A stretch of DNA of 64,000 nt from Spirochaetes bacterium GWB1_60_80 (GTDB taxonomy: Bacteria; Spirochaetota; Spirochaetia; Treponematales; UBA12059): assembly GCA_001829185.1 (NCBI GenBank), contig MIAR01000032.1:144133-208132 (forward strand), read 5' to 3'. Positions 1 to 64,000 of the stretch are shown here, piece by piece; the first letter of the stretch is position 1, and every line of letters starts with the position of its first letter. The notes below the pieces were generated by a model. The model was not told the origin of the DNA. It saw only the letters and a program-made list of their open reading frames with translations, and searched no databases. A program made the position numbers and the translations under genes.

Positions 1-364
1 CGAACATCAATATCAGCGATATACCGATCTTCTGCCAGTGCCAGGCGAAGATCCAGGCGGTATTGAAGGCGGCGTTAAGCGAGAAAATGACGGCCTCTGG
101 CGTCGCCCAGCCAGCCTTGGGCGGCCGGCGGAAGGCTGAGCCTAAAAAGGCCGCGCAATAGCCGAGCAGTAACAGGTAAATGACACCCCAGACGGCAAAT
201 GTTATCCCCGCCGGTACGAAGAGATTCGGAATGTTGTCTGACAGCACGCCAGTCGAGATGCCGTTCAGCGGCAGGATATTGGCCAAGGCGTTAACCGTGA
301 CCATTGCTATGAACAGGAGGGCGGCCAGTACGGCCAACCAGCGCAGTTTCAGGGTGTCTTTCAA
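1..364 (-). CDS. TspO/MBR-like (tryptophan-rich sensory) membrane protein, 3' end cut by window
   Basis: The reverse strand is open from a TTG codon at 364 to the window edge, giving about 121 residues. The TTG is preceded by a good Shine-Dalgarno stretch (GGAAAGGAAAA) about 4 nt upstream, whereas the nearby ATG at 367 is followed at once by a stop (ATG-CAT-TGA). The protein starts with a hydrophobic helix, then carries a conserved block reading NILPLNGISTG, then VPAGITFAVWGVIYLLLL, and a Trp-rich part (AWIFAWHW). This pattern is typical of the TspO/MBR-related membrane family, whose members bind porphyrins or act as sensors. At least three membrane segments are visible. The gene is divergent from msrB. 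The family call is from motif memory, not from a search; the exact ligand is unknown. Confidence 0.7.
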   Translation of the reverse strand, partial: MKDTLKLRWLAVLAALLFIAMVTVNALANILPLNGISTGVLSDNIPNLFVPAGITFAVWGVIYLLLLGYCAAFLGSAFRRPPKAGWATPEAVIFSLNAAFNTAWIFAWHWQKIGISLILMF

Positions 365-544
365 TGCATTTTCCTTTCCGTAGATTCATGTTGGCCGGCT
401 TGGCCAGAGTTTTCTATATAATAGTAATTTAATATAAGGGATGAATAGGTTCCGGGCAAGCTAAATGCCGCGCCAAGCTTTTGCGAGAGCTTAATCACTA
501 CCATTTTGGTTTTCTTATGATCGGTAATTCATTATCTTGAATAT

Positions 545-1102
545 ATGAAAACTAATATTTTACTTGTGCTGGTGGCGCTGGCGATTTCAGGCTGCAGCGG
601 CCGCGCGTCGCCCTTGGATCAGGAGGAGCTTGCCATGAAGGAGCCTGTTGTCAATGCGGGAACCGTTTGCTATATCGAGCCGACCGAGGAATTACGGGCT
701 CGTCTCAGCCCGGAAGAGTGGGCCGTGCTGGTGGAGAACGCCACCGAGCCGCCGTTTCAGAACCGCTATTGGAACAACCATGCCGCCGGTATTTATGTCG
801 ACGCCGCAGACGGCACGCCGCTTTTTGCCAGTGTCCATAAATTCGATTCCGGTTCGGGTTGGCCGAGCTTCTGGCAGCCGATCGATGAGGATCGCTTGGT
901 GTTGATCGAGGATACATCCTTTGGCATGACCCGGGTGGAGGTGCGTGCCAGGCGATCCGGCGGCCATCTGGGCCACGTCTTTGACGACGGGCCGGAACCT
1001 ACTGGGCGCCGGTACTGCATCAATTCGGCTGCCCTCCGCTTTATTGCCCGGGAGGATCTGGCCAGTGCCGGTTATGGCGAGTTGTTGGCCATGTTTGATT
1101 GA
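545..1102 (+). CDS. msrB: Peptide methionine-R-sulfoxide reductase, lipoprotein form lacking the zinc cysteines
   Basis: This 185-residue protein begins with a lipoprotein signal peptide whose lipobox ends in SGC (Cys17), so it should be anchored outside the cytoplasmic membrane. The rest is an MsrB domain: EPPFQNRYWNN, then FDSGSGWPSFWQP, then GGHLGHVFDDGP, then RRYCINSAALRF with the catalytic Cys158. MsrB enzymes reduce methionine-R-sulfoxide in proteins. The CxxC position of the zinc-binding form is replaced here (residues about 85-90 read VDAADG), so this belongs to the zinc-free type. The only other cysteine after the lipobox is Cys42, a possible recycling residue by inference. No Shine-Dalgarno sequence precedes the ATG; a TATCTT hexamer lies 6 nt upstream, compatible with a leaderless start. 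Confidence 0.9.
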   Translation: MKTNILLVLVALAISGCSGRASPLDQEELAMKEPVVNAGTVCYIEPTEELRARLSPEEWAVLVENATEPPFQNRYWNNHAAGIYVDAADGTPLFASVHKFDSGSGWPSFWQPIDEDRLVLIEDTSFGMTRVEVRARRSGGHLGHVFDDGPEPTGRRYCINSAALRFIAREDLASAGYGELLAMFD

Positions 1103-1136
1103 CCGATAGCGCGCCGGGTTACTTGGCCGCTCGCGG

Positions 1137-1550
1137 TCAGTCTTCCGGCCGGCCGCGCAGGCTTTTTTTGTCAGCTTGCATTTTTTTGCTGCTTAAGCGC
1201 CGTTCTCGGGCGGCCTTACCCGGTTTGGTGGCCAGCCGCTTCTTGGGCAGGCGTCCGGCCTTGACTATCAGTTCGACGATACGTAACAGCGCCGTCCGAC
1301 GGTTGGCGCCTTGACTGCGTTCTTCGTCCACCGCCACGAACAGGTTGCCATCGGCGTCGATACGTTTGACCAGCTGCCCAATGGCGCGGGCCCGTTCAGC
1401 CTCGGAGAGCCCGGCAATGGCCGCCATCGGCAGGCGGATGCGCACCTTGGTCTCGACCTTGTTGACGTTTTGGCCGCCTGGCCCCCCGGAGCGGGCGAAT
1501 TCAAAGCTGGCGTTGGCTTCTACCGAGGCCGTTACATAATCGATATTCAT
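1137..1550 (-). CDS. arfB: Alternative ribosome-rescue factor ArfB (YaeJ-type peptidyl-tRNA hydrolase)
   Basis: The 137-residue protein has the release-factor GGQ motif in the context RSGGPGGQNVNKVETKV near residue 23. The GGQ loop hydrolyses the ester bond of peptidyl-tRNA on stalled ribosomes. The C-terminal third is a strongly basic tail (KKRLATKPGKAARERR, SSKKMQADKKSLRG) like the ArfB tail that enters the empty mRNA channel of non-stop ribosomes. Its short length, with no codon-recognition domains of RF1/RF2, separates it from true release factors. A GGAG stands 7 nt before the ATG. The gene is convergent with msrB, with 34 bp between the stops. Confidence 0.92.
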   Translation of the reverse strand: MNIDYVTASVEANASFEFARSGGPGGQNVNKVETKVRIRLPMAAIAGLSEAERARAIGQLVKRIDADGNLFVAVDEERSQGANRRTALLRIVELIVKAGRLPKKRLATKPGKAARERRLSSKKMQADKKSLRGRPED

Positions 1551-1644
1551 CCGCGCACTCCAGATATAAAAGCTGTCGACCAGGCGCGTCGGCAGCTTCC
1601 ATTATGCAATCAGCGGCCTTGGCTGCGCAAGGGTTGCGTCGAGA

Positions 1645-3105
1645 TCAATTTTCAATGGCCTTGAGTTCTTCGAACGATAGTTTTTCCTTGCTGCCGATGA
1701 TCTTAAGTACCTGCTTCTCGTTGTAGCCAAGGAAGAGCAGCAAGCCGACCAATAAGCCGACGGCGGCGATGATGGCCGTCAGGCGGACGCCCAGGACGGT
1801 GGTCGGCCGATCTCCCGCCACGGCGTTGACGGTTTGGGCAGCGCCTAGGCCGATGGTCGATACCAGCGGGAAGAGGAAGAGGGTTAGCGATTGGCCCAGT
1901 TTGCTCATGAAGGTGCGCGCCCCGAAGAAGATGGCGGCTTTAAAGTTCCCATTCTGGATGCCCTCGGCGTCGGCGATGTCGGCCACGATGGCATTGGGCA
2001 GGATGCCGAAGACCGCCATCGGGAAGGCGATGATTATCATCACCAGGTATCCTTGCAGTAGCGGGTTGAGCGGCAGGAAGCCCCAGAGTGAGACCAGCAC
2101 TGTGGCCAGGATATAGACCAGGAAGGCGATGATCATCATGCGCTTCTTGCCCAGTTTCTTGGCGATGATGCCGATGGGGATGTAGAACAGGAAACTGCAC
2201 AGGAACATGACCAGTAGCATGGTCGAGGCCACCGCTTCCGGCAGCTTGAGCAGCATGATGACATAGAAACTGATGCCGGTGGACACGAAGGTCACAGCCA
2301 GCCAGTACGATAGGTCGGAGATGGCGAAGACGCGGAAGTTGCGGTTCTTGAAGGCCGAGACCAGGGCCTGGAAGGAGTCTTCCAGAGAGACGTGGGCCTC
2401 GCAGTATTTACGTTCCTGGATGAAGATCACCGGCAAAAGCATCAGTACCAGCGCGACCAGGCCGAAGATGACTAAGGTGATCTGCAGGGCTTGCATGCCG
2501 ATCTCAGGGGTGATAACACCGCCAGCCGCCAAAGTGGTGGCCAGACCATCCTTGATTCCGTACACCTGACTGCCAACCATGAAGCCGAGCGCCCAGGTTA
2601 TCGAGATCATGGTGCTGAGCTGGAGGCGTTCGTCCGGTGCATGGCCCAGTTCGCTCAGCAGCGCGAAGAACGGCGTCACGTAGATGGTCATGAACAGGTA
2701 AAAAAGGATGATAGTGACGAACAGCCAGACGCTGTTAAGAGGACTGGCGCCGGCCACCGGCGGGAAGAAGACCAGGAAGGACAACAGCGAAAAAGGGATG
2801 GCGCCAATTAGTAGGAACTTGCGACGACGGCCAAAGGGTGACCGACTGCGGTCGGACAGGCCGGCGATCAGCGGGTCGGTCACGGCATCGAAAATGCGGC
2901 TGACACCGCCGGCAACGCCGATCAGGCCGGCAGCGGCAATAAAAACCGGGAACATCCGGCCGGAACTTCCGGCTTGGGTGGGTGGGCTGTAAAAGTAGAC
3001 TAACAGGTTAGCGACGCCATAGGAGGCCAGCGACCAGCCGAACTGGCCGAGGGCATACATGATTTTTTTCCACAAGGGCAAGGCCAGGGGGCGGGTGGCT
3101 TCCAT
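1645..3105 (-). CDS. MFS sugar:cation symporter, GPH (glycoside-pentoside-hexuronide) family
   Basis: This 486-residue protein has about twelve hydrophobic segments. Residues about 75-95 show the GPH/MFS loop 2-3 signature (DAVTDPLIAGLSDRSRSPFGRRRKFLLIG), and a second copy-like loop (IGIIAKKLGKKRMMII) lies in the second half. GPH members (MelB, LacS, XylP, GusB families) import glycosides or sugar acids with Na+ or H+. No neighbouring hydrolase indicates the substrate. The start has a clear GGAG site (AGGAGTTATG, then ATG). The C-terminal tail is charged (KEKLSFEELKAIEN). It is transcribed toward arfB, with about 95 bp between the two genes. Confidence 0.85.
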   Translation of the reverse strand: MEATRPLALPLWKKIMYALGQFGWSLASYGVANLLVYFYSPPTQAGSSGRMFPVFIAAAGLIGVAGGVSRIFDAVTDPLIAGLSDRSRSPFGRRRKFLLIGAIPFSLLSFLVFFPPVAGASPLNSVWLFVTIILFYLFMTIYVTPFFALLSELGHAPDERLQLSTMISITWALGFMVGSQVYGIKDGLATTLAAGGVITPEIGMQALQITLVIFGLVALVLMLLPVIFIQERKYCEAHVSLEDSFQALVSAFKNRNFRVFAISDLSYWLAVTFVSTGISFYVIMLLKLPEAVASTMLLVMFLCSFLFYIPIGIIAKKLGKKRMMIIAFLVYILATVLVSLWGFLPLNPLLQGYLVMIIIAFPMAVFGILPNAIVADIADAEGIQNGNFKAAIFFGARTFMSKLGQSLTLFLFPLVSTIGLGAAQTVNAVAGDRPTTVLGVRLTAIIAAVGLLVGLLLFLGYNEKQVLKIIGSKEKLSFEELKAIEN

Positions 3106-3305
3106 TCATAACTCCTGTGTTGGGGTAAACAAGCTGATTCCAGTGTTGGCGTGCATTGTAGACCGTAATGGCCAGCTTGTCCATTTATTATTTTCTGTCT
3201 GGAAGAATTGCTTGGCGACAAGGCGTAAATAATCCGAAGCGGCTGATATTAATTGCCTTTTTCCTATATATTAATTAACTTACAAAAATAAAGGAGCATT
3301 CAACC

Positions 3306-3836
3306 ATGAAAACAAAACAAGGTATTCTGCTGGTATTGAGTTTGTTTCTTGTTGCCGTCAGTCTTTTTGGACAGGATACGCTGACGGTAGTACCCGGCAC
3401 GGTGACGGTGGACGGGGTTCGCGGCACCGGTGAATATACGTATTCGACCAGCCAGAACAACATGGAACTGTGGTTGCGCCGCCTAGACGACAATCGCCTG
3501 GCTTTTTTCTACCAGGTCAAGACGACGGGGTGGATAGCCTTAGGTTTTGGGTCGGTGCGGATGGATAGCGCCCACATCTTGATCGGCTATCAAGCTGCCG
3601 TGACTGTCGCCGATGAGCAGACCGGCGCTGGCAATACCCACAGTCGCGCCACAACTACGGTCTTACAAACGTCGCTAATGCGCGAGGTGGACGGCTATAC
3701 GATTTGGGAAGGAATTATCGACGGCAGCCGGTTTTTAGCTGGACCGAACCTGCAAATGATTATGGCCTATGGGCGGGCTGACAACTTGACCACCCGGCAT
3801 CAGGCCCGGGGCAGCCTGACGGTGACCTTGCGCTGA
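3306..3836 (+). CDS. Secreted DOMON-domain protein
   Basis: This is a 176-residue protein with a Sec signal peptide (MKTKQGILLVLSLFLVAVSLFGQ). It has one beta-sandwich domain resembling DOMON: a VDGVRGTGEYTYST start, a MELWLRRLDDNRLAFFYQVKTTGWIALGFG core (tryptophan followed by ALGFG), and a later DGYTIWEGIIDG segment. DOMON domains bind haem or sugars; the DOMON fold alone does not show which. A strong AAAGGAG site lies before the ATG, downstream of an AT-rich region (3265-3290) likely to hold the promoter. It is followed by a hairpin terminator at 3857-3894. It is a single gene, convergent with the GIN-domain gene. Confidence 0.7.
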   Translation: MKTKQGILLVLSLFLVAVSLFGQDTLTVVPGTVTVDGVRGTGEYTYSTSQNNMELWLRRLDDNRLAFFYQVKTTGWIALGFGSVRMDSAHILIGYQAAVTVADEQTGAGNTHSRATTTVLQTSLMREVDGYTIWEGIIDGSRFLAGPNLQMIMAYGRADNLTTRHQARGSLTVTLR

Positions 3837-3856
3837 ACGAGACTGACAAGACAAAC

Positions 3857-3898
3857 AGCCGGCAACTGGTTCCCGATGGGGTCAGCTGCCGGCTTTAT
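3857..3898. terminator. Hairpin between convergent genes, likely bidirectional terminator
   Basis: An 8-bp perfect stem AGCCGGCA (3857-3864) pairs with TGCCGGCT (3887-3894), with partial inner pairing, followed by TTTAT. It sits between the stops of the convergent DOMON gene and the GIN-domain gene. Confidence 0.75.
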
Positions 3899-3899
3899 C

Positions 3900-4625
3900 T
3901 TAACGGGCGATGATGCTACCCAGTCCGGAAATTTCAACCGAGGGTGTGGCTGATTTTCCATAATAATAGAGATTACCGATACCGCTCATGGTACCAACTA
4001 TGGCGAGGCTGGCACTGACATGACAATGCCCGGTGCCGCTCATAGCCAGCTGGACGGTTTCGGCGGGCAAGTCATTGGCATGGATGGTGCCGGTACCTTC
4101 GGTTAGGATGACAAGATTCCTGGCCTGGCCTTGCAGCGTGCAGTCACCCGTGCCGGAGAGCGAAATCGTCACCTTGTTGTTGGGTACCTGTAGCATGCTG
4201 ATGGAGACGGTACCAGTGCCGGATGAGCTGAGCGAGAAATCGCGGTCTGCCAGGTTCAGCGCCGGAATGGTGACCTGGCCGGTGCCGCTGGACTGGATGT
4301 CGGTGATAGCCGGGCCATAGACGGTAATTTTACTGGCGACGGCGGGTACCATCGAGGTAAACGGCTTCATGCCGATTTCCAGTACACTGCCATCCAGACT
4401 GACTATAATGAGGTCCTGGAGGTTACTGTCGATGCTGATAACGACTTGTCGGGTATCGGACACCACGAATTCCAGGTCGGTGACGCCGCTGATGTCGAGG
4501 GAATCGAAGGCGCCGACCTGGATGGTTTGATCGCTGAGGCTGCCGTTGCCAAAAGCCGGCAGCAGACAGGCTGATAAGCTGGCCACGATAGCGACAGCCA
4601 GCAGAGTTTTGATGAATCTGGTCAT
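3900..4625 (-). CDS. GIN-domain (DUF2807) lipoprotein
   Basis: This 241-residue protein starts at the ATG at 4625, which has an AGGAAG site 5 nt upstream; an in-frame ATG 33 nt further up lacks one. The signal peptide ends in a lipobox (ASLSAC). The mature part is a repetitive beta-structure with SGTG or EGTG turns about every 20 residues (SSGTGQVTI, SSGTGTVSI, LSGTGDCTL, TEGTGTIHA, MSGTGHCHV), typical of the DUF2807 head-GIN domain, often annotated as a putative autotransporter adhesin head. Its molecular role is not established. The upstream region of about 160 bp contains a hairpin (4639-4667). Confidence 0.8.
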   Translation of the reverse strand: MTRFIKTLLAVAIVASLSACLLPAFGNGSLSDQTIQVGAFDSLDISGVTDLEFVVSDTRQVVISIDSNLQDLIIVSLDGSVLEIGMKPFTSMVPAVASKITVYGPAITDIQSSGTGQVTIPALNLADRDFSLSSSGTGTVSISMLQVPNNKVTISLSGTGDCTLQGQARNLVILTEGTGTIHANDLPAETVQLAMSGTGHCHVSASLAIVGTMSGIGNLYYYGKSATPSVEISGLGSIIAR

Positions 4626-4638
4626 GGTTTCTTCCTCA

Positions 4639-4667
4639 ACAAGTCGGCTTGCGCACAACCCCGACTT
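4639..4667 (-). promoter_or_regulatory. Hairpin in the leader of the GIN-domain gene
   Basis: CAAGTCGG (4639-4646) and CCGACTTG (4660-4667) form a perfect 8-bp stem with a 13-nt loop, immediately upstream of the Shine-Dalgarno site of the gene starting at 4625. A TTGACA-like hexamer on the same strand lies at 4758-4763. The hairpin could modulate translation; this is inference from position. Confidence 0.4.
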
Positions 4668-4786
4668 GAAGCGAGTGATGTTCGGCGCTCACGGCACCGG
4701 TCAGGTCGCTCCCGAAGGCGGGCAGCCTGATACTGTCGCTTAAGGTATCGCAGGCTGTGTCAAAAAACAAACAAGTAGTCGCAGTT

Positions 4787-5182
4787 TTAATGACCAGTCT
4801 GGTTCCAGACGAATTTTCGCAGGAACAGCGACCAATGCAGCGCCGGAACGCTTAGCTTGCTGGCCGCTACCAGTAAGCCTTCGTCCAGGCTGACCAGGAG
4901 GGCATGATGCCGGCCCGCCGCCTGCAGGATGGCGCTGTCGTGGCGGTGTTTGCTGGCTGTCGCTGTCAGGTCGCCGTCGGTAGGGGCCTGGACCAGGCGG
5001 CAGAGGCCATCGGCCAGGGCCAGCAGGCGCGCCGCCCTGGTTGGGTCGGGACAGGCTGCCAATTCCGCTCGCTGCACGGGCGTCAGGTAGAGTTGCAGGT
5101 CACGCCGGTTGCTCAGCTCGCCGGCGCTCTCATCGTCGGCCAGCAAGGCGTCCAGGCAGTTACTGTCCAGCATGATCTTCAT
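4787..5182 (-). CDS. Small PIN-fold nuclease-like protein next to trmH-family gene
   Basis: This 131-residue protein shows the four acidic positions of a PIN domain: Asp6 (MLDSNCLD), Glu40 (LTPVQRAELA), Asp82 (HDSAILQAAG) and Asp100 (LVSLDEGLLVAA). PIN domains are metal-dependent ribonucleases, often toxins, but no antitoxin-sized gene lies next to it. Instead it follows the SpoU/TrmH methylase with a 30-bp gap on the same strand, so the two are probably cotranscribed. No clear Shine-Dalgarno site is seen before the ATG at 5182; a start at 5173 (MLDSNC) is possible. The role is unknown; rRNA or translation-linked RNA cleavage is a guess from the neighbour. Confidence 0.65.
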   Translation of the reverse strand: MKIMLDSNCLDALLADDESAGELSNRRDLQLYLTPVQRAELAACPDPTRAARLLALADGLCRLVQAPTDGDLTATASKHRHDSAILQAAGRHHALLVSLDEGLLVAASKLSVPALHWSLFLRKFVWNQTGH

Positions 5183-5212
5183 TATGTATTCTCGGACGCG
5201 CGGCTGCGGCTA

Positions 5213-6196
5213 TCAGTCGCGTGGCGGCTGGCGGGAGGCCGGACCGCGACGTGGCCCCCCGGTTTGGCCAGGCTTGGGGCGGGTGTGGTGGCCACCGACT
5301 GGGCGCGGGCTGCCGCGTCCACTTGGTTTGTCTGGCTTAGCGGGCGATGGCAGTTGGTCGCGGTCGGCTGGTTCCGGTCGCCCCCGCCAGCCAGGGGCTT
5401 GATCCATGCCCTGCAGGCGGTGGCCTGGCGCCAGCTCGTACAGGAAAATGGCGGCGGTTTGCGAAACATTGAGGCTTTCGACTGGGCCGGCGCCGCGGAT
5501 GCGAACCAGTATGTCGCAGGCTGCCCGGGCGTCCATCGACAGGCCTTTTTCCTCGTTGCCGAGAACCAGAAGCAAGGCCTTGCCGGGAGCTTCCGGGCTG
5601 GCTGTTTCCTGGCTGTAGCGCCAGGCAAAATTACGGATGTCGGTGGAGCCGCGGTGGTCGGCGCCGACCGAGGTCAACTGGCCTTTGCACAGCTCGATGA
5701 CGGTGCGGGCTGAGGCGGCGCTGTAGACGGTGATGTGTTCCAGTCCGCCGCGGGCCACCCGGTAGGCGCTGGTGGACAGATGGGCCGCTCCCGCCTGGTC
5801 GCACAGCACCAGGCCATCGTAGCCGAAAAAGGCGGCGCTGCGGGCAATGGAGCCCAGGTTGTGGTCGTCGCCGACCTTGTCTAGCAGGATGATGCGGGCG
5901 CCAGCCGCTGCCCACTGGGCGACGATGGCGGCAGTCACGGCCGGCGCTTCGGCGTCCTCGATCATGGCTACCACGCCCTGGTGGTGTTTGGAGCCGGAAA
6001 GGCGTTCCAACTCGGCCGGCTCGGCGATGCGGTAAAGGCGCTGGTGGTTGGCCAAGAAGGCGCAGAGCGGCCCGAAGGCTGGCGCTTGTTCCTCGGTGAA
6101 AAAGAGGCGCTTGACGGCGTCGGGGCGCTTGTCGCCCAGAGACCGCACGGCCTGGCGGCCGCAGACGGCGGTTTCGCGTTTTCGGTTGGTATTCAC
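5213..6196 (-). CDS. SpoU/TrmH-family RNA 2'-O-methyltransferase with long disordered C-terminal tail
   Basis: This 327-residue protein has an N-terminal substrate-binding region (AVCGRQAVRSLGDKRPDAV, SKHHQGVVAMI) and the three SPOUT knot motifs: NLGSIARSAAFFGYDGL, LLLVLGNEEKGL and VESLNVSQTAAIFLYE. Enzymes of this group methylate ribose 2'-OH in rRNA (RlmB) or tRNA; the specific site cannot be told. Catalysis should end near residue 260; the last 60-70 residues are a Pro, Gly and Arg-rich tail, unusual for the family. The start is a GTG at 6196 with no Shine-Dalgarno. Upstream on this strand TTGCTC, a 17-nt spacer, TATGCT and 6 nt precede the GTG, so a leaderless transcript is likely. The PIN gene follows 30 bp downstream. 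Confidence 0.88.
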   Translation of the reverse strand: MNTNRKRETAVCGRQAVRSLGDKRPDAVKRLFFTEEQAPAFGPLCAFLANHQRLYRIAEPAELERLSGSKHHQGVVAMIEDAEAPAVTAAIVAQWAAAGARIILLDKVGDDHNLGSIARSAAFFGYDGLVLCDQAGAAHLSTSAYRVARGGLEHITVYSAASARTVIELCKGQLTSVGADHRGSTDIRNFAWRYSQETASPEAPGKALLLVLGNEEKGLSMDARAACDILVRIRGAGPVESLNVSQTAAIFLYELAPGHRLQGMDQAPGWRGRPEPADRDQLPSPAKPDKPSGRGSPRPVGGHHTRPKPGQTGGPRRGPASRQPPRD

Positions 6197-6202
6197 GCTA
6201 TG

Positions 6203-6231
6203 AGCATAGCCGCCGGGGCGGGTTTGAGCAA
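6203..6231 (-). promoter_or_regulatory. Predicted leaderless promoter of the TrmH-family gene
   Basis: Reading the minus strand: TTGCTC (6226-6231), a 17-nt spacer, TATGCT (6203-6208), then 6 nt and the GTG start at 6196. No ribosome-binding site fits between the -10 and the start codon. Confidence 0.5.
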
Positions 6232-6283
6232 GCCATCCGGCGCCGAGCGTTAACAGCTAGCCGCGCCTCCTGGCGCTTTTCGT

Positions 6284-6312
6284 TTGGCAGGGACCCTTTT
6301 TTGTGCTAGTCT
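6284..6312 (+). promoter_or_regulatory. Candidate promoter of the metal ABC transporter operon
   Basis: TTGGCA (6284-6289), a 17-nt spacer and TAGTCT (6307-6312). The -35 is a 5/6 match and the -10 is weak. It lies just ahead of the AGGAGG site of the micro-ORF at 6331. No obvious Zur or MntR palindrome was seen here. Confidence 0.4.
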
Positions 6313-6330
6313 GGCAGCAGGAGGCCCGCC

Positions 6331-6423
6331 GTGGCGCTGTTCGGGTTTTTCGGGTTGGCTTTTACCTGGCTTTTTAGCCTGATCAAGTTCCTGGTTGTAT
6401 TGAACACCAGCGGCTTTTTTTGA
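6331..6423 (+). CDS. Candidate 30-residue membrane micropeptide ahead of the metal transporter
   Basis: A GTG at 6331 is preceded by a perfect AGGAGG with a 6-nt gap, a stronger ribosome site than many genes in this window have. It opens a 30-codon frame ending in TGA at 6421-6423. The peptide is almost wholly hydrophobic with one lysine (starts VALFGFFGLAF, then TWLFSLIKFLVVL, ends NTSGFF) and would make one membrane helix. The stop lies 13 nt before the ATG of the ATPase gene, which itself has no good Shine-Dalgarno, so translation of the two could be coupled. Function is unknown: a small transporter subunit or regulator, or a leader peptide. Confirmation needs conservation. Confidence 0.45.
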   Translation: MALFGFFGLAFTWLFSLIKFLVVLNTSGFF

Positions 6424-6436
6424 TCGGCTGAACCTC

Positions 6437-7198
6437 ATGGACGTGAATTCTGTCGCTGCGCCGGGCGCAGTAATCAGCCTGAGCGAGCTCTGCGCCAACT
6501 ATGGCCGGCAGATAGTGCTGAAAAATCTGAGCCTGACTGTGTCCTCTGGCGACTTGGTTGGCCTGGTCGGTCCCAACGGCAGTGGCAAGACCACCTTGCT
6601 CAAGGTGTTGCTTGGTCTATTGCCGGTCGTTGGCGGCGCGGGGACGGTGCTGGGGCAGGACTTGTCCGGGCGACCAGGCGGCCACGCCGTGCGCCGCTTG
6701 CGCCGGCGCATTGCCTGGTTGCCACAGGCTTCGGCCACACCGAGCTTGCCGGTAAGCGTGGCCGAACTGGTGCTGCTCGGCCGCTGGGGGCGATCGTTCG
6801 GTTGGTTGCGCCGCCCGGACGCTACGGATCGGCGGCTCGTCGCCGAGGCCCTGGAGACGGTCGGCTTGGCTGACCTGGCTGGGCGGCAGTTTGCCAGCCT
6901 GTCCGGCGGCCAGCTCCAACGCGCCTTGCTGGCCCGCTGCCTGGTCCGCCAGCCGGAGCTGTTGCTGATGGACGAGCCCGCCACCTGGTTGGACCGCGAG
7001 GCCAAGGCGGAGCTGCTACGGGAAGTGATTAGCGCGCACAGCCGCCTGGGCATCACTATGTTGATCGTTAGCCATGAGGCTTTACCCGGGCGGGCCTTCG
7101 ATCGCATCGTGCGCTTGGCGGCGCCGGTTAACCCGGTCCGGGCTGCCGGACCTGATCGGCTGGCGGGACCCGCAGCTGGCGGAGACCACGATGGCTGA
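6437..7198 (+). CDS. Metal (Zn/Mn-type) ABC transporter ATP-binding protein
   Basis: This 253-residue ATPase has Walker A GPNGSGKTT (about residue 46), a Q-loop segment (AWLPQ), the signature LSGGQLQRALLAR, Walker B LLLMDEPATWLD and an H-loop His in IVSHE. Together with the following permease and binding protein it forms a cluster-9 type metal uptake system (ZnuC/MntB-like). The last 25 residues are Ala, Gly and Pro-rich and not part of the ATPase fold. Its stop overlaps the start of the permease by 8 nt. The metal cannot be inferred from this subunit. Confidence 0.9.
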   Translation: MDVNSVAAPGAVISLSELCANYGRQIVLKNLSLTVSSGDLVGLVGPNGSGKTTLLKVLLGLLPVVGGAGTVLGQDLSGRPGGHAVRRLRRRIAWLPQASATPSLPVSVAELVLLGRWGRSFGWLRRPDATDRRLVAEALETVGLADLAGRQFASLSGGQLQRALLARCLVRQPELLLMDEPATWLDREAKAELLREVISAHSRLGITMLIVSHEALPGRAFDRIVRLAAPVNPVRAAGPDRLAGPAAGGDHDG

Positions 7199-8009
7199 GC
7201 TGCTCAAGGCCTTGGCCCTGCCCCTGATGCGGCATGCTTTACTTGGCATGTTGGTGGCCGGTGCCAGTTTTTCGCTGCTGGGCGTGGTCGTGGTGTCGCT
7301 TAATCTGACGGCCATCCGCTTTACCCTGATGCACATAGGTCTACTGGGCGCGGCGGCCGGCCTGGCCATGGGCTTCTCGTCGTCGGCCGGCGCCTTTGTG
7401 GCCGTGCTGCTGGCTTCTTTATTGATGGGATTAAGTGGCCGCAAACTGGCTATCTCCTCGGGTTCGGTGCTGGCCTTGTTTATGACGGCCGCGCTGGCTG
7501 GCGCCTTCATTCTGCTGGCGGTGGCAGGCGTGCCGGCCATGGAAGTTTTTGGCGTATTTGCCGGCAATATTCTGATGCTGACCCGCCTTGATCTGTGGCT
7601 GGTAATAGGCCTGGGCGGATTGATTGTAGCGGTTTTTGTCCTGGCTTACCACGAGATTCAGCTGGTGTTGCTGGATGGCGAACTAGCCCGCGCCCAGGGC
7701 GTGCCGGTGGAACTGGTTAGCTGTGCCTTGTACCTGCTGTTGGGCGCCGGCGTGGCTGGAGCGCTGCGCCTGGTGGGCGCTCTGTTGGTTGACGCGGTGA
7801 TTCTGTTGCCGGCGGTGGCGGCGCTGCGCTTTGCGCGCGGTTTTGGCAGCGCCCTGGCGCTGACGGCGCTGTTTGGCGTGTTGACCTGTTTGCTGGGCTT
7901 TGTCGCCGCCGTGATGCTGGACTGGCCGATCGGCGCCAGCGCGGCGGCGGCGGCCTGCATCATTTTGGGTTTGAGCGTACTGGTTTCGAAATTGTCACGA
8001 AGGAGTTAG
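7191..8009 (+). CDS. Metal ABC transporter permease (ZnuB/ABC-3 family)
   Basis: The start is placed at ATG 7191, inside the 3' end of the ATPase gene (8-nt overlap); the frame is open further upstream but shows no membrane-protein character there. The 272-residue product has about eight hydrophobic segments, with family features such as GASFSLLGVVVVSLNLTAIRF, FALMHIGLLGAAAG-like helix starts and the LVGALLVDAVILLPAVAALRFARG block near residue 190, which matches the ABC-3 family loop (LLVSALLIIPAATA in relatives). It would form the membrane channel with the adjacent ATPase. Confidence 0.88.
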   Translation: MAELLKALALPLMRHALLGMLVAGASFSLLGVVVVSLNLTAIRFTLMHIGLLGAAAGLAMGFSSSAGAFVAVLLASLLMGLSGRKLAISSGSVLALFMTAALAGAFILLAVAGVPAMEVFGVFAGNILMLTRLDLWLVIGLGGLIVAVFVLAYHEIQLVLLDGELARAQGVPVELVSCALYLLLGAGVAGALRLVGALLVDAVILLPAVAALRFARGFGSALALTALFGVLTCLLGFVAAVMLDWPIGASAAAAACIILGLSVLVSKLSRRS

Positions 8010-8011
8010 GG

Positions 8012-8833
8012 ATGAAAAGTCGATTGGCCTGTTTGATGGCAGCCTTACTGGCGGCCGGTTTTTGTTTCGCGTCAGGGGACAAGGCGGCAGCGCCACCGCC
8101 GCCAGCCGATACGGCCACGACGGTTACGGTCGTCTCTGGCGCCACCCCGCCGACCACTTCCCGGCAAGTGGTAGCTTCTACTGCCTGGGTGGGGGCTATG
8201 CTTGAGGCCGCCGGCCTGCGACCGATCCGTATCCTGGCGCCGCTTGAGCTGCGCCATCCGGCCGAATACGATTTTCGGCCGAGCGACATCCAGTATGTTC
8301 TGGCGGCCGACGAGGTGGTCTGGGCCGGCTACGAGGGCTTCGTGCGCCAACTGATTCAGGCGGCGCCGATACCGGCGGAGCGGCTGGTCGCCGTTTATAC
8401 CGATAATACGCCACCGCGTCTCCGCCAGGAAGTAGCGGCCTTGGCGGAGCGCTTTGGGACCCAGGTCTGGTTCCAGGGTTGGGCGACCCGGCTCGACGTC
8501 CTGGCCGGTCGCCTGCAGGCCGGGGCGCGGCGGGTGAACGCCAACGGCATTCGTCTGGCGGTGCATGTCCATTACAAGGCCCTGGCCGAGTGGCTGGGCT
8601 ACACGGTGGTGGCCGAAATTGGCATGGGCGAGCTGACGCCGCAACGGCTGCAAGCCATCCTGGACGCCAAGCCCGACCTGGTCATCGACAATTGGCACAT
8701 GCCGAACGGCGCGCCGCTGCAAGGCCTGGTGCCGCGCTACGTCGGCCTGATCAATTTCCCCGGCCCGCTGGCTCCGACCGGACTATTAGAAGTGCTGGAG
8801 TACAATGGCCGGCAACTGGGCTTGCTGGAGTAA
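8012..8833 (+). CDS. Metal ABC transporter substrate-binding protein (ZnuA-like)
   Basis: This 273-residue secreted protein starts with MKSRLACLMAALLAAGFCFASG after an AAGGAG site and follows the permease by 2 nt. The mature part resembles cluster A-I metal-binding proteins: VASTAWVGAMLEAAG, then a RHPAEYDFRPSDIQYVLAADEVVWAGYE block (the usual HxY/F-PxxxD region), and VHVHYKALAEWLGY with two histidines that could be metal ligands. The His-rich loop typical of zinc-specific ZnuA is absent, so manganese or another metal is possible. A short Ala/Pro/Thr linker follows the signal peptide. The Cys in the signal region (AAGFCFAS) could be a lipobox, but the context is poor. Confidence 0.85.
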   Translation: MKSRLACLMAALLAAGFCFASGDKAAAPPPPADTATTVTVVSGATPPTTSRQVVASTAWVGAMLEAAGLRPIRILAPLELRHPAEYDFRPSDIQYVLAADEVVWAGYEGFVRQLIQAAPIPAERLVAVYTDNTPPRLRQEVAALAERFGTQVWFQGWATRLDVLAGRLQAGARRVNANGIRLAVHVHYKALAEWLGYTVVAEIGMGELTPQRLQAILDAKPDLVIDNWHMPNGAPLQGLVPRYVGLINFPGPLAPTGLLEVLEYNGRQLGLLE

Positions 8834-8878
8834 GTACGCAGTCAGGCTCTGGCCGACTCCGGGCTGGCGGCTGACCGC

Positions 8879-10303
8879 TCAGCTAATCAGCTTGGGGTGC
8901 CCCAGGCGGGCGCTGGCGCCGGGCGACTCGAAGTAGCGGCAGACCACGTCGCGCAGGTAGGTGAAGCGCGTGAAGCGCAGCTCGGTTGAGCCGTCGAGGG
9001 CTGGAAAGCCGCCGTTCTCCGAGTTGGCCAAGTGGGTCAGTCCGGCAACGCTGTACCATTCATCGTCGGCCAGCGGCTGGTACACGGGGGTGGGGCTGGC
9101 CTCAACGGCCACGGCGATGTCGGCCGGACCGGTAGCCGTCTCGGTCCAGCGCAGGCCGGCCACTTCCAGCGGGCCAAAGGGCAGCCCTTGCGGACGGAAG
9201 CCGATACCCATGACCACCCTGTCGTTATAAGCCGCCTCGAGGCGCTCCGTTAATAGTTGGCGGATTTGTCGACCGCTCAGCTTGAAGCTGGCCGGCGTTA
9301 GCATGCTTTTGGAGACGCGGTACAGGTCGGCCACCCGGACTGTTCCGGCCGGCAGGCCTTCAATGGCCGCCGGTCCGAACATCAGGCCGATTTGGGTGCC
9401 CAGCGCCAAGCGGTTGATACTGGCCAGCAAGCCGACCAGCTCTGGCTTGGACAAGGGCGCGGCCAGCTGGAACAGCTCGCGCTCCAGGACGCCGTTGGCG
9501 GCTTGCTGGTGGCTGTCCAGGATGCGTCGCTGCTCGGGGTCGGCCGCCGCGAAGGCGCCGCTGTCGTGCAGCCGGGCTTGGTGCGCCACTACCTTGCCGT
9601 CGGTAATGGTCAGTTCCAGCTCGCCGACGAACTGGCCCATACCGCCGGCCTGGACGATGATGGTTCCGCCGACGGTTTCGGCCACCGCCAGCTGGCTGTG
9701 TGAGTGGCCGCCGACGATGACGTCGAAGCAGCCGGGCAGCTCGCGCGCCAGGCGCTGGTCGTCGCGCAGTCCGTAATGCGACAACAGGATGACCAGCTCG
9801 GCGCCGGCGGCGCGAAGGGCGGCCGCCTCGTCCCGCAGGGTGGCAACGCAGTCACGGCTTTCTAGGCCGTGCAGCCGGCCGACCGCGTCGTCCATCGGCT
9901 CGATGACGCCGAGCAGACCGAGGCGGATACCCTTGTCGACGATGACCGAAGCATGGGCTGCCAGGCTGGCGCTGGCGGTGGAGCCGACGGTGCTGAGCAC
10001 CCAGGGAAAGCGGCTGCGGGCGGCCATGGCGTTGATCTGCTCGAGGGAGAAGCGGAACATTTCATTGTTGCCCGGGACGAAGGCGTCGCAGCCGGCGTCG
10101 GACAGCAAGTCGGCGTGGACGGCGCCTTGGCTAAGCTTGCAAACGCTGGCGCTGATGTCGCAGTGGTCGCCACAATCGACGAACAGGACCCGTTCGGCGC
10201 CGAGTTCGGCGCGGCGGCGTTTGATGAATCCGGCGCACTGCAGCCATTCATCGTAGTGGGCGTGCAGGTCGTTGGTATGGAGGATGGTCAGTTGCTGCGT
10301 CAT
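8879..10303 (-). CDS. 5'-nucleotidase/metallophosphatase family protein, probably cytoplasmic
   Basis: The start is set at ATG 10303, which has AGGAGAGT 5 nt upstream, rather than the upstream in-frame ATG at 10372. The 474-residue product begins directly with the calcineurin-like motif ILHTNDLHAHYDEW, followed by VDCGDH, GNNEM (PGNNEMF), ILLSHYGLRDD and VGGHSHSQL, which carry the dinuclear metal ligands. The C-terminal half matches the 5'-nucleotidase C domain (YRVSKSMLTPASFKLSGRQIRQLL, GLRWTETATGPADIAVAVE). No signal peptide is present, unlike the periplasmic UshA group; this resembles the cytoplasmic YunD group. The substrate is probably a nucleoside phosphate or a related phosphoester. 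It is convergent with the metal transporter. Confidence 0.85.
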   Translation of the reverse strand: MTQQLTILHTNDLHAHYDEWLQCAGFIKRRRAELGAERVLFVDCGDHCDISASVCKLSQGAVHADLLSDAGCDAFVPGNNEMFRFSLEQINAMAARSRFPWVLSTVGSTASASLAAHASVIVDKGIRLGLLGVIEPMDDAVGRLHGLESRDCVATLRDEAAALRAAGAELVILLSHYGLRDDQRLARELPGCFDVIVGGHSHSQLAVAETVGGTIIVQAGGMGQFVGELELTITDGKVVAHQARLHDSGAFAAADPEQRRILDSHQQAANGVLERELFQLAAPLSKPELVGLLASINRLALGTQIGLMFGPAAIEGLPAGTVRVADLYRVSKSMLTPASFKLSGRQIRQLLTERLEAAYNDRVVMGIGFRPQGLPFGPLEVAGLRWTETATGPADIAVAVEASPTPVYQPLADDEWYSVAGLTHLANSENGGFPALDGSTELRFTRFTYLRDVVCRYFESPGASARLGHPKLIS

Positions 10304-10403
10304 GGTACTCTCCTGCCAAGGATACGGTGGCGCCGCTTGCTGGAGCACGCCGCCGGCCGCCGCATCAGACATCGTTGGGTTAGCTGTCGGATTGTCCGTC
10401 CGC

Positions 10404-12215
10404 TCAGTCGAAGAGACTTTCCAGCTCGGTAATCAGGCCGCCGACATGATCGACCGCCTCCTGGATGAATTTGCCGCCCGTGGTGTCGAGCCCGGCCTTA
10501 CGCAGCAGTTCTTCGGGAGTCAGGCTGCCGCCGGCCTGGAGCACGGCCAGCCATTGGTCGGCAGCGGCCTGGCCTTCCTTCATGACGCGGCGCGAGATAG
10601 CGGTGGCGGCGCTCAAGCCGGCCGAATAAGTGTAAGGATACAAGCCCATGAAGTAATGCGGCTGGCGCATCCAGGTCAGGCCGGCGTCGTCGTCGATCTT
10701 GACCGTGTCGCCCCAGAAGCCGCGCAGTACCTGCAGGGTGGTTTCGCATAGCGCTTTGGCGGTCAGGGGCTGGTTCTTTTCGGCCATGGCGTACACCCGG
10801 CGCTGGTATTCGGCCTCCAGGAGATGAGTGACGAAGTTGTGGTAATAGGTTTCAAGTAACTGCAATATTACCCAGCGCTTGAAGCGCGGTTCGGTTTTCC
10901 GCTTCATGAAGTAGCCGGCCAGGAACATTTCGTTGATGGTGGACGGCGCCTCCACGAAGTAGGTGGACGGGCGGGTGTCGAAGACTCGCTGCTGGGCGTT
11001 GGCCAGGGTGAAGTGGCCGGCGTGGCCCAGCTCGTGGGCCAGGGTGAAGGCCGAGCGCATGGTTGGCTGATAGGTGATGAGCACGAAGGAATGGGCGCCG
11101 TAGGGTGAGGCGCAGAAGGCGCCAGTGGACTTGCCGACATTGTCGACGAAGTCTATCCACCGTTCGGCGAAGGCCCGCTTGATGATGGCTTGGTAATCGG
11201 GGCCGAGGACGCTGAGCGCTTCTTGCAGAATGCCTTGGATTTCCGGGATGGTGGCCGGCGGCGCGAAGTCCGGGTCGAGCGGTGCCTTAAGATCGCAGAA
11301 GCGCAGTTCGTCGAGGCCCAGCTGTTTGCGCTTGAGTTTGGCCAAGCGTTGCATGTGCGGCGCCAGCTGGCGGTAGATCAAGTCGATCTGCTGGTTGTAC
11401 ATCTCCACCGTCACCTTCTGCGGCTTGAGCAGCATGTGGGTGACCGACGGGTAGCCGCGGGCTCGGCTGAGCGCCACTTGTTTGCGGACTTCGGCGGCGT
11501 AGACGGCGGCGTAGGTGTTCTTGTAGCGCTGCAGTGTCTGCACGAAAGAGGCATAGGCGTTGCGCCGGATGGTGGTGAAGCGGGAAAATTCGTAGTTCGA
11601 CTCGAAGAGCGCAAAGGAATTGGGCAGGCTTTGGTCGGCTTCGCCCGTAAATTCAGCGAAGGCCATGTCGGCGGCCTTGCTCATGCCGTAGATCCGGTAG
11701 GGTGCTCCCATTAGTTCGCCGAGCTCGGCTAGCACTTTTTCGGTTTCCGGGCTCAGGCGGTAGGGCTTATCTTCGTAAAGGTCGTCCAGATAACGCTTGA
11801 AGGGCAACAGCGCGGCGCAGGCAAATAGCCCGGCGTAGGTGGCTTGATCCAGCGCTAGCAGCTCGGAGGCGATGAAGGTGAAAGCCACGTCGACTGTAGT
11901 GGCGATGCCGGAGAATTGCATGCTGCGGGCCTGGTTCTCCGGGTTGGTGCCGTCTTCCGATTGCTTGAGGCTGACGTAGGTGGCCAGTTGGATGTATTTA
12001 ATGTAGGTTTTCTCGAACATCAGCAGGCAGTCAGCCAGGGTTTGACCGCCTTCGGCGATCCGACCCTGGTAGGCCTCGATGGCTGTCAGCTCGCCCTTGA
12101 TGTTCTCGGCGGCGCTGCTCCAGGCCTGATTGTCGGAGAAAAGGATGCTAAGGTCCCAGGTGAGTCGTTTTTCTACCTGGTCGCGGGTTAGACGGATGGT
12201 GGCGGTGCTACTCAT
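10404..12215 (-). CDS. pepF: Oligoendopeptidase F (M3 family zinc peptidase)
   Basis: This 603-residue cytoplasmic enzyme has the M3 zinc motif in FTLAHELGHAGHF (HELGH), with the downstream glutamate in EAPSTINEMFLAGYF and the conserved PHYFMGLYPYTYSAGLSAA region near the C-terminus. This is the M3B PepF arrangement, at the usual length (about 600). It cleaves short peptides of about 7-17 residues, which fits with the Opp peptide importer elsewhere in the window. A good AGGAGA site precedes the ATG. It lies about 190 bp from the divergent PfkB gene and runs toward the nucleotidase gene, 100 bp apart. Confidence 0.93.
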   Translation of the reverse strand: MSSTATIRLTRDQVEKRLTWDLSILFSDNQAWSSAAENIKGELTAIEAYQGRIAEGGQTLADCLLMFEKTYIKYIQLATYVSLKQSEDGTNPENQARSMQFSGIATTVDVAFTFIASELLALDQATYAGLFACAALLPFKRYLDDLYEDKPYRLSPETEKVLAELGELMGAPYRIYGMSKAADMAFAEFTGEADQSLPNSFALFESNYEFSRFTTIRRNAYASFVQTLQRYKNTYAAVYAAEVRKQVALSRARGYPSVTHMLLKPQKVTVEMYNQQIDLIYRQLAPHMQRLAKLKRKQLGLDELRFCDLKAPLDPDFAPPATIPEIQGILQEALSVLGPDYQAIIKRAFAERWIDFVDNVGKSTGAFCASPYGAHSFVLITYQPTMRSAFTLAHELGHAGHFTLANAQQRVFDTRPSTYFVEAPSTINEMFLAGYFMKRKTEPRFKRWVILQLLETYYHNFVTHLLEAEYQRRVYAMAEKNQPLTAKALCETTLQVLRGFWGDTVKIDDDAGLTWMRQPHYFMGLYPYTYSAGLSAATAISRRVMKEGQAAADQWLAVLQAGGSLTPEELLRKAGLDTTGGKFIQEAVDHVGGLITELESLFD

Positions 12216-12411
12216 GGCTTGTCTCCTAGCTGGATCCGGTCGTTTTTGGGTTCCTCATGATAGCACGCTTTACGGAATCTGACAGCTGGTACCTCTGGCT
12301 TGGTGAGATTGATCGGCAAGCTGGCTTTTTTCGGGCCTGCGGTGTATTCTGGAATCCGCGGTGGGGGACGGGAACCGGCTGATCAAAATTGACTGCGGAG
12401 GACGACCTTCC

Positions 12412-13338
12412 ATGAACAAGATCTACGCCATCGGCGAAACGGTTTTCGATATTATGATTAAAGACGGCGCTGTCCGCGAAGGGCGGGTTGGCGGCTCGGC
12501 CCTGAACTGTGCCGTGTCGCTGGGCCGGCTGGGCTTGCCGGTGGCTTTGGTATCGGAGTTAGCTGAAGACCGGTTGGCTGGCCTGATTCTGGATTTCTTG
12601 TCCGGCGCCGGCGTCGATACCAGTTTGGTGCAGCGCTACCAGGGTAGCCAGTCGGCCGTGGCCCTGGCCTTCCTGGCCGATGGCCAGGAAGCAGAGTATG
12701 CCTTTTACAAGCAGTATCCGGTCGAGCGGCGCCTGCGGGCCATTCCGGCTCTAAGCGCCGGCGATTATCTGCTGTTTGGCTCGTCGTTCAGCTATGCCGC
12801 CGCCCTGCGACCGCAACTGTGCGCCATCCTGGCCGCAGCTAAATTGGCCGGGACGTTAGTGCTGTACGACCCCAATATCCGCCGCCATCACCTGCCGGAC
12901 CTGACCGAGATTCTGCCCCTGGTGCGCGAGAACATCGCCAGTGCCCATCTGGTGCGAGCTTCGGCGGAAGATTGCCGCTATCTGTTCGGCAGCGATGACC
13001 CGGATCAGGCTCGCGCCGCGGTGGCCGCGGCCGGTTGCGGCTGCTTCATTTATACCGCGGCCGGGGCGGAAGTGCTGGTGTATACGCCAACACTGCGCAA
13101 ATCTTACCCAGTGCCATCGGTGGCGGTGGTCAGTACGGTCGGCGCCGGCGACAGCTTCAACGCCGGCACCCTGTACACATTGTGGCGCCATGGCCTGACC
13201 TCATCACGCCTGGCTACTTGCCCGGAAAGCTTTTGGGACGAGGTGGCGGCCAATGGCATCCGTTTCGCGGCCCACGTCTGCCAGTCGTTTGATAATTATA
13301 TAGCGGAAAACTTTGCGCGGGAGCTTGTTGGGCGCTGA
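12412..13338 (+). CDS. PfkB-family sugar kinase, fructokinase-like
   Basis: The start is ATG 12412, with GGAGGACG upstream, instead of the in-frame start 51 nt earlier. The 308-residue product has the PfkB signature 1 (VGGSALNCAVSLGRLGLPVALVSELAEDRLAG) and signature 2 with the catalytic Asp in VSTVGAGDSFNAGTLY. An EAEYAFYKQYPVER segment over the sugar site resembles fructokinases. It would phosphorylate a ketose such as fructose with ATP. A TATTCT hexamer at 12345-12350 could be the -10. No sugar transporter lies next to it, so the substrate is inferred only from family resemblance. Confidence 0.8.
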   Translation: MNKIYAIGETVFDIMIKDGAVREGRVGGSALNCAVSLGRLGLPVALVSELAEDRLAGLILDFLSGAGVDTSLVQRYQGSQSAVALAFLADGQEAEYAFYKQYPVERRLRAIPALSAGDYLLFGSSFSYAAALRPQLCAILAAAKLAGTLVLYDPNIRRHHLPDLTEILPLVRENIASAHLVRASAEDCRYLFGSDDPDQARAAVAAAGCGCFIYTAAGAEVLVYTPTLRKSYPVPSVAVVSTVGAGDSFNAGTLYTLWRHGLTSSRLATCPESFWDEVAANGIRFAAHVCQSFDNYIAENFARELVGR

Positions 13339-13382
13339 TAGTCCTGCTTCGCGCCAATTCCGTTAAAAAGCGGCCAAAAGGC

Positions 13383-13411
13383 TTGTTTTACGGCCACTTT
13401 CCGTGCATAAT
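13383..13411 (+). promoter_or_regulatory. Candidate promoter of the ABC exporter operon
   Basis: TTGTTT (13383-13388), a 17-nt spacer and CATAAT (13406-13411), a 5/6 match at the -10, located 64 nt before the ATG at 13476. Confidence 0.5.
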
Positions 13412-13475
13412 GCCCAGCTGATTCGCAAATAATTCTATTCCTCAAATGCCCTGGCGACACGGGAGGTCTACCGTC

Positions 13476-15296
13476 ATGCCCCCAAGAACTAAAATCAAGT
13501 CCAGCTTAAAACTGTACTGGCAACTCTTGTCCGCCCATATCAAGCCGCAACGGGGCGCCTTCGTCTTCCTGCTTGGTCTGCTGCTGGGCAGCGTCGGCCT
13601 GCGTATTTTCGCGCCGCAGATCATGCGCTCCTTCATCGATTCGGCCTTGGCCGGCAAGCCCCTGTCCGCCTTGCTGGCGGCGGCCGGCGCCTTCATCGGG
13701 GTGGCTTTGGTTCAGCAAGGCGTCGCCATCGCCACTAATTATCTTGGCGAAAAAGTGGCCTGGCGGGCCACCAATGCCCTGCGCGGCGAATTGGCGGCCC
13801 ACGCCCTGCGGCTGGACATGAGTTTCCATAACAACACCTCGCCCGGCCAGCTCATCGAGCGTATCGACGGCGATGTGGCCGAGCTGTCCAACTTTTTTTC
13901 GTTTTTCGCGCTGATGCTGGCCAGCAATATCCTGCTGCTTCTCGGCATCCTGGCGGCCTTGTTTGCCGAGGATTGGCGAGCCGGTTTGGGCTTTGCCGCT
14001 TTCGTAATGCTGTCTATGTATTTGCTGCTCAAGTTCAAGAGCATCGCCCGACCCTTTGTCAAGGCGCGGCGCGAAGGCTTCACCGCCATGTTCGGTTTTA
14101 TTGAGGAACAGCTGTCGGGCACCGAAGACCTGCGCTCGGCCGGCGCGGTCGACTATTCCATCAAGCATCTCATCAAGCACAGTACCGGCATCTTCAGTCA
14201 CACCCGCAAGTCGACCATCCGGATGTTTTTTTTGAATCTGACTATCGACGTCCTGCTTTCTGGCGGCCTAGTACTGGCCATGGTACTCGGCTTCAAGCTG
14301 CACAGCCTGGGCTTGATCAGCGCCGGTACCGTCTACCTGTTCGTGCATTACCTGGGCCTACTCGACGAGCCGATGTGGGCTATGACCCGCCAGATGGAAT
14401 CTTTCCAGACCATCAGCGCTTGCGTCGAGCGCCTCAACGAGTTTCAAGCCCTGCGACCAAAGGTCGGCAGCGGCCTGGATATGTCGGCGGCCGCTAGTCC
14501 TTTGGTGGCCCCGCCGCTGTTGTCGTACGCGCCGCCGGACGAAGCCGGTTTCCACCCAGTGGCCTTGCGCTTCGAGGATGTGACTTTCTCCTACAACGAG
14601 GAGGATACCGTCCTGCACGCTGTCGGCTTCGACCTGCCACCGCGGCGGATTCTGGGCGTGCTGGGACGCACCGGCAGCGGCAAGAGCACATTGGTACGGC
14701 TGGTAGCGCGCCTGTACGACCCGCAGGCCGGCCGCATCCTGTACGATGGCCGCTGCGTCGGCCAGATCGATCCGGGCGAACTGCGCCACCGGGTAGCCAT
14801 GGTCACCCAGGACGTGCAGCTGTTCCGGGCCAGCATCCGCGACAACCTGACCTTTTTTGACCGCAGCTACCGCGACGAGGCCTTGCTGGCGGCTATGGAA
14901 AAATTGGGCCTGTCCGGCTGGCTGGCTAAGCAGGCGCGGGGGCTGGATACTCAGCTGGACTCGGGCGGCAAGAGCTTGTCGGCCGGCGAGGCCCAGCTAC
15001 TGGCCTTCACCCGGGTGTTTCTGCGCGATCCGGGACTGGTCATCTTGGACGAGGCTTCATCGCGGCTTGACCCGGCTACCGAGCAACTCCTGGAGCAGGC
15101 CATCGACCGGCTGCTGGCCGGCCGCAGCGCCATCGTCATCGCCCACCGTCTGGCCACCGTCCGCCGGGCCGACGACATCCTGATTCTGGAAAAAGGCCGC
15201 GTGGTCGAGTACGGTCCGCGTGCCGGCCTGGAGCAGAACCCGGACAGCCGCTTCAGCCAGTTGCTGGTGGCCGGCCTCGAGGAGGTACTGGCATGA
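13476..15296 (+). CDS. Heterodimeric ABC exporter, subunit 1 (degenerate signature motif)
   Basis: The start is ATG 13476, with GGGAGG 9 nt upstream; an in-frame ATG at 13446 has no such site. The 606-residue protein has six N-terminal membrane helices (about 25-330) and a C-terminal nucleotide-binding domain. Walker A is GRTGSGKST, Walker B is [12 protein letters not shown] with the catalytic glutamate, and the H-loop is VIAHRLATV. The signature, however, reads LSAGEAQ instead of LSGGQ. Its stop overlaps the next half-transporter gene (ATGA), so the two form one heterodimeric exporter. The substrate is unknown; drugs, lipids or peptides are typical. The degenerate signature pairs with the defective Walker B of subunit 2. 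Confidence 0.9.
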
Positions 15297-17116
15297 GCGC
15301 AGATCATCAGGCGATTGAAGGCAACGCCGGACCGCAGGCTTCGGTGGCGGCGGTCGGACACGCCATTGGCGGCATCATCCGTTTCCTGCCCGTTCACTAC
15401 GTCCTCGACCTGCTGTTGGTGGCCTTGATGTACGGCTGCGGCAGCCTGGCGCCGGCTTTCATTCTGCGGCTGTTCTTTAATTATCTGTCGGGGGAGGCGG
15501 CCGCCGGCCTGAACCTTTGGACGGTGGTAGCTCTGGCCGGCGCGGCCCTGGTCGGTCGGACACTGGCCCGCTTCGGCTTCGTGCTGGTGGATACGCCGCT
15601 CTTGGCGCGCAGCTCCACCTTGCTGCGCAAGAACATGTTGACCAGCGTGCTACGTCGCCCCGGCGCTTCGCCCTTGCCCGAGTCGCCCGGCGAAGCGGTC
15701 AGTCGCTTCCGCAACGACGTGTCCGAGCTGCCGAATTTCGTCATCATGCTCAACGACATGCTGGTCAGCGCCTTCACCATTGGCACGGCTGTTATCCTAA
15801 TGGCCCGGACTAACTGGCTGATCACCGTATTGTCGCTGCTACCCATTGTGGTAGTCGGCGTCATCGCCTCGCTGGCCAAGAATCGCATCGAATATTACCG
15901 GGTGGAAAGCCGACGCGCCACCGGACGCATCACCGGCTTCATCGGCGAATTTTTCGGCGCCGTCCAAGCTATCAAGGTGGCTGGCAGCGAACGGCATGTG
16001 CTGAGCCATTTCGACACCCTCAACGAGTCGCGCAGCCGGCTATCATTACGCGAACGATTGTTCAACGAGATCCTGGGCTCGCTCTACCGCAACACCTCGA
16101 CCATCAGCACCGGCGTCATCCTGTTGCTGGCGGCCCGTGGCATGAGCGATGCCACCTTCTCGGTCGGCGACTTCTCGTTTTTCGTCAGCTTGTTGGGCAA
16201 GATGGGCGGCATGACGACCATGGTAGGCATGCTGACAGCTGGCTGGAAGCAGCTCGGCGTCTCCATCAACCGCATGCAGCGCCTGATGGGCACGGCTGAC
16301 CCACGTGCCTTGGCCGCCAAGTGTGACTTGAAGCTGGACGGGGTGTTGCCGGAGGTGCGCTATGCCGCCAAGACCGAGGCCGACCGTTTGGAGCACATGA
16401 GCGTCAGCAGGCTGACTTTCCGCTATCCGCATTCCGACAACGGCATCGCCGATATCGGTTTTGAATTGATGCGCGGAAGCCTGACGGTCATCACCGGGCG
16501 GGTCGGTTCCGGCAAGACCACCGCCCTGCGTTGCCTCTTGGGCCTGCTGACGCCGGATTCCGGCGAGGTGCGCTGGAACGGCCAGCCGGTTACCCAGCCG
16601 GGCGATTTCTTCATCCCGCCGCGTTGCGCCTACACGGCCCAGGTGCCGCGCCTGTTCAGCGACAGCCTGCGCGACAATCTGCTGCTCGGTCTGCAGGCTG
16701 ACGATGAAGCACTGCTGGCCGCCGCCCGGCTGGCCGTGCTGGACGACGATCTGCGCCAGATGGAAGACGGGCTGGACACCAAGGTAGGTACGCGCGGCGT
16801 CAAGCTGTCCGGCGGCCAGGTGCAGCGTGCCGCCGCCGCCCGCATGTTCGTACGCCGGCCGGAGTTGCTGGTCTTCGACGACTTGTCCAGCGCCTTGGAC
16901 GTCAATACCGAGCTGCAGTTGTGGGAGCGCATTTTTGGCCCAGCCAACAGCCTGTCGGAGGCCACTTGCCTGGCGGTATCGCACCGTCGGCCGGCCCTGC
17001 GTCGGGCGGACCATATCGTCGTGCTCAAGGACGGACGGGTCGAGGCGCAAGGCACGCTTGACGCGTTGCTGGAGACTTCGGCCGAGATGCGGGCCATCTG
17101 GCGCGAAGAGGGTTGA
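15293..17116 (+). CDS. Heterodimeric ABC exporter, subunit 2 (degenerate Walker B)
   Basis: This 607-residue half-transporter starts in a 4-nt ATGA overlap with subunit 1. It has six membrane helices and a nucleotide-binding domain with Walker [10 protein letters not shown], signature [15 protein letters not shown] and H-loop His in AVSHRRPAL. In Walker B ([12 protein letters not shown]) the catalytic glutamate is replaced by aspartate, so this subunit's own ATP site is probably non-catalytic. This is the asymmetric arrangement known from TM287/288 and BmrCD. The consensus ATP site would use the Walker motifs of subunit 1 and this LSGGQ. There is no signal of substrate. Confidence 0.9.
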
Positions 17117-17119
17117 GCC

Positions 17120-17162
17120 AGCGCTTGGCCTAGCGCTTGGTCGCCGGCCAGACAGGCGCTTG
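17120..17162 (+). repeat. Short GCGCTTGG-type direct repeats before the HD gene
   Basis: AGCGCTTGG occurs at 17120-17128 and 17132-17140, and GGCGCTTG at 17155-17162, immediately upstream of and touching the predicted -35 of the HD-domain gene. It could be a regulator site array or chance in GC-rich DNA. Confidence 0.3.
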
Positions 17163-17189
17163 CCTTCCTGGCCGCCCTGCGGCTATCCT
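17160..17189 (+). promoter_or_regulatory. Predicted leaderless promoter of the HD-domain gene
   Basis: TTGCCT (17160-17165), an 18-nt spacer and TATCCT (17184-17189), then 6 nt to the ATG at 17196. No ribosome-binding site is present. Confidence 0.45.
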
Positions 17190-17195
17190 GCCGGC

Positions 17196-17912
17196 ATGCA
17201 ACGAAAAACCACCACCATGGGAAGCCTGCACTGCAGCGGCCTGCTCGCCGCCCTCGATCAGGCCATGCCACCGACCAGTGACAGCCCGCCGCCACCGGAT
17301 CAAACGGCCGGCGAGGCGACAAGTGCGGTCGCTGGCGCGGCGGACTTTGTTGGCACCGAGTTACCGGTCGCCGCCATTCTGCGCAGCCAGTTTCAGGTCA
17401 TGGAACTGAAGCGGCTGTACCGACAGGGCTGGCTGAAGCGCGGCATCGACCGTGATCAGACCGAGTCGGTGGCCGACCATGTCTTTGGCACTGCCTTGCT
17501 TTGTTTGCTCCTGGCCGGCCGGCCGCCCTTCGAGTCGCTCGACGCCGGTAAGGCCCTCCGGCTAGCCCTGATCCACGAATTGGGCGAAGTCTACACCGGC
17601 GACATCACCCCGGTGGACGGCGTCAGTCTGGCGGAGAAGCACCAGCGTGAACGCCACTCGCTGGAACGAGTCTTGGGCGAATTGCCACAGGCCGACGAGC
17701 TGCGGGCGCTGTGGCTGGATTTCGAGACCAGCGGCAGTCCCGAGGCCCGTTTCGTGCGCCAGCTCGACCGGCTGGAGATGGGCTTGCAGGCTGTGGCCTA
17801 CAAACTGAATGGTTCGGAGCGTATGGCGGAATTCTTCGATAGTGCCGACCGGGCGGTCAGCGACCCAGCTTTACGGCAGCTGCTGGCTCTGGCGCTGCGC
17901 GTCGCGGAATAG
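17196..17912 (+). CDS. HD-fold phosphohydrolase (YfbR/HDDC2-like) with HE in place of the HD dyad
   Basis: This 238-residue protein has a weak, Pro- and Ala-rich N-terminus (about 60 residues) and then an HD_3-type domain. Visible motifs are KRGIDRDQTESVADHVFGTALL (first His), LALIHELGEVYTGDITPVDG and EKHQRERHSLERV, then FVRQLDRLEMGLQA (last Asp). Relatives are nucleoside 5'-monophosphatases. The central His-Asp pair reads His-Glu here, a conservative change at a metal ligand; activity may be altered. The start at ATG 17196 has no Shine-Dalgarno; a second ATG at 17217 is possible. It lies 79 bp after the exporter genes. Confidence 0.75.
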   Translation: MQRKTTTMGSLHCSGLLAALDQAMPPTSDSPPPPDQTAGEATSAVAGAADFVGTELPVAAILRSQFQVMELKRLYRQGWLKRGIDRDQTESVADHVFGTALLCLLLAGRPPFESLDAGKALRLALIHELGEVYTGDITPVDGVSLAEKHQRERHSLERVLGELPQADELRALWLDFETSGSPEARFVRQLDRLEMGLQAVAYKLNGSERMAEFFDSADRAVSDPALRQLLALALRVAE

Positions 17913-17916
17913 CCGG

Positions 17917-18156
17917 CTAGGAGCCTGTCGGGCTTTGGAACGCGAAGAATGATAGTCAGGTAAAATTGGGAAACAACTCTGAAGAATCCAGTATTTCGGG
18001 AGATTTCTCACGCTTTTTGGCCGATCTCAGCCCCCCACGGCCTAAAATCGGCTCGTCAATCGGGCCATACAGGAAGTATGACCCTCAATCCTCACCTATT
18101 TTCCACTCGGGGCTCGCTTTCGTTGGGCCAAAATCCAAAGCCCGACAGACTCCTAG
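17917..18156. repeat. 240-bp non-coding element with terminal inverted repeats and CTAG ends (MITE-like)
   Basis: TAGGAGCCTGTCGGGCTTTG plus GA at 17918-17939 is an inverted copy of 18134-18155 with one mismatch in 22. If the terminal repeats are taken as 17921-17939 and 18134-18152, both are flanked by the 4-bp word CTAG (17917-17920 and 18153-18156), which could be a target duplication. The interior has no convincing gene, is poorer in GC than its surroundings, and holds two hairpins: GCCGAT near 18020 with ATCGGC near 18053, and CATAC-AGGAA-GTATG at about 18066-18080. It fills the 312-bp gap between the HD gene and the MuiA-like gene. It resembles a miniature transposable element of an IS5-like family by inference; no transposase is nearby. 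Confidence 0.6.
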
Positions 18157-18162
18157 TAATCC

Positions 18163-18190
18163 TTGACAAGCGCCGCCGCCTGCATAAGCT
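18163..18190 (+). promoter_or_regulatory. Candidate promoter of the MuiA-like gene
   Basis: A perfect TTGACA (18163-18168), a 16-nt spacer and TAAGCT (18185-18190, weak -10), starting 7 bp after the inverted-repeat element. A GGAGG Shine-Dalgarno precedes the ATG at 18225. Confidence 0.45.
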
Positions 18191-18224
18191 TTGGCTAGCA
18201 GGCTGTTGAAAATGGAGGCGCGCG

Positions 18225-19907
18225 ATGGCTGATACTGGCAGAGTGCTTGAGTCGAAGATTACCCGCGTTACGGTATATGGCGATCGGGCCATGGTTGGCC
18301 GCCAGGCCCAACTGGAATTGCCGGCCGGCGAGGCGGTATTGGTCTTCAACGGGCTGCCCGATGTGCTGGACGCCGACAGCGTGCAAGTATCAGGCAGCGG
18401 CGCCATTCTACGCGACATCAAAGTGACGACGCAGCAGACCGCCGAATTACCGGTGGAGGAACTACGTCAGCTAGAGACCCAAAAGCTGGCCATCGAGGAC
18501 CACTTGGCCGAGTTGGCTGACCGCCGGGCGCAGGCCAGCGCCGAAAAGGATTTCGTCACCCGCATCACTCAGAAACTGACCGGAGCCGAAGGTGGCAAAC
18601 CCGGCGTCCAGGAATTCAACCCGGAAGCTTGGATGACCATGGTCGAGTATTACCGGCGCAAGCTGGAGGAACTCGATGGCCAGCTGCGCGGTTTGAACCG
18701 CGAAGAACGACCGCTGAAGCTGGAGCTGCAAGCCGTCATCCGCCGCCTGCAGGTTCGCGCCGGCGGCGCCGTCCGCCGTCAGAAAACGGTCACCCTGGTC
18801 GTCGAGGCCAAGCAGGCCGGCCAGGTGGATCTGGAAATTCGCTACCTGGTCAGCCGGGCCGCCTGGCGCGCCCAGTACGATCTGCGCATCGACCCGGAGC
18901 CGCGCCGTCTGGCCTTGCATTACAACGCCCTGGTTACCCAGTCGACCGGCGAGGACTGGAACCATGCCCGCCTGCTTCTGTCCACCGCCCGGCCGCAGAT
19001 TTCCGGTAACCTTCCGGTTCTGAACCCGCAGGAATTGCGAATTTGGTCGCCACCGCCGCCGCCGATGGTGACGCGGTCGGCGGCCTCCGGCATTGGCGAC
19101 ATGCGCAAGAAGTCGGCCAAACGGGCCGATTACGACGAAGAGGCGGAAGGGGACAGCTTCACCGCTGGCATGGTTGCCGAGGCGATGCCAGCGCCGGCCC
19201 CGGCCATGGAGCGCGAAGAAGCCGTCATCGACAGCTCGGGCTCAACCGGCTCTAGCGTCGTCTTCCAGATCGGCACGTGGTGCGACATTCCCGGCGACGG
19301 CGAGCCACACCAGGTGATGATCCACCTCGGCGACTATCCGGCCGAGTTCATTTACCAGACCGTACCGCGGCTGGCTCCCTACGTCTACCTGAAGGCGCAG
19401 GTCCGCAACGAGACGGAGTTTCCCTTCCTGCCCGGCAAGACCCGCATTTTCCTGGGCAGCAATTACGTAGCCGAAGGCGGCTTGAACCTAGTGGCACCCG
19501 GCGAAAATTTCCTGGTGGATCTGGGAGTGGACGAGACGATTACGGTGCAGCATCAATTGGTCAAGAAATTCGACGCCAGCGCCGGCTTGCTGGCCAAGCG
19601 CGTCAAGCTGGAATACCGCTACCGCATTGACGTCGAGAATAAGAAGAAGAGCAATGAAACGATAACCCTGTTTGACCAGATACCGCTGTCCCGCCACCAG
19701 GACATCGCCATCAAGGTGATTGAGCCGCTGCTCAAAGGCGCCGAATGGAAGGGCGTGGTCGGTGAGCTGCCGACCGGCCTGGGTCCCTTTGTCGAGGAAA
19801 GCGGCCGCCTAATCTGGAACCTGGCAATGGCAGCCGGCGCCAAGCAGAGTCTGACGGTGGCCTGGCAGGTGGAATACCCGCAGGGTAACCAGCTTACCGG
19901 TTTATGA
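18225..19907 (+). CDS. MuiA-family protein (DUF4140 + DUF4139)
   Basis: This 560-residue protein starts after GGAGG. The N-terminus ([24 protein letters not shown], then [17 protein letters not shown]) is the DUF4140 domain. A coiled-coil stretch follows (about 80-190), and the rest is DUF4139 ([39 protein letters not shown], and near the end [31 protein letters not shown]). The family is named mucoidy inhibitor A in some genomes; the biochemical role is unknown. No signal peptide is visible. An unstructured Pro/Ser/Glu-rich linker (about 270-345) splits DUF4139. It could be cotranscribed with the chemoreceptor 79 bp downstream. Confidence 0.85.
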
Positions 19908-19986
19908 GGCCGGCCCGTCGTGGCCGCTCCCGGGCGACCGTATCCAGCCTAGGGTATTCAGGTGGCGGATCTTGCAAGGAGAATGT

Positions 19987-21516
19987 ATGGCCTTAAAAAT
20001 CCGGCTTGGCTTCTCGGCCAGGATCATCTTGGTAGCGCTGTTTGGGTTGATTATACTGGCCGTCATCCAGACTGGTTCGTCAGCCATCAGTATCCAGCGC
20101 CAGATGGTGCGGATGGCCCAAGCTGAGCAGGCCGTCTCCTTGAAAGTGCTCAAGGAATTGGTTTCCAACCAAGGACAACCACTGGAGCTGAGGCTCGAAA
20201 GGCTATACGCCGGCGCTTACCCGCTCAACGACGACCCTGCCATCGTCGACCGCACCGAACAACTCACCGGCAGCGTCGCCACGGTGTTCATGAGTACCCG
20301 CCGGGACGGCCAAGCCGAATTTGTACGCATCACTACAACCATCCCGGCGGCGAGCGGTGGACGAGCCATCGGCACCTTGCTGGCGCGCGGCCCGGTCTAC
20401 AATGCCATCATGGCGGGCGATTCCTATTTCGGCGAGGCCGATATCCTCGGGCTGTCTTATTTTACGGCCTATGAGCCTATTATCGATGCCCGCGGCCAGA
20501 CTATCGGGATTTACTTTGTCGGTCTCCTGCAGAGTAGCTTCCTGGATTTTGTCAACCAGACTGTCGTTAGGTTAGTGTGGATCTCGCTAGGTATCTGCGT
20601 GGTCGTAATCATCATCATCAGCCTGGTTATCGCTTCCACCCTGCGCCGCCAGCTGGGCGCTGACCCGGCCGAGATCATGGCGATGGCGGCCAGTCTGGCT
20701 GATGGTTATCTGGACTTGCCGTTCAACCAGCGACACCTAGCCAGAGGCGCTTATGCGTCGATGCAGGAAATGGCGGCTCGGCTGGCTAAGGTGCTGAAAC
20801 GGGTGTTGGAGGCCGCTGCTAAGGTCGACGAGGGTAGCCGGCAGATCAACCAGACTGCCGCGCTGCTGTCCACTTCAACGGCCGAACAAAGCGCCACCAT
20901 TGAGGAAATTTCCAGCTCGATGGAAGAAATAGCTGCCAGTACGACCAGCAATGCCGACTCCGCCAAAAGCACCGAGTCGCTGGCCCAGAAGTCAGCCCGC
21001 GATGCCCAGGAAAGCAACGCTGCCGTCCAGAACACCTTGGCTGCAATGAGCAAAATCACCGGGAGCATCGGTATTATCGAGGAAATCTCGCGTCAGACCA
21101 ACTTGTTGGCCCTCAACGCGGCCATCGAGGCGGCTAGAGCGGGCGAGGCTGGTAAGGGCTTTGCGGTAGTGGCGGCGGAGGTGCGAAAGCTGGCGGAGCG
21201 CTCCCAGAAGGCTGCCGGCGAAATCGTATTGCTGTCCAGGGATTCAATGGCGGTGGCCGAGCAGACCAGCCGCCTGTTGGCGACCATCCTACCCGATATC
21301 CAGAAGACGGCCGACTTGATGCTGGAAATCAGTTCGGCTAGCCATGAGCAGAATGGCGGCATCAACCAGGTAAATTCGGCCATCCTGACCTTTGACCAGG
21401 TGGTTCAACGTAACGCCACGGCCGCCAACGAGCTTTCCGAGGCGGCCGGCATCATGGCAGACAGCGCCGGGGATCTGCGTACGGCCTTGGAATTCTTCAA
21501 GTCGTCGTCGCTCTAA
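19987..21516 (+). CDS. Methyl-accepting chemotaxis protein with single-Cache periplasmic sensor
   Basis: The start is ATG 19987, with AAGGAG 5 nt upstream. The 509-residue protein has a membrane helix (about 10-35), a periplasmic domain (35-190) with [25 protein letters not shown] and [16 protein letters not shown] typical of Cache_3/Cache_2 sensors, and a second helix (about 195-220). The linker to the signalling part is short and has no obvious full HAMP signature. The signalling hairpin tip ([40 protein letters not shown]) is canonical. It would control CheA and flagellar rotation; the ligand is probably a small organic acid, judging only by the sensor family. Confidence 0.92.
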
Positions 21517-21599
21517 CCGGTAATTTTGGAAGTGTTGAGGCACAGCGTATGGCGCCGGCAGCCGGGCGGAACGGTCTGGGCTTCGCTGTCGAGTCGTGC

Positions 21600-21605
21600 T
21601 ATACT
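21600..21605 (+). promoter_or_regulatory. -10 element directly before an ATG (leaderless start)
   Basis: TATACT at 21600-21605 is followed by 7 nt and the ATG at 21613. No Shine-Dalgarno is present. The -35 is poor (TGGGCT at 21577-21582 with a 17-nt spacer). Confidence 0.4.
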
Positions 21606-21612
21606 GGCGCGC

Positions 21613-23502
21613 ATGAACGCATCCACGATAGCTTTTTCGTCGGCAGATTCCGGCAATGCCGGCACGGTGCAGGGACCAAGCTGGGATTTGTCGGCCGAAT
21701 ACGCCTCCTTTGACGCTCCGCAATTCAAGGCTGATTTCAGTAAACTGGAGACAGCGCTGAGTGCTCTGGAGCAGTCTGGTACCGCTATCGGCGCACGGAT
21801 TCCCGAGGCCGCTAGCTTGGTCGCCGGCAACGAGACGGCCTTGCTGCAAAGCTGCCGGCAGTTTGCCCTAGCTATGGAAGCCGCCGATATACTACTGTCC
21901 AATCTGGGTGTCTTTATCAACTGTGTGGCCAGTACTGACGGTGCCAATGCCGAGGCTAAACGCCTCCGTGGCGTCTTCGACAGCTTGTCTGCCCGGTTGA
22001 CGGCGGCGGCGGCCGGGTTTTTCCTGGTCATGAAACTGGTTCCCCAGGATTTTTTTGAAGCCTTTTGCGCCTGCCCGGAGGTGGCTACCTATCGTTTCAC
22101 GCTTTCCCAGGCCCGCAAGCTCAAGGCCCGGGCGCTGGCCCTGCCGGTGGAGCAAGCCTTGTCCACCATGCGCCCCGACGGCTTCGTGGCCTGGGGTAAT
22201 CTCTATAACAATCTGACTGGCACCCTACGCTGCGCCATCAAGTTGCCGGATGGCAGCACCAAAGAAATGGGTCTGGCTGGAGCGGCCACCCTGCTCAAGC
22301 AACCGGACCGTTCCGTGCGCGAAGCGGCCTGGCGGGCCATCAATCAGCAGATGGCATCGAATGGCGAAGCCTTCGCGGCTATACTTAACTCGCTGGCTGG
22401 CTGGCGCTTGGCCGAGAACAAGCTGCGCTCGCACACCGAAGCAGTCCACTACCTGGATACGGCGCTCTTCCAGAGCCGCATCAGCCGGCAGACGCTGGAT
22501 ATCCTGATGGCGGTGCTCAAGGAGGCCAGCCAGCTCGGGCGCAAGGCACTGCGCCTACAGGCGCAGGCCTACGGCGTGGAGCGGCTGGGCCCTTGGGATA
22601 TTTTGGCGCCAGCGCCGGCCCGAACTGGCGGCGATTCAGCCATTTCCTTCGAGGACGGTCTTGAATTGGTACGCCGGGCCTACGCATCGGTCGATCCGGC
22701 CATGGGCGCCTTTGTCGAGGGCATGAGGCGGCAGAAGCGCATCGAAGGCCGGGTGATGGACGGCAAGCGGCCGGGCGCCTTCTGCACTAAATATCTGAAG
22801 AGCCGAAATCCTTATGTCTACATGACTTATAAGGGGGCCTTGTCCGAGCTGTCTACTCTGGCGCACGAACTGGGCCATGCCTACCATGGCGAGGTGCTGC
22901 GGGCCGTACCGCTGGCCGAGGCCGATTACCCGATGACCCTGGCCGAGACGGCCAGCACCTTCGCCGAGACGGTGCTGGGTGACCTGTTGACCCGGGAGGC
23001 GACCAATAAGGCTGCCTTGTTCGAGCTGGCCTGGGCCGACGCCCAGGACGCCGCCACCTTCCTGGTCAACATTCCGGCGCGCTATGAATTCGAGCGGCGC
23101 TTCTATGAGGCCCGCCACAGCGGTCCGCTGGGGGTAGAGGCCCTGCGCCGGCTGATGAGCGAGGCCTGGGGCGAGTGGTATGGCGACTCCCTGTCCGGTT
23201 ACGACGACTATTTCTGGGCCTCCAAGCTGCACTTTTCAAAGTCGGGGGTCAGCTTCTACAACTTCCCTTACTCTTTTGGCTTCCTATTTAGCCTGGGCGT
23301 CTTTGCCCGCAAGGATCAGCTGGGTGCCCGTTTCCACGAGTCCTATGTAGCGCTGCTGCGCGATACCGGACGCCTAGAGGCCGAGGAATTGGCCCAGCGC
23401 CATCTGGGCGTCGATATCCGCCAGCCCCAATTCTGGCAGGACAGTATCGCCATCGTCGAGGGCAAGCTGGACCGCTTTGAACAGCTGCTGAACGAGCGCT
23501 GA
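21613..23502 (+). CDS. M3-family oligoendopeptidase, second paralogue
   Basis: This 629-residue zinc peptidase has the motif LSTLAHELGHAYHGEVL (HELGH) and the downstream glutamate in LAETASTFAETVLGD, followed by the FPYSFGFLFSLGVFA region near the C-terminus. It is the second M3 enzyme in the window and only distantly like the one at 10404-12215; it matches the subgroup annotated as M3 family oligoendopeptidase or PepF-related. The start at ATG 21613 is chosen because the domain begins soon after and a TATACT lies 7 nt upstream; the frame is open further up to 21526. Its stop overlaps the prenyl synthase start by one base (TGATG), so the two are cotranscribed. Confidence 0.9.
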   Translation: MNASTIAFSSADSGNAGTVQGPSWDLSAEYASFDAPQFKADFSKLETALSALEQSGTAIGARIPEAASLVAGNETALLQSCRQFALAMEAADILLSNLGVFINCVASTDGANAEAKRLRGVFDSLSARLTAAAAGFFLVMKLVPQDFFEAFCACPEVATYRFTLSQARKLKARALALPVEQALSTMRPDGFVAWGNLYNNLTGTLRCAIKLPDGSTKEMGLAGAATLLKQPDRSVREAAWRAINQQMASNGEAFAAILNSLAGWRLAENKLRSHTEAVHYLDTALFQSRISRQTLDILMAVLKEASQLGRKALRLQAQAYGVERLGPWDILAPAPARTGGDSAISFEDGLELVRRAYASVDPAMGAFVEGMRRQKRIEGRVMDGKRPGAFCTKYLKSRNPYVYMTYKGALSELSTLAHELGHAYHGEVLRAVPLAEADYPMTLAETASTFAETVLGDLLTREATNKAALFELAWADAQDAATFLVNIPARYEFERRFYEARHSGPLGVEALRRLMSEAWGEWYGDSLSGYDDYFWASKLHFSKSGVSFYNFPYSFGFLFSLGVFARKDQLGARFHESYVALLRDTGRLEAEELAQRHLGVDIRQPQFWQDSIAIVEGKLDRFEQLLNER

Positions 23503-24593
23503 TGCAGGCCTACTTCAAACCGGCGCGCCAGGCTATTCTGGCGGCCCTGGAAGCCTGCCTGGCAGAACAAGGCCAGGTGTACGCCGCAGTAGCGCCGCAA
23601 CTGGGCGCCGATGCGGCTGCCCGCTTGTTGGCGTTCGCCGCCCGGGGCAAATTGCTGCGCGGTTGCCTGGTCTACCTCGGTTACGAACTGGCTGGCGGCG
23701 ACCGAACCGCGCCGGCGGCCGACCAACAGTTGGCCGGCGCCGGCGCCGCGATGGAGCTCTTCCAGTCCGGCTTGCTAATACACGACGACATCATGGATCG
23801 CGACCGAATGCGGCGCGGCGCTCCGACCCTTCACGTCGGCTACGAAACCAGCCTGGCAGCGGATGGAGCCACCGACCCCGGCCACCATGGCGCCGCCCTG
23901 GGCATTTGCGCCGGTGACCTAGCCTTTTTCGCTGCTTTCCAGCTGTTGGCCGGCTTGCCCTGCGATCCGGTCATCGCGCTGCGGGTTTCCGCCTTGGCCG
24001 CCCGGGAACTGGCCCTGGTCGGGGTGGCTCAGATGCAGGACGTAGCCAACGGCGCCCAGCCAGCCGGCGGTGCCGAGCCGACCGCGTCGGACATCCTGCG
24101 GCTGTACCGCTACAAAACAGGCCGCTATACCTTCAGCTTACCCCTGGCTCTTGGCGCTACCCTGGCCAATGCTCCGGCGGCCGATGTGGCGGCCCTGGAA
24201 GCGGCTGGCGAGCGGCTGGGTATCGTCTTCCAGCTCAAGGACGACGAACTGGGACTCTTTGCCGAGCAGGCGGAGCTCGGCAAGCCGGTCGGGTCGGATA
24301 TTAGAGAAGACAAGAAAACTTTCTTGCGCCTGCGCTTGTTGGAGCGAGCCGACGCAGCCGGTCAGTCTGGACTGCGCGCCATCTTCGGGCGGGGACAACC
24401 ATCGGCTGCCGACCTGGCCAGCGTTCGACAAGTCGTGGGGGAGCTGGGCGTGCGCTCCGAGCTGCAAACTATGATGCAGTCAGAAACGGCGTTGGCTCTG
24501 GCAGGCTGCGGCAGCCTCATGAGTCGGGCGTCGTCAGCTGCGGCCGCCGCCTTCCGGGCCTTGGCCGCCTACAGCCTTAACCGGTCATTCTGA
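23502..24593 (+). CDS. Polyprenyl diphosphate synthase-like protein
   Basis: This 363-residue protein has the first Asp-rich motif LLIHDDIMDRDRMRRGAPTLH and a second region FQLKDDELGLFAEQAELGKPVGSDIREDKKT. It would condense isoprenyl diphosphates (C5 units) for quinone, carrier-lipid or carotenoid synthesis. The second motif is DDELG rather than DDxxD, as in some long-chain synthases of actinobacteria. The N-terminal region is rich in alanine. It starts within the stop of the M3 peptidase gene, an unusual partner. The C-terminus overlaps the convergent GH18-like gene by 9 nt. Chain length cannot be predicted safely. Confidence 0.85.
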   Translation: MQAYFKPARQAILAALEACLAEQGQVYAAVAPQLGADAAARLLAFAARGKLLRGCLVYLGYELAGGDRTAPAADQQLAGAGAAMELFQSGLLIHDDIMDRDRMRRGAPTLHVGYETSLAADGATDPGHHGAALGICAGDLAFFAAFQLLAGLPCDPVIALRVSALAARELALVGVAQMQDVANGAQPAGGAEPTASDILRLYRYKTGRYTFSLPLALGATLANAPAADVAALEAAGERLGIVFQLKDDELGLFAEQAELGKPVGSDIREDKKTFLRLRLLERADAAGQSGLRAIFGRGQPSAADLASVRQVVGELGVRSELQTMMQSETALALAGCGSLMSRASSAAAAAFRALAAYSLNRSF

Positions 24594-25727
24594 GGGCGGA
24601 GCGTTCGTTGTTGCGGCCGTGTCCGACAGCGGCGTGGCCAGTAGTGGCCAGATGGCTGGGTCTTCCTGGCCGATGCGCCAGAAACCGATCATGGTGGCGC
24701 CAACGCTGCGGAAGTGGCTGATGCGTCGGTGCAAGGATAGGCTGTCGTCGAAATAGACGGTGTAGGTGATGGTGTCGGTAAAAGAGAAGCTGAGAATATC
24801 CTCGTCCGTCCGAACCGGCACCACATCCCGCTCGCTCAGCATCTGGCTGATTCTGGAATGTTTATAAGCGCCGGCCGGATTGCTGCTGCCCCAGGCCCGA
24901 CCGTAAAAGGGCAAACCCATTATCAATTTTTCAGGGCCGATGGCTTGCAAGGCCCAACTGACCACCTGCCTAGTCCAGCGCAGGGAGGCTACCGGGCCGG
25001 CCGGGCCGCCGCTCCAGTGTTCGTCGTAGGCCATGACGAACACCCGGTCGACGATGGCGGCCAGCACGGCATAGTCATAGGCATCGTTGGTCGGCCTGGT
25101 GCGGCCCGGTACACAGACGCTGAGTACCTTGTCGCCCAGACGCCGCTTGAGTAGGCGCAGGAAATCATAGAAATTAGCGGCATCGCTCAGTGGCAAGGCT
25201 TCGAAGTCGATATTGACGCCGTCGTACGGCGCCGCCGCCGCCGCGATGCTGTCGAGCAAGCGATCACGCAACGGGAAAGCCGGGTCGAGCGCGAAATGGA
25301 CTAGGGTGGGGTTGGACACCTCTGCCACTACCAGGTGCTTGCGGGCGCTTGATGCTGCCAGGCGCGCGATCGGAGGAATACCGTACAGCTCGCCGCGGAC
25401 GTTGATACGGGCCGAGAAATAGGCGATATCGGTGACTGGCGTGTCGGCCAGCAGCAGTCGTTCTTCGGTTTGCATCAGATAGGCCCAGATTTCACGGAAC
25501 GTCTGAATTTCTGGCGCTGCCGGGATCGGAAGGCTAGTTGGCGATACCGCTCCGGGCGCAGCGGCCGCCGGGGTACTTGACGCAAGCAAGGACGCCGTAG
25601 TGCCGGGTGTCGAGACGTCCATCGTTTCCGCAGCGGCCGCACTAGCCGGATCCGCAGCATAGACCACAAGCGGTGATAGGTGCATCCCGGCGAGGAAGAT
25701 GGTAATGGCTATATCTTTGAAGTGCAT
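24585..25727 (-). CDS. Secreted GH18-like glycosidase (YaaH/chitinase-like)
   Basis: The 380-residue product starts at ATG 25727 with a signal peptide (MHFKDIAITIFLAGMHLSPLVVYAAD); a start at 25760 adds eleven residues. After a Ser/Ala/Pro linker the GH18 barrel shows PYDGVNIDFEALPLSDAANFYDFL (catalytic DxxDxE context; here the triad is Asp-Phe-Glu in NIDFEAL), FVMAYDEHWSGGPAGPVASL, LIMGLPFYGRAWG and SVGATMIGFWRIGQEDP. The resemblance is to spore-germination-type and bacterial cell-wall GH18 proteins. In spirochaetes it could act on peptidoglycan or host glycans. No Shine-Dalgarno is evident. Confidence 0.82.
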   Translation of the reverse strand: MHFKDIAITIFLAGMHLSPLVVYAADPASAAAAETMDVSTPGTTASLLASSTPAAAAPGAVSPTSLPIPAAPEIQTFREIWAYLMQTEERLLLADTPVTDIAYFSARINVRGELYGIPPIARLAASSARKHLVVAEVSNPTLVHFALDPAFPLRDRLLDSIAAAAAPYDGVNIDFEALPLSDAANFYDFLRLLKRRLGDKVLSVCVPGRTRPTNDAYDYAVLAAIVDRVFVMAYDEHWSGGPAGPVASLRWTRQVVSWALQAIGPEKLIMGLPFYGRAWGSSNPAGAYKHSRISQMLSERDVVPVRTDEDILSFSFTDTITYTVYFDDSLSLHRRISHFRSVGATMIGFWRIGQEDPAIWPLLATPLSDTAATTNAPPSE

Positions 25728-25789
25728 GCCATTGTATCGGTATTTAGCTAGTACGGGCATAGCAAATTGGAGAAAAACGGCCAGTCGCG

Positions 25790-25818
25790 TTGCAAATTCG
25801 CCAGGCGCGGTATATATT
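25790..25818 (+). promoter_or_regulatory. Candidate promoter of the FecR-to-cyclase operon
   Basis: TTGCAA (25790-25795), a 17-nt spacer and TATATT (25813-25818), 55 nt before the ATG at 25874. The -10 matches 5/6. Confidence 0.5.
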
Positions 25819-25873
25819 TAGCTTTACATTGCCGGATCTGCGCGGCAGGAGTTGTGGTGTCCCGGGAGGGTGT

Positions 25874-26605
25874 ATGAAAAAGCTAATGGTGCTGGTAGCG
25901 ATATTATTGGCTTTTGCCATCCTGCCAGTCTTTGCCGAGGCGATGGTTACGGCGGTACGCGGTACGGTTGGCGTATTAGCCAATGGTCGGCTGCAGGCGG
26001 TCACGGTCGGTATGTCCCTGCTCGACGACGCCACCGTGGTTACCGGCGCTAATTCCGAAGTGGTTATCCAGATCAATAACGGGACCATTACCCTGCGCTC
26101 CTTGACCACCGCCAAACTTACCAACATGACGCGGACCACTGAAGCTTCTACCGCCAACGTTGCGTTACGCGGCGGTACGGTGGTTTCCAACGTCCAGCAG
26201 ATTCAGGGTTTGCGCACCAACTTTACCGTCACCACGCCGGTGGCCACCTCCAGCGTCCGCGGCACCGCGCATACCGTCAGCTTTAGCCAGGAGCGCGGCA
26301 TGGAAGTAGCGGTCAGCAGCGGTTTGGTGGCCATCACCTCCGCCCTGAACGGAAACCGGCCGGTACCCGCCGGCACCGGCTTCACCCAGGCCAACGCCAG
26401 CAGCGCGCCGCTTCTGGCCAGCCAAGCGTCGCTCGCGGCGCCACCGCCGATCGTGGCCGACGCCTTCGCATCCGACGAGGAAGTGGCTATCAGCCAGAAC
26501 GTGGGCAATGCTAGCGCCGTGATTACCGTCATTGTGGATGCCGTCGCGCCGGTTCCGGATATTGACGATGGGCTGACCGATGTGCCCATTGTCATCCTGC
26601 CATGA
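25874..26605 (+). CDS. Secreted FecR-domain protein
   Basis: The start at ATG 25874 has GGGAGGG upstream and begins a Sec signal peptide (MKKLMVLVAILLAFAILPVFAEA). The 243-residue product has a FecR core: VTAVRGTVGVLANGRLQAVTVGMSLLDDATVVTGANSEVVIQINNGTITLRSL, and later TPVATSSVRGTAHTVSF. In classical systems FecR is an anti-sigma partner with a membrane helix; here the protein is exported and no sigma factor is close, so it is a periplasmic or surface FecR-domain protein of the kind common in spirochaetes. The C-terminus is an acidic, Ala/Val-rich tail ending in a short VPIVILP. It is the first gene of the operon that ends with the adenylate cyclase. Confidence 0.85.
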   Translation: MKKLMVLVAILLAFAILPVFAEAMVTAVRGTVGVLANGRLQAVTVGMSLLDDATVVTGANSEVVIQINNGTITLRSLTTAKLTNMTRTTEASTANVALRGGTVVSNVQQIQGLRTNFTVTTPVATSSVRGTAHTVSFSQERGMEVAVSSGLVAITSALNGNRPVPAGTGFTQANASSAPLLASQASLAAPPPIVADAFASDEEVAISQNVGNASAVITVIVDAVAPVPDIDDGLTDVPIVILP

Positions 26606-26663
26606 TCGCGGGCCGGCCGGCGCCCCGTCGGACGGTCATTGAATCCGCTCCGTGAGGTACGCC

Positions 26664-27107
26664 ATGCGAAAGATTGTATTGCTGGTTCTGTTTTCCTGTC
26701 TGCTTGCCCTGCTCCATGCCCAAAGCCTGGAGGAGCTGATTGCGGTCAACGTTAAACCGGTCTGCACCATGACCGACTTTTCCATTATGCTGCCGGCCTT
26801 TCTGGAGAGTTTGGGCGGCGACGATGCCCTGCGTGCCAGATTGGCCGCTTTGGTTGAGCGCTACTCCGGGGATGACTTGCTGACCAAGGGCCGCCTCAGC
26901 CTGCTGGCGGCCCGCGCCGTACGCTTGCAGTCTTCCTTTTTTTTCCTGATTCTGCCAATAGAGCGCTATGCCTTCCGGCTGTTAGTAGCCGAAACCGTTT
27001 TCAGCAATACCAGCAGTGCCGGCGATATCGTATCCGGCCTGGAGTTGATCGACTTCATCGCCAGGTTCGGGCAATTGTACGGAGTCGTTGACGGAGCCAT
27101 CGAATGA
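26664..27107 (+). CDS. Small secreted protein of unknown function in FecR-cyclase operon
   Basis: The start at ATG 26664 has a GAGG site 6 nt upstream. It yields 147 residues with a signal peptide (MRKIVLLVLFSCLLALLHAQ). The mature part is mostly alpha-helical by composition: FSIMLPAFLESLGGDDALRARLAALVERYSGDDLLTKGRLSLLAARAV and a later hydrophobic stretch FFFLILPIERYAFRLLVAE. I do not recognise the family. It begins 58 bp after the FecR gene and its stop overlaps the next start in an ATGA, so translation is coupled to the barrel gene. A role as a periplasmic partner of the barrel is a guess. Confidence 0.65.
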   Translation: MRKIVLLVLFSCLLALLHAQSLEELIAVNVKPVCTMTDFSIMLPAFLESLGGDDALRARLAALVERYSGDDLLTKGRLSLLAARAVRLQSSFFFLILPIERYAFRLLVAETVFSNTSSAGDIVSGLELIDFIARFGQLYGVVDGAIE

Positions 27108-28402
27108 AAAAAATCGCTGTCTGCAGCCTACTTCTGGTTTTTACCGCCTTGCTATCGGCTCAGGAGAATGGCTTCGATATAGATTTCGAGGACGCTTTTT
27201 TCGCCCCGGCGCCGGTGAAGGCCGCCTGGCTGGTCGACTGGGGCGCCGGCCTAGCACCGTATGCGCTGTATCAGAATGCGGCCGCCGATAATAGTCTGAT
27301 CAGTGCCGTGAGCGGCAATCTTTGGTTGCGGCTCAGTCTGCCGGCTCAATGGCAATTGTACGCCAGGGTGAAGGATACATTGCTGTTGTCTTTCCTGCCC
27401 ACACCGGCAGCCGGCGAGTTCCTGACCAACTTGTGGGATATCGACGCTCTGTGGTTCAAGGGTTCTGTTCCGGAGGCCGGTTTCAGCTTTGCGATTGGTC
27501 GCCAGTTGTACGTGCTTGGTTCCGGGCTCCTGCTGGCTGGTACCGGCGATGGGGTTGATTTCAATCTGCTTACCTCGCTGGTGCAGGTCAAGGTTTTCGG
27601 CTTTTACACCGGCCTGGTGCGTCCAGATTTTTCCGGTTTTGCCATGGGCGCCTGGGACCGGGCCAATGGTCCGCAACGGTATGGGGCTGGTTATCGCTTG
27701 GCTGTTAACCTGTTTGGACAGGAATTGGCGCTGGCTGGTTTCTACCAGGGCGATGCTGGATTGGACAGCAGCCAACTCTATACCAGCTGGTACGCTGGCT
27801 TGCAGGCCGAGGGTCTGTTATTCTCGGGGAATTACCTGGTTGAGGCTTATCTTCAAGACGGCTACAGCCCGGACTCGACCGGCATCGCCGCCTTTGGCGG
27901 TACGGCTCGCTACCAGTTGGCTTTTCCTGTTACGACCACGCCGACCGCGACGCTACAGTATTCCTTGGCCTCGGGCGATCCTGATCGCCTGTCCAGCCAG
28001 GGAGCCATCGGCAATGCGGCCGATGCCGACACGGCCTTTCAGACTTTTGGTCAACTGAACAGTGGCTTGGCTTTTCGGCCTTATTTCAGCAACATCAACA
28101 TCCTGCACGCCGGTTTTTCGTTTACGCCATTCGAGTCCCTGGCTGGCGCCTTGCGACGCAGTAGCCTCGGCCTGCGCTATTTTTACTATTTCAAGTATGC
28201 CGCCAGCGGCGTGGTCAATTATGGCGAGGCGACGGTCGATTCCGCCGACCTTGGCCATGGCATCGACCTGACTACCAGCTGGTCACCCTTCAACGACGTC
28301 GGCTTTTTCCTTAACGCTGGATTGTTCCTGCCGGGCGCCGCTTTCGGCGCTGGCGAGCCGCTGCGCATTATGGTTGTCAGCGGCCTGACCCTGTCCTTCT
28401 GA
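27104..28402 (+). CDS. Probable outer-membrane beta-barrel protein
   Basis: This 432-residue protein has a signal peptide (MKKIAVCSLLLVFTALLSAQ) and a mature part of alternating hydrophobic strands with many Tyr, Trp and Gly residues (WQLYARVKDTLLLSF, FSFAIGRQLYVLGSGLLLAG, WYAGLQAEGLLFSGNYLVEAYLQDGY). It ends in VVSGLTLSF with a terminal Phe, the usual outer-membrane assembly signal. Part of it (GRQLYVLGSG) recalls alginate-export or porin-like barrels, but I cannot name a family. The ATGA overlap with the small gene upstream and a 13-bp gap before the cyclase place it inside the operon. Confidence 0.7.
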   Translation: MKKIAVCSLLLVFTALLSAQENGFDIDFEDAFFAPAPVKAAWLVDWGAGLAPYALYQNAAADNSLISAVSGNLWLRLSLPAQWQLYARVKDTLLLSFLPTPAAGEFLTNLWDIDALWFKGSVPEAGFSFAIGRQLYVLGSGLLLAGTGDGVDFNLLTSLVQVKVFGFYTGLVRPDFSGFAMGAWDRANGPQRYGAGYRLAVNLFGQELALAGFYQGDAGLDSSQLYTSWYAGLQAEGLLFSGNYLVEAYLQDGYSPDSTGIAAFGGTARYQLAFPVTTTPTATLQYSLASGDPDRLSSQGAIGNAADADTAFQTFGQLNSGLAFRPYFSNINILHAGFSFTPFESLAGALRRSSLGLRYFYYFKYAASGVVNYGEATVDSADLGHGIDLTTSWSPFNDVGFFLNAGLFLPGAAFGAGEPLRIMVVSGLTLSF

Positions 28403-28415
28403 GGGCGCCCCGAGC

Positions 28416-31007
28416 ATGAAAAAATGGTTGGCCAGGCTGGGCAGGTTCACCAAGGGGCTGCGTGGCGCCTTGATCATCACCCTGCTCATGGTCGGCCTGG
28501 TGCTGGCCTTTTCCTTCACCTCGGCGCATGACCGCTTGGAGTACGTTTTCTATGATCTGCGCTTCCGCTTCAAGCCAAAGGCCAAGCCCCTGCCCGAGCT
28601 GGTGCTGCTCAATGTCGACGACGCCAGCATCGCCGCCGTCGGGGTTTACCCCTGGCCGCGGCATTATTACGCCCAGGCGCTCCGCCAAGCCCAGCAGGCC
28701 GGCCTGGCATCCCTGATTTTCGACTTCCAGTTCATTGATGAGTCATTGCCGCTCTTGAATCCGGCCGGCTTTAATTATCTATACGATATCCTGAGCCAGG
28801 GGCAGCCGCTGGCGCCGGATGACTTGGGTCTAGTGGCCATCGACAACGACGCCGAACTGGCGGCGGCCGTGGCCGGCTTTAGCGGCACGGTGATGCCCTT
28901 TTCTTTTGCCAGGCTCAAGACGGGCCAGGAAGATCAAAGCCTTGTACGCTTGGCGGCCATTGCGCGCTTTACCGAGCTGGCATCGCTGCCACTGCCAGTC
29001 GGTCGCGAGGCGGAGTTCCGCGCCCTGGTCGAACTTGACCGTGTCGAGATCAATTATCCGATTACCAGCTTGATACACGCCAGTCAGCATTTCGGCTACG
29101 TGGACAGCGACCCGGATTTGGATGGCACCCATCGCCGCGTCAGGCTGGTTCGTGTTTTTGCTGACCGAATCTATCTCCATCTCAGCCTGGTTACCTTCCT
29201 GCAGATGTGCGGGGTCGACCTGTCGGCGCTGGAGCTGTACCCTGGGCGCCAACTGGTCATCAAGAATGCCGTCCACCCGGTTACCGGGTATCGTGGCGAC
29301 ATCGTCATCCCCCTCGACGACCAGTGCGCCATCATGCTGGACTGGCTGGGTGATTTCAGCCAGACAGCGCGGCCGGTGTCGGCCTACGCCCTGTTCGAAT
29401 ATCCGCAACACGCCGAAGCCTTTGAATTCCAATTGATGTTGCGCGACATGGTATCCGGCCAAAGTACCCGCATGGAGCTGTCGGCCCGGCTGGAGGAACT
29501 GAAAGCGGCTATCCTGGCCGAGCTGGATTTTGAGGTCCGCTTTCCCTTGCGGCAGGAGTACCAGACCGTGTTGGCCGAGTACCGGCGCGTCATCCAGGGC
29601 TACCTTGATACGCTCCAGGCCGAGATTGATGACTTGCTGGCCCGGCGGGCTGGTGGCGAGACGGTCGATGAAACCAGCATCGCCGAGATTCGGACCCTGA
29701 TTACGGCCATCAACATCCGGACCGAAGTCGATTACCTGTTCGACTCGGTGGCCGTCATTGGCTTGACCGCCACCGGCACCCAGGACGAGGGCGTCACGCC
29801 GCTGTCCAATTCCTACTGGATGGTCGGTTCGTATCCGACAGCCATCAATACCCTGGCGCGCGGTCGCTTCCTGCACCAGGCGCCCTGGTGGGCCGAGTTC
29901 TGCGCTGTATTGGTGTTAGCGTCGCTGTTGACCTGGTTTATCCACAAGCGGGGCGCGACAGCCTCCTACCTCGCCATTGCCTTGGTCTTGGTGGCCGTCA
30001 ATGTGGCGGTGGTGCTGGCCTTCTTCCAGGCTTACCTGTGGATTGACCAGCTCAGCGCCAATCTAGCCTTATTACTGCCGTCGGCCTTGATCATGATCGG
30101 CAAGTTTGCCGGCGAGGAAGAAAACCGCCGCTTTATTCAGGGAGCCTTTTCCAAGTACCTGTCGCAGGAAGTCATCGAGCAGATTATCGCTAACCCGGAC
30201 GCCCTCAAGCTGGGCGGCGATTCCTGCCAGATTACCACCTTTTTCTCCGATGTAGCCGGCTTTTCGAGTATCTCGGAGCAATTGACCGCCGAGGGCCTGG
30301 TGCAGTTGTTGAATGAATACCTGTCCGAGATGACCGACATTATTATGAAGAACCGCGGCACAGTGGACAAATATGAAGGCGATGCCATCATGGCCTTCTG
30401 GGGCGCGCCATTGCACTACCCGGATCATCCGTATCAAGCCTGTCTGTCGGCGATTGAGATGCAGCATCGCCTGGCGGAAATGCGGACAGTCTGGCGCCAA
30501 CAGGGCCGGCATGAGCTCAAGGTGCGCATGGGTATAAACTCCGGGCGGGCGGTAGCCGGCAACATGGGCTCGCATTCGCGCCTCAGTTATACGGTGATGG
30601 GCGACTCGGTCAACCTAGCTTCGCGGCTGGAGGGCGCCAACAAGTTCTACGGCACCTACAACATGGTCAGCCAGTTTACCTATGAGGCTATCAAGGACCG
30701 CTTCCGTTGCCGCGAGCTGGACCTGATCCGGGTGGTGGGCAAGAGCGAGCCGATCAGGGTCTACGAGTTGCTGGATATGCCGACGGCAATCCCGGACCAG
30801 CGGCAGGCCGCCCTGGCCGAGTATGAACGGGGGCTCGAGCTGTACCATGACAGGCGTTGGCAGGAAGCCCGGAACAGCTTTGTCCGGGTCCTGAAAATTG
30901 ATGGCGACGATGCGCCGGCCAAGGTCTATTACAAGCGCTGCGAGACCTTCCTCAAGAAGCCACCGGAGGGGGATTGGGATGGTGTCTTCAATCTAAGCTC
31001 CAAATAA
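28416..31007 (+). CDS. CHASE2-domain class III adenylate cyclase
   Basis: This 863-residue protein has a membrane helix (about 17-36), an extracytoplasmic CHASE2 domain (VLLNVDDASIAAVGVYPWPRHYYAQAL near 65-95, LIFDFQFIDES) carrying an inserted coiled-coil region (about 355-430), then three membrane helices (about 495-565) and a class III cyclase domain (about 600-780). Catalytic parts are visible: TTFFSDVAGF (metal Asp), VDKYEGDAIMAFW (Lys and metal Asp) and SYTVMGDSVNLASRLEG (Thr, Asn and Arg). The Lys/Thr pair points to ATP and not GTP. The C-terminus has a TPR-like helix pair. It makes cAMP on the cytoplasmic side in response to an outside signal. Last gene of the FecR operon, followed by a strong terminator. 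Confidence 0.92.
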   Translation: MKKWLARLGRFTKGLRGALIITLLMVGLVLAFSFTSAHDRLEYVFYDLRFRFKPKAKPLPELVLLNVDDASIAAVGVYPWPRHYYAQALRQAQQAGLASLIFDFQFIDESLPLLNPAGFNYLYDILSQGQPLAPDDLGLVAIDNDAELAAAVAGFSGTVMPFSFARLKTGQEDQSLVRLAAIARFTELASLPLPVGREAEFRALVELDRVEINYPITSLIHASQHFGYVDSDPDLDGTHRRVRLVRVFADRIYLHLSLVTFLQMCGVDLSALELYPGRQLVIKNAVHPVTGYRGDIVIPLDDQCAIMLDWLGDFSQTARPVSAYALFEYPQHAEAFEFQLMLRDMVSGQSTRMELSARLEELKAAILAELDFEVRFPLRQEYQTVLAEYRRVIQGYLDTLQAEIDDLLARRAGGETVDETSIAEIRTLITAINIRTEVDYLFDSVAVIGLTATGTQDEGVTPLSNSYWMVGSYPTAINTLARGRFLHQAPWWAEFCAVLVLASLLTWFIHKRGATASYLAIALVLVAVNVAVVLAFFQAYLWIDQLSANLALLLPSALIMIGKFAGEEENRRFIQGAFSKYLSQEVIEQIIANPDALKLGGDSCQITTFFSDVAGFSSISEQLTAEGLVQLLNEYLSEMTDIIMKNRGTVDKYEGDAIMAFWGAPLHYPDHPYQACLSAIEMQHRLAEMRTVWRQQGRHELKVRMGINSGRAVAGNMGSHSRLSYTVMGDSVNLASRLEGANKFYGTYNMVSQFTYEAIKDRFRCRELDLIRVVGKSEPIRVYELLDMPTAIPDQRQAALAEYERGLELYHDRRWQEARNSFVRVLKIDGDDAPAKVYYKRCETFLKKPPEGDWDGVFNLSSK

Positions 31008-31042
31008 ACAAAAGGCCACCCGATGCAGGTGGCCTTTTGTTT
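31006..31042. terminator. Perfect 15-bp hairpin terminator after the cyclase operon
   Basis: AAACAAAAGGCCACC (31006-31020) pairs perfectly with GGTGGCCTTTTGTTT (31028-31042) around a 7-nt loop. The A and T tracts make it work in both directions; the gene at 31111 converges on it. Confidence 0.9.
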
Positions 31043-31110
31043 GATCTACTAGCTGGCCAATCCCGGCCATCGCGTCCGATTGGCCTGGTAGCCGTCAGGA
31101 ATCAATCGGT

Positions 31111-32325
31111 TCAACGCCGAAGTTGGGCGCTGTTGTTGGTGGTGACGCGAACCAGTTCCATGGTGAAACTGTCGTCGCCAGTGCGGGCCTGGAAGCGGAC
31201 GATGCCGCCGGGTACGGTCGAGGCCAGCCACCAGCGGTAGTTGTAGTCGCTACCCTCGTCGTCCTGGCCGCTCATCTCTACCACATCGGCGTTGAAGGCG
31301 CCGGCGCCAACCCGGATCTGTTCCTTGCGGGTGGACTGGGCCAGTAAGCTGTCGGTGATTTCAGTGCCTTCGTAATAGGCGGCGTAGCTGTCGCCAGAGG
31401 GAACGATGCGAACCGCTTCGCCTTCATCTATTTTGTACCACAGCTCAAGCACCTTGGCTTCGCGGTTGATGCGGAATTCCCAGGTTATCGCTTCGTCGTC
31501 GGTGAAGTACTTGAGGCGCCACCACTGGGTGCCATCGCTTTCTTGGCTTAGGAAGGCGCGCTCGATGGAGAAGCGGTCGCTATCGCCGTCGGTGACTTGC
31601 CAAACCACGCCTTGCCCGGGTGTAAAATTGGCTTGCAGAAAGTGGCCGCCGGTATAGAAAGACATGAAGTAGTAGGCATAGAAACTGGCCATGATGGCCG
31701 ACTGCGCGGCCGAAACGCCGACTTCGCGGGCCTCGGCCCAGGTACCGGCCAGGCTGCCGACTGCGGCTGGCGGATTGCCCAGGCGCAGGCCGCCTTGCAG
31801 GCTGAAACCGGACGTGCTGCCCCATTGGTTGTAACCGACGCCGACATACAGGTCAGGAGTCAGGAAATAATTAGCGCCGCTGGAGGCCACGAACACCAAA
31901 CCGGCGCCGGCCGGCGACAGCAGGTTATAACCTACGCCAGCGCGGGCGAAAAAGTCAATTTGAGCCAGGTACTCCGAGCCGGGGAAATCGAAGCCGCGGA
32001 AGCCGGCGTGGAAGGCCACCTGTACGCCGGCACCGGCCTCAAGGCCGGGGGCGACCGAGCCAAGGTTCAAGCCGATGTGGCCGATCGGGGCCAAGCCGAT
32101 ATCGATGAACGCGGTACTGCCCACCACCGGCTTATAGAACAGGATGTCCACCGAAGGCTCTAGCCCAAGAACCAAGGCTCCGCCGTTCCAACCGGCCGTG
32201 GCGGCTAGTTGCGGAACCAGGTTGCCTTGTCCGTAGTTGCTGCCCCAGACGATCTCTTCCTGAGCGCAGAGTACTCCCGGCAGGCAGATGCCCAGAATCA
32301 GGCATGTCAACAATTTGTACTTCAT
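31111..32325 (-). CDS. Secreted protein, probable outer-membrane barrel with C-terminal domain, unknown family
   Basis: This 404-residue protein starts after a GGAAGGGG site with a signal peptide (MKYKLLTCLILGICLPGVLCAQ). Residues about 30-200 are strand-like and Gly-rich (GGALVLGLEPSVDILFYKPVVGS, GAGVQVAFHAGFRGFDF, YFLTPDLYVGVGYNQWGS), like a small outer-membrane barrel. The second half (about 215-404) is different: a soluble domain with DSDRFSIERAFLSQESDGTQWWRLKYFTDDEAITWEFRINREAKVLELWY, perhaps a beta domain. I do not recognise the family. It stands alone, convergent with the cyclase operon across the shared terminator. Confidence 0.6.
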   Translation of the reverse strand: MKYKLLTCLILGICLPGVLCAQEEIVWGSNYGQGNLVPQLAATAGWNGGALVLGLEPSVDILFYKPVVGSTAFIDIGLAPIGHIGLNLGSVAPGLEAGAGVQVAFHAGFRGFDFPGSEYLAQIDFFARAGVGYNLLSPAGAGLVFVASSGANYFLTPDLYVGVGYNQWGSTSGFSLQGGLRLGNPPAAVGSLAGTWAEAREVGVSAAQSAIMASFYAYYFMSFYTGGHFLQANFTPGQGVVWQVTDGDSDRFSIERAFLSQESDGTQWWRLKYFTDDEAITWEFRINREAKVLELWYKIDEGEAVRIVPSGDSYAAYYEGTEITDSLLAQSTRKEQIRVGAGAFNADVVEMSGQDDEGSDYNYRWWLASTVPGGIVRFQARTGDDSFTMELVRVTTNNSAQLRR

Positions 32326-32508
32326 AGATCCCCTTCCTTTTGACCAGACGATTCTAAGCGCTTGTCTCGGCCTGGCTAATTTTTTGCCTGACGATGCGCG
32401 GAAGGCCAGGGCCGTTCATCGGCATCGTCACTGCTTCAGATACTTTATCACAGTCCGGGGTAGTTTTCCGTATCGATGCGCGGAAACTGACGGTCTAGGA
32501 GAGAGTAT

Positions 32509-32537
32509 TTGTTGAAATGGCTCGAATGAACTACACT
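32509..32537 (+). promoter_or_regulatory. Candidate promoter with very short leader for the hybrid kinase gene
   Basis: TTGTTG (32509-32514), a 17-nt spacer and TACACT (32532-32537), then 10 nt to the ATG at 32548. A transcript would have only a few leader bases. Confidence 0.4.
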
Positions 32538-32547
32538 AGTTGGTAGT

Positions 32548-35500
32548 ATGAAAGTAGTCGCCAGCCAGCCTGTCGGGGGCAGCATAACAATGAAAGACAC
32601 TACGCTGGATGGCGACAGAAAACCAGATACAAGTTATCGGAAAATAAGGCTTCACCTGCAGGCCAGAATATTTATCCTGTTTCTGATCGGCGGTATGGTC
32701 ACTATTCTGTTGGCGGCCGGAATTTCGCAGTCATTTTTGGCCTCCGCCATTAGGGCTCGGTTGGAAAGAAGTACGGTCGATGTCATGGATTTGTATGAAA
32801 GCCATCTGCGGCGCTTGATCGAGCAGGAGAAATCAAATCTAGCCTGGCTGCACAGCCATTACGGCCTGGCAAAGGTTGGAGAACTGCTGTCTCTGCTGGC
32901 CGCTGATCCACGCTACGCCCAAAGCGTCGTGCTCGATTCGGAGGGAACAGTCCTTGCGGCCAGCCCTTCCTGGCTCATACCCGACAACTGGCAGGACCAG
33001 CCGCTTTTCCAGCAGGCAGTGGCCAGTACCGAGCCGGTGTTTTCAATCAGTTTCCACCTCCAGGAACAGGCTTTGCTGTTGGACGTGCTGTTGCCCATCC
33101 GGGATAAAATGAATGTTTTACAATACGTGGCCATTCACCGGCTTGATCCTGGGTGGTTTGAGGACGAGCTCAAGTCGGCCTATCTACCCTTCGCCGGTGA
33201 CGTCATCGTGTATGATGCCAAAGGTATCATTTGCTTCAAGTTCCTGGCCGGCGTGGCAGTTCTACCCTCGGCCAAGCCGTATTCCCTGAGCGATTTTGGC
33301 CTGGTGCCTGACCAATGGTTTCCGGCGGCCGGGAATTTGTTGGTTAATACCCAAGGCAGCCAGCTGCAGCTTGTCCGGGCTATGGCTGACAACAGTGGCT
33401 ATATCGCCGCCCGCGTTCCGCTTGAAAGCCTATTTCAGCGTTTGCAGGAAATCATTCGCATCACGTTGGTCCTCCTGCCTGCCTGCCTACTCCTGTTCAT
33501 TATGCTTGGGGTGGCGCTATCCCGCAGTATCCTGCAGCCAGTCTTAGCCATGTCTGGCCAGATGACGCGGGCTATCAAGGGGTATCAAACGGCTATCGAC
33601 ATTCCAGAATCTGAGCTGAAAGTAATCGCCCAGGCTTTCAACCAAGCCTGGCGCGAAAATCTCCGCTCGAGGCAAAACCTGATTGAGGAAAAGCAGGCCG
33701 CAGTGGAGGCGCGAACCCGTGCCGAGAGCGCCAGTAGCGCCAAGAGCCGATTTTTGGCCAACATGAGCCATGAGATCAGGACGCCGATGAATGCCATCAT
33801 TGGCTTGACTCATCTGGCCGGGAATAAAGCTGACGATCCCCGTATTAAGGAATTTCTCGCCAAGATCGGCACTGCGGCTGGCAACCTGCTAGGCACTATC
33901 AATGATATTCTGGATTACGCACGACTGGAGTCCGGGAATGAGCAGCAAAGGTATAAAGTTTTCGTGGTCCGGCCGACTTTTGGCAAGGTGATTGCTTTGT
34001 TCGAGCCGGAGGCGGAGCTTAAAAAGTTGGTGTTGGATTATCGCATCGACGACGCGGTACCCGATCTGCTACTCGGCGATGTATTCCATATCAAGCAGAT
34101 CGTTACCAACCTGTTGGGTAATGCGTTGAAGTTTACCGAAAGCGGCCGTGTCAGCCTGGCGGTTAGCCTGGAGACCTTGTCCGACGGCAGTCCGGGCTTG
34201 TGCCTCGAGGTAGCGGATAGTGGTATTGGTATTCCGATTGATGCCCAATCCGGCATATTCACGCCGTTCTATCAGGTGGACGACAGTTTAACCAGAAAAC
34301 ATGGCGGTACCGGGTTGGGTCTGGCCATAACCCGTCAGGCGGTTGCTTTATTGGATGGCCGCATTGAATTCAGGAGCCAGCCAGGTGCGGGCAGCGTTTT
34401 TGCTGTCCGTCTGCCGATATCGATCCCGGAAGCAGCCGTTGACCGGGGCGGGTGTAGCCAGCAGAGTACGGCAGTCGAGTCGATCCCGGCCAACCTGAGC
34501 GCATCCCCTGCCACGACAAATCTGGACGCGTCGAATCCAAAGCCGCTGGCCGGGTATCGCTTACTGCTGGCGGAAGACGATCCTGTCAATCAATTGGTCG
34601 TCCAGGCGCTAGGGCGAAGCAGCGGGCTAGATATTGCTGTAGCCGGTGACGGCGCGGAAGCCGTGCGTATGGTGAAGGAAGGCAATTACCATATCGTGCT
34701 CATGGATTTGCATATGCCGGAAATGGATGGCTATGAAGCTACTCGCCGCATCCGGGCACTAGGCGACGCCAGCAAGAGCCAGCTGCCGATCATTGCCTTG
34801 ACGGCAACGGTTGGGGGAACGGAACGGCGACAATGCCTGACTGCCGGCATGAATGATATTATAACCAAACCCTTTCAGCCAGCCGAGCTGGTTGAAAAAT
34901 TACGGCGCCATCTGGTGGCCGTGGCGGGTAGGGAGATTGCTGACGAGTTAAGCCCCGCTGATCAGGCGCTGGACCCAATTCTGGCCTTGCCGCACTTGTT
35001 GGGCGCGGACGGCTTAGAGCGCAGCTCCGGTGATCGGCAGGTATACAACACCATACTGCGTCATTTTCGGGCTGATATCACCCGCTTGGTCAGGATCCTG
35101 CAACAAGCGGCGGCTGTTACCGATTTAACGGGAATTAAACGAATTCTGCATTCCATCAAGGGCAGTGCCGGAATGATCGGCGCCTTGCGCTTGCAGGCCC
35201 TGTGTAAGCAGGAGGAAACCGGCTTCACCACCGGCTCGGGTAATCAGGCCGGAATCCAGTTTGTCATCCGAGAATTGCAAGCCTTGGTTGCACCCTTGAC
35301 GACCTATCTGGTGGAGCACCCGGATCCCGTCCAGCCACTTTTGCCGGGCAGCGATTCACGGGCTGATCTTGCCATGGTACTGACCCGGATCCGGCAAATG
35401 GTAACCCAGGATTACCTATTGGACGCAGCAGTGTTGGACCGATTTGCCAGTCTGGTGGCGACCACTCCTGGCCTGCCAGGCCAATATGGGCGGCTGTTGG

Positions 35501-35559
35501 CGGCCTTGGAGTCGTTTGACTATCCGACAGCCAAGGCCTGGCTTGAGTCTATACCGTGA
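32548..35559 (+). CDS. Membrane hybrid histidine kinase (Cache-like sensor, HisKA, HATPase, REC, Hpt)
   Basis: This 1003-residue protein starts at 32548; an alternative ATG at 32590 would shorten it by 14 residues. Order of parts: membrane helix (about 41-63), double-Cache-like periplasmic sensor (65-300), second helix (305-325), HAMP-like linker, HisKA with His408 (NMSHEIRTPMNAII), HATPase with N box near 525 and GGTGLGL near 587, REC with acceptor Asp720 (HIVLMDLHMPEMDGYE) and Hpt with His868 (ILHSIKGSAGMIG). A complete four-step phosphorelay is present in one polypeptide. It overlaps the next gene (GTGA), whose REC-GGDEF product is the likely phosphorelay target. Output would be c-di-GMP level. 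Confidence 0.93.
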   Translation: MKVVASQPVGGSITMKDTTLDGDRKPDTSYRKIRLHLQARIFILFLIGGMVTILLAAGISQSFLASAIRARLERSTVDVMDLYESHLRRLIEQEKSNLAWLHSHYGLAKVGELLSLLAADPRYAQSVVLDSEGTVLAASPSWLIPDNWQDQPLFQQAVASTEPVFSISFHLQEQALLLDVLLPIRDKMNVLQYVAIHRLDPGWFEDELKSAYLPFAGDVIVYDAKGIICFKFLAGVAVLPSAKPYSLSDFGLVPDQWFPAAGNLLVNTQGSQLQLVRAMADNSGYIAARVPLESLFQRLQEIIRITLVLLPACLLLFIMLGVALSRSILQPVLAMSGQMTRAIKGYQTAIDIPESELKVIAQAFNQAWRENLRSRQNLIEEKQAAVEARTRAESASSAKSRFLANMSHEIRTPMNAIIGLTHLAGNKADDPRIKEFLAKIGTAAGNLLGTINDILDYARLESGNEQQRYKVFVVRPTFGKVIALFEPEAELKKLVLDYRIDDAVPDLLLGDVFHIKQIVTNLLGNALKFTESGRVSLAVSLETLSDGSPGLCLEVADSGIGIPIDAQSGIFTPFYQVDDSLTRKHGGTGLGLAITRQAVALLDGRIEFRSQPGAGSVFAVRLPISIPEAAVDRGGCSQQSTAVESIPANLSASPATTNLDASNPKPLAGYRLLLAEDDPVNQLVVQALGRSSGLDIAVAGDGAEAVRMVKEGNYHIVLMDLHMPEMDGYEATRRIRALGDASKSQLPIIALTATVGGTERRQCLTAGMNDIITKPFQPAELVEKLRRHLVAVAGREIADELSPADQALDPILALPHLLGADGLERSSGDRQVYNTILRHFRADITRLVRILQQAAAVTDLTGIKRILHSIKGSAGMIGALRLQALCKQEETGFTTGSGNQAGIQFVIRELQALVAPLTTYLVEHPDPVQPLLPGSDSRADLAMVLTRIRQMVTQDYLLDAAVLDRFASLVATTPGLPGQYGRLLAALESFDYPTAKAWLESIP

Positions 35560-36500
35560 GCCCGAAATCGTCGATACTGACTGGTATGGAAACGACTGAT
35601 CAACGACCGACCATATTGATAGTGGATGATTCGCGTGACAATGTGCAGGTTCTGGCTAGCCTTTTCCAGGCCGATTATGCCATCAAGGTAGCTCTCAACG
35701 GGTTGGAAGCCATTAGAATCGCTGAAACCTTGCCGCAGCCCGACTTGATACTACTCGATGTCATGATGCCCGTACTGGATGGCCATGAGACCTGCCGTCG
35801 GCTCAAGCAAGTTGCCGCGACAGCGGATATACCGGTCATCTTCTTGACGGCCATGGACCAGCCCGATGATGAGGAGCTTGGTTTGGCTCTCGGCGCTATC
35901 GACTATATCGTAAAGCCGATTAAGCCCGCCATCGTAAAAGCGCGGGTCAAGAATCATTTGGAGTTGAAGAAGCTGCGCGACTTGTTGCGCGATCAATCGA
36001 TGTTGGACGGGCTGACCGGTTTATCCAATCGCCGCCGCTTTAATCAGGCGCTGACGGCTGAGTGGTCCCGCGCCCAACGGACGGGCTCCAGCCTGTCCCT
36101 GGTGATGGTCGATATCGACTATTTTAAGCAGTTCAATGACACCTACGGCCATTTGGCGGGCGATGATTGTCTCAAAGCCGTCGCTGGCGCTTTGCAGGCC
36201 GCCGTGAAGCGGTCGCATGATTTGGTTGCCCGTTGGGGCGGTGAGGAATTCTGTTGCCTGTTACCCGAAACCAACGCGGCGGCGGCGGGCGGCGTCGCCG
36301 AGCGTATGCGGCAAGACGTCGCTAAGTTACAGATTGAGCATCAATCATCGCTGACCGCCGCCTTCTTGACCATCAGCCTGGGAATCGCAGCCATCAAGCC
36401 TGACAAGACGGCAGTCTTGACCGCCTTTCTCGAATCGGCGGATATGGCGCTCTACCAGGCTAAGAAAAATGGCAAGAATCAAGTTTGTATTAGTGTCTGA
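35556..36500 (+). CDS. Response regulator diguanylate cyclase (REC-GGDEF, PleD/WspR-like)
   Basis: This 314-residue protein starts with a GTG in a 4-nt overlap with the kinase stop; an ATG at 35586 (METTDQRP) is the alternative. The REC domain has LIVDDSRDNVQ, PDLILLDVMMPVLDGHE with the phosphorylated Asp near residue 66, and the Lys of YIVKPIKP. The GGDEF domain (about 150-314) has DGLTGLSNRRRFNQAL, VMVDIDYFKQFNDTYGH and the active-site GGEEF in VARWGGEEFCC. Five residues before it is RSHD, an RxxD inhibitory site. The enzyme makes c-di-GMP from two GTP. It ends exactly where the convergent GAF kinase gene ends (TGATCA shared palindrome). Confidence 0.95.
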   Translation: MSPKSSILTGMETTDQRPTILIVDDSRDNVQVLASLFQADYAIKVALNGLEAIRIAETLPQPDLILLDVMMPVLDGHETCRRLKQVAATADIPVIFLTAMDQPDDEELGLALGAIDYIVKPIKPAIVKARVKNHLELKKLRDLLRDQSMLDGLTGLSNRRRFNQALTAEWSRAQRTGSSLSLVMVDIDYFKQFNDTYGHLAGDDCLKAVAGALQAAVKRSHDLVARWGGEEFCCLLPETNAAAAGGVAERMRQDVAKLQIEHQSSLTAAFLTISLGIAAIKPDKTAVLTAFLESADMALYQAKKNGKNQVCISV

Positions 36501-38276
36501 TCAGGCTTTGGGCAGCGAGAAGCGAAAACAAGAGCCTTGTCCGGGCTGGCTTTCGGCGGTCAAGGTGCCCTGCATCAATAGTATCAAGCGTCTCGTGATG
36601 GTGAGCCCCAGCCCAGTGCCTTGATGGACACGATGATTGCTGTCGTCCAGCTGTACGAATTCGACGAAAGCCCGCTCGATATCGCTGGCTCTCATGCCGA
36701 TACCCGTGTCCTTAACTTCCATAAAAACGGCGTCGTCCTCTTCCCAGGCTGACAATTCGATCGAACCTTCGTTGGTAAATTTGGCCGCGTTGGACAATAG
36801 GTTAAGGAGAATTTGCCGGACCTTAAGCGAATCGGCCATCACGGCGGGCACCTTGTCCGGCAGACAGCTTCGAAAAACGATGGGTCGGCCGGCCAGCATG
36901 GCCTCGATAATCGGAATGACATCGCCCACTATCTCGCCCAAGTCACAGGCCGCCAGCTTGACATCCATGCGCCCGGCCTCGATTTTAGCGATATCGAGGA
37001 TGTCGTTGATCAAGCTAAGCAAATTCCGACCGGAGGCTTCGATCCTTTCCAGCAGGCTCAATTGATCAGCGTCCAGATTCCTGGCTTCCTGGATAAGCAG
37101 CCAGGAAAAATTAATGATGGCATTAAGTGGAGTGCGCAACTCGTGCGAAGTATTGGCCAAGAAGCGGGATTTGGCGATATTGGCCGCTTCAGCCTCTTGT
37201 TTGGCCCGCTCGGCGGCCCGGAACAATCGGGCATTGTGAATGGCGATGGAGGCTTCACGCGACAGACCTTCCAGGAATTTTTGTTCAACGGTCTCGAAAA
37301 TCGCCTCATCGGGATAACGCCAGGCGGCCATGATCCCGATAACCTGGTTGGTCAGGAAAATGGGCACCGCCAGAAGTTTGTCATCTGGTTGGTTGGTCGG
37401 GACGCCGGGGATAGCGAGGGAGCGCGGATCCATGTAGGTTTTATTGACTATCTGGCTTTGGCCGTATTTCGCGGCCGCGCCGATTATGCCGATGCCGACC
37501 TTGGCCTGCACTCCGGTCAGGATATCCTTCATGCTGCCCTCGATGGCAACCGCGCTGAGCGTTTCCTGATCCTGTTCATCGAGCAGGAACAAAGCCACCG
37601 TATTGTTGGTCAGCTTGCGGCGGGCGTGCTCCACGATGCGTTGCAGTACCGCGTCGTAATCCAGGGTAGAGGTGATGTCCCGTCCAATCTCTGCCATCAT
37701 GGCTAATTCCTCGGCGCGCTGTTTCTCGGTATTGAACAAGCGGGCATTCTGGATGGCGATGGCGACATGGGTGCCGATGGTCAGGAACAGCGTCAAATCA
37801 TCATCGCTGTACAATCCTTCGGTGTCGTAGCTCTGGATGGCCATGACGCCCTCGACCGTATCGCCGGCGATTAAAGGCACACCCATCCAGGACTTGGCTA
37901 CTTGCCCGATAGACACAAAACCCTTCTCCCGGAAAAAGGTATTTTTGCTCTCCAGCGATTTAAAGTTCAGGGCTTGGCCGGTGCGTAGCACAAACCCGGT
38001 CAGACCGATGTTTTTTCCATGGGCTTCCACCGGTCGGCGAACGCTCTTCTCGATCATGAAGGAACTGTACCATTGGTAGGTAGCTGGATTGTAGATGGCG
38101 ATGTAAAAATTGGTGGTGTCGAAAACCCGGCCAACTTGCTGGTAGACTTTGTCCAGCAAAAGGTCCAGGCTGCTGCGTCCGGACATGGCCCGGCTGATTT
38201 CGACCAGGACGGACATACGAGTCAGTTGGCGATCAATCGATTCGTCACAGGATTCAGGCAATGAATAGCCTTTCAT
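36501..38276 (-). CDS. Soluble histidine kinase with two GAF domains
   Basis: This 591-residue protein has no membrane helix. GAF1 spans about 38-180 and GAF2 about 205-355 (both with the GLTGFVLRTGQALN and GIGIIGAAAKYGQSQIVN style of signature). HisKA carries His378 (NTSHELRTPLNAII), and the HATPase domain ends with DDSNHRVHQGTGLGLTITRRL. There is no receiver domain, so the partner is a separate response regulator, possibly the REC-GGDEF protein encoded convergently at 35556-36500. Its ligand, a small molecule bound in GAF, is unknown. No Shine-Dalgarno is evident before the ATG at 38276. Confidence 0.93.
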   Translation of the reverse strand: MKGYSLPESCDESIDRQLTRMSVLVEISRAMSGRSSLDLLLDKVYQQVGRVFDTTNFYIAIYNPATYQWYSSFMIEKSVRRPVEAHGKNIGLTGFVLRTGQALNFKSLESKNTFFREKGFVSIGQVAKSWMGVPLIAGDTVEGVMAIQSYDTEGLYSDDDLTLFLTIGTHVAIAIQNARLFNTEKQRAEELAMMAEIGRDITSTLDYDAVLQRIVEHARRKLTNNTVALFLLDEQDQETLSAVAIEGSMKDILTGVQAKVGIGIIGAAAKYGQSQIVNKTYMDPRSLAIPGVPTNQPDDKLLAVPIFLTNQVIGIMAAWRYPDEAIFETVEQKFLEGLSREASIAIHNARLFRAAERAKQEAEAANIAKSRFLANTSHELRTPLNAIINFSWLLIQEARNLDADQLSLLERIEASGRNLLSLINDILDIAKIEAGRMDVKLAACDLGEIVGDVIPIIEAMLAGRPIVFRSCLPDKVPAVMADSLKVRQILLNLLSNAAKFTNEGSIELSAWEEDDAVFMEVKDTGIGMRASDIERAFVEFVQLDDSNHRVHQGTGLGLTITRRLILLMQGTLTAESQPGQGSCFRFSLPKA

Positions 38277-38365
38277 GGTATTCGGAAAGTGTCTGGCTTT
38301 ATTCTAGGGTTTTGCCGCCGCTGATGCAAGCTTTTCACCACCGGCCTCTTTACATTTTAAACTAT

Positions 38366-38382
38366 TGCTTATAAGCTAAGCA
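38366..38382 (+). promoter_or_regulatory. Palindromic operator candidate before the HTH-PfkB gene
   Basis: TGCTTA (38366-38371), 5 nt, TAAGCA (38377-38382); within it GCTTATAAGC (38367-38376) is a perfect 10-bp palindrome. It abuts the ATG at 38384 and overlaps a possible -10 (TTATAA, 38370-38375; TTTACA at 38349-38354 is 15 nt before it). The product of the gene has an N-terminal DNA-binding domain, so autoregulation is plausible by inference. Confidence 0.45.
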
Positions 38383-38383
38383 T

Positions 38384-39517
38384 ATGACTAACAGAGAGCA
38401 AGCAGTCTTGGCTTTAATCAGGCAGAATCCGCAAATTTGCCAGAAGGACTTAGCTAAGCGACTGGGCATTGAACGTAGTTCGGTGGCAGTGCATATCGCT
38501 AACCTGACTCGTAAAGGCTTTATTCGCGGCAAAGGCTATATCCTTGATTCGGTGCCCTACGTGGCCGTGGTTGGCGCCGCCAATATGGATATCAGTGGCC
38601 GGAGCGGCGGCCTGGTGGATCGGGAGTCCAATATCGGCCGCATCCGCCTATCGGCGGGCGGCGTGGCCCGCAATATCGCCGAGGTTATCGCCCGCCTAGA
38701 CATTCCGGTTAGCCTGCTGTCGGCCGTCGGCGATGACGCGCACGGTCAGTCCATCCTCGAAGAATGTCGCCGCCAGGCCATCGACATCAGCCGGGTGCAT
38801 CAGGATTCCAGTCTGCCGACTTCCATCTACATGGCTTTCCTGGCCGCTGACGGCGACATGCAGGTGGCTGTAAATGATATGGCGGTCGCCGGCAGGATTG
38901 ATGCCCACTACATCCGGCAACATCGCAATTTCATCAAGAACGCTGCGGTGGTGGTGGTGGACGCCAATCTCTCGGAAGCCGCCTTGGAGGCCGTGATGGA
39001 AACTGGCCAGCCGCGCATTCTGGCCGACCCGGTCTCGGCGATCAAGGCTGCCCGGCTCAAGCCCTGGCTGTCCGCGCTCTATGCCGTCAAACCGAACCGG
39101 GCTGAGGCCGAGGTCTTGACTGGCATCAAGGTCGACTCGCGGGCCGCGGCCGTGGCGGTCATCCGCGACCTGCATCAGCAAGGCCTGCAGCAAGTCTACC
39201 TGTCGTTGGGGGCTGATGGAGTACTGGCTTCCGATGGCCAGAAAATTTGGCTGGCCCATATAAAGCGCCCTGCCTCGGCCGGGCTGCTAGGCGGCGTGGA
39301 ACCAGTCATGGCCAATACCACTGGTTGCGGTGATGTCTTTCTGGCAGTTATAGCGACGGGCTTGTATCGCGCGTTGCCCTTGGCCGAAGCGCTGGAATTG
39401 GCTGTCGCGGCGGCCGACTTGAATACTAGGTCGGAAGCGACCATACATGAACAGCTTGGGCTGGACTTGATCCTGGCCGGGCGAAAGGATGTGCAGATTG
39501 AAGAACTCATGGATTGA
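38384..39517 (+). CDS. psuK: HTH-fused PfkB kinase, probable pseudouridine kinase
   Basis: This 377-residue protein has an N-terminal winged-helix domain (1-60; QKDLAKRLGIERSSVAVHIANLTRKGFIRGKGYI) followed by a PfkB kinase (VVGAANMDISGRSGG, LSAGGVARNIAEVIARLDIPVSLLSAVGDDAHG). The anion-hole/catalytic motif is TTGCGDVFLAVIATG. Adjacency to psuG, and the same order as in other genomes, point to phosphorylation of pseudouridine to its 5'-phosphate. The fused regulator domain suggests it also senses or controls the operon. The start has no Shine-Dalgarno. The psuG gene overlaps its end. Confidence 0.85.
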   Translation: MTNREQAVLALIRQNPQICQKDLAKRLGIERSSVAVHIANLTRKGFIRGKGYILDSVPYVAVVGAANMDISGRSGGLVDRESNIGRIRLSAGGVARNIAEVIARLDIPVSLLSAVGDDAHGQSILEECRRQAIDISRVHQDSSLPTSIYMAFLAADGDMQVAVNDMAVAGRIDAHYIRQHRNFIKNAAVVVVDANLSEAALEAVMETGQPRILADPVSAIKAARLKPWLSALYAVKPNRAEAEVLTGIKVDSRAAAVAVIRDLHQQGLQQVYLSLGADGVLASDGQKIWLAHIKRPASAGLLGGVEPVMANTTGCGDVFLAVIATGLYRALPLAEALELAVAAADLNTRSEATIHEQLGLDLILAGRKDVQIEELMD

Positions 39518-40424
39518 AATCAGCCCGGAGGTGAGCGCTGCCCTGCAGGCCGGCCGCCCGGTTGTCGCCCTGGAATCGACCATTATTTCGCATGGTTTGC
39601 CTTGGCCGGAAAACCTGGAAATGGCCCGTCAAACTGAACGCCTGATCCGCGAACAGGGCGTGGTACCGGCTACCATTGCCATTTTGGCTGGCCGTCCGGT
39701 GGTCGGCCTGAACGACGGACAGATCGAGCAGCTGGCCAAGCAACGTGATGTGGCCAAAGTTAGCCGGCGCGATATTGGCCTGATTATGGCGACTGGCCGG
39801 TTCGGCGCTACAACCGTCGCCAGTACGATGCTGCTAGCCCAGGTGGCCGGTATTCGGGTTTTCGTCACCGGCGGTATCGGCGGTGTCCATCGCCATGCCC
39901 AGCAGACGATGGACGTCAGCGCCGACCTGCAGGAACTGGCCCGCACACCGGTGGCCGTGGTCTGTGCCGGCGCCAAGTCCATCCTGGATATAGGATTGAC
40001 TTTGGAGTACCTGGAAACCCAAGGGGTGCCGGTGGTTGGGTTGGATACGGATGACTTTCCGGCCTTCTATACCCGCAGCTCCGGTTTTCCGGTGGATGCC
40101 CGGTTGACGATTCAGCAAGCGGCCACCGCTATGCATGCCCACTGGGAGCTTGGCCTGACGAACGGCCTGGTGGTCGCCAATCCCATTCCAGCCGACCAAG
40201 CGCTTGAGGAAAGCTATATTAACGGCATCATTGAGGAAGCCTTACGGGCGGCCGACGATCAGGGTATCAAAGGCAAGGCCATCACCCCCTTCTTGCTGGC
40301 ACGCATCAAGGAATTGAGCGGTGGGCGCAGTTTGGCGGCCAATCTGGCTTTGGTCTACCATAACGCCATCCAGGGTGCTAGGTTAGCGGCGGCTTACGCG
40401 GCTGAGGGCGTCCGCTCAGGCTAG
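39498..40424 (+). CDS. psuG: Pseudouridine-5'-phosphate glycosidase
   Basis: This 308-residue enzyme has the family signature VVALESTIISHGLPWPENLEMA at the N-terminus, TIAILAGRPVVGLNDGQIEQLA, RRDIGLIMATGRFGATTVASTM, TGGIGGVHRHAQQTMDVSADL and GAKSILDIGLTLEYLET. It splits pseudouridine-5'-phosphate reversibly into uracil and ribose-5-phosphate. The start chosen is TTG 39498, which has AAAGGA 8 nt upstream; an ATG at 39489 also opens the frame but overlaps that site. It overlaps the kinase gene by 20 nt, and at its 3' end overlaps the convergent Rsm22-like gene by 9 nt. Confidence 0.93.
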   Translation: MKNSWIEISPEVSAALQAGRPVVALESTIISHGLPWPENLEMARQTERLIREQGVVPATIAILAGRPVVGLNDGQIEQLAKQRDVAKVSRRDIGLIMATGRFGATTVASTMLLAQVAGIRVFVTGGIGGVHRHAQQTMDVSADLQELARTPVAVVCAGAKSILDIGLTLEYLETQGVPVVGLDTDDFPAFYTRSSGFPVDARLTIQQAATAMHAHWELGLTNGLVVANPIPADQALEESYINGIIEEALRAADDQGIKGKAITPFLLARIKELSGGRSLAANLALVYHNAIQGARLAAAYAAEGVRSG

Positions 40425-41759
40425 GCCGTTCACGACCGCAATAACCGTGCTGGCCTGGAAACCCCAGCCATTTTCGCGCTGTTCCGGTTGGCTGATGCGC
40501 AGATAATCGCCGCGCTGCAGTCGGAAAAAGCCAGCGGCCTTGGCCTGACTGTTATCTTGTTTGGCTGAAAAGGCGAAGCGGCCGGCTGGCCCACACAGTA
40601 GGTACCGAACGCGGCCGGCCTTGTTGAGCATCGCTTCGGACACCATGCGGTAGAGGGCGGATTCGTCTGGCGCGGGCTGCGGCGCGTTGTCGCTGCAAGC
40701 GGCCGCGACTGAGATTTTGGCCGTAGATTTAGCTGCGGTTATGGCTTTACCCTCTGCCTTTAGGGCTGGGCGGCGGAAGGCAAACCAGCACAGCTTGACG
40801 CGGCCTCGGTCCAGGCCAGCTTTCGCCGCCAAGGTCGCCACCAGCGGCGGCATGGTCCAACTGAATTCTTCATGGCAGGTCTGGTTTTCGCCTTGTTGCA
40901 AGGCTGGGCAGGAAGCCGCGGTAGTACAGGGGCCTAGCAATTCCAAGCCCCGGTCTACTAGTCGGTCACGCAGGCCGATCAACGCCCGGCTAGTCTGTAA
41001 CAAGGCTGGCTCCAGCATGATCAGGATACCGCCTGGAGCCAGCCGCTCAACCGCCAGTTCCAGCAGTCTCAGGCGTCGCTCTGGGGCGTCGGGCTGGCCG
41101 GCCGCGATCTCATTCAGGCTATGCCCGAAGGCGATCAGGTCAAAGCTGCCGTTCGGCAAGCTATTGGTTTCCAGATCGAGGACTTGGCACTCGATGACTG
41201 GGAGAGGCAGGTGGCGCTGGTTGCGGTCCGCCGAATCCTGAGCCGGATTAGTCAGCAGTATCCTGGCCAAGGCCAAGGCAGCCGGGGAGCGGTCGCACAG
41301 AGTTAGTCGTTCCAGGACGGAGTGGTCGGTGGCAGGTTTGGTCGTGGAGCGGGTTTCGTTCAGCCTACCCTGGCAGAAGTCCAGTATGGCGGCGCTGAAC
41401 GGCCCAGGGCCAGCGCCTACATCCAGGACGCGGCGCGGCCGGTAGTCCAGCTGCGCCAAGATGTAGCTGGCCTGGGTATACGAGACTGTCCAGTAGTAGG
41501 CCAGGTAGGCGGCCAGGAGTCCTGGATCTTGCATGTAGTCCTGGTTAGATTCGACCAATTGTCGGGTACCGGTCAGGCCGCGTTGCAGGCGAAGCACGGC
41601 GGCGGCCAGGCGGTCTGTATCCAGGCTGGCCGCGGCCGTTTTTGCGGCCTGGCTGGCCAGATAGCGCAAATTCCGCTCCAGGCGACTAGTCAGCTCCGGT
41701 GGGTTGAAGCTGCGACAGGGGGCATCAGGACCGATGGGCTTGAGGCGTCCACTTTTCAT
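40416..41759 (-). CDS. Rsm22-family small-ribosomal-subunit protein with SAM fold and Fe-S type cysteines
   Basis: This 447-residue protein has a SAM-binding motif (RRVLDVGAGPGPFSAAILDF, about 110-128) and ends in a C-terminal beta region (RVRYLLCGPAGRFAFSAK, RLQRGDYLRIS). Four cysteines (278, 284, 295 and 389) match the pattern described for the mitochondrial relative METTL17/Rsm22, where they hold a [4Fe-4S] cluster (C-x5-C then a third and a distant fourth). An Ala/Lys-rich loop lies between the third and fourth. It is expected to bind the small ribosomal subunit during assembly. The start overlaps the end of the YkgJ gene (ATGA on the minus strand), so the two form one unit. Confidence 0.75.
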   Translation of the reverse strand: MKSGRLKPIGPDAPCRSFNPPELTSRLERNLRYLASQAAKTAAASLDTDRLAAAVLRLQRGLTGTRQLVESNQDYMQDPGLLAAYLAYYWTVSYTQASYILAQLDYRPRRVLDVGAGPGPFSAAILDFCQGRLNETRSTTKPATDHSVLERLTLCDRSPAALALARILLTNPAQDSADRNQRHLPLPVIECQVLDLETNSLPNGSFDLIAFGHSLNEIAAGQPDAPERRLRLLELAVERLAPGGILIMLEPALLQTSRALIGLRDRLVDRGLELLGPCTTAASCPALQQGENQTCHEEFSWTMPPLVATLAAKAGLDRGRVKLCWFAFRRPALKAEGKAITAAKSTAKISVAAACSDNAPQPAPDESALYRMVSEAMLNKAGRVRYLLCGPAGRFAFSAKQDNSQAKAAGFFRLQRGDYLRISQPEQRENGWGFQASTVIAVVNGLA

Positions 41760-42406
41760 GGATGGCGCTGGGGCAGGGGCGTAAAGCCCGGATCATTACT
41801 GTCTGGCGAGTGGTCGTTATCTAGGCCGATCAGGAAAAGCACTTCGCTCAAGGCGCCGGGCAAAAGCTGGTGCAGAGACTGGCGCTGGTTGCTCCGGTCG
41901 GGATCGATCATCAGGAGGCGGTAGCCAAAATCGGCCATCACCGGTGGCAGACTGACTTCGGTCGGCAAGTCGGGTAAGCCGGCCGGCATCAGTCGGCAGG
42001 GCGAAAAGGCGACTTGGCCGAGTTTATCGCGCACGGTCGCAAAGGGAAACATCCGGCAGATCAGTGGCCGGGCCTGGTAGACTGAACAATGATAGGGTGT
42101 GTCCACCGTGTATAGCGGGCAGCCCTGACGGCCGTCAGGATGGGTCTGGGCCGCCAAGGTCTCAGCCGCTAGGCGGTGGGCTAGCGGCCGGTCGCGGACG
42201 GCAATCTCCAGAGCCACCATGGCCGCCTCAAGGGGCAGGATGTCTGGCATAAAGCCCTCACAGCAGTCACCGCAACCGAAGGGGCAGCCCAAGCCGGCGG
42301 ACGACGCGAAGGCCGCCGCGGCCTGGTCGGCCTTGCGATAAACATCGGTTAAGTTCTGGAGTCGCGCCCTGAGCAGGCAATCGGGTAATAGGGTGGTGGT
42401 ATCCAT
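41756..42406 (-). CDS. YkgJ-type cysteine-cluster protein (UPF0153-like)
   Basis: This 216-residue protein has a cysteine cluster at residues about 40-50 (C-x3-C-x2-C-C in GCPFGCGDCCEGF) and further cysteines in GCPLYTVDTPYHCSVYQARPLICRMFPF and SPCRLMP. This arrangement is typical of the YkgJ/UPF0153 family, thought to bind zinc or an iron-sulfur cluster. The role is unproven; family members are often annotated as Fe-S oxidoreductases. Its end overlaps the start of the Rsm22-like gene, which carries an iron-sulfur-type cysteine set itself, so a maturation or delivery role is a reasonable inference. The start at 42406 has no Shine-Dalgarno. Confidence 0.75.
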   Translation of the reverse strand: MDTTTLLPDCLLRARLQNLTDVYRKADQAAAAFASSAGLGCPFGCGDCCEGFMPDILPLEAAMVALEIAVRDRPLAHRLAAETLAAQTHPDGRQGCPLYTVDTPYHCSVYQARPLICRMFPFATVRDKLGQVAFSPCRLMPAGLPDLPTEVSLPPVMADFGYRLLMIDPDRSNQRQSLHQLLPGALSEVLFLIGLDNDHSPDSNDPGFTPLPQRHP

Positions 42407-42424
42407 GATGTGTGGCTGGTGATC

Positions 42425-42802
42425 CTAGCTGGTGGGTATATTGAAGTAGCTGGCGTCGAAGCGTTCGCTGCCCAGCCAGAGGTCGATTTTGGTGCCGTCG
42501 TCAATACGCGAAACGTCGGCGTGCTTGACTTGCCAGCCTATCAGGCTCAAGCGGGCGGTGCCCAATAGGTCGCTGCCCCCCATCGAGCCGTAATAATCGG
42601 CCAGCTCCGGGCGGGCAGTGGTATTGAGCGCCCGGGACATGGCTTCCAGCTCGCTATCGGGGCGTTTACAGTCATCGAGGACGCAGAGGTGCATGCCATC
42701 CGCCTCCTGGTGCAGACTGATGACCATGCGGTGCGGGTGCCTTTCTAGGATATAATTGGAAACCTCTGCCAGCAGGTGAATCAGGTATTCCTTGTTTTCC
42801 AT
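42425..42802 (-). CDS. Uncharacterised small protein, possible GHKL/HATPase-like fold
   Basis: The start is placed at ATG 42802, which has GGAG 9 nt upstream; a TTG at 42811 is the alternative. The 125-residue product shows a helix (EYLIHLLAEVSNYILERH), a strand pair ending in an Asp pair (MHLCVLDDC), a Gly-rich stretch (YYGSMGGSDLLGTA) and a final GTKIDLWL strand. That order resembles the ATP-binding part of GHKL kinases, but the key motifs are incomplete, so this is weak. It is followed 18 bp later by the YkgJ gene on the same strand. Confidence 0.55.
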   Translation of the reverse strand: MENKEYLIHLLAEVSNYILERHPHRMVISLHQEADGMHLCVLDDCKRPDSELEAMSRALNTTARPELADYYGSMGGSDLLGTARLSLIGWQVKHADVSRIDDGTKIDLWLGSERFDASYFNIPTS

Positions 42803-42908
42803 TCCGCTCAACTCCGTTCAATGAACCGCGCCTCGTAGGCGCTGGCCGACAATTTGGCCCTTACACCGACAATATGCCAGACTGGACAGCTTGTGCAATT
42901 ACCTGCGC

Positions 42909-44177
42909 TCAGGGCCGGTGGGTGGTTGGGCCGCCCGTCTTGAACGACCGTAACCATTGAATGATGGCCACAAATAAAGTCGCCGTCAGGCCGCCGGCAA
43001 AGCCGTTGTTATAAAGATCCAGGCCGCCGTGCCAGGCGGCGCTGCGTTCCACGAGCGTCAGGTGGACGAAGCCGGCGGCCATTCCCACCAGCGGTCCGAA
43101 TTCACCGGCCAGGGGCGCCAGGGTCGTTCCAAAAAGTAGGGCCAGTACCGGTCCGGGAGCGACCAGGGATTTACCGAACAACAAGGTGGCGCCAATTACG
43201 CCGACCGCTACCGGCCAGCAATTGCGGGGATGTTTGCCGAAGGTGGCGAAACCCATGACGGTTAACAGCCCCCCGATGACCGGGCCGTTGCAGGCCGCAC
43301 CGATAATGGTCAGATAGACGCTTCCAGCCAGCCCAAGCAGTCCGGCATTGACCAAGGCGGCTCCCGGCGAGACGGTGGCCATAAAATCGGAGGGTAGGCG
43401 GCCGGACATCTTGAAGATGGCTAACAGGTTTCGCCATAGTTTGCGGCCGTCGAGCACCGTGCCCCAAATCAGGAACAAGATACACAGGATCGGAACCAGT
43501 AGTCTGAGGGCCAGGGCCGGCTGGGCGTTCCAAACTAGGTCGGTGGTGAGGTTATGCCCGGTACCGGCCAGGCCGGCGGCGGCGAAAAGGCCGAGAAAGC
43601 CACAGGTCAGGCCCATGTTATACAGATTGAAGCCTTCATGCATACGCAACATGGCCATGGCCAAGGCTGGCAAGGCGCAGCCGGCAATGATGCCGCCGAG
43701 TAAGCCGAGGCCGATGGCGGGAAGCCCAACCAGATCTGTCTCGAAAACAAGGTAGCTGACCAGCGGACCGAGGGCGGTACCGAATAGTGCCATCAGGATG
43801 TAGCTCTTGAAAGGTTTTCCGGCGATGCGGCTGGCCAGAAAAACGCCCAGTACAACCGGCAGGGCGTTGAGGGGCGTCTTGCCGAAGAGGCTGAAGCCGA
43901 GGATGGTGCAGGTGGCCGCCACGGTCGGGCCGGATAGGGCGACGCCGCTGAGCCTGGTTAGCAGTAGACAAATCAAGCCCATCAGGCCGGCATTGAGCAG
44001 CGCGCCGCCGGTTCCGCCAATGACGGTAAAGTCGTTGATGAGGCGGGCGGCGTGCGTTTGCAGGCGCAACCAGCCTTGGAGGCTGGTTAATGGTCCGTCG
44101 ATGGCTATGCCCAGGGCGATCATGGCCAGACAGCAGCTACCAAGCAAGAGGTAGATTTTTTTTTCGTATGCCAGCAT
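42909..44177 (-). CDS. DUF1576 membrane protein
   Basis: This 422-residue protein has about ten or more hydrophobic segments in two similar halves: LINDFTVIGGTGGALLNAGLMGLICLLL in the first and VSPGAALVNAGLLGLAGSVYLT in the second, and the related pairs GFSLFGKTPLNALPVVLGVFLAS and GFATFGKHPRNCWPVAVGVIGAT. This internal repeat is characteristic of the DUF1576 family. No function is established; a transporter role is likely from the fold. The start has AAGGA 6 nt upstream. It stands divergent from fabD. Confidence 0.8.
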   Translation of the reverse strand: MLAYEKKIYLLLGSCCLAMIALGIAIDGPLTSLQGWLRLQTHAARLINDFTVIGGTGGALLNAGLMGLICLLLTRLSGVALSGPTVAATCTILGFSLFGKTPLNALPVVLGVFLASRIAGKPFKSYILMALFGTALGPLVSYLVFETDLVGLPAIGLGLLGGIIAGCALPALAMAMLRMHEGFNLYNMGLTCGFLGLFAAAGLAGTGHNLTTDLVWNAQPALALRLLVPILCILFLIWGTVLDGRKLWRNLLAIFKMSGRLPSDFMATVSPGAALVNAGLLGLAGSVYLTIIGAACNGPVIGGLLTVMGFATFGKHPRNCWPVAVGVIGATLLFGKSLVAPGPVLALLFGTTLAPLAGEFGPLVGMAAGFVHLTLVERSAAWHGGLDLYNNGFAGGLTATLFVAIIQWLRSFKTGGPTTHRP

Positions 44178-44295
44178 CGGCCGTCCTTGTATGGCTGGTT
44201 AAGTGAAAAACGCAGCTAAGTGCTGTCTTGAACATTATATGCGCATGTTTTTACTTTTGAAAACCCTGATTTTGGTTCTAAACGAGTTTTATTAG

Positions 44296-44320
44296 TGTCA
44301 CCTTGCAAAAAGCTGTGACA
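44296..44320. promoter_or_regulatory. Inverted repeat TGTCAC-N13-GTGACA upstream of fabD
   Basis: TGTCAC (44296-44301) and GTGACA (44315-44320) are exact inverted copies 13 nt apart, ending 20 bp before the -35 of the fabD promoter in the fabD/DUF1576 divergent region. It could be a regulator site for either gene; the regulator is unknown. Confidence 0.4.
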
Positions 44321-44340
44321 TTTTGGATATTTTTGTCTGC

Positions 44341-44369
44341 TTGACAGTCCGCCGGCTACATGGTAGCGT
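44341..44369 (+). promoter_or_regulatory. fabD promoter candidate
   Basis: A perfect TTGACA (44341-44346), a 17-nt spacer and TAGCGT (44364-44369, weak -10), 38 nt before the ATG at 44408. Confidence 0.5.
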
Positions 44370-44407
44370 GACGCTGAACCAGCCTGAGACACATCCGGAG
44401 GATGCCA

Positions 44408-45322
44408 ATGAAGACATGTATTTTGTTTCCCGGTCAGGGCGCCCAGAGCATCGGCATGGGCAAGGATTTCTACGAGGCCAACGCCAAGGTGCGCGAATTG
44501 TTCGACCTGGCTTCCCATACCACCAAAATCAACCTCAAGACCCTGATTTTCGAGGGCAACGAGGAAGACCTCAAGCAGACGCGCAACACTCAAGTATCGC
44601 TGGCATTAGTGGAATGCGCGGCTGCGCTGTGCCTGGCTGACCAAGGTGTCAAGCCGGCTGGTGCTGCTGGATTCAGCCTCGGCGAGTGGCCGGCGCTGGT
44701 GGAGGCCGGTATCCTGTCTTTCGAGACGATGATCAGACTGGTGGGCGAGCGCGGTCGCTTGATGGACGAGGCCGGCAAGCGCTCCGGCGGTTCCACCATG
44801 GCCGCTGTCATGAACTTGGAGCCGGCGGCTATCGAAGCCGCGCTTAAGAATGCAGGCATCGACGATGTTTGGGTGGCCAACTACAATAGCCCCGCTCAAT
44901 CGGTCATCTCCGGAACCGAAAGCGGCATGGACAAGGCCGAGCCGGCGATCAAGGTGGCCGGCGCCAAGCGCGTCATCCGACTTAAGGTGTCTGGCGCCTT
45001 CCACTCACCTATAATGAAGTATGCGTTTGACGGCTTCAAGGAACTATTGACCGACGTCAGTTTCGCGGCCCCGAAGCTGACGTTCTTCTCCAATGTTTCC
45101 GGCAAGGCTGAGACCGATCCGGCTGTGATCAAGCAGTATGCGGCCGACCAGATTGTCAGCCCGGTGCGCTGGATCGAAGAGCAGCAGGCAATCATCGCTG
45201 CCGGCTTTGAACTGTGCTTGGAGGCTGGCCCTGGTACCGTGCTGACTGGCCTCTGGAAGTCGGCCAGTACCGAGATCGTCTGTAAATCCAGCGGTAGCCT
45301 GGCGCTGATCCAAGCCCTGTAG
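44408..45322 (+). CDS. fabD: Malonyl-CoA:ACP transacylase
   Basis: The start is ATG 44408, with CGGAGG at a normal distance; an in-frame ATG at 44402 is too close to it. The 304-residue enzyme starts CILFPGQGAQSIGMGKDFYE and has the nucleophile in AAGFSLGEWPALVEAG, a second region VANYNSPAQSVISG and the catalytic His in SGAFHSPIMKYA. The usual GHSLG is GFSLG here, a Phe for His change next to the serine. It loads malonyl groups onto acyl carrier protein in type II fatty acid synthesis. fabG follows 80 bp downstream; no fabH or acpP is in the window. Confidence 0.93.
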   Translation: MKTCILFPGQGAQSIGMGKDFYEANAKVRELFDLASHTTKINLKTLIFEGNEEDLKQTRNTQVSLALVECAAALCLADQGVKPAGAAGFSLGEWPALVEAGILSFETMIRLVGERGRLMDEAGKRSGGSTMAAVMNLEPAAIEAALKNAGIDDVWVANYNSPAQSVISGTESGMDKAEPAIKVAGAKRVIRLKVSGAFHSPIMKYAFDGFKELLTDVSFAAPKLTFFSNVSGKAETDPAVIKQYAADQIVSPVRWIEEQQAIIAAGFELCLEAGPGTVLTGLWKSASTEIVCKSSGSLALIQAL

Positions 45323-45402
45323 ACGGGCGTCTGAGTGGCCGTTCTGTTCCGGACCGGTCGATTGATCGACAGTCAGGATTATCAATTTGACAAGGAGACA
45401 GC

Positions 45403-46146
45403 ATGTTATTAAAAGGCAAAAAGGCTCTGGTTACCGGCGGTTCGCGCGGTATTGGCCGCGAGATAGTCCTGGCTTACCTGCAGCAGGGCGCCACGGTTTG
45501 GTATTTTGATCTGGCGCAGGGCGATTCGCTGCCTGAATACGAGCAGCTGGCCAGGGCCAACGGCGGCAAGGTGGTTTTCAAGGCGGTCAACGTTTCCGAC
45601 GAATTGGCTATCAACGCCGCCGTCGAAGAGATGGCCAAAACTGAAGGCTCCATTGATATCCTGGTCAACAACGCCGGCATCACCAAAGACGGCCTGCTAA
45701 TGCGCATGAGCACCCAGGATTGGGACGATGTTATCACCATAAACCTAAAGAGCATGTTCATGCTGTGCCGGGCCGTGATCCGGCCGATGATTCGCCAGAA
45801 GGGCGGCTCCATCATCAATATGGCCTCGATCGTCGGCATCATAGGCAATCCTGGCCAGTTTAATTACTGCGCCTCCAAGGCCGGCATGATCGGCGCTACC
45901 AAGAGTCTGGCCCGTGAGGTTGGCAGCAAGAATGTCCGCGTCAATGCCATTGCGCCTGGTTTCATCGTTTCCCCGATGACCGATAAGCTGAATGACGAGC
46001 AGAAGAAGGCCATGTACGACCAGATCCCGGTAGCCCGTTTCGGCGAGCCGGCCGAGGTGGCCAAGGTTTGTGTCTTCCTGGCGTCCGATCTGGCTTCATA
46101 CGTCACCGGCGAGGAAATCAAGGTGGCTGGCGGACTAGGCATGTAA
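45403..46146 (+). CDS. fabG: 3-oxoacyl-ACP reductase
   Basis: This 247-residue short-chain reductase has the Rossmann motif KKALVTGGSRGIGREI, NNAG in DILVNNAGITKDGLLMRM, the catalytic triad in NMASIVGIIGNPGQFNYCASKAG (Ser, Tyr, Lys), and ends KVAGGLGM. It reduces 3-oxoacyl-ACP with NADPH in fatty acid synthesis. AAGGAG lies 6 nt before the ATG. It follows fabD in the same unit and is closed by a terminator at 46201-46229. Confidence 0.95.
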   Translation: MLLKGKKALVTGGSRGIGREIVLAYLQQGATVWYFDLAQGDSLPEYEQLARANGGKVVFKAVNVSDELAINAAVEEMAKTEGSIDILVNNAGITKDGLLMRMSTQDWDDVITINLKSMFMLCRAVIRPMIRQKGGSIINMASIVGIIGNPGQFNYCASKAGMIGATKSLAREVGSKNVRVNAIAPGFIVSPMTDKLNDEQKKAMYDQIPVARFGEPAEVAKVCVFLASDLASYVTGEEIKVAGGLGM

Positions 46147-46200
46147 GCTGCTGGCTGACTAGCCTGTCTGGTCGTGCCGGCTAGGTTTCTGGCTAATTGA

Positions 46201-46229
46201 ACGGGAGCCTGCCATGGCTCCCGTTTTTT
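46201..46229 (+). terminator. Rho-independent terminator after fabDG
   Basis: ACGGGAGCC (46201-46209), a 6-nt loop, GGCTCCCGT (46216-46224), then a T run (46224-46229). Confidence 0.9.
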
Positions 46230-46283
46230 CATGGCTAATGTCCGGCAATCCGTGCCTGGCCAATCTGCCGATTCATATAATCC

Positions 46284-46312
46284 TTGTCAGATGCCGATTA
46301 TGGTACTATGCT
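46284..46312 (+). promoter_or_regulatory. Promoter of the second chemoreceptor gene
   Basis: TTGTCA (46284-46289), a 17-nt spacer and TATGCT (46307-46312). The 260-bp gap between fabG and the chemoreceptor otherwise holds only the terminator and this promoter. Confidence 0.6.
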
Positions 46313-46406
46313 TGCGGATAATGTTCGGCTCATTTTCGGCCAGGCCCTGCCAGCCAGCGATTATACCAGCAACAGTATCGAATAATGGTCGGCTCTGGAG
46401 GATGCA

Positions 46407-48335
46407 ATGTCAATCAAGTTTAAACTTGTCCTGCTGATAATCCTGGTTCTTTTCAGCGTCATCGCCGGTTTAGGTTTATTCTTTGGTATGACATTGCCGT
46501 TGCGCGAAGTGGAAGCCGAATTGCAGACCTTGGTCCTGATGAAGGATGCCTTCCTCAAGCTCCAAGTGGAAAGCGCTAGGTTTTCTACCCAATTCGTCGA
46601 ACAACAAATCCAGTTGAATAATGCCATCCGGCTGCAGACGCGGGCCTCTTTCCAGGCCATCGCCAATTTTAAAGTGCTTCCCAAATTGAATGAGCGTATT
46701 CAGACTTCGCTTGGCCTGATTGTCTTACTGGAAAGTAATATCGACGGACAACTGAAATCCATTGACAGCAGCCTGGAGCTTATCATGGCAGAGGCCAGTC
46801 ATATCTTTGGGAATACCGTCCGCTTCAAGCTGCTCGACATGTTCATTTCCCCGACGGCCATCAACCATCCCGACGTGTTGGAGGCTAGGCATAAAATCGA
46901 ACAGTTTTACCTGACCCTGACTAATCTGGATATGAATATCAAGTCCTTCATCGAGATCGTCAATACTCAGACCGGCTTGATAACGGAAGAAACGCGCCTA
47001 CAGACCGCCCGGGCAACATTGACCGCCGCCCTGGTGGCCCTACTCCTGGTAGCCGTTGCCGTTCTGATTGCTATGATTTTGGCCAACCGCATTGCCCGAG
47101 ATATCGTCAGCCTGGAGCATAGCCTGGAATTGATGAAGGACGGAGATCTTTCGGTGCGCTTCAAGATCAAGGGTAAGGACGATATCGCCATCCTTTCCAA
47201 TTACCTGAATACCTTTGCCATCACCCTCAGCGAGTCCTTCACGGCCATCCAGGCGACGTCCCGGAAAAACGTGGCCGTCAAGGAAGAGTTGATTAGCACC
47301 GTTTCCGAATCGAGCGCCTCGGTCCACGAAATACGGACTAATACCGTCGCCATTGAAGGCAGCATCGCTACCCTGACCAGCAACATAAAAGGGGCTGGCT
47401 CGGCTGTTGGCGACGTTATCGGCAATATTCGCGACTTGCAGGGCTTCCTCGACAATCAAGCCGCCATGGTCGAGCAGTCCAGTGCTTCGGTGCATCAGAT
47501 GATCGCCTCCATCGGTAGCATCGCCGATGTCGGGCGCCGGAAAATGGCGGCTACCGGCTCCATGATCGGTTCAGTCAACAAGGGTGGCCAGGATCTGTCG
47601 CGGACGACAGCTATAATTGAAGAAATAAATAAAAACATGGATGAGATAAAGGGCGCGGCGGTCATCATCCAGAATATTTCCAGCCAGACCAATCTCTTGG
47701 CCATGAATGCGGCAATTGAGGCTGCTCATGCTGGTGATGCCGGTAAGGGTTTCGCCGTGGTGGCCGATGAGATTCGCAAGCTGGCTGAGGCCTCCGCCCT
47801 CAACTCTAAACGAATCAGCGGCGTCCTTAAGGATGTGGTCAAGAAAATTGCCTCAGCTTCGGAGGCTGGCAAGATGACTCAGGGTGCCTTTGTCAGTATC
47901 ACCACTGAAGCCAACGGCGTCTCGAGTGCGCTGCAGGAAATAGTCGACAGCATGACCGAATTGCGCAGCGGCAGTGAACAGATTCGTGATGCCATGCTCG
48001 ATTTGCAGAAGGCCAGCGCTGATGTGGACCGTTCGCGCAGCGCCATGATTAGCTCCGCCGGCAGCAGTGAAGACGCTATGAAGGTGGTCGAGCGCATCGC
48101 CAGCGAGGTATTCAACGGCATCACCGAAATCAGGGCAGGCATCGACGAGATTGGCCGGGCTATCGACAACCTTTCAACCGTCTCAATTAATGTTGGCAGC
48201 ATAGTCGGCCAATTGGATACCGAATTGGAACGCTTCAAGACCAGCGATCAAGCAGCCGAGGCGTTGGATGCCTTGTCTCCGCTTTATAAAGCTGAAGCCA
48301 GCAAGGTTGCAAAGGACCGCCAGGAAGGCCTTTGA
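46407..48335 (+). CDS. Methyl-accepting chemotaxis protein, four-helix-type sensor
   Basis: This 642-residue receptor starts after GGAGG. It has a first membrane helix (about 7-30), a helical periplasmic domain (about 30-190; no Cache pattern), a second helix (about 197-222), a HAMP domain (about 222-275; [29 protein letters not shown]) and a signalling domain whose tip reads [39 protein letters not shown]. The C-terminal region is a long coiled coil without an obvious CheR-binding pentapeptide. It is a separate transcription unit with its own promoter. Confidence 0.93.
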
Positions 48336-48415
48336 TAGTCGATACGGCTGTTAATTATTTCTGCTAATAGCGGCTCATCCAGGTAATACCAAACGGCGAT
48401 TTTCTCAAAAGCTCC

Positions 48416-48444
48416 TTGACTGTCCACTAAACCCGGTCTACAAT
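48416..48444 (+). promoter_or_regulatory. oppA promoter
   Basis: TTGACT (48416-48421), a 17-nt spacer and TACAAT (48439-48444), both 5/6 matches. It gives a leader of about 118 nt before the oppA ATG. Confidence 0.75.
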
Positions 48445-48525
48445 GCTCTCTAAACGTGGCTGGGTTCGTAATTGCCGACTTGTCCGTGTTGGTTGTGTAC
48501 GTTCCTTAAATCCGCGTTGTCATGC

Positions 48526-48545
48526 ACATTTCTGTCCGGAAATGT
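48526..48545 (+). promoter_or_regulatory. Hairpin in the oppA leader
   Basis: ACATTTC (48526-48532) and GAAATGT (48539-48545) form a 7-bp stem with a 6-nt loop, about 10 nt before the AGGAGG site (48556-48561). It may stabilise the mRNA or influence initiation. Confidence 0.4.
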
Positions 48546-48568
48546 TAGTCTATCGAGGAGGAGAACGG

Positions 48569-50197
48569 ATGAAAAAGTATCTGTTGGGTTTGTTTCTGGT
48601 ATTAGGCCTGGTTGCCGCCCTATTCGGCTGCAAGAAGACCGATGCCGCTGGTACCGGTGCCCAGACCACTGACCTTACCCGTTATATGAACTGGAACATT
48701 GGCGCTGATCCCAAAACGCTCGACCCCTGTCTGAACGGTGCTTCCGACGGTGGCGATGTCATTAACCAGACTTTCGAAGGCCTGGTCCGTGAAAAGAGCG
48801 GCAAGCTCTATCCCGGTATTGCCCGCGAGTGGAGCTTCTCCCCCGATGGCCTGACCCTTACTTTCCGCCTGCGCGAGTCGAAGTGGTCTGATGGCACCCC
48901 GCTTACCGCCAATGACTTCGTGTACTCCTGGAAACGCGGCATGAACCCGGCCACCGCTTCCGAGTATTCCTGGATTTGGGAATACACCAACGTCGTCGGC
49001 GCCTTTGATGCCGTCAATGGTGGCTCCCTGGACGCCGTCGGTATTCGCGCCGTTGATGACCTGACCCTCGAAGTCAAGTTGATGACCCCGACCGACTACA
49101 TCGTCAGCCTCCTGTCTTTCTACCATTTTATGCCCACCAAGCAAGCCGCTGTTGAGCGTGGCGCTGACGGCACCTGGGCTAAGGATCCGGCCGCCGCCGT
49201 TTCCAATGGCGCCTTCATGCTGACCAGCTACCGGATTGGCGAGGGCCTCACCCTGGTTAAGAACCCGAACTACTGGAATGCCGCCGCCGTCCGCCTGGCC
49301 GGTATCGAAGGCCGGTTCATTGATGCCGAATCCACCGCATACCAGGCTTTCCTGGCTAACGAGTTCGACTTCATCCCGAACGTGCCGCTTTCCGAGGTTC
49401 CGCGCCTGATCGCCGAAGATGACCGCTTCTTCGTCTACCCGCTGCTCGGTACTTACTACTATAATTTCAACATGAACCTCCCGATGTTCCAGGATGTCCG
49501 CGTCCGCCGCGCCATGGCCTTGGCCATTGACCGCGAAGAGATCTGCGAAACCCTGGGCGCTGGCCAGGTTCCGGCCGCCGGCTTCGTGCCGCCGGGATTC
49601 CTCGACCACCAGGGCAAGGATTTCTTTGAGACTGCTGGTATGTATGGCTTTGCCACTGATGGCAGCCGCGTCGCCGAGGCTCAGCGCCTGTTGGCCGAAG
49701 CTGGCTACCCGAATGGCCAGGGCTTCCCGGCCTTCTCCCTGATGTACAACACTTCTGAAGCCCACATGAACGTCGCCCAGCTGGTTCAAGAGCAGCTGCG
49801 CGTTAATCTTGGCCTTGAGATTACCCTCGAGAATCAGGAGTGGGCCGTTTTCCAGGATACCCGCAAAGCAGGCAACTACCAAGTGGCTCGCGGCGGCTGG
49901 TTGACTGACTTTATGGATCCGATGGGCCTGCTCAGCATTTTTACCACCGGCAATGCCTACAACGATCCCAAGTACAACAATCCGGAGTACGATACCCTGT
50001 TGTCCCAGGCAGCCCGCACTCGGGGCCAGGAGCACTTTGAGGCTCTGTACAAGGCTCAGACCCTCCTGATGACCGATGTTCCGGTTATCACCGTCTATCA
50101 CTACGCTGACATGATGTTTGCCAGTCCCAAGCTTAAGGGCTGGGATCGCAGCGTGCTGGGTACCGCTGACTTTACCGGTGCCTGGCTGGAGCCGTGA
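48569..50197 (+). CDS. oppA: Oligopeptide ABC transporter substrate-binding lipoprotein
   Basis: The start is ATG 48569, after GAGGAGGAGAAC. The 542-residue product has a lipobox (LVAALFGC, Cys21) and the SBP family 5 fold: YMNWNIGADPKTLDPCLNGASDGGDVINQTFEGLVREK, FRLRESKWSDGTPLTANDFVYSWKRGM, and VRRAMALAIDREEICETLGAG. It captures peptides on the outer face for OppBCDF. Codon choice is biased toward C-ending codons (TTC, TAC, AAC, ACC), more than in nearby genes, suggesting high expression. It is monocistronic: a strong promoter lies before it and a terminator after it, separate from oppBCDF. Confidence 0.95.
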   Translation: MKKYLLGLFLVLGLVAALFGCKKTDAAGTGAQTTDLTRYMNWNIGADPKTLDPCLNGASDGGDVINQTFEGLVREKSGKLYPGIAREWSFSPDGLTLTFRLRESKWSDGTPLTANDFVYSWKRGMNPATASEYSWIWEYTNVVGAFDAVNGGSLDAVGIRAVDDLTLEVKLMTPTDYIVSLLSFYHFMPTKQAAVERGADGTWAKDPAAAVSNGAFMLTSYRIGEGLTLVKNPNYWNAAAVRLAGIEGRFIDAESTAYQAFLANEFDFIPNVPLSEVPRLIAEDDRFFVYPLLGTYYYNFNMNLPMFQDVRVRRAMALAIDREEICETLGAGQVPAAGFVPPGFLDHQGKDFFETAGMYGFATDGSRVAEAQRLLAEAGYPNGQGFPAFSLMYNTSEAHMNVAQLVQEQLRVNLGLEITLENQEWAVFQDTRKAGNYQVARGGWLTDFMDPMGLLSIFTTGNAYNDPKYNNPEYDTLLSQAARTRGQEHFEALYKAQTLLMTDVPVITVYHYADMMFASPKLKGWDRSVLGTADFTGAWLEP

Positions 50198-50225
50198 TCG
50201 ATCAGTAATTCTACTGCTGTATAAT

Positions 50226-50256
50226 AAAACCCCAGGCCTAGCCTGGGGTTTTATTT
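50226..50256 (+). terminator. Terminator after oppA
   Basis: AAAACCCCAGGC (50226-50237), loop CTA, GCCTGGGGTTTT (50241-50252), then ATTT: a perfect 12-bp stem with U-rich tail. Confidence 0.92.
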
Positions 50257-50311
50257 ATTGAAACAAATGTTTTATTATATTGTTTAGCGTTTCAAAATAT
50301 GGAGGTTTTGG

Positions 50312-50340
50312 TTGACAGAATGACTATCTGACTTTATTAT
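50312..50340 (+). promoter_or_regulatory. oppBCDF promoter
   Basis: Perfect TTGACA (50312-50317), a 17-nt spacer and TATTAT (50335-50340, 5/6), 17 nt before the ATG at 50358. A GAGGAG site lies in between. Confidence 0.8.
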
Positions 50341-50357
50341 GGCCCGAGGAGTTTTGC

Positions 50358-51284
50358 ATGAAGAAGTACCTTATTTCGCGGGTTTTCTCAATGCTGGTAA
50401 CCATAATCCTGATTACCGCACTGACCTTCGCGATGATGCATTCGATTCCAGGTGGCCCCTTTACCAGGGAAAAAGCCATCCCGGATGAAATCCTGAGACA
50501 GTTGAACGCTAAATATAATCTCGATGATCCTCTGATTATTCAATACTTGGATTATATGAAGCGCTTGATTAGGTTTGATCTGGGACCTTCATTCTCTAAG
50601 GTCGGAGTATCGGTTAACGACATCATCGTTGCCGGCATGCCGGCTTCGGCGCGCATCGGCTTGCTGGCCAGCATCGTCATCATCGTGCTCGGTATTCCCT
50701 TAGGCATTATATCGGCCTTGAAGCAGAACAAGCCTATCGATTATTTGGTTATGTTCATGGCTACCTTGGGTATTACCATTCCCAGTTTCGTGGTGGCAAC
50801 ATTGATTATCTACTTCTTTGCCGGCAAGCTGGGGTGGCTGCCGAGTTATGGTTTGGCTACGCCACTCGGCTACGTTGGCCCGGTAATAGCCCTTTCCGGT
50901 TTTTCGTTGTCGTTTGTATCGCGCCTGACCCGATCCAGCATGCTAGAAGTGATGCGCCAGGATTATATCCGGACGGCACGCGCTAACGGCATCCGGGAAT
51001 TGTCGGTTATTGGCTGGCATGCCATGAAGAACGCCCTCATTCCGGTGGTTACCTACCTTGGTCCGATGATCGCGGCCATCCTGACCGGTTCCTTCGTGGT
51101 GGAACGTATTTTTGCCATACCGGGCATCGGGCGCTATTTCGTTGATAGCGTCAGCAACCGGGATTATACCACTATCATGGGTGTGACGGTCTTTTATGCG
51201 GTCTTCTACATGATAATGGTACTGCTGGTCGATATCGCCTACGTGCTGATCGATCCGCGCATCAAATTCGGAAGCGAGAACTAA
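50358..51284 (+). CDS. oppB: Oligopeptide ABC transporter permease OppB
   Basis: This 308-residue permease has six membrane helices, the N-terminal DppB-type helix followed by a periplasmic loop (HSIPGGPFTREKAIPDEILRQLNAKYNLDDPLIIQYLDYMKRLI), and the EAA loop (LEVMRQDYIRTARANGIRELSVIGWHAMKNALIPVVTYLGPM). GAGGAG precedes the start. It forms the membrane pore with OppC; oppC begins 5 bp downstream. Confidence 0.95.
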   Translation: MKKYLISRVFSMLVTIILITALTFAMMHSIPGGPFTREKAIPDEILRQLNAKYNLDDPLIIQYLDYMKRLIRFDLGPSFSKVGVSVNDIIVAGMPASARIGLLASIVIIVLGIPLGIISALKQNKPIDYLVMFMATLGITIPSFVVATLIIYFFAGKLGWLPSYGLATPLGYVGPVIALSGFSLSFVSRLTRSSMLEVMRQDYIRTARANGIRELSVIGWHAMKNALIPVVTYLGPMIAAILTGSFVVERIFAIPGIGRYFVDSVSNRDYTTIMGVTVFYAVFYMIMVLLVDIAYVLIDPRIKFGSEN

Positions 51285-51289
51285 CCGAT

Positions 51290-52474
51290 ATGAGCGACAA
51301 TAAATTCCAATTCACCGGCAACACTTACTCGGATGTCGAGACTGCCCGACCTAGCCTGACCTACTGGCAGGACGCCTGGCGTCGACTCAAGAAAAACAAG
51401 CTGTCCATGGCCGGCTTGATCGTCATCTTTCTGATCTTGCTATTCGGCATTGTCGGCCCGATGTTTTCTCCTTACTCCTACTCCGAGCAGATCAACAAAT
51501 ACAAGAACCTACCGCCGTCACTTTCTTTGTACAAGCTGGGTGATATTTACCTGTATTCTTCAAATGATTACAACCTGTTCCTGGTGGAAGGCAATGGTCG
51601 CGTTATCGACAAGATAGAGCTGGACCGTAGCCGCCGGGATATTCCCAACAAGATCTATACCTATGTTTTGAATGGTGAAGACATTAAGCTCAATTTTTCA
51701 TATAAAATGCTCCCAGCCGCGCAACGCCTTGACTATGATTTTACGCTCGAATACCGCGGCGAGATTGCCACCCAGCCGGACCGGACGCGCCCGAACATCC
51801 TGTTCCCTTTCGGGACAGACGACCTGGGCCGTGACTTGCTGACTCGCGTGATGTACGGCGCCCGTATTTCTCTGCTGGTGGCCTTCATCGCCACCGTCGT
51901 CAACTTGTTCATCGGCGTCATCTATGGCAGCATCTCCGGCTATGAAGGCGGACGGGTGGACGATATCATGATGCGCATCGTCGACATCATCAATTCGGTA
52001 CCGCTAACTTTATATGTCATTCTGCTGATGGTCTGGTTCAGGGGTGGCGGCTTGATAAATATCATCATCGCCCTGAGCAGTGTGTTCTGGGTTAATGAGG
52101 CCCGCCTGGTGCGTGGCCAGGTGCTGTCGCTTAAAGAGCAAGAATTCGTCCTGGCTGCTCGTATCATTGGCGTGCCCAAGATGAAGATTATCCTCCGGCA
52201 CCTGATTCCCAATGCCATCGGGCCGATTATCGTGTCCATGGCCATGATGATACCGAGCGCCATTTTTACCGAATCATTCCTCAGCTTCATTGGCTTGGGC
52301 GTGTCGGCACCGCAATCCTCTTGGGGCACCCTGGCCAATAATGCCTTATCTGGTTTGACAACCTATCCTTACCAGTTGTTTTTCCCAGCAATGGCGATCG
52401 CCTTGACCCTCCTGGCGTTCAACTTCATCGGTGATGGTTTGCGTGACGCCCTCGACCCGCGCTTGAGAAAATGA
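51290..52474 (+). CDS. oppC: Oligopeptide ABC transporter permease OppC with periplasmic insertion
   Basis: This 394-residue permease is about 90 residues longer than the classic OppC. After the first helix (about 38-60) comes an extra soluble segment of some 100 residues (about 65-165) containing YLYSSNDYNLFLVEGNGRVIDKIEL, before the usual FGTDDLGRDLLTRVMYGARISLLVA entrance. The EAA loop (LSLKEQEFVLAARIIGVPKMKIILRHLIPNAIGPI) is intact. The insertion probably sits outside the membrane and could contact OppA. It is 5 bp after oppB; oppD begins 40 bp after it. Confidence 0.95.
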   Translation: MSDNKFQFTGNTYSDVETARPSLTYWQDAWRRLKKNKLSMAGLIVIFLILLFGIVGPMFSPYSYSEQINKYKNLPPSLSLYKLGDIYLYSSNDYNLFLVEGNGRVIDKIELDRSRRDIPNKIYTYVLNGEDIKLNFSYKMLPAAQRLDYDFTLEYRGEIATQPDRTRPNILFPFGTDDLGRDLLTRVMYGARISLLVAFIATVVNLFIGVIYGSISGYEGGRVDDIMMRIVDIINSVPLTLYVILLMVWFRGGGLINIIIALSSVFWVNEARLVRGQVLSLKEQEFVLAARIIGVPKMKIILRHLIPNAIGPIIVSMAMMIPSAIFTESFLSFIGLGVSAPQSSWGTLANNALSGLTTYPYQLFFPAMAIALTLLAFNFIGDGLRDALDPRLRK

Positions 52475-52514
52475 GCGGGAACACCAAATGGCACAAGCAA
52501 ACAAAGGGGAGACC

Positions 52515-53525
52515 ATGAACGATACTATTCTCGAGGTCAGGGATCTGAAGACCTCGTTCTTTACCCATCTAGGCGAAGTCCAGGCGGTACGCGGCCTGAG
52601 TTTTGTCCTGAACAAGGGCGATATCCTGGGCATCGTCGGCGAGTCGGGCAGCGGCAAGAGCGTCACGGCCTTGTCGGTCATGAAGCTGATTGAGACACCT
52701 GGCAAGATTAAAGCCGGCGAAATTCTATTCAAGAACGAAAACTTGACCAATTATAGCCATTCGCAGATGTCTGATATTCGCGGCAAGGAAATTGCCATGA
52801 TCTTCCAGGATCCGATGACGTCGCTGAATCCGGTGATCAGCATCAAGGAGCAGATGATCGAGGTGATCCGGCGGCACCAGAAGGTGACCCGTAAGCAGGC
52901 TTTGGAGCGCGCCATCCAGATGCTCAAACTGGTTGGTATCCCGGAACCGGAAAAGCGCATCCATGCCTATCCGCACCAGTTCTCCGGCGGAATGCGCCAA
53001 CGCGCCATGATTGCCACGGCCCTGTCCTGCAACCCGCGCTTGTTGATAGCCGATGAGCCGACCACTGCGCTAGACGTTACCATTCAGGCCCAGATTATCG
53101 ACATCATGAAGGACATCACCCAGAAGCTCGATACCTCCATTATCCTGATAACGCATGACCTGGGTGTCATTGCCGAATTGTGCACCAAAATTATTGTTAT
53201 GTATGGCGGTATGGCTATGGAAAAAGGCAATATCGACGATATCTTCTACGCCACCGCTCATCCGTATACCAGAGGCTTGTTGAAGTCCTTGCCGCGCATG
53301 GATCGGAAGGCGCATGATCGGCTTAATCCGATCAAGGGATCGCCGCCGGATTTGATGAAGCCACCGGCTGGTTGCCCGTTTGCCCCGCGCTGCGAACATG
53401 TTATGCAGATTTGCAAGGAAGAGGCACCGGCCCTGTATGATCTCGGTAATGGGCATGAATCGGCCTGTTGGTTAAGGGATGAGCGTGCACCTGCCGTTGA
53501 AAATTACAACAAGGGAGGACGCTAA
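52515..53525 (+). CDS. oppD: Oligopeptide ABC transporter ATPase OppD
   Basis: The start is ATG 52515, with GGGGAG 5 nt upstream; the frame is open from 52488. The 336-residue ATPase has Walker [16 protein letters not shown], a Q-loop ([14 protein letters not shown]), signature [12 protein letters not shown], Walker [16 protein letters not shown] and H-loop ITHDLGV. The oligopeptide-type C-terminal extension has the [19 protein letters not shown] cysteine pattern. This family can bind an iron-sulfur cluster or metal at this site. oppF starts 1 nt after the stop. Confidence 0.95.
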
Positions 53526-53526
53526 A

Positions 53527-54516
53527 ATGGTTGATTCCAGTAAAGACTTGCTGCAAGTCAAGAATCTGAAGCGCTACTTCAAGATGAACGATTCCTTTAG
53601 CAAGAAAAACCGTAAATATCTGACCGCTGTCGATGACGTGACTTTCAGCATCAAACGCGGTGAAACCTTTGGCCTAGTCGGTGAATCGGGCTGCGGCAAG
53701 TCGACCATCGGCCGAACCATTATCCGCCTGTACGAGCCGACTGGTGGACAGGTGCTGTTTGACAATACCGATATTACGACGATGAGCCAACACGACCTGT
53801 TCCCGTTCCGCAAGCGAATGCAGATGATTTTCCAGGATCCCTATGCGTCACTCAATACGCGTATGACCGTTTCGGAAATCATCGGCGAGGGTATGGAAAC
53901 CCATAACCTGGGCAGCGGCGCCAAGCGAGTAGAGCGCATCCAATATTTGTTGAATACCGTTGGTATGAAAAAAGAACACGCCAATCGGTATCCACACGAA
54001 TTCTCCGGCGGGCAGCGCCAGCGCATCGGAATTGCCCGCGCCTTGGCAGTTGAGCCGGAACTGGTCATCTGCGATGAGCCGATCTCGGCCCTCGACGTGT
54101 CCATTCAAGCCCAGGTTGTGAACATGCTCGAGGACCTCCAGGACAAGCTGGGTCTCACCTATCTGTTCATTGCCCACGATCTGTCGATGGTTAAGCACAT
54201 CTCTGATCGCATCGGCGTCATGTACCTTGGCAAGTTGATGGAAGTTTGCGCAAGCAACGAGCTCTACGAGAATCCACTGCATCCCTACACCCAGGCGTTG
54301 CTGTCCTCCATCCCGATCCCGGATCCGCGGCTGAACAAAAACAGCAAGCGTATTGTCCTGCAGGGTGATGTGAAGAGCCCGATCAATCCGCCGCCCGGAT
54401 GCCGCTTTAATTCCCGCTGCCGCCTATGCGTCGACCAGTGCTGGCTCGAAACGCCGGAATTGATTGAGGTGAGGCCGGACCACTATGTGGCCTGCCACCT
54501 GGTTAAAAAAGCGTAA
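53527..54516 (+). CDS. oppF: Oligopeptide ABC transporter ATPase OppF
   Basis: The start is ATG 53527, with AGGGAGGA upstream and 1 nt after the oppD stop. The 329-residue ATPase has Walker [12 protein letters not shown], a Q-loop ([14 protein letters not shown]), signature [12 protein letters not shown], Walker [16 protein letters not shown] and H-loop IAHDLSM, and the C-terminal [20 protein letters not shown] motif. It is the last gene of oppBCDF and is closed by the terminator at 54535-54572. Confidence 0.95.
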
Positions 54517-54534
54517 CGGAGGCTACCGTTTTTT

Positions 54535-54572
54535 AAAGAACCCCGGGCTTTATGTCCCGGGGTTCTTTTTAT
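54535..54572 (+). terminator. Terminator after oppF
   Basis: AAAGAACCCCGGG (54535-54547), 8-nt loop, CCCGGGGTTCTTT (54556-54568), then TT: a 13-bp perfect stem. The minus-strand DUF4097 gene ends nearby, so it may act in both directions. Confidence 0.93.
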
Positions 54573-54612
54573 TGGTACGCCTGGCAGGGCGCACCTACTA
54601 GCGGCTAGTTGG

Positions 54613-55515
54613 TTAATAGAGCTTGATTTGCCCAGATACGGTCCTGAGTTCCAGACGCAGACTGCCTGACCCCAGTTGCATATTGTTGTGGCCGCGGTTA
54701 CCAAACAGTTCAATGGCGCCGGTAACTGACACAGCCGTGCACCGGCAATCGGCTGCCTGGTTGAGGACATCCAAGTCGATAGCACCGGAGGTAGTGGCGA
54801 ATCGGCCTTCACCCTGCAGTTGGAGATTGCTGCCGGAAATCCGGCCGGAGACGGAGGTGAGGTACAAGCGACCCTGGAAACCGCGAACCGCGATTGCGCC
54901 GGAAGTGCTGTCGGCTTTGATGGCGCCGTTTACATTTTCGACCGTGATAGCGCCAGAGATGGCCTCGATTACGGCGTCGCCCTGGGAACGCTCCAGCTTA
55001 ATGGCGCCGGAGGCGCTCTTCAGCACAGTATCGCGTTGCGAGCCACTGATGGAAATGGCGCCTGAACTGGTCTGGATATCCAACGGAACCGCAGTATCAA
55101 AACAGTGGACCGCGCCGGAGGCGGATCTGATCTGGAGGGTCGGCCCGGACAGGCCGGTAACGGCGAAGCTGCCGGAGGCCGAACTCAGTTGGCAGGCGGC
55201 TGCGGCTGGCAGGCTGATGACTAAGCGGGCCCGTTGTCCGGGCGGCAACGATGTATTGCGCTGCTGTTGCACGCGAAGGCTGATCGAGCCATTGCCTTCT
55301 TCGATGAAAACTTCGACTTCCCGGGGAATATCGAATGCTTCAATGCGGCAGGAAACTCCAGAATGGCCGGTTATGGTTACTGGAATGAACAGGCTGTCCA
55401 GGATTAATTCGCGGGTATTCATGAATTCTTGGGTGAAGGTCCCGGACAGCCCGCTGCCGAAGACCAACCCGCTAGCAAATACCATCACCACAAATGCTAG
55501 AAGCATTTTTTTCAT
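54613..55515 (-). CDS. Exported DUF4097-type beta-repeat protein
   Basis: The start is ATG 55515, with GGAGG 7 nt upstream. The 300-residue protein has a signal peptide (MKKMLLAFVVMVFASGLVFGS) and a mature part made of short repeats with SGAI or SGSF-type turns about every 18-22 residues (SASGSFAVTG, RSASGAVHCFD, QTSSGAISISG, KSASGAIKLE, EAISGAITVE, DSTSGAIAVRG, SVSGRISGS). This is a solenoid of beta strands as in the DUF4097 family. Its function is unknown; it is likely periplasmic or surface exposed. It resembles the GIN-domain lipoprotein at 3900-4625 in repeat style. Confidence 0.78.
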   Translation of the reverse strand: MKKMLLAFVVMVFASGLVFGSGLSGTFTQEFMNTRELILDSLFIPVTITGHSGVSCRIEAFDIPREVEVFIEEGNGSISLRVQQQRNTSLPPGQRARLVISLPAAAACQLSSASGSFAVTGLSGPTLQIRSASGAVHCFDTAVPLDIQTSSGAISISGSQRDTVLKSASGAIKLERSQGDAVIEAISGAITVENVNGAIKADSTSGAIAVRGFQGRLYLTSVSGRISGSNLQLQGEGRFATTSGAIDLDVLNQAADCRCTAVSVTGAIELFGNRGHNNMQLGSGSLRLELRTVSGQIKLY

Positions 55516-55560
55516 GCTAAATCCTCCAAGGCCTGAAGATAGCGCGTTGGACATCGCAAA

Positions 55561-57678
55561 TCAAGGCTGGGTACTGTCGGCTGGGGTATAGTGGTACAGT
55601 ATGCCTGGACCCTGCGCCTTGGCCTGGTCGAGGGCGCTGCCGGCTTTTTGGATGCCTATATCAAAACTGATTTTCGGGTCTTCAAAGCTGTAGAGGCCGA
55701 TGCAGGCCGTGATCCGGAGTAGGCAATCGCTTTTGATTTCGAGCAGCTGAGCGGCGAAGCTGGCGAGAACCGTAGCGGCGACCTCCTGGGCGGCGACTGG
55801 GCCGGTTTCAGGCAGGATGACGATGAATTCCTCGCCACCATAGCGACCAATCGTATCCACGCCACGGAGTCTTCCTTGCAAGCATTTGACGACATGCTTG
55901 AGCACGGCGTCGCCCGTCGAGAGGCCAAGGCTGCCGTTAATGAATTTCAAGTCGTCGATCTCGATGAGCAGTACTGAAAAAAGGCCGCCATAGCGCTGTT
56001 GCCGAGTATGCTCGGCCAAGCCGGCCTTCAGGATAGCATAGCGGTTGAGGACGCCGGTTAGATGATCGTGCGAGGCGCTGCGCTCGACGGCTTTGTATAA
56101 GCGGGCATTTTCCAGCGCGATGGCGATGTACAAGGCTAAGGCGCGCAGGCCTTCCTGATCGTAGCGATTGTAAGCATTGGCGCGGCGAGCCTGAACGGTT
56201 ACTACGCCGATAGCGGTCTTGCCATGCAATAAAGGACAGAGCAGAAAGGCAGCCGTAGGGACTTCGGTGCGTTGCCGCGCCGTGGCAGAGCCGTATTTAT
56301 GGCCTTCCAAGCTTAAATCGTTGATGAGAATTTCTTGGCCATGGCGGAAACACCAGGCCTCCAGGGATTGCTTGTCCTGGACGGCGATGGTTTCGGCGTC
56401 GATACGCAGGTTGCCTTCCATGATACTTGTATAATCCAGTAACTCGCTGTCTTCCAGCCGGATGGCTAGGCCGAAGACCTCGGCCGGCATGATGCGCTGC
56501 ACAACCTTGTAGACCCGTTCCAGGACTGTCCCCAGTTCCAGTACGGAGGTAATCTCCCGTCCGGCCTCGGCAATGGCCGAAATGCGGTCATATAGCTTGC
56601 GGTATATTTCCGCCTCATTGAAGGCCTGGGTGGAGGTTAAATCGCGTAAAGCGGTATCGGCGTTCTGGTTATACAGTTGCTGGCGGATAATAAGGAAGGC
56701 TTCCTGATGCAGGAAGGCCTCTTGCCAATTGGCGGCCGCCTTGTGAATTGCGGCTAGGGTTTGGTGGATACGGCCTTCGACGTGGCTGGCTTTCAGGTCC
56801 TGGGCAATGCCGAGCGCTTTTCCGAGGAAAGCCAACGCGCTACCCTTGTCGCCATGGGCAAAGCAGACTTGGCCAAAACCGAGTAGAAACTCGGCCGTAT
56901 TGATGCGGTCGCCGATTTTCTCGGCCAACCGAACTGCTTGGCTGAATTGGCCTTTGGCTTTGCGGATTGAGCCTTTGGTGGCCAAGGCTTTGGCGTAAAC
57001 CGCGATGGTTTGGGCATGCAGAATAGGCAGGTTCATGCGTTCCGATTGACGGAGGGCTTTAACGGCCAGATCCAAGGCTAGTTCCGGCTTTTGTTGGGCG
57101 ATGGCTAGTTCGCTGAGTTTTTGGGTGATGACCAGGCGGGCACTGTCCGACGGGTTGAATTCCAGCGCGCGGTGCAAGTAGGTGTCGGCCTCCTGGTGGC
57201 GATTCAAGTGGATGAGGGCTTCGCCGATATTGGCCAGGAGCGCCGCGACCAGGCTGACGTCGTTGAGGGCGGTCGCCGCCGCCAGGCCCTTCTCGGCCCA
57301 TTCCAGGGCGCGATCGAAAAACCCCTGGTACTTGAGGCTGGCCGCCAGGGCATGGGCGGTCTTGGCTTGGTTGAGGGCGTCCTGATTGGCTTCGAATATT
57401 TCGTAGGCTTGCCAGTGGTACTTGATGGCGTTGTTGTAGTCGCTGCGGTTGTGCAAAAGCCAGCCGCGCCAGAAACTGAGCCAGGGCGTAAATTCGGGCA
57501 GGTAAAACGTGGGATTGGCCACCAGCGTATCGAGCGTCCGTTCCATGACTTCCGGCATGGAGCGCATGGTTTTATGAGCCCAGGGATTGAAGATGGAACT
57601 GTCCAACTGACCGCGCGTGGCCGTGTCGCGTAGGCCTTCCGGCAGGCTGGCGATGGCGTCGATGGATTTACTTGACAT
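55561..57678 (-). CDS. TPR-GAF-GGDEF diguanylate cyclase
   Basis: This 705-residue soluble protein begins with about eight TPR-like helix pairs (about 55-350; ALEWAEKGLAAATALNDVSLVAALLANIGEALIHLNRHQEADTYLHRAL), then a GAF domain (about 375-530), then GGDEF (about 535-700) with SHDHLTGVLNRYAILKAG, LIEIDDLKFINGSLG and the active site GRYGGEEFIVILPE. An RGVD (RxxD) five residues before GGEEF is an inhibitory site. It makes c-di-GMP; the TPR part suggests control by a protein partner. The GAF domain binds an unknown ligand. A GGAGG sits 12 nt before the ATG. Confidence 0.92.
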   Translation of the reverse strand: MSSKSIDAIASLPEGLRDTATRGQLDSSIFNPWAHKTMRSMPEVMERTLDTLVANPTFYLPEFTPWLSFWRGWLLHNRSDYNNAIKYHWQAYEIFEANQDALNQAKTAHALAASLKYQGFFDRALEWAEKGLAAATALNDVSLVAALLANIGEALIHLNRHQEADTYLHRALEFNPSDSARLVITQKLSELAIAQQKPELALDLAVKALRQSERMNLPILHAQTIAVYAKALATKGSIRKAKGQFSQAVRLAEKIGDRINTAEFLLGFGQVCFAHGDKGSALAFLGKALGIAQDLKASHVEGRIHQTLAAIHKAAANWQEAFLHQEAFLIIRQQLYNQNADTALRDLTSTQAFNEAEIYRKLYDRISAIAEAGREITSVLELGTVLERVYKVVQRIMPAEVFGLAIRLEDSELLDYTSIMEGNLRIDAETIAVQDKQSLEAWCFRHGQEILINDLSLEGHKYGSATARQRTEVPTAAFLLCPLLHGKTAIGVVTVQARRANAYNRYDQEGLRALALYIAIALENARLYKAVERSASHDHLTGVLNRYAILKAGLAEHTRQQRYGGLFSVLLIEIDDLKFINGSLGLSTGDAVLKHVVKCLQGRLRGVDTIGRYGGEEFIVILPETGPVAAQEVAATVLASFAAQLLEIKSDCLLRITACIGLYSFEDPKISFDIGIQKAGSALDQAKAQGPGILYHYTPADSTQP

Positions 57679-57777
57679 AAGCGCCGGAACCTCCCAGGGT
57701 TAAGTGTGCATCGCGGGCTGCGATGTCCTTCCATAAGTATGGTAATCGATTCATCGAGCCGGCGCAAGGCCAGCCGA

Positions 57778-57807
57778 TTGGTAGAGGCCCTTGGGGCGTG
57801 GTATACT
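57778..57807 (+). promoter_or_regulatory. Predicted leaderless promoter of the beta-helix lipoprotein
   Basis: TTGGTA (57778-57783), an 18-nt spacer and TATACT (57802-57807), then 7 nt to the GTG at 57815. No Shine-Dalgarno fits. Confidence 0.45.
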
Positions 57808-57814
57808 CTGGTAT

Positions 57815-60769
57815 GTGAAGAAGACTGTTAGCCACCTACAATTCTGGCCGCTTTTATTGTTTGGCCTGTCCCTGGCGGGTTGCGCCCGTTTCGATATCAA
57901 TTTGGCTTTCCAGGCGGTAGAAATGCCGACCTTCGCCGATATCCAACCGGGAAGCTATGTGGAGCCCGGCCTGGTACCGACCACGGTCAGCCTGAACTTG
58001 CCGGTCGGGGCACTGGGCCTGCGCTATAGCCTGAGTCCGGCCGGCGACACTCCGACCGGTTGGCTAGACTATACCGAGCCAATAGCCTTGTCTGATTCCA
58101 TCACGACGGTCACCGCCTATGCTTACACCTCGCAGACTAATGTGTCGGGCTACTTGACGGGAACCTTCGTGCTTCAGACAGCGGCGGTGACGGCGGATTT
58201 GGCGGCGGGTACCTACGATACGCGGTTGGCGCTGAGCCTGGCCTGCGCGACGCCGGATGCCGAAATATGGTATAGCCTCGACGGCAGCGTGCCAGCGCCG
58301 GGTGGCGCTGGCAGCCAGCGTTACAGTAGCCCCATTCTGCAGGATGATCGACTGGCCGTGCAGGCCCGGGCCTGGTTGAGCGGCCGGGAAGCCTCCATCG
58401 TCTTCAGCGCGGACTATGATTGGGTGACGGCGCCAGCATCCGCAAGCTTGCCGACAGGCGTATACGCTAGTGAACAGCTGCTGACTTTAGCCTGTGCGAC
58501 AGCTGGGGCTGCGATCTGGTATACGGTGGACGGCTTAGATCCAGACCGCGATGCCGACCCTCCAGTTGGGGAGCCGTATGATGGTAGCGCGGTGGCGTAT
58601 TCATGGGGTGAACCAGGCTTGCGCCTGCGCGTCCGGGCTTATGGACCTGGCTGCCAGCCGACGGCGGTCGTCGAATACCGTTACCTGTGGAGCAACGTTT
58701 TTTACGTGGACGGCGTTAACGGCGATGATAACTTAAATGCCGGTACTGCCCCCGGCTCACCGAAAAAAACGATCAGGGCGGCCTTAGCTCTGGCGAACGC
58801 CGTTGGAGGCACTGACCCGCTGGCCATCCGGGTAGCCGGACCCTTTAGCTATGTTGAGACTGAGCCCCTGCGTATTTTGCGACCGCTGACTTTGTCGGGG
58901 TCGTATGATACCGCATTCAGCACTCAGAATACTATCGCCAACCTGACCGAAATCCGCTACAACACGAGTGATCCGGGCACTACGGCAGTACCGGCCTATA
59001 CCCTGTTGCTTAACCATGTTGACGGCAGCTCAAGCCTGGACAGCTTCCGGGTCTACGCGCCGGACGGAACAACCGACATCGGCGTGGCGGCTATCGTACT
59101 CGATCAGACGGCGGTCAGCTTTACTACTGTCCGGTTTAGCGGCTTGGCGGCCAGAGAAATCAGCGCCGGCGTCGCCATCCGTGACAGTTCGCCGCTATTC
59201 GTGGATTGCACCATTGAAGGCGGGACGGGCGGCAGCGTCACCACCGGCGAGTACCACGGCGCCTATGGCGCCTGGATAAGCGGCCCGCTGGCCAATCCGG
59301 AGTTTCGCGGCGGGACTATCAGCGCGCTGGGTGATTTAGGCGCGGCACTCGGGGAGCCGACCCGCTCTGCCGGCCTGCTGTTCACGGAGGAGGCGCGCGG
59401 CCTCGTCGGCGGCGTGGCTTCCAACACCGTGGTACAGGGCGGGCAGGCCGAGGTTTCGGTCGGTATCCTTTTCGGGCGGGGAGCGGCGCCACAGCTCCTG
59501 GGCAATCTGACGGTGACCGGTTGCGGCGCCACAACCCCGGCTTTCGCCGCCGGCTTGTTTATCGATGGCGCCAGCCCGGTGGCGCAAGGTGATAATATTG
59601 TAATCAGATCCGGCGTAACGCCGAGCCCGGCCTACGGAATTTATTGTATCGCCACTGATCCGCTCTACCCAGCCAATCCGCAGATCGGCGACGCGGGCAG
59701 CACTATCACGGTCCGGACTGACGGTAATGGTAGCGGAGCGTTGGCCGCCGGGATTTGGATAAGTGGCCAGTACGCCAGCGGTACCATTCAAGCCTGCAGC
59801 ATCACGGGCCGGACGGCTGGCGCCGGGCCCACCTACGGCATTTGGATTGGCGACAAGGCTCGGCCGCAAATCAGTCGTTGCGATATTGCCAGCGGCGATG
59901 CCGGAGCCTTCCCCGCCTACGGGATACATGCGTCGAATATCGAGCAGGCGGGGCTGCTGATTGAACAGAACCGTCTCCGGGCTGGAGTGAGCTCCGTCGA
60001 TGCCTGTGGTCTGTACTTGGAGGATGTAATGTTCGCGAAGGTGCGCCGTAACCGGATTTATGGGTCGGATGCGGGGGTGCCGAGCAGCGGCGTGGATTTA
60101 GTGGCCAATACAGTCGGCCTTGATGGCGTGCTGCTAGTGGCTAACGTTATCATGGGCACTAATCAGCCGACTAGCAGTGGCCATTTCGGCGTTCGGCACC
60201 GAGTTTCTGGTGGAGTCGTTTCCCGACCACGCTTTTACAATAATACTATTGTCGTCGACGGTCTTACCAGCGATGCCTTTTTGAATCTGGCCGATGGGGT
60301 AGCGGCTCAAGCCCGACCCTATCTTGTGAACAACATACTGTATGGCGCGACGTCGAGCGTGGCCTTCCGGGAGAGTCTTGCCAGCGGCGGCAATTCAAAT
60401 CCTGCCGCCTTGTTGACTAACAGCTTGTTTGGCATGGATTCGCATTATAACGACAATACTGTTCCCTACACTACCGCCGTTACCATCAATAGCGGCATAT
60501 TGACGGGAGATGGTGACTGTGCAGGTAATGTCTGCCTCGATGTTAGCGCTGGGTTTACTGGCGGCGCTTTGTCGATTATTACGATAGCGTTTTTTTTCGT
60601 TTACGATTGGCATTTGGCAGGCACGCCGCCAGACCCATTGGTGATGGACGGTACCAATCTGCGTCTGTTGGCCAGTTCTGGCCTTGTGTCTGAGGACTTC
60701 TATGATTTTTATGGCAACTCTTGGCCGGCAGCCGGCCTGCCCTGGCCGATTGGCGCTACCGGCCCCTGA
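57815..60769 (+). CDS. Large lipoprotein: chitobiase-C-like repeats plus DUF1565 beta-helix
   Basis: The start is GTG 57815 (an upstream TTG at 57791 is possible) and gives 984 residues. The signal peptide ends LSLAGC (lipobox). Three repeats of the chitobiase/hexosaminidase C-terminal type follow (about 25-290): EPGLVPTTVSLNL, TYDTRLALSLACATPDAEIWYSLDGSVP and YASEQLLTLACATAGAAIWYTVDGLDPD. Next comes FYVDGVNGDDNLNAGTAPGSPKKTIRAAL (about 296-325), the DUF1565 start of a right-handed beta-helix that runs to the end with repeats like AYGIYCIATDPLYPANPQIGDAGSTITVRTDG. It is a surface protein of unknown binding target, typical of spirochaetes. Confidence 0.85.
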   Translation: MKKTVSHLQFWPLLLFGLSLAGCARFDINLAFQAVEMPTFADIQPGSYVEPGLVPTTVSLNLPVGALGLRYSLSPAGDTPTGWLDYTEPIALSDSITTVTAYAYTSQTNVSGYLTGTFVLQTAAVTADLAAGTYDTRLALSLACATPDAEIWYSLDGSVPAPGGAGSQRYSSPILQDDRLAVQARAWLSGREASIVFSADYDWVTAPASASLPTGVYASEQLLTLACATAGAAIWYTVDGLDPDRDADPPVGEPYDGSAVAYSWGEPGLRLRVRAYGPGCQPTAVVEYRYLWSNVFYVDGVNGDDNLNAGTAPGSPKKTIRAALALANAVGGTDPLAIRVAGPFSYVETEPLRILRPLTLSGSYDTAFSTQNTIANLTEIRYNTSDPGTTAVPAYTLLLNHVDGSSSLDSFRVYAPDGTTDIGVAAIVLDQTAVSFTTVRFSGLAAREISAGVAIRDSSPLFVDCTIEGGTGGSVTTGEYHGAYGAWISGPLANPEFRGGTISALGDLGAALGEPTRSAGLLFTEEARGLVGGVASNTVVQGGQAEVSVGILFGRGAAPQLLGNLTVTGCGATTPAFAAGLFIDGASPVAQGDNIVIRSGVTPSPAYGIYCIATDPLYPANPQIGDAGSTITVRTDGNGSGALAAGIWISGQYASGTIQACSITGRTAGAGPTYGIWIGDKARPQISRCDIASGDAGAFPAYGIHASNIEQAGLLIEQNRLRAGVSSVDACGLYLEDVMFAKVRRNRIYGSDAGVPSSGVDLVANTVGLDGVLLVANVIMGTNQPTSSGHFGVRHRVSGGVVSRPRFYNNTIVVDGLTSDAFLNLADGVAAQARPYLVNNILYGATSSVAFRESLASGGNSNPAALLTNSLFGMDSHYNDNTVPYTTAVTINSGILTGDGDCAGNVCLDVSAGFTGGALSIITIAFFFVYDWHLAGTPPDPLVMDGTNLRLLASSGLVSEDFYDFYGNSWPAAGLPWPIGATGP

Positions 60770-60783
60770 CTCTCATCAATAGG

Positions 60784-60816
60784 GTGTTGAAAAACGCAAA
60801 TGCGGCTTTTCAACAC
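60784..60816. terminator. Hairpin terminator between convergent genes
   Basis: GTGTTGAAAA (60784-60793) and TTTTCAACAC (60807-60816) form a 10-bp stem, with CGCA/TGCG pairing inside the loop. The A and T tracts make it bidirectional. Confidence 0.75.
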
Positions 60817-60828
60817 TTCAAAAGCCTG

Positions 60829-62487
60829 TCAATCCAGCCAGAATCCTATCCGCAGGTAGGGGCGTACCAGGTGGGCCGGCGTGCTGATGTAGAACACGCC
60901 CTGCCAGTCGGCACCAGCCTCTACAATCAGGCAGCCTGGTTCCCAGCGGACCGACAGGCCGGCCAGCAACGCCGAGTCCTGGGTCAGGATGATCTCGCTG
61001 GCGGCCTCGGTGCGGCGGCTGAGCGCCGAAACGACCAGGCCATAGCCGGCCTTGGCCAGGAAACCAAGCTGGCCGTCTAGCAGCGGATACCAGCCGAAGG
61101 TCAGGAGGGTGGCCGCGCCCAGGGCCGTCAGGCTGGTTTGGGTGGGGCCGCTGTTGTCGGCGCCGGGAATATAGACCGGGTCGAAGCGTAGTTCGAAACC
61201 GAGGGCGCCGAGCGCGCTGCCGGCGCCGAATAGTGACCGGAAGGAAATTCCCAGGGTCAGGTCGCCGCCGGCCAGACCGCTACTGAACAGTTCGCTAAAG
61301 TCTCCGGGCAGAACCAGGGCCGGACGCCAGGCGGCGGCCAGCCAGAGGCGGCGACTGGCAGCCGGTACGTCGGTGGTGGCGTCAGTGGGTGCGTCAAAAC
61401 CTTCGGTGGCGGCTGTCTGGTTCTCACTATCCGCAGTGGTGTTGTCGGCAGTCTCGCTGGTCTCGATCGTCGTGGCCACCCCGGTCTCCGTAGCCGTTTC
61501 GGTTCCCGCTGGAAGCACCGAGTCGCTGGGGTCTGACTGGTTGGCAGTTGTGGCTGCTTGGTCGGTGCTTTCCTCGGCCTGATGCGGGTCGGCGCTGCCG
61601 CCAAGGACATCGTGAACCGTCACGATGGTACTCAGGCTGTCGTTCAGGCCGCCCGGGTTGACGGCTATCAGGCTGTAGGACCCGGCTGGCTGTTCGGCCA
61701 GGTTGAACAACACGGTGACTTTTTGTTCGCTGACCGCGATGAGGCGGGAATGGCGGAGCTCGGTGCCGTCGGCCGAGCGTAGCATGAAAACAGTGGCTGC
61801 TGAGAAGCCAACTCCGGTGATGACTAGATCCGGGTAGGCGCGGTTGTTGGCCAGGACGGTTCGGGACAGGGCGGTGATTCGGGGTTGGACGCGTTCCAGC
61901 AGCCTGGCCGCGCCGGCCAGGGTGGCTGGCGGCAGGCCGGGGTTTTGGGTGACAATATCATAGCTTCCGACCCAAGCCTCTTCCAGGTTGAAGTCGGCGC
62001 GCAGGCCGCTGCCATCGGTGGAAACACGCACCTGGCCCTCGAAGCGGCTGCGGCCGGAAACCAGCCAGGCGGCTGTGTCCGGCAGGAAGCCGGTGCCGGT
62101 AAGCTCCAGCCAGCCGGTACTGGCGCCGGCGTAGAGTTCGCTGCCGGCCAAATCCTGGCTGAGCAGCTCCGCGGTGCGGATGATCGAAAACTCACTCCAG
62201 GCACTGGTGCTGAAGACTCGCCGGAAGACATTGATGGCGGTGATCTGCACTTCATAGCGGCCGGGCGCCAGGGGCAGGAGTACCGAGTTCGTTTCGCTAC
62301 CGACTGTTAGTAAAATATCAATACCGCCGTAGGCGCGGACGGCGATTTCGTAGCTGCGGGCGCCATCCACCGCCGCCCACTCCAGGCGGGCGCCGGTCTC
62401 TGCCGCTTCGCTCTGGGCGAATCCGGCCGGCGCTAAAAGAAACAGGCAGATTGGTAGCAGGCAGGAGGCCTTACGGATTCTGGACAT
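60829..62487 (-). CDS. Secreted FN3/IPT-type protein with C-terminal barrel-like domain
   Basis: This 552-residue protein has a signal peptide (MSRIRKASCLLPICLFLLAPAGFAQ). Parts: an FN3-like domain (about 30-105; ARLEWAAVDGARSYEIAVRAYGG), two or three IPT/TIG-like beta domains (about 110-290; LELTGTGFLPDTAAWLVSG and DLVITGVGFSAATVFMLRSADG), an acidic Thr/Glu linker (about 290-375) and a C-terminal barrel-like domain (about 375-552). It probably anchors in the outer membrane with its Ig-type domains outside. Its start overlaps the end of the FN3-repeat gene by 17 nt, so they are translated from the same transcript. Confidence 0.65.
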   Translation of the reverse strand: MSRIRKASCLLPICLFLLAPAGFAQSEAAETGARLEWAAVDGARSYEIAVRAYGGIDILLTVGSETNSVLLPLAPGRYEVQITAINVFRRVFSTSAWSEFSIIRTAELLSQDLAGSELYAGASTGWLELTGTGFLPDTAAWLVSGRSRFEGQVRVSTDGSGLRADFNLEEAWVGSYDIVTQNPGLPPATLAGAARLLERVQPRITALSRTVLANNRAYPDLVITGVGFSAATVFMLRSADGTELRHSRLIAVSEQKVTVLFNLAEQPAGSYSLIAVNPGGLNDSLSTIVTVHDVLGGSADPHQAEESTDQAATTANQSDPSDSVLPAGTETATETGVATTIETSETADNTTADSENQTAATEGFDAPTDATTDVPAASRRLWLAAAWRPALVLPGDFSELFSSGLAGGDLTLGISFRSLFGAGSALGALGFELRFDPVYIPGADNSGPTQTSLTALGAATLLTFGWYPLLDGQLGFLAKAGYGLVVSALSRRTEAASEIILTQDSALLAGLSVRWEPGCLIVEAGADWQGVFYISTPAHLVRPYLRIGFWLD

Positions 62488-64000
62488 AGATTTCCTTTGG
62501 CGTGGTCAGGACGGGGGATCCGCCGGTGGTGATGGTAATGCTGAACGGGATGGTTCGTACCGGACCGGAGCGCTCGATGGTGCCCTCTGGGGTGACCAGC
62601 AGCGCTCGGATGCGGAAGCTGTAAGCCGCTACGTCGAGTTTGTCCAGTTCACGATACAAGAGCTCCTGGCCGGCCTCCACGATACGGGTGAATACCAAGT
62701 TGCCAGTTCGCAAGTCTGTCAGGCTGATTTCATAGGCGTTGGCATCGCGGAGCGCGGTCCAGCTGAAGCGGACGAAGTCGGCGTTGGTAACGTCGAGGGC
62801 CTGATTGGCCCGTGGCGCCTGCACCGAAACAGCTCCCAGGGCCGGGATGGCGTCCACCTGGAAACTGCTTTCCAGCGCCGGCAACTCGGCGCCATCGGTG
62901 GCTTGTCCGGCCACCGACCAACGGTAGCTGCCTGGACCGGGGTTGGGTATTTGGATGGCGGTCAAGGCGGTTCGCGTTTCGCTGACCAAGGAACCATCGG
63001 TCCGCAGTAGGCGTACCAGATAGCTCATGCCGGTTTCCGAGGCGCTCCAGGCCAGGCGAAGGCCGCTGCGGGCGGCAGTCAAGCCCGGCAGCCGACTATC
63101 CGGCGGCGGTTCAAGGACGCGGCTGGCCGGTGGCACGCGCAGGCTTTGCACGTTGAACGATGCAATACCGGCCGGGCTGCCGCGGGCCGTAGCGGTGCCG
63201 GATTGGGCGAAGGCCTGGACCGTCCACTGGTAGTCGCCAGTTTCAAAAATATCACCGGGTAGCTCGAGGGAACTATCGGCGGTCTGGCTCTCGAATACCA
63301 GGCGCTGGTCGCGAGTCTGGCGCAGGCTGAAGCGGCTATAGCTGATGCCCGGGTCGACTTGCCAGGCGAAGCGGATGGCTGTAGTGGCGCTGGTTTGGAG
63401 GCGCGCGGCCGGCGCTGGGGTTACCAGGCGTGGCGCCGCCAGCGGTGGCAAGACGCGGATGCTGCGCACCGATTCCGGAACGGTTTCTGGCAGGCGCGGG
63501 TCGCGTACTGCCCAGTAATAGGTGCCGGGGCCGGGCAGCTCGATGGTGGCGCGGTTGGCGTCGCCGGCCGTGCTGGAAACCAGCTGGCTGAAATCGGGGC
63601 TGCGGCTGACTAGAACCACGGCCTCGGCATAGCCGCGCCAGGCGACTTGAAGGCGGGTGGTCGCGGCGCCTTCGATTTCGTGGCCGTCGAGCGGGGCGGC
63701 CGCTTGGGGTTGCTGCACGCCCTGCACCACTAGGTTGCGCGGGGCTGACCAGCTTGAAGCGACGCCATCGGCGGCCACGGTGCGCAGGCTCCAGAAATAG
63801 TCGCCTTCCGGCAGATTGCGGTCCGGCCGGTAGACGTTGCCCGATCCTTGCCAGGTGGCCGGTAAGGTTGGCGCGTTGCCGGCGGCACTTGGCCAGATGG
63901 CCAGTTCGTAGCTGGCGGCATCTGGCATTACGCTCCAGGCAAAGAGCAGGCTGGCGCTGTCCACGGCCAGGACGCGGAAAGCGGCCGGCGGCGAATTGGG
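62471..64000 (-). CDS. FN3-repeat exported protein, 5' end beyond the window
   Basis: The minus-strand frame is open through the right edge, so the true start lies outside; a GTG at 63964 is only an internal codon. About 510 residues are visible, made of five repeats of 85-105 residues, each with the motif of an FN3/Ig-type domain ending in YxWxV: LRTVAADGVASSW, GPGTYYWAVRDP, ETGDYQWTVQAFAQ, GPGSYRWSVAGQ and VAAYSFRIRALL. Repeats begin with P-x-x-x-A-P or similar linkers. Proteins of this layout in treponemes usually have an N-terminal FecR-like domain, which would be beyond this edge; that is a guess. It is cotranscribed with the following gene. Confidence 0.7.
   Translation of the reverse strand, partial: PNSPPAAFRVLAVDSASLLFAWSVMPDAASYELAIWPSAAGNAPTLPATWQGSGNVYRPDRNLPEGDYFWSLRTVAADGVASSWSAPRNLVVQGVQQPQAAAPLDGHEIEGAATTRLQVAWRGYAEAVVLVSRSPDFSQLVSSTAGDANRATIELPGPGTYYWAVRDPRLPETVPESVRSIRVLPPLAAPRLVTPAPAARLQTSATTAIRFAWQVDPGISYSRFSLRQTRDQRLVFESQTADSSLELPGDIFETGDYQWTVQAFAQSGTATARGSPAGIASFNVQSLRVPPASRVLEPPPDSRLPGLTAARSGLRLAWSASETGMSYLVRLLRTDGSLVSETRTALTAIQIPNPGPGSYRWSVAGQATDGAELPALESSFQVDAIPALGAVSVQAPRANQALDVTNADFVRFSWTALRDANAYEISLTDLRTGNLVFTRIVEAGQELLYRELDKLDVAAYSFRIRALLVTPEGTIERSGPVRTIPFSITITTGGSPVLTTPKEIYVQNP

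Follow-up and report, generated by a model that had tools for sequence, protein, structure and literature searches.

The question raised by this locus is whether four adjacent genes, encoding a FecR-domain protein, a small secreted protein, an outer-membrane β-barrel and a CHASE2 adenylate cyclase, serve a single function. The window (the whole analysed stretch of 64,000 nucleotides from Spirochaetes bacterium GWB1_60_80) had been read from its letters as holding an envelope sensor in which the first three proteins pass a signal to the CHASE2 domain and so set cAMP. The operon was re-examined here by profile searches, structure modelling and comparison of gene neighbourhoods.

Layout of the operon

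The features of the window used in the analysis were as follows.

24585..25760, − strand: GH18-family secreted protein, divergent neighbour (Pfam GH18, E = 1.5e-21)
25790..25818, + strand: candidate sigma-70-type promoter TTGCAA-N17-TATATT (9/12 consensus matches)
25874..26605, + strand: FecR-domain gene, ATG at 25874, stop ending at 26605 (Pfam FecR, E = 7e-7)
26664..27107, + strand: gene for the small secreted protein (no family match; SLH-like fold predicted)
27104..28402, + strand: outer-membrane β-barrel gene (Pfam Alginate_exp, 4e-11)
28416..31007, + strand: CHASE2 adenylate cyclase gene (CHASE2, 2e-28; Guanylate_cyc, 2e-22)
28497..29408, + strand: CHASE2 domain of the cyclase, periplasmic sensor (Pfam stretch 28–331)
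30228..30752, + strand: class III cyclase catalytic domain (Pfam stretch 605–779)
30972..31004, + strand: conserved cyclase C-terminal tail DWDGVFNLSSK (W.GV in relatives)
31006..31042, + strand: perfect 15 bp terminator hairpin, arms 31006–31020 and 31028–31042 (inverted repeat; fold −27.4 kcal/mol, z −4.7)

The predicted arrangement of four tightly spaced genes on one strand was borne out by the ORF coordinates, including the ATGA overlap of the small-protein and barrel genes (the barrel start lies inside the small-protein gene), the 13 bp gap between the barrel and cyclase genes and the perfect hairpin after the operon. An ORF start for FecR at 25790 was rejected as an upstream extension of the gene. 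The promoter proposed in front of the operon proved weak: similar sites occur at 6 per 9 kb, within the range of shuffled sequence (2.6 ± 1.7 expected), and no conservation of the −35 part was found in a sister species (locus L033). As predicted, no sigma factor and no TonB receptor turned up among the flanking genes scanned; the flanks hold the GH18 gene, a 404-residue protein without a Pfam family and a hybrid kinase. The 404-residue protein (window 31111–32325, − strand) has a signal peptide and lies between the operon and the hybrid histidine kinase.

Cyclase, FecR protein and barrel

The cyclase (863 residues) has hydrophobic stretches arranged 1+3, the usual CHASE2 layout. Its metal-binding residues (D612/D656), substrate-selecting K652 and catalytic R737 do not vary among the 53 cyclases compared; N733 is kept in 52, the remaining cyclase having one unresolved letter. 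The W.GV tail motif was found within the last 40 residues of 49 of 53 relatives; neither the solitary CHASE2 cyclase of this genome nor CyaK of Sinorhizobium meliloti has it. Cyclic-nucleotide signalling is unusually rich in this genome (G000), which gave 24 class III cyclase and 26 cNMP-binding domain matches.

The FecR protein (243 residues) has a sole hydrophobic stretch, N-terminal and resembling a signal peptide, and is predicted to be periplasmic on this basis, in line with the earlier reading of it as secreted. FecR domains gave 10 matches in this 3.6 Mb genome, so that about 0.05 FecR genes would be expected by chance per 17 kb. A second FecR protein (1063-residue frame) lies beside a class III cyclase (866-residue frame) about 0.7–1.9 kb past the window end (G000:C32:208814–210054), a pair that resembles the FecR and HAMP-cyclase pair of treponemes.

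The barrel protein (432 residues) likewise has one signal-peptide-like hydrophobic stretch at its N-terminus. Its AlphaFold (AF2) model (pLDDT 83) matched AlgE with Z = 32.4 over 345 residues, and the protein is accordingly modelled as an AlgE-like barrel of about 18 strands. The barrel profile also matched the SLH porin OmpM1 (E = 7e-4; fold Z = 17.9).

Fold of the small protein

The small protein (147 residues) carries a single hydrophobic stretch, N-terminal and signal-peptide-like. No family was matched in Pfam, NCBIfam or PHROG, and no credible match was obtained in a sequence search of solved structures. A search of viral contigs found nothing. An AF2 model was built from 44 sequences (pLDDT 88, pTM 0.78). 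In structural comparison with VIA the top 14 matches were all SLH domains or SLH-bearing S-layer chains (Z = 7.8–9.2, alignments of 96–118 residues), and the next, unrelated match had Z = 3.8; helical folds may reach Z = 7.8–9.2 by chance, and the assignment rests on the gap and the unanimity of the matches rather than on Z. Foldseek comparison with SLH domains gave E = 0.05–1.1 and probabilities of 0.44–1.0. The Pfam SLH model matched none of the 44 family members, and hhalign of the family gave a probability of 65% (P = 6e-5) with one mixed SLH alignment and 5–11% with two others. The original prediction that the small protein has no recognised family thus stands for the sequence libraries and not for the fold, which the confident model places as SLH-like.

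Fusions hint independently at its role. The small protein and barrel form one ORF in relative L050. In L108 and L110 the small protein is joined to a domain of the OmpA family (Pfam, 5e-18 and 7e-21), which is known for peptidoglycan binding. The largest small-protein ORFs of L197 and L224 were rejected as fusions, being artefacts of upstream read-through. An SLH-domain lipoprotein elsewhere in this genome (G000:C23:20974–21093, L259) carries the motif PVSGLEFF, which resembles VSGxE of the small-protein family.

Distribution among spirochaetes

A small-protein profile built from 19 sequences was run against 393 genomes of the phylum and matched 171 of them, in 77 of 168 genera. Relatives of the same gene order were retrieved with the small protein as the query, and the same loci with the barrel. 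Within 81 loci around small-protein matches, FecR adjoined in 80, the barrel in 79 and the CHASE2 cyclase in 59; barrels seemingly missing from L087 and L088 are present, masked by an overlapping ORF. No cyclase was found near the triad of FecR, small protein and barrel in the other 22 loci, some of which are contig ends; these triads may act on a different output or have a cyclase supplied in trans.

The 81 loci had been selected via the small protein or the barrel, and the test was therefore rerun from the cyclase end with 80 loci from named genomes, for which the CHASE2 half of the cyclase was the sole criterion of selection. Thirty-two of these have 3.5 kb or more on each side; 22 of the 32 held the small protein, barrel and FecR, and another three held at least one of them. 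Where CHASE2 cyclases stand alone in this genus, no such genes were found nearby. The 4-base overlap of the small-protein and barrel genes was found again in 44/74 and 25/39 loci, a recurrence that argues against a chance architecture. The neighbourhood search suggested with the original prediction therefore recovers the set phylum-wide, and adjacency in this genome only, which would have told against the reading, is contradicted since the unit is conserved far beyond it.

Two gene orders occur: FecR–small protein–barrel–cyclase, as in the window, and small protein–barrel–FecR with a usually divergent cyclase, as in most other loci. A tree of 52 cyclases placed the FecR-first set on one side of a branch with support 88/96 (11 of its 12 rows at 100/100), with the clade of the window cyclase sister to genomes of another class (f39). 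This genome carries one module of each order, and the other one (L083) groups with its own order; the window module is therefore a second, separately inherited copy, derived either by transfer or by an old duplication. Cultured species with the module include Treponema vincentii, Breznakiella homolactica, Marispirochaeta associata and Alkalispirochaeta alkalica.

A version from Treponema pallidum was also considered. The 1.1 Mb genome (G032) gave no small-protein or CHASE2 match, and its FecR gene lies in another operon with a HAMP cyclase and an fn3-like protein; it was therefore discounted as belonging to a different system. This arrangement of HAMP-type cyclase, FecR and a third secreted protein (fn3-like in L164) was seen at L164 5609–10473 (G032) and also at L167 and L168. 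The L164 operon is, by position, presumably TP0485–TP0484–TP0483; if so, the reported fibronectin-binding protein of T. pallidum may belong to a cyclase operon. At L095 (G148:C1:175700–192200) two barrel–FecR pairs were found, and another match to the small protein, 4 kb away, contains a TGA stop and appears to be a decaying duplicate.

Comparison with known systems

In the plant symbiont S. meliloti, cAMP rises in response to protein signals by way of NsrA and CHASE2 cyclases including CyaK (PMC7529298, PMC13001267). The NsrA-CyaK/CyaD1/CyaD2-Clr system shares with the spirochaete module an exported FecR domain, an outer-membrane barrel and an adjacent CHASE2 adenylate cyclase. The anatomy of NsrA was taken from the pSymB sequence (L169:3217–6876): FecR, TPRs and barrel form one chain, and the gene overlaps that of CyaK. 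Barrel, FecR and a periplasmic helical part are thus encoded upstream of the cyclase, with cAMP as the output (PMC7529298, PMC13001267). NsrA is, however, a single chain of 1219 residues with TPRs, whereas the spirochaete module has three separate proteins, one of them SLH-like, and no TPR protein; the NsrA system has no lipoprotein, and the likeness of the barrels is one of layout. By this analogy the spirochaete module reads as a split form of NsrA with an SLH-like protein in place of the TPRs. On an Ensifer plasmid (NZ_CP070354.1, L170), FecR, TPR and CHASE2-cyclase genes lie by NHLP bacteriocin-export genes and a gene for a cyclic-nucleotide-binding protein.

A Campylobacterota cluster predicted to form one pathway comprises a CHASE2 cyclase, a FecR-domain outer-membrane protein, a TPR protein and a phosphodiesterase (PMC9239204). 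It shares the pairing of CHASE2 cyclase and FecR, but there FecR is carried on the outer-membrane protein, phosphodiesterase and TPR proteins are present and an SLH-like protein is not described (PMC9239204). In Burkholderia a LysM-FecR protein lies beside a CHASE2 histidine kinase (PMC5192318); FecR and a wall-binding type of domain again accompany a CHASE2 sensor, but LysM replaces the SLH-like domain, the output is a histidine kinase and there is no barrel. The FecA-FecR-FecI system shares the periplasmic FecR domain, which in the window has no adjoining sigma factor or TonB receptor and is not membrane-anchored. The SLH porin OmpM of diderm Terrabacteria combines an SLH-type domain with a barrel (PMC10628300), but as one trimeric chain with a coiled coil, while in the spirochaete module the two parts are separate, apart from the one fused relative, and tied to a cyclase.

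The suggestion that the system may be undescribed therefore holds in part. The FecR–barrel–CHASE2 kind is already known from NsrA-CyaK; the split, phylum-wide form with its SLH-like partner and modular lipoprotein is new, no description of it having been found in the open-licence literature.

Proposed mechanism and alternatives

The operon probably encodes one envelope-spanning sensor that sets cAMP, and the idea of an envelope-to-cAMP route is well supported by the NsrA-CyaK analogy and by conservation. The AlgE-like barrel would be embedded in the outer membrane and paired, on the periplasmic side, with the SLH-like protein, which would be produced together with it from the overlapping genes and probably contacts the cell wall. 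FecR would act as a soluble adaptor in physical contact with both sides, relaying the state of the barrel–small-protein complex inwards to the CHASE2 domain; the cyclase would then alter its cAMP output, which the cNMP-binding proteins of the cell would read. The original scheme is partly supported, by conservation of the unit and by the layout of NsrA-CyaK, and is modified in that the small protein is SLH-like and a lipoprotein often joins elsewhere. The occurrence of FecR domains in many contexts counts against a single-sensor reading.

The barrel, SLH-like protein and FecR might instead make up a channel or tether in the outer membrane (a porin or exporter of the AlgE/OmpM kind) that is merely co-regulated with the cyclase and does not set cAMP. 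The likeness of the barrel to AlgE and OmpM1 and the triads lacking a nearby CHASE2 cyclase would fit such a role. We nevertheless consider it unlikely, given that the CHASE2 half alone picks out the triad in most complete loci, that the cyclase is retained in both gene orders and that NsrA provides a precedent for signalling.

Among 106 same-strand genes next to the triad, 55 encode lipoproteins (41 of 63 on the downstream side), compared with about 7% of other ORFs; lipoproteins were called by a crude lipobox rule and this background includes spurious ORFs. They lie mostly downstream of FecR and share a start, C...G.[IV].[IL], followed by varied ends (GLUG, InlB-type, cadherin-like or β-helix). 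A lipoprotein with surface-type ends is a frequent fifth member of the module in relatives. This association, together with the variable C-terminal modules behind a similar start, could indicate that the triad assembles or displays the adjacent lipoprotein as a surface adhesin and that the cyclase reports on or tunes the display. Such a function appears improbable: many loci have no lipoprotein, no lipoprotein gene lies beside the operon in the window, so that the lipoprotein is not obligatory, and we know of no role of AlgE-type barrels of about 18 strands as lipoprotein exporters. Within the sensor reading, the surface-type lipoprotein encoded next to the triad in relatives probably supplies recognition of the ligand. 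The GH18 gene is a possible accessory of the module; L034 and L036 show GH18, then a lipoprotein, then the module.

A chance or purely housekeeping neighbourhood, which the sequence-based nature of the functional link and the chance-level promoter match would allow, is scarcely credible in view of conservation across families and classes, the number of genomes matched, linkage from both ends, the recurring overlap and the cyclase tree.

Implications

For CHASE2 receptors, the route by which a signal passes from the outer membrane to a cyclase in the inner membrane is, to our knowledge, unsolved. The sensor proposed here presents the single-chain receptor NsrA broken into separately testable proteins that are conserved over a phylum. 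With the SLH-like assignment an orphan family gains a predicted fold and a wall-binding function that can be tested; the assignment is also relevant to the distribution of SLH-type tethers among diderm bacteria. Spirochaetes are usually placed in Gracilicutes. SLH porins reportedly do not occur in this group, OmpM being completely absent (PMC10628300), which gives the SLH-like partner its importance. It is possible, though less likely than not, that the SLH-like protein and the AlgE-like barrel form a split SLH-porin-like tether which at the same time senses how the outer membrane is connected to the cell wall, acting via FecR on CHASE2 and cAMP, with possibly interchangeable lipoprotein inputs. 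If true, this would be a second-messenger system coupled to a wall tether in a group thought to be without SLH porins.
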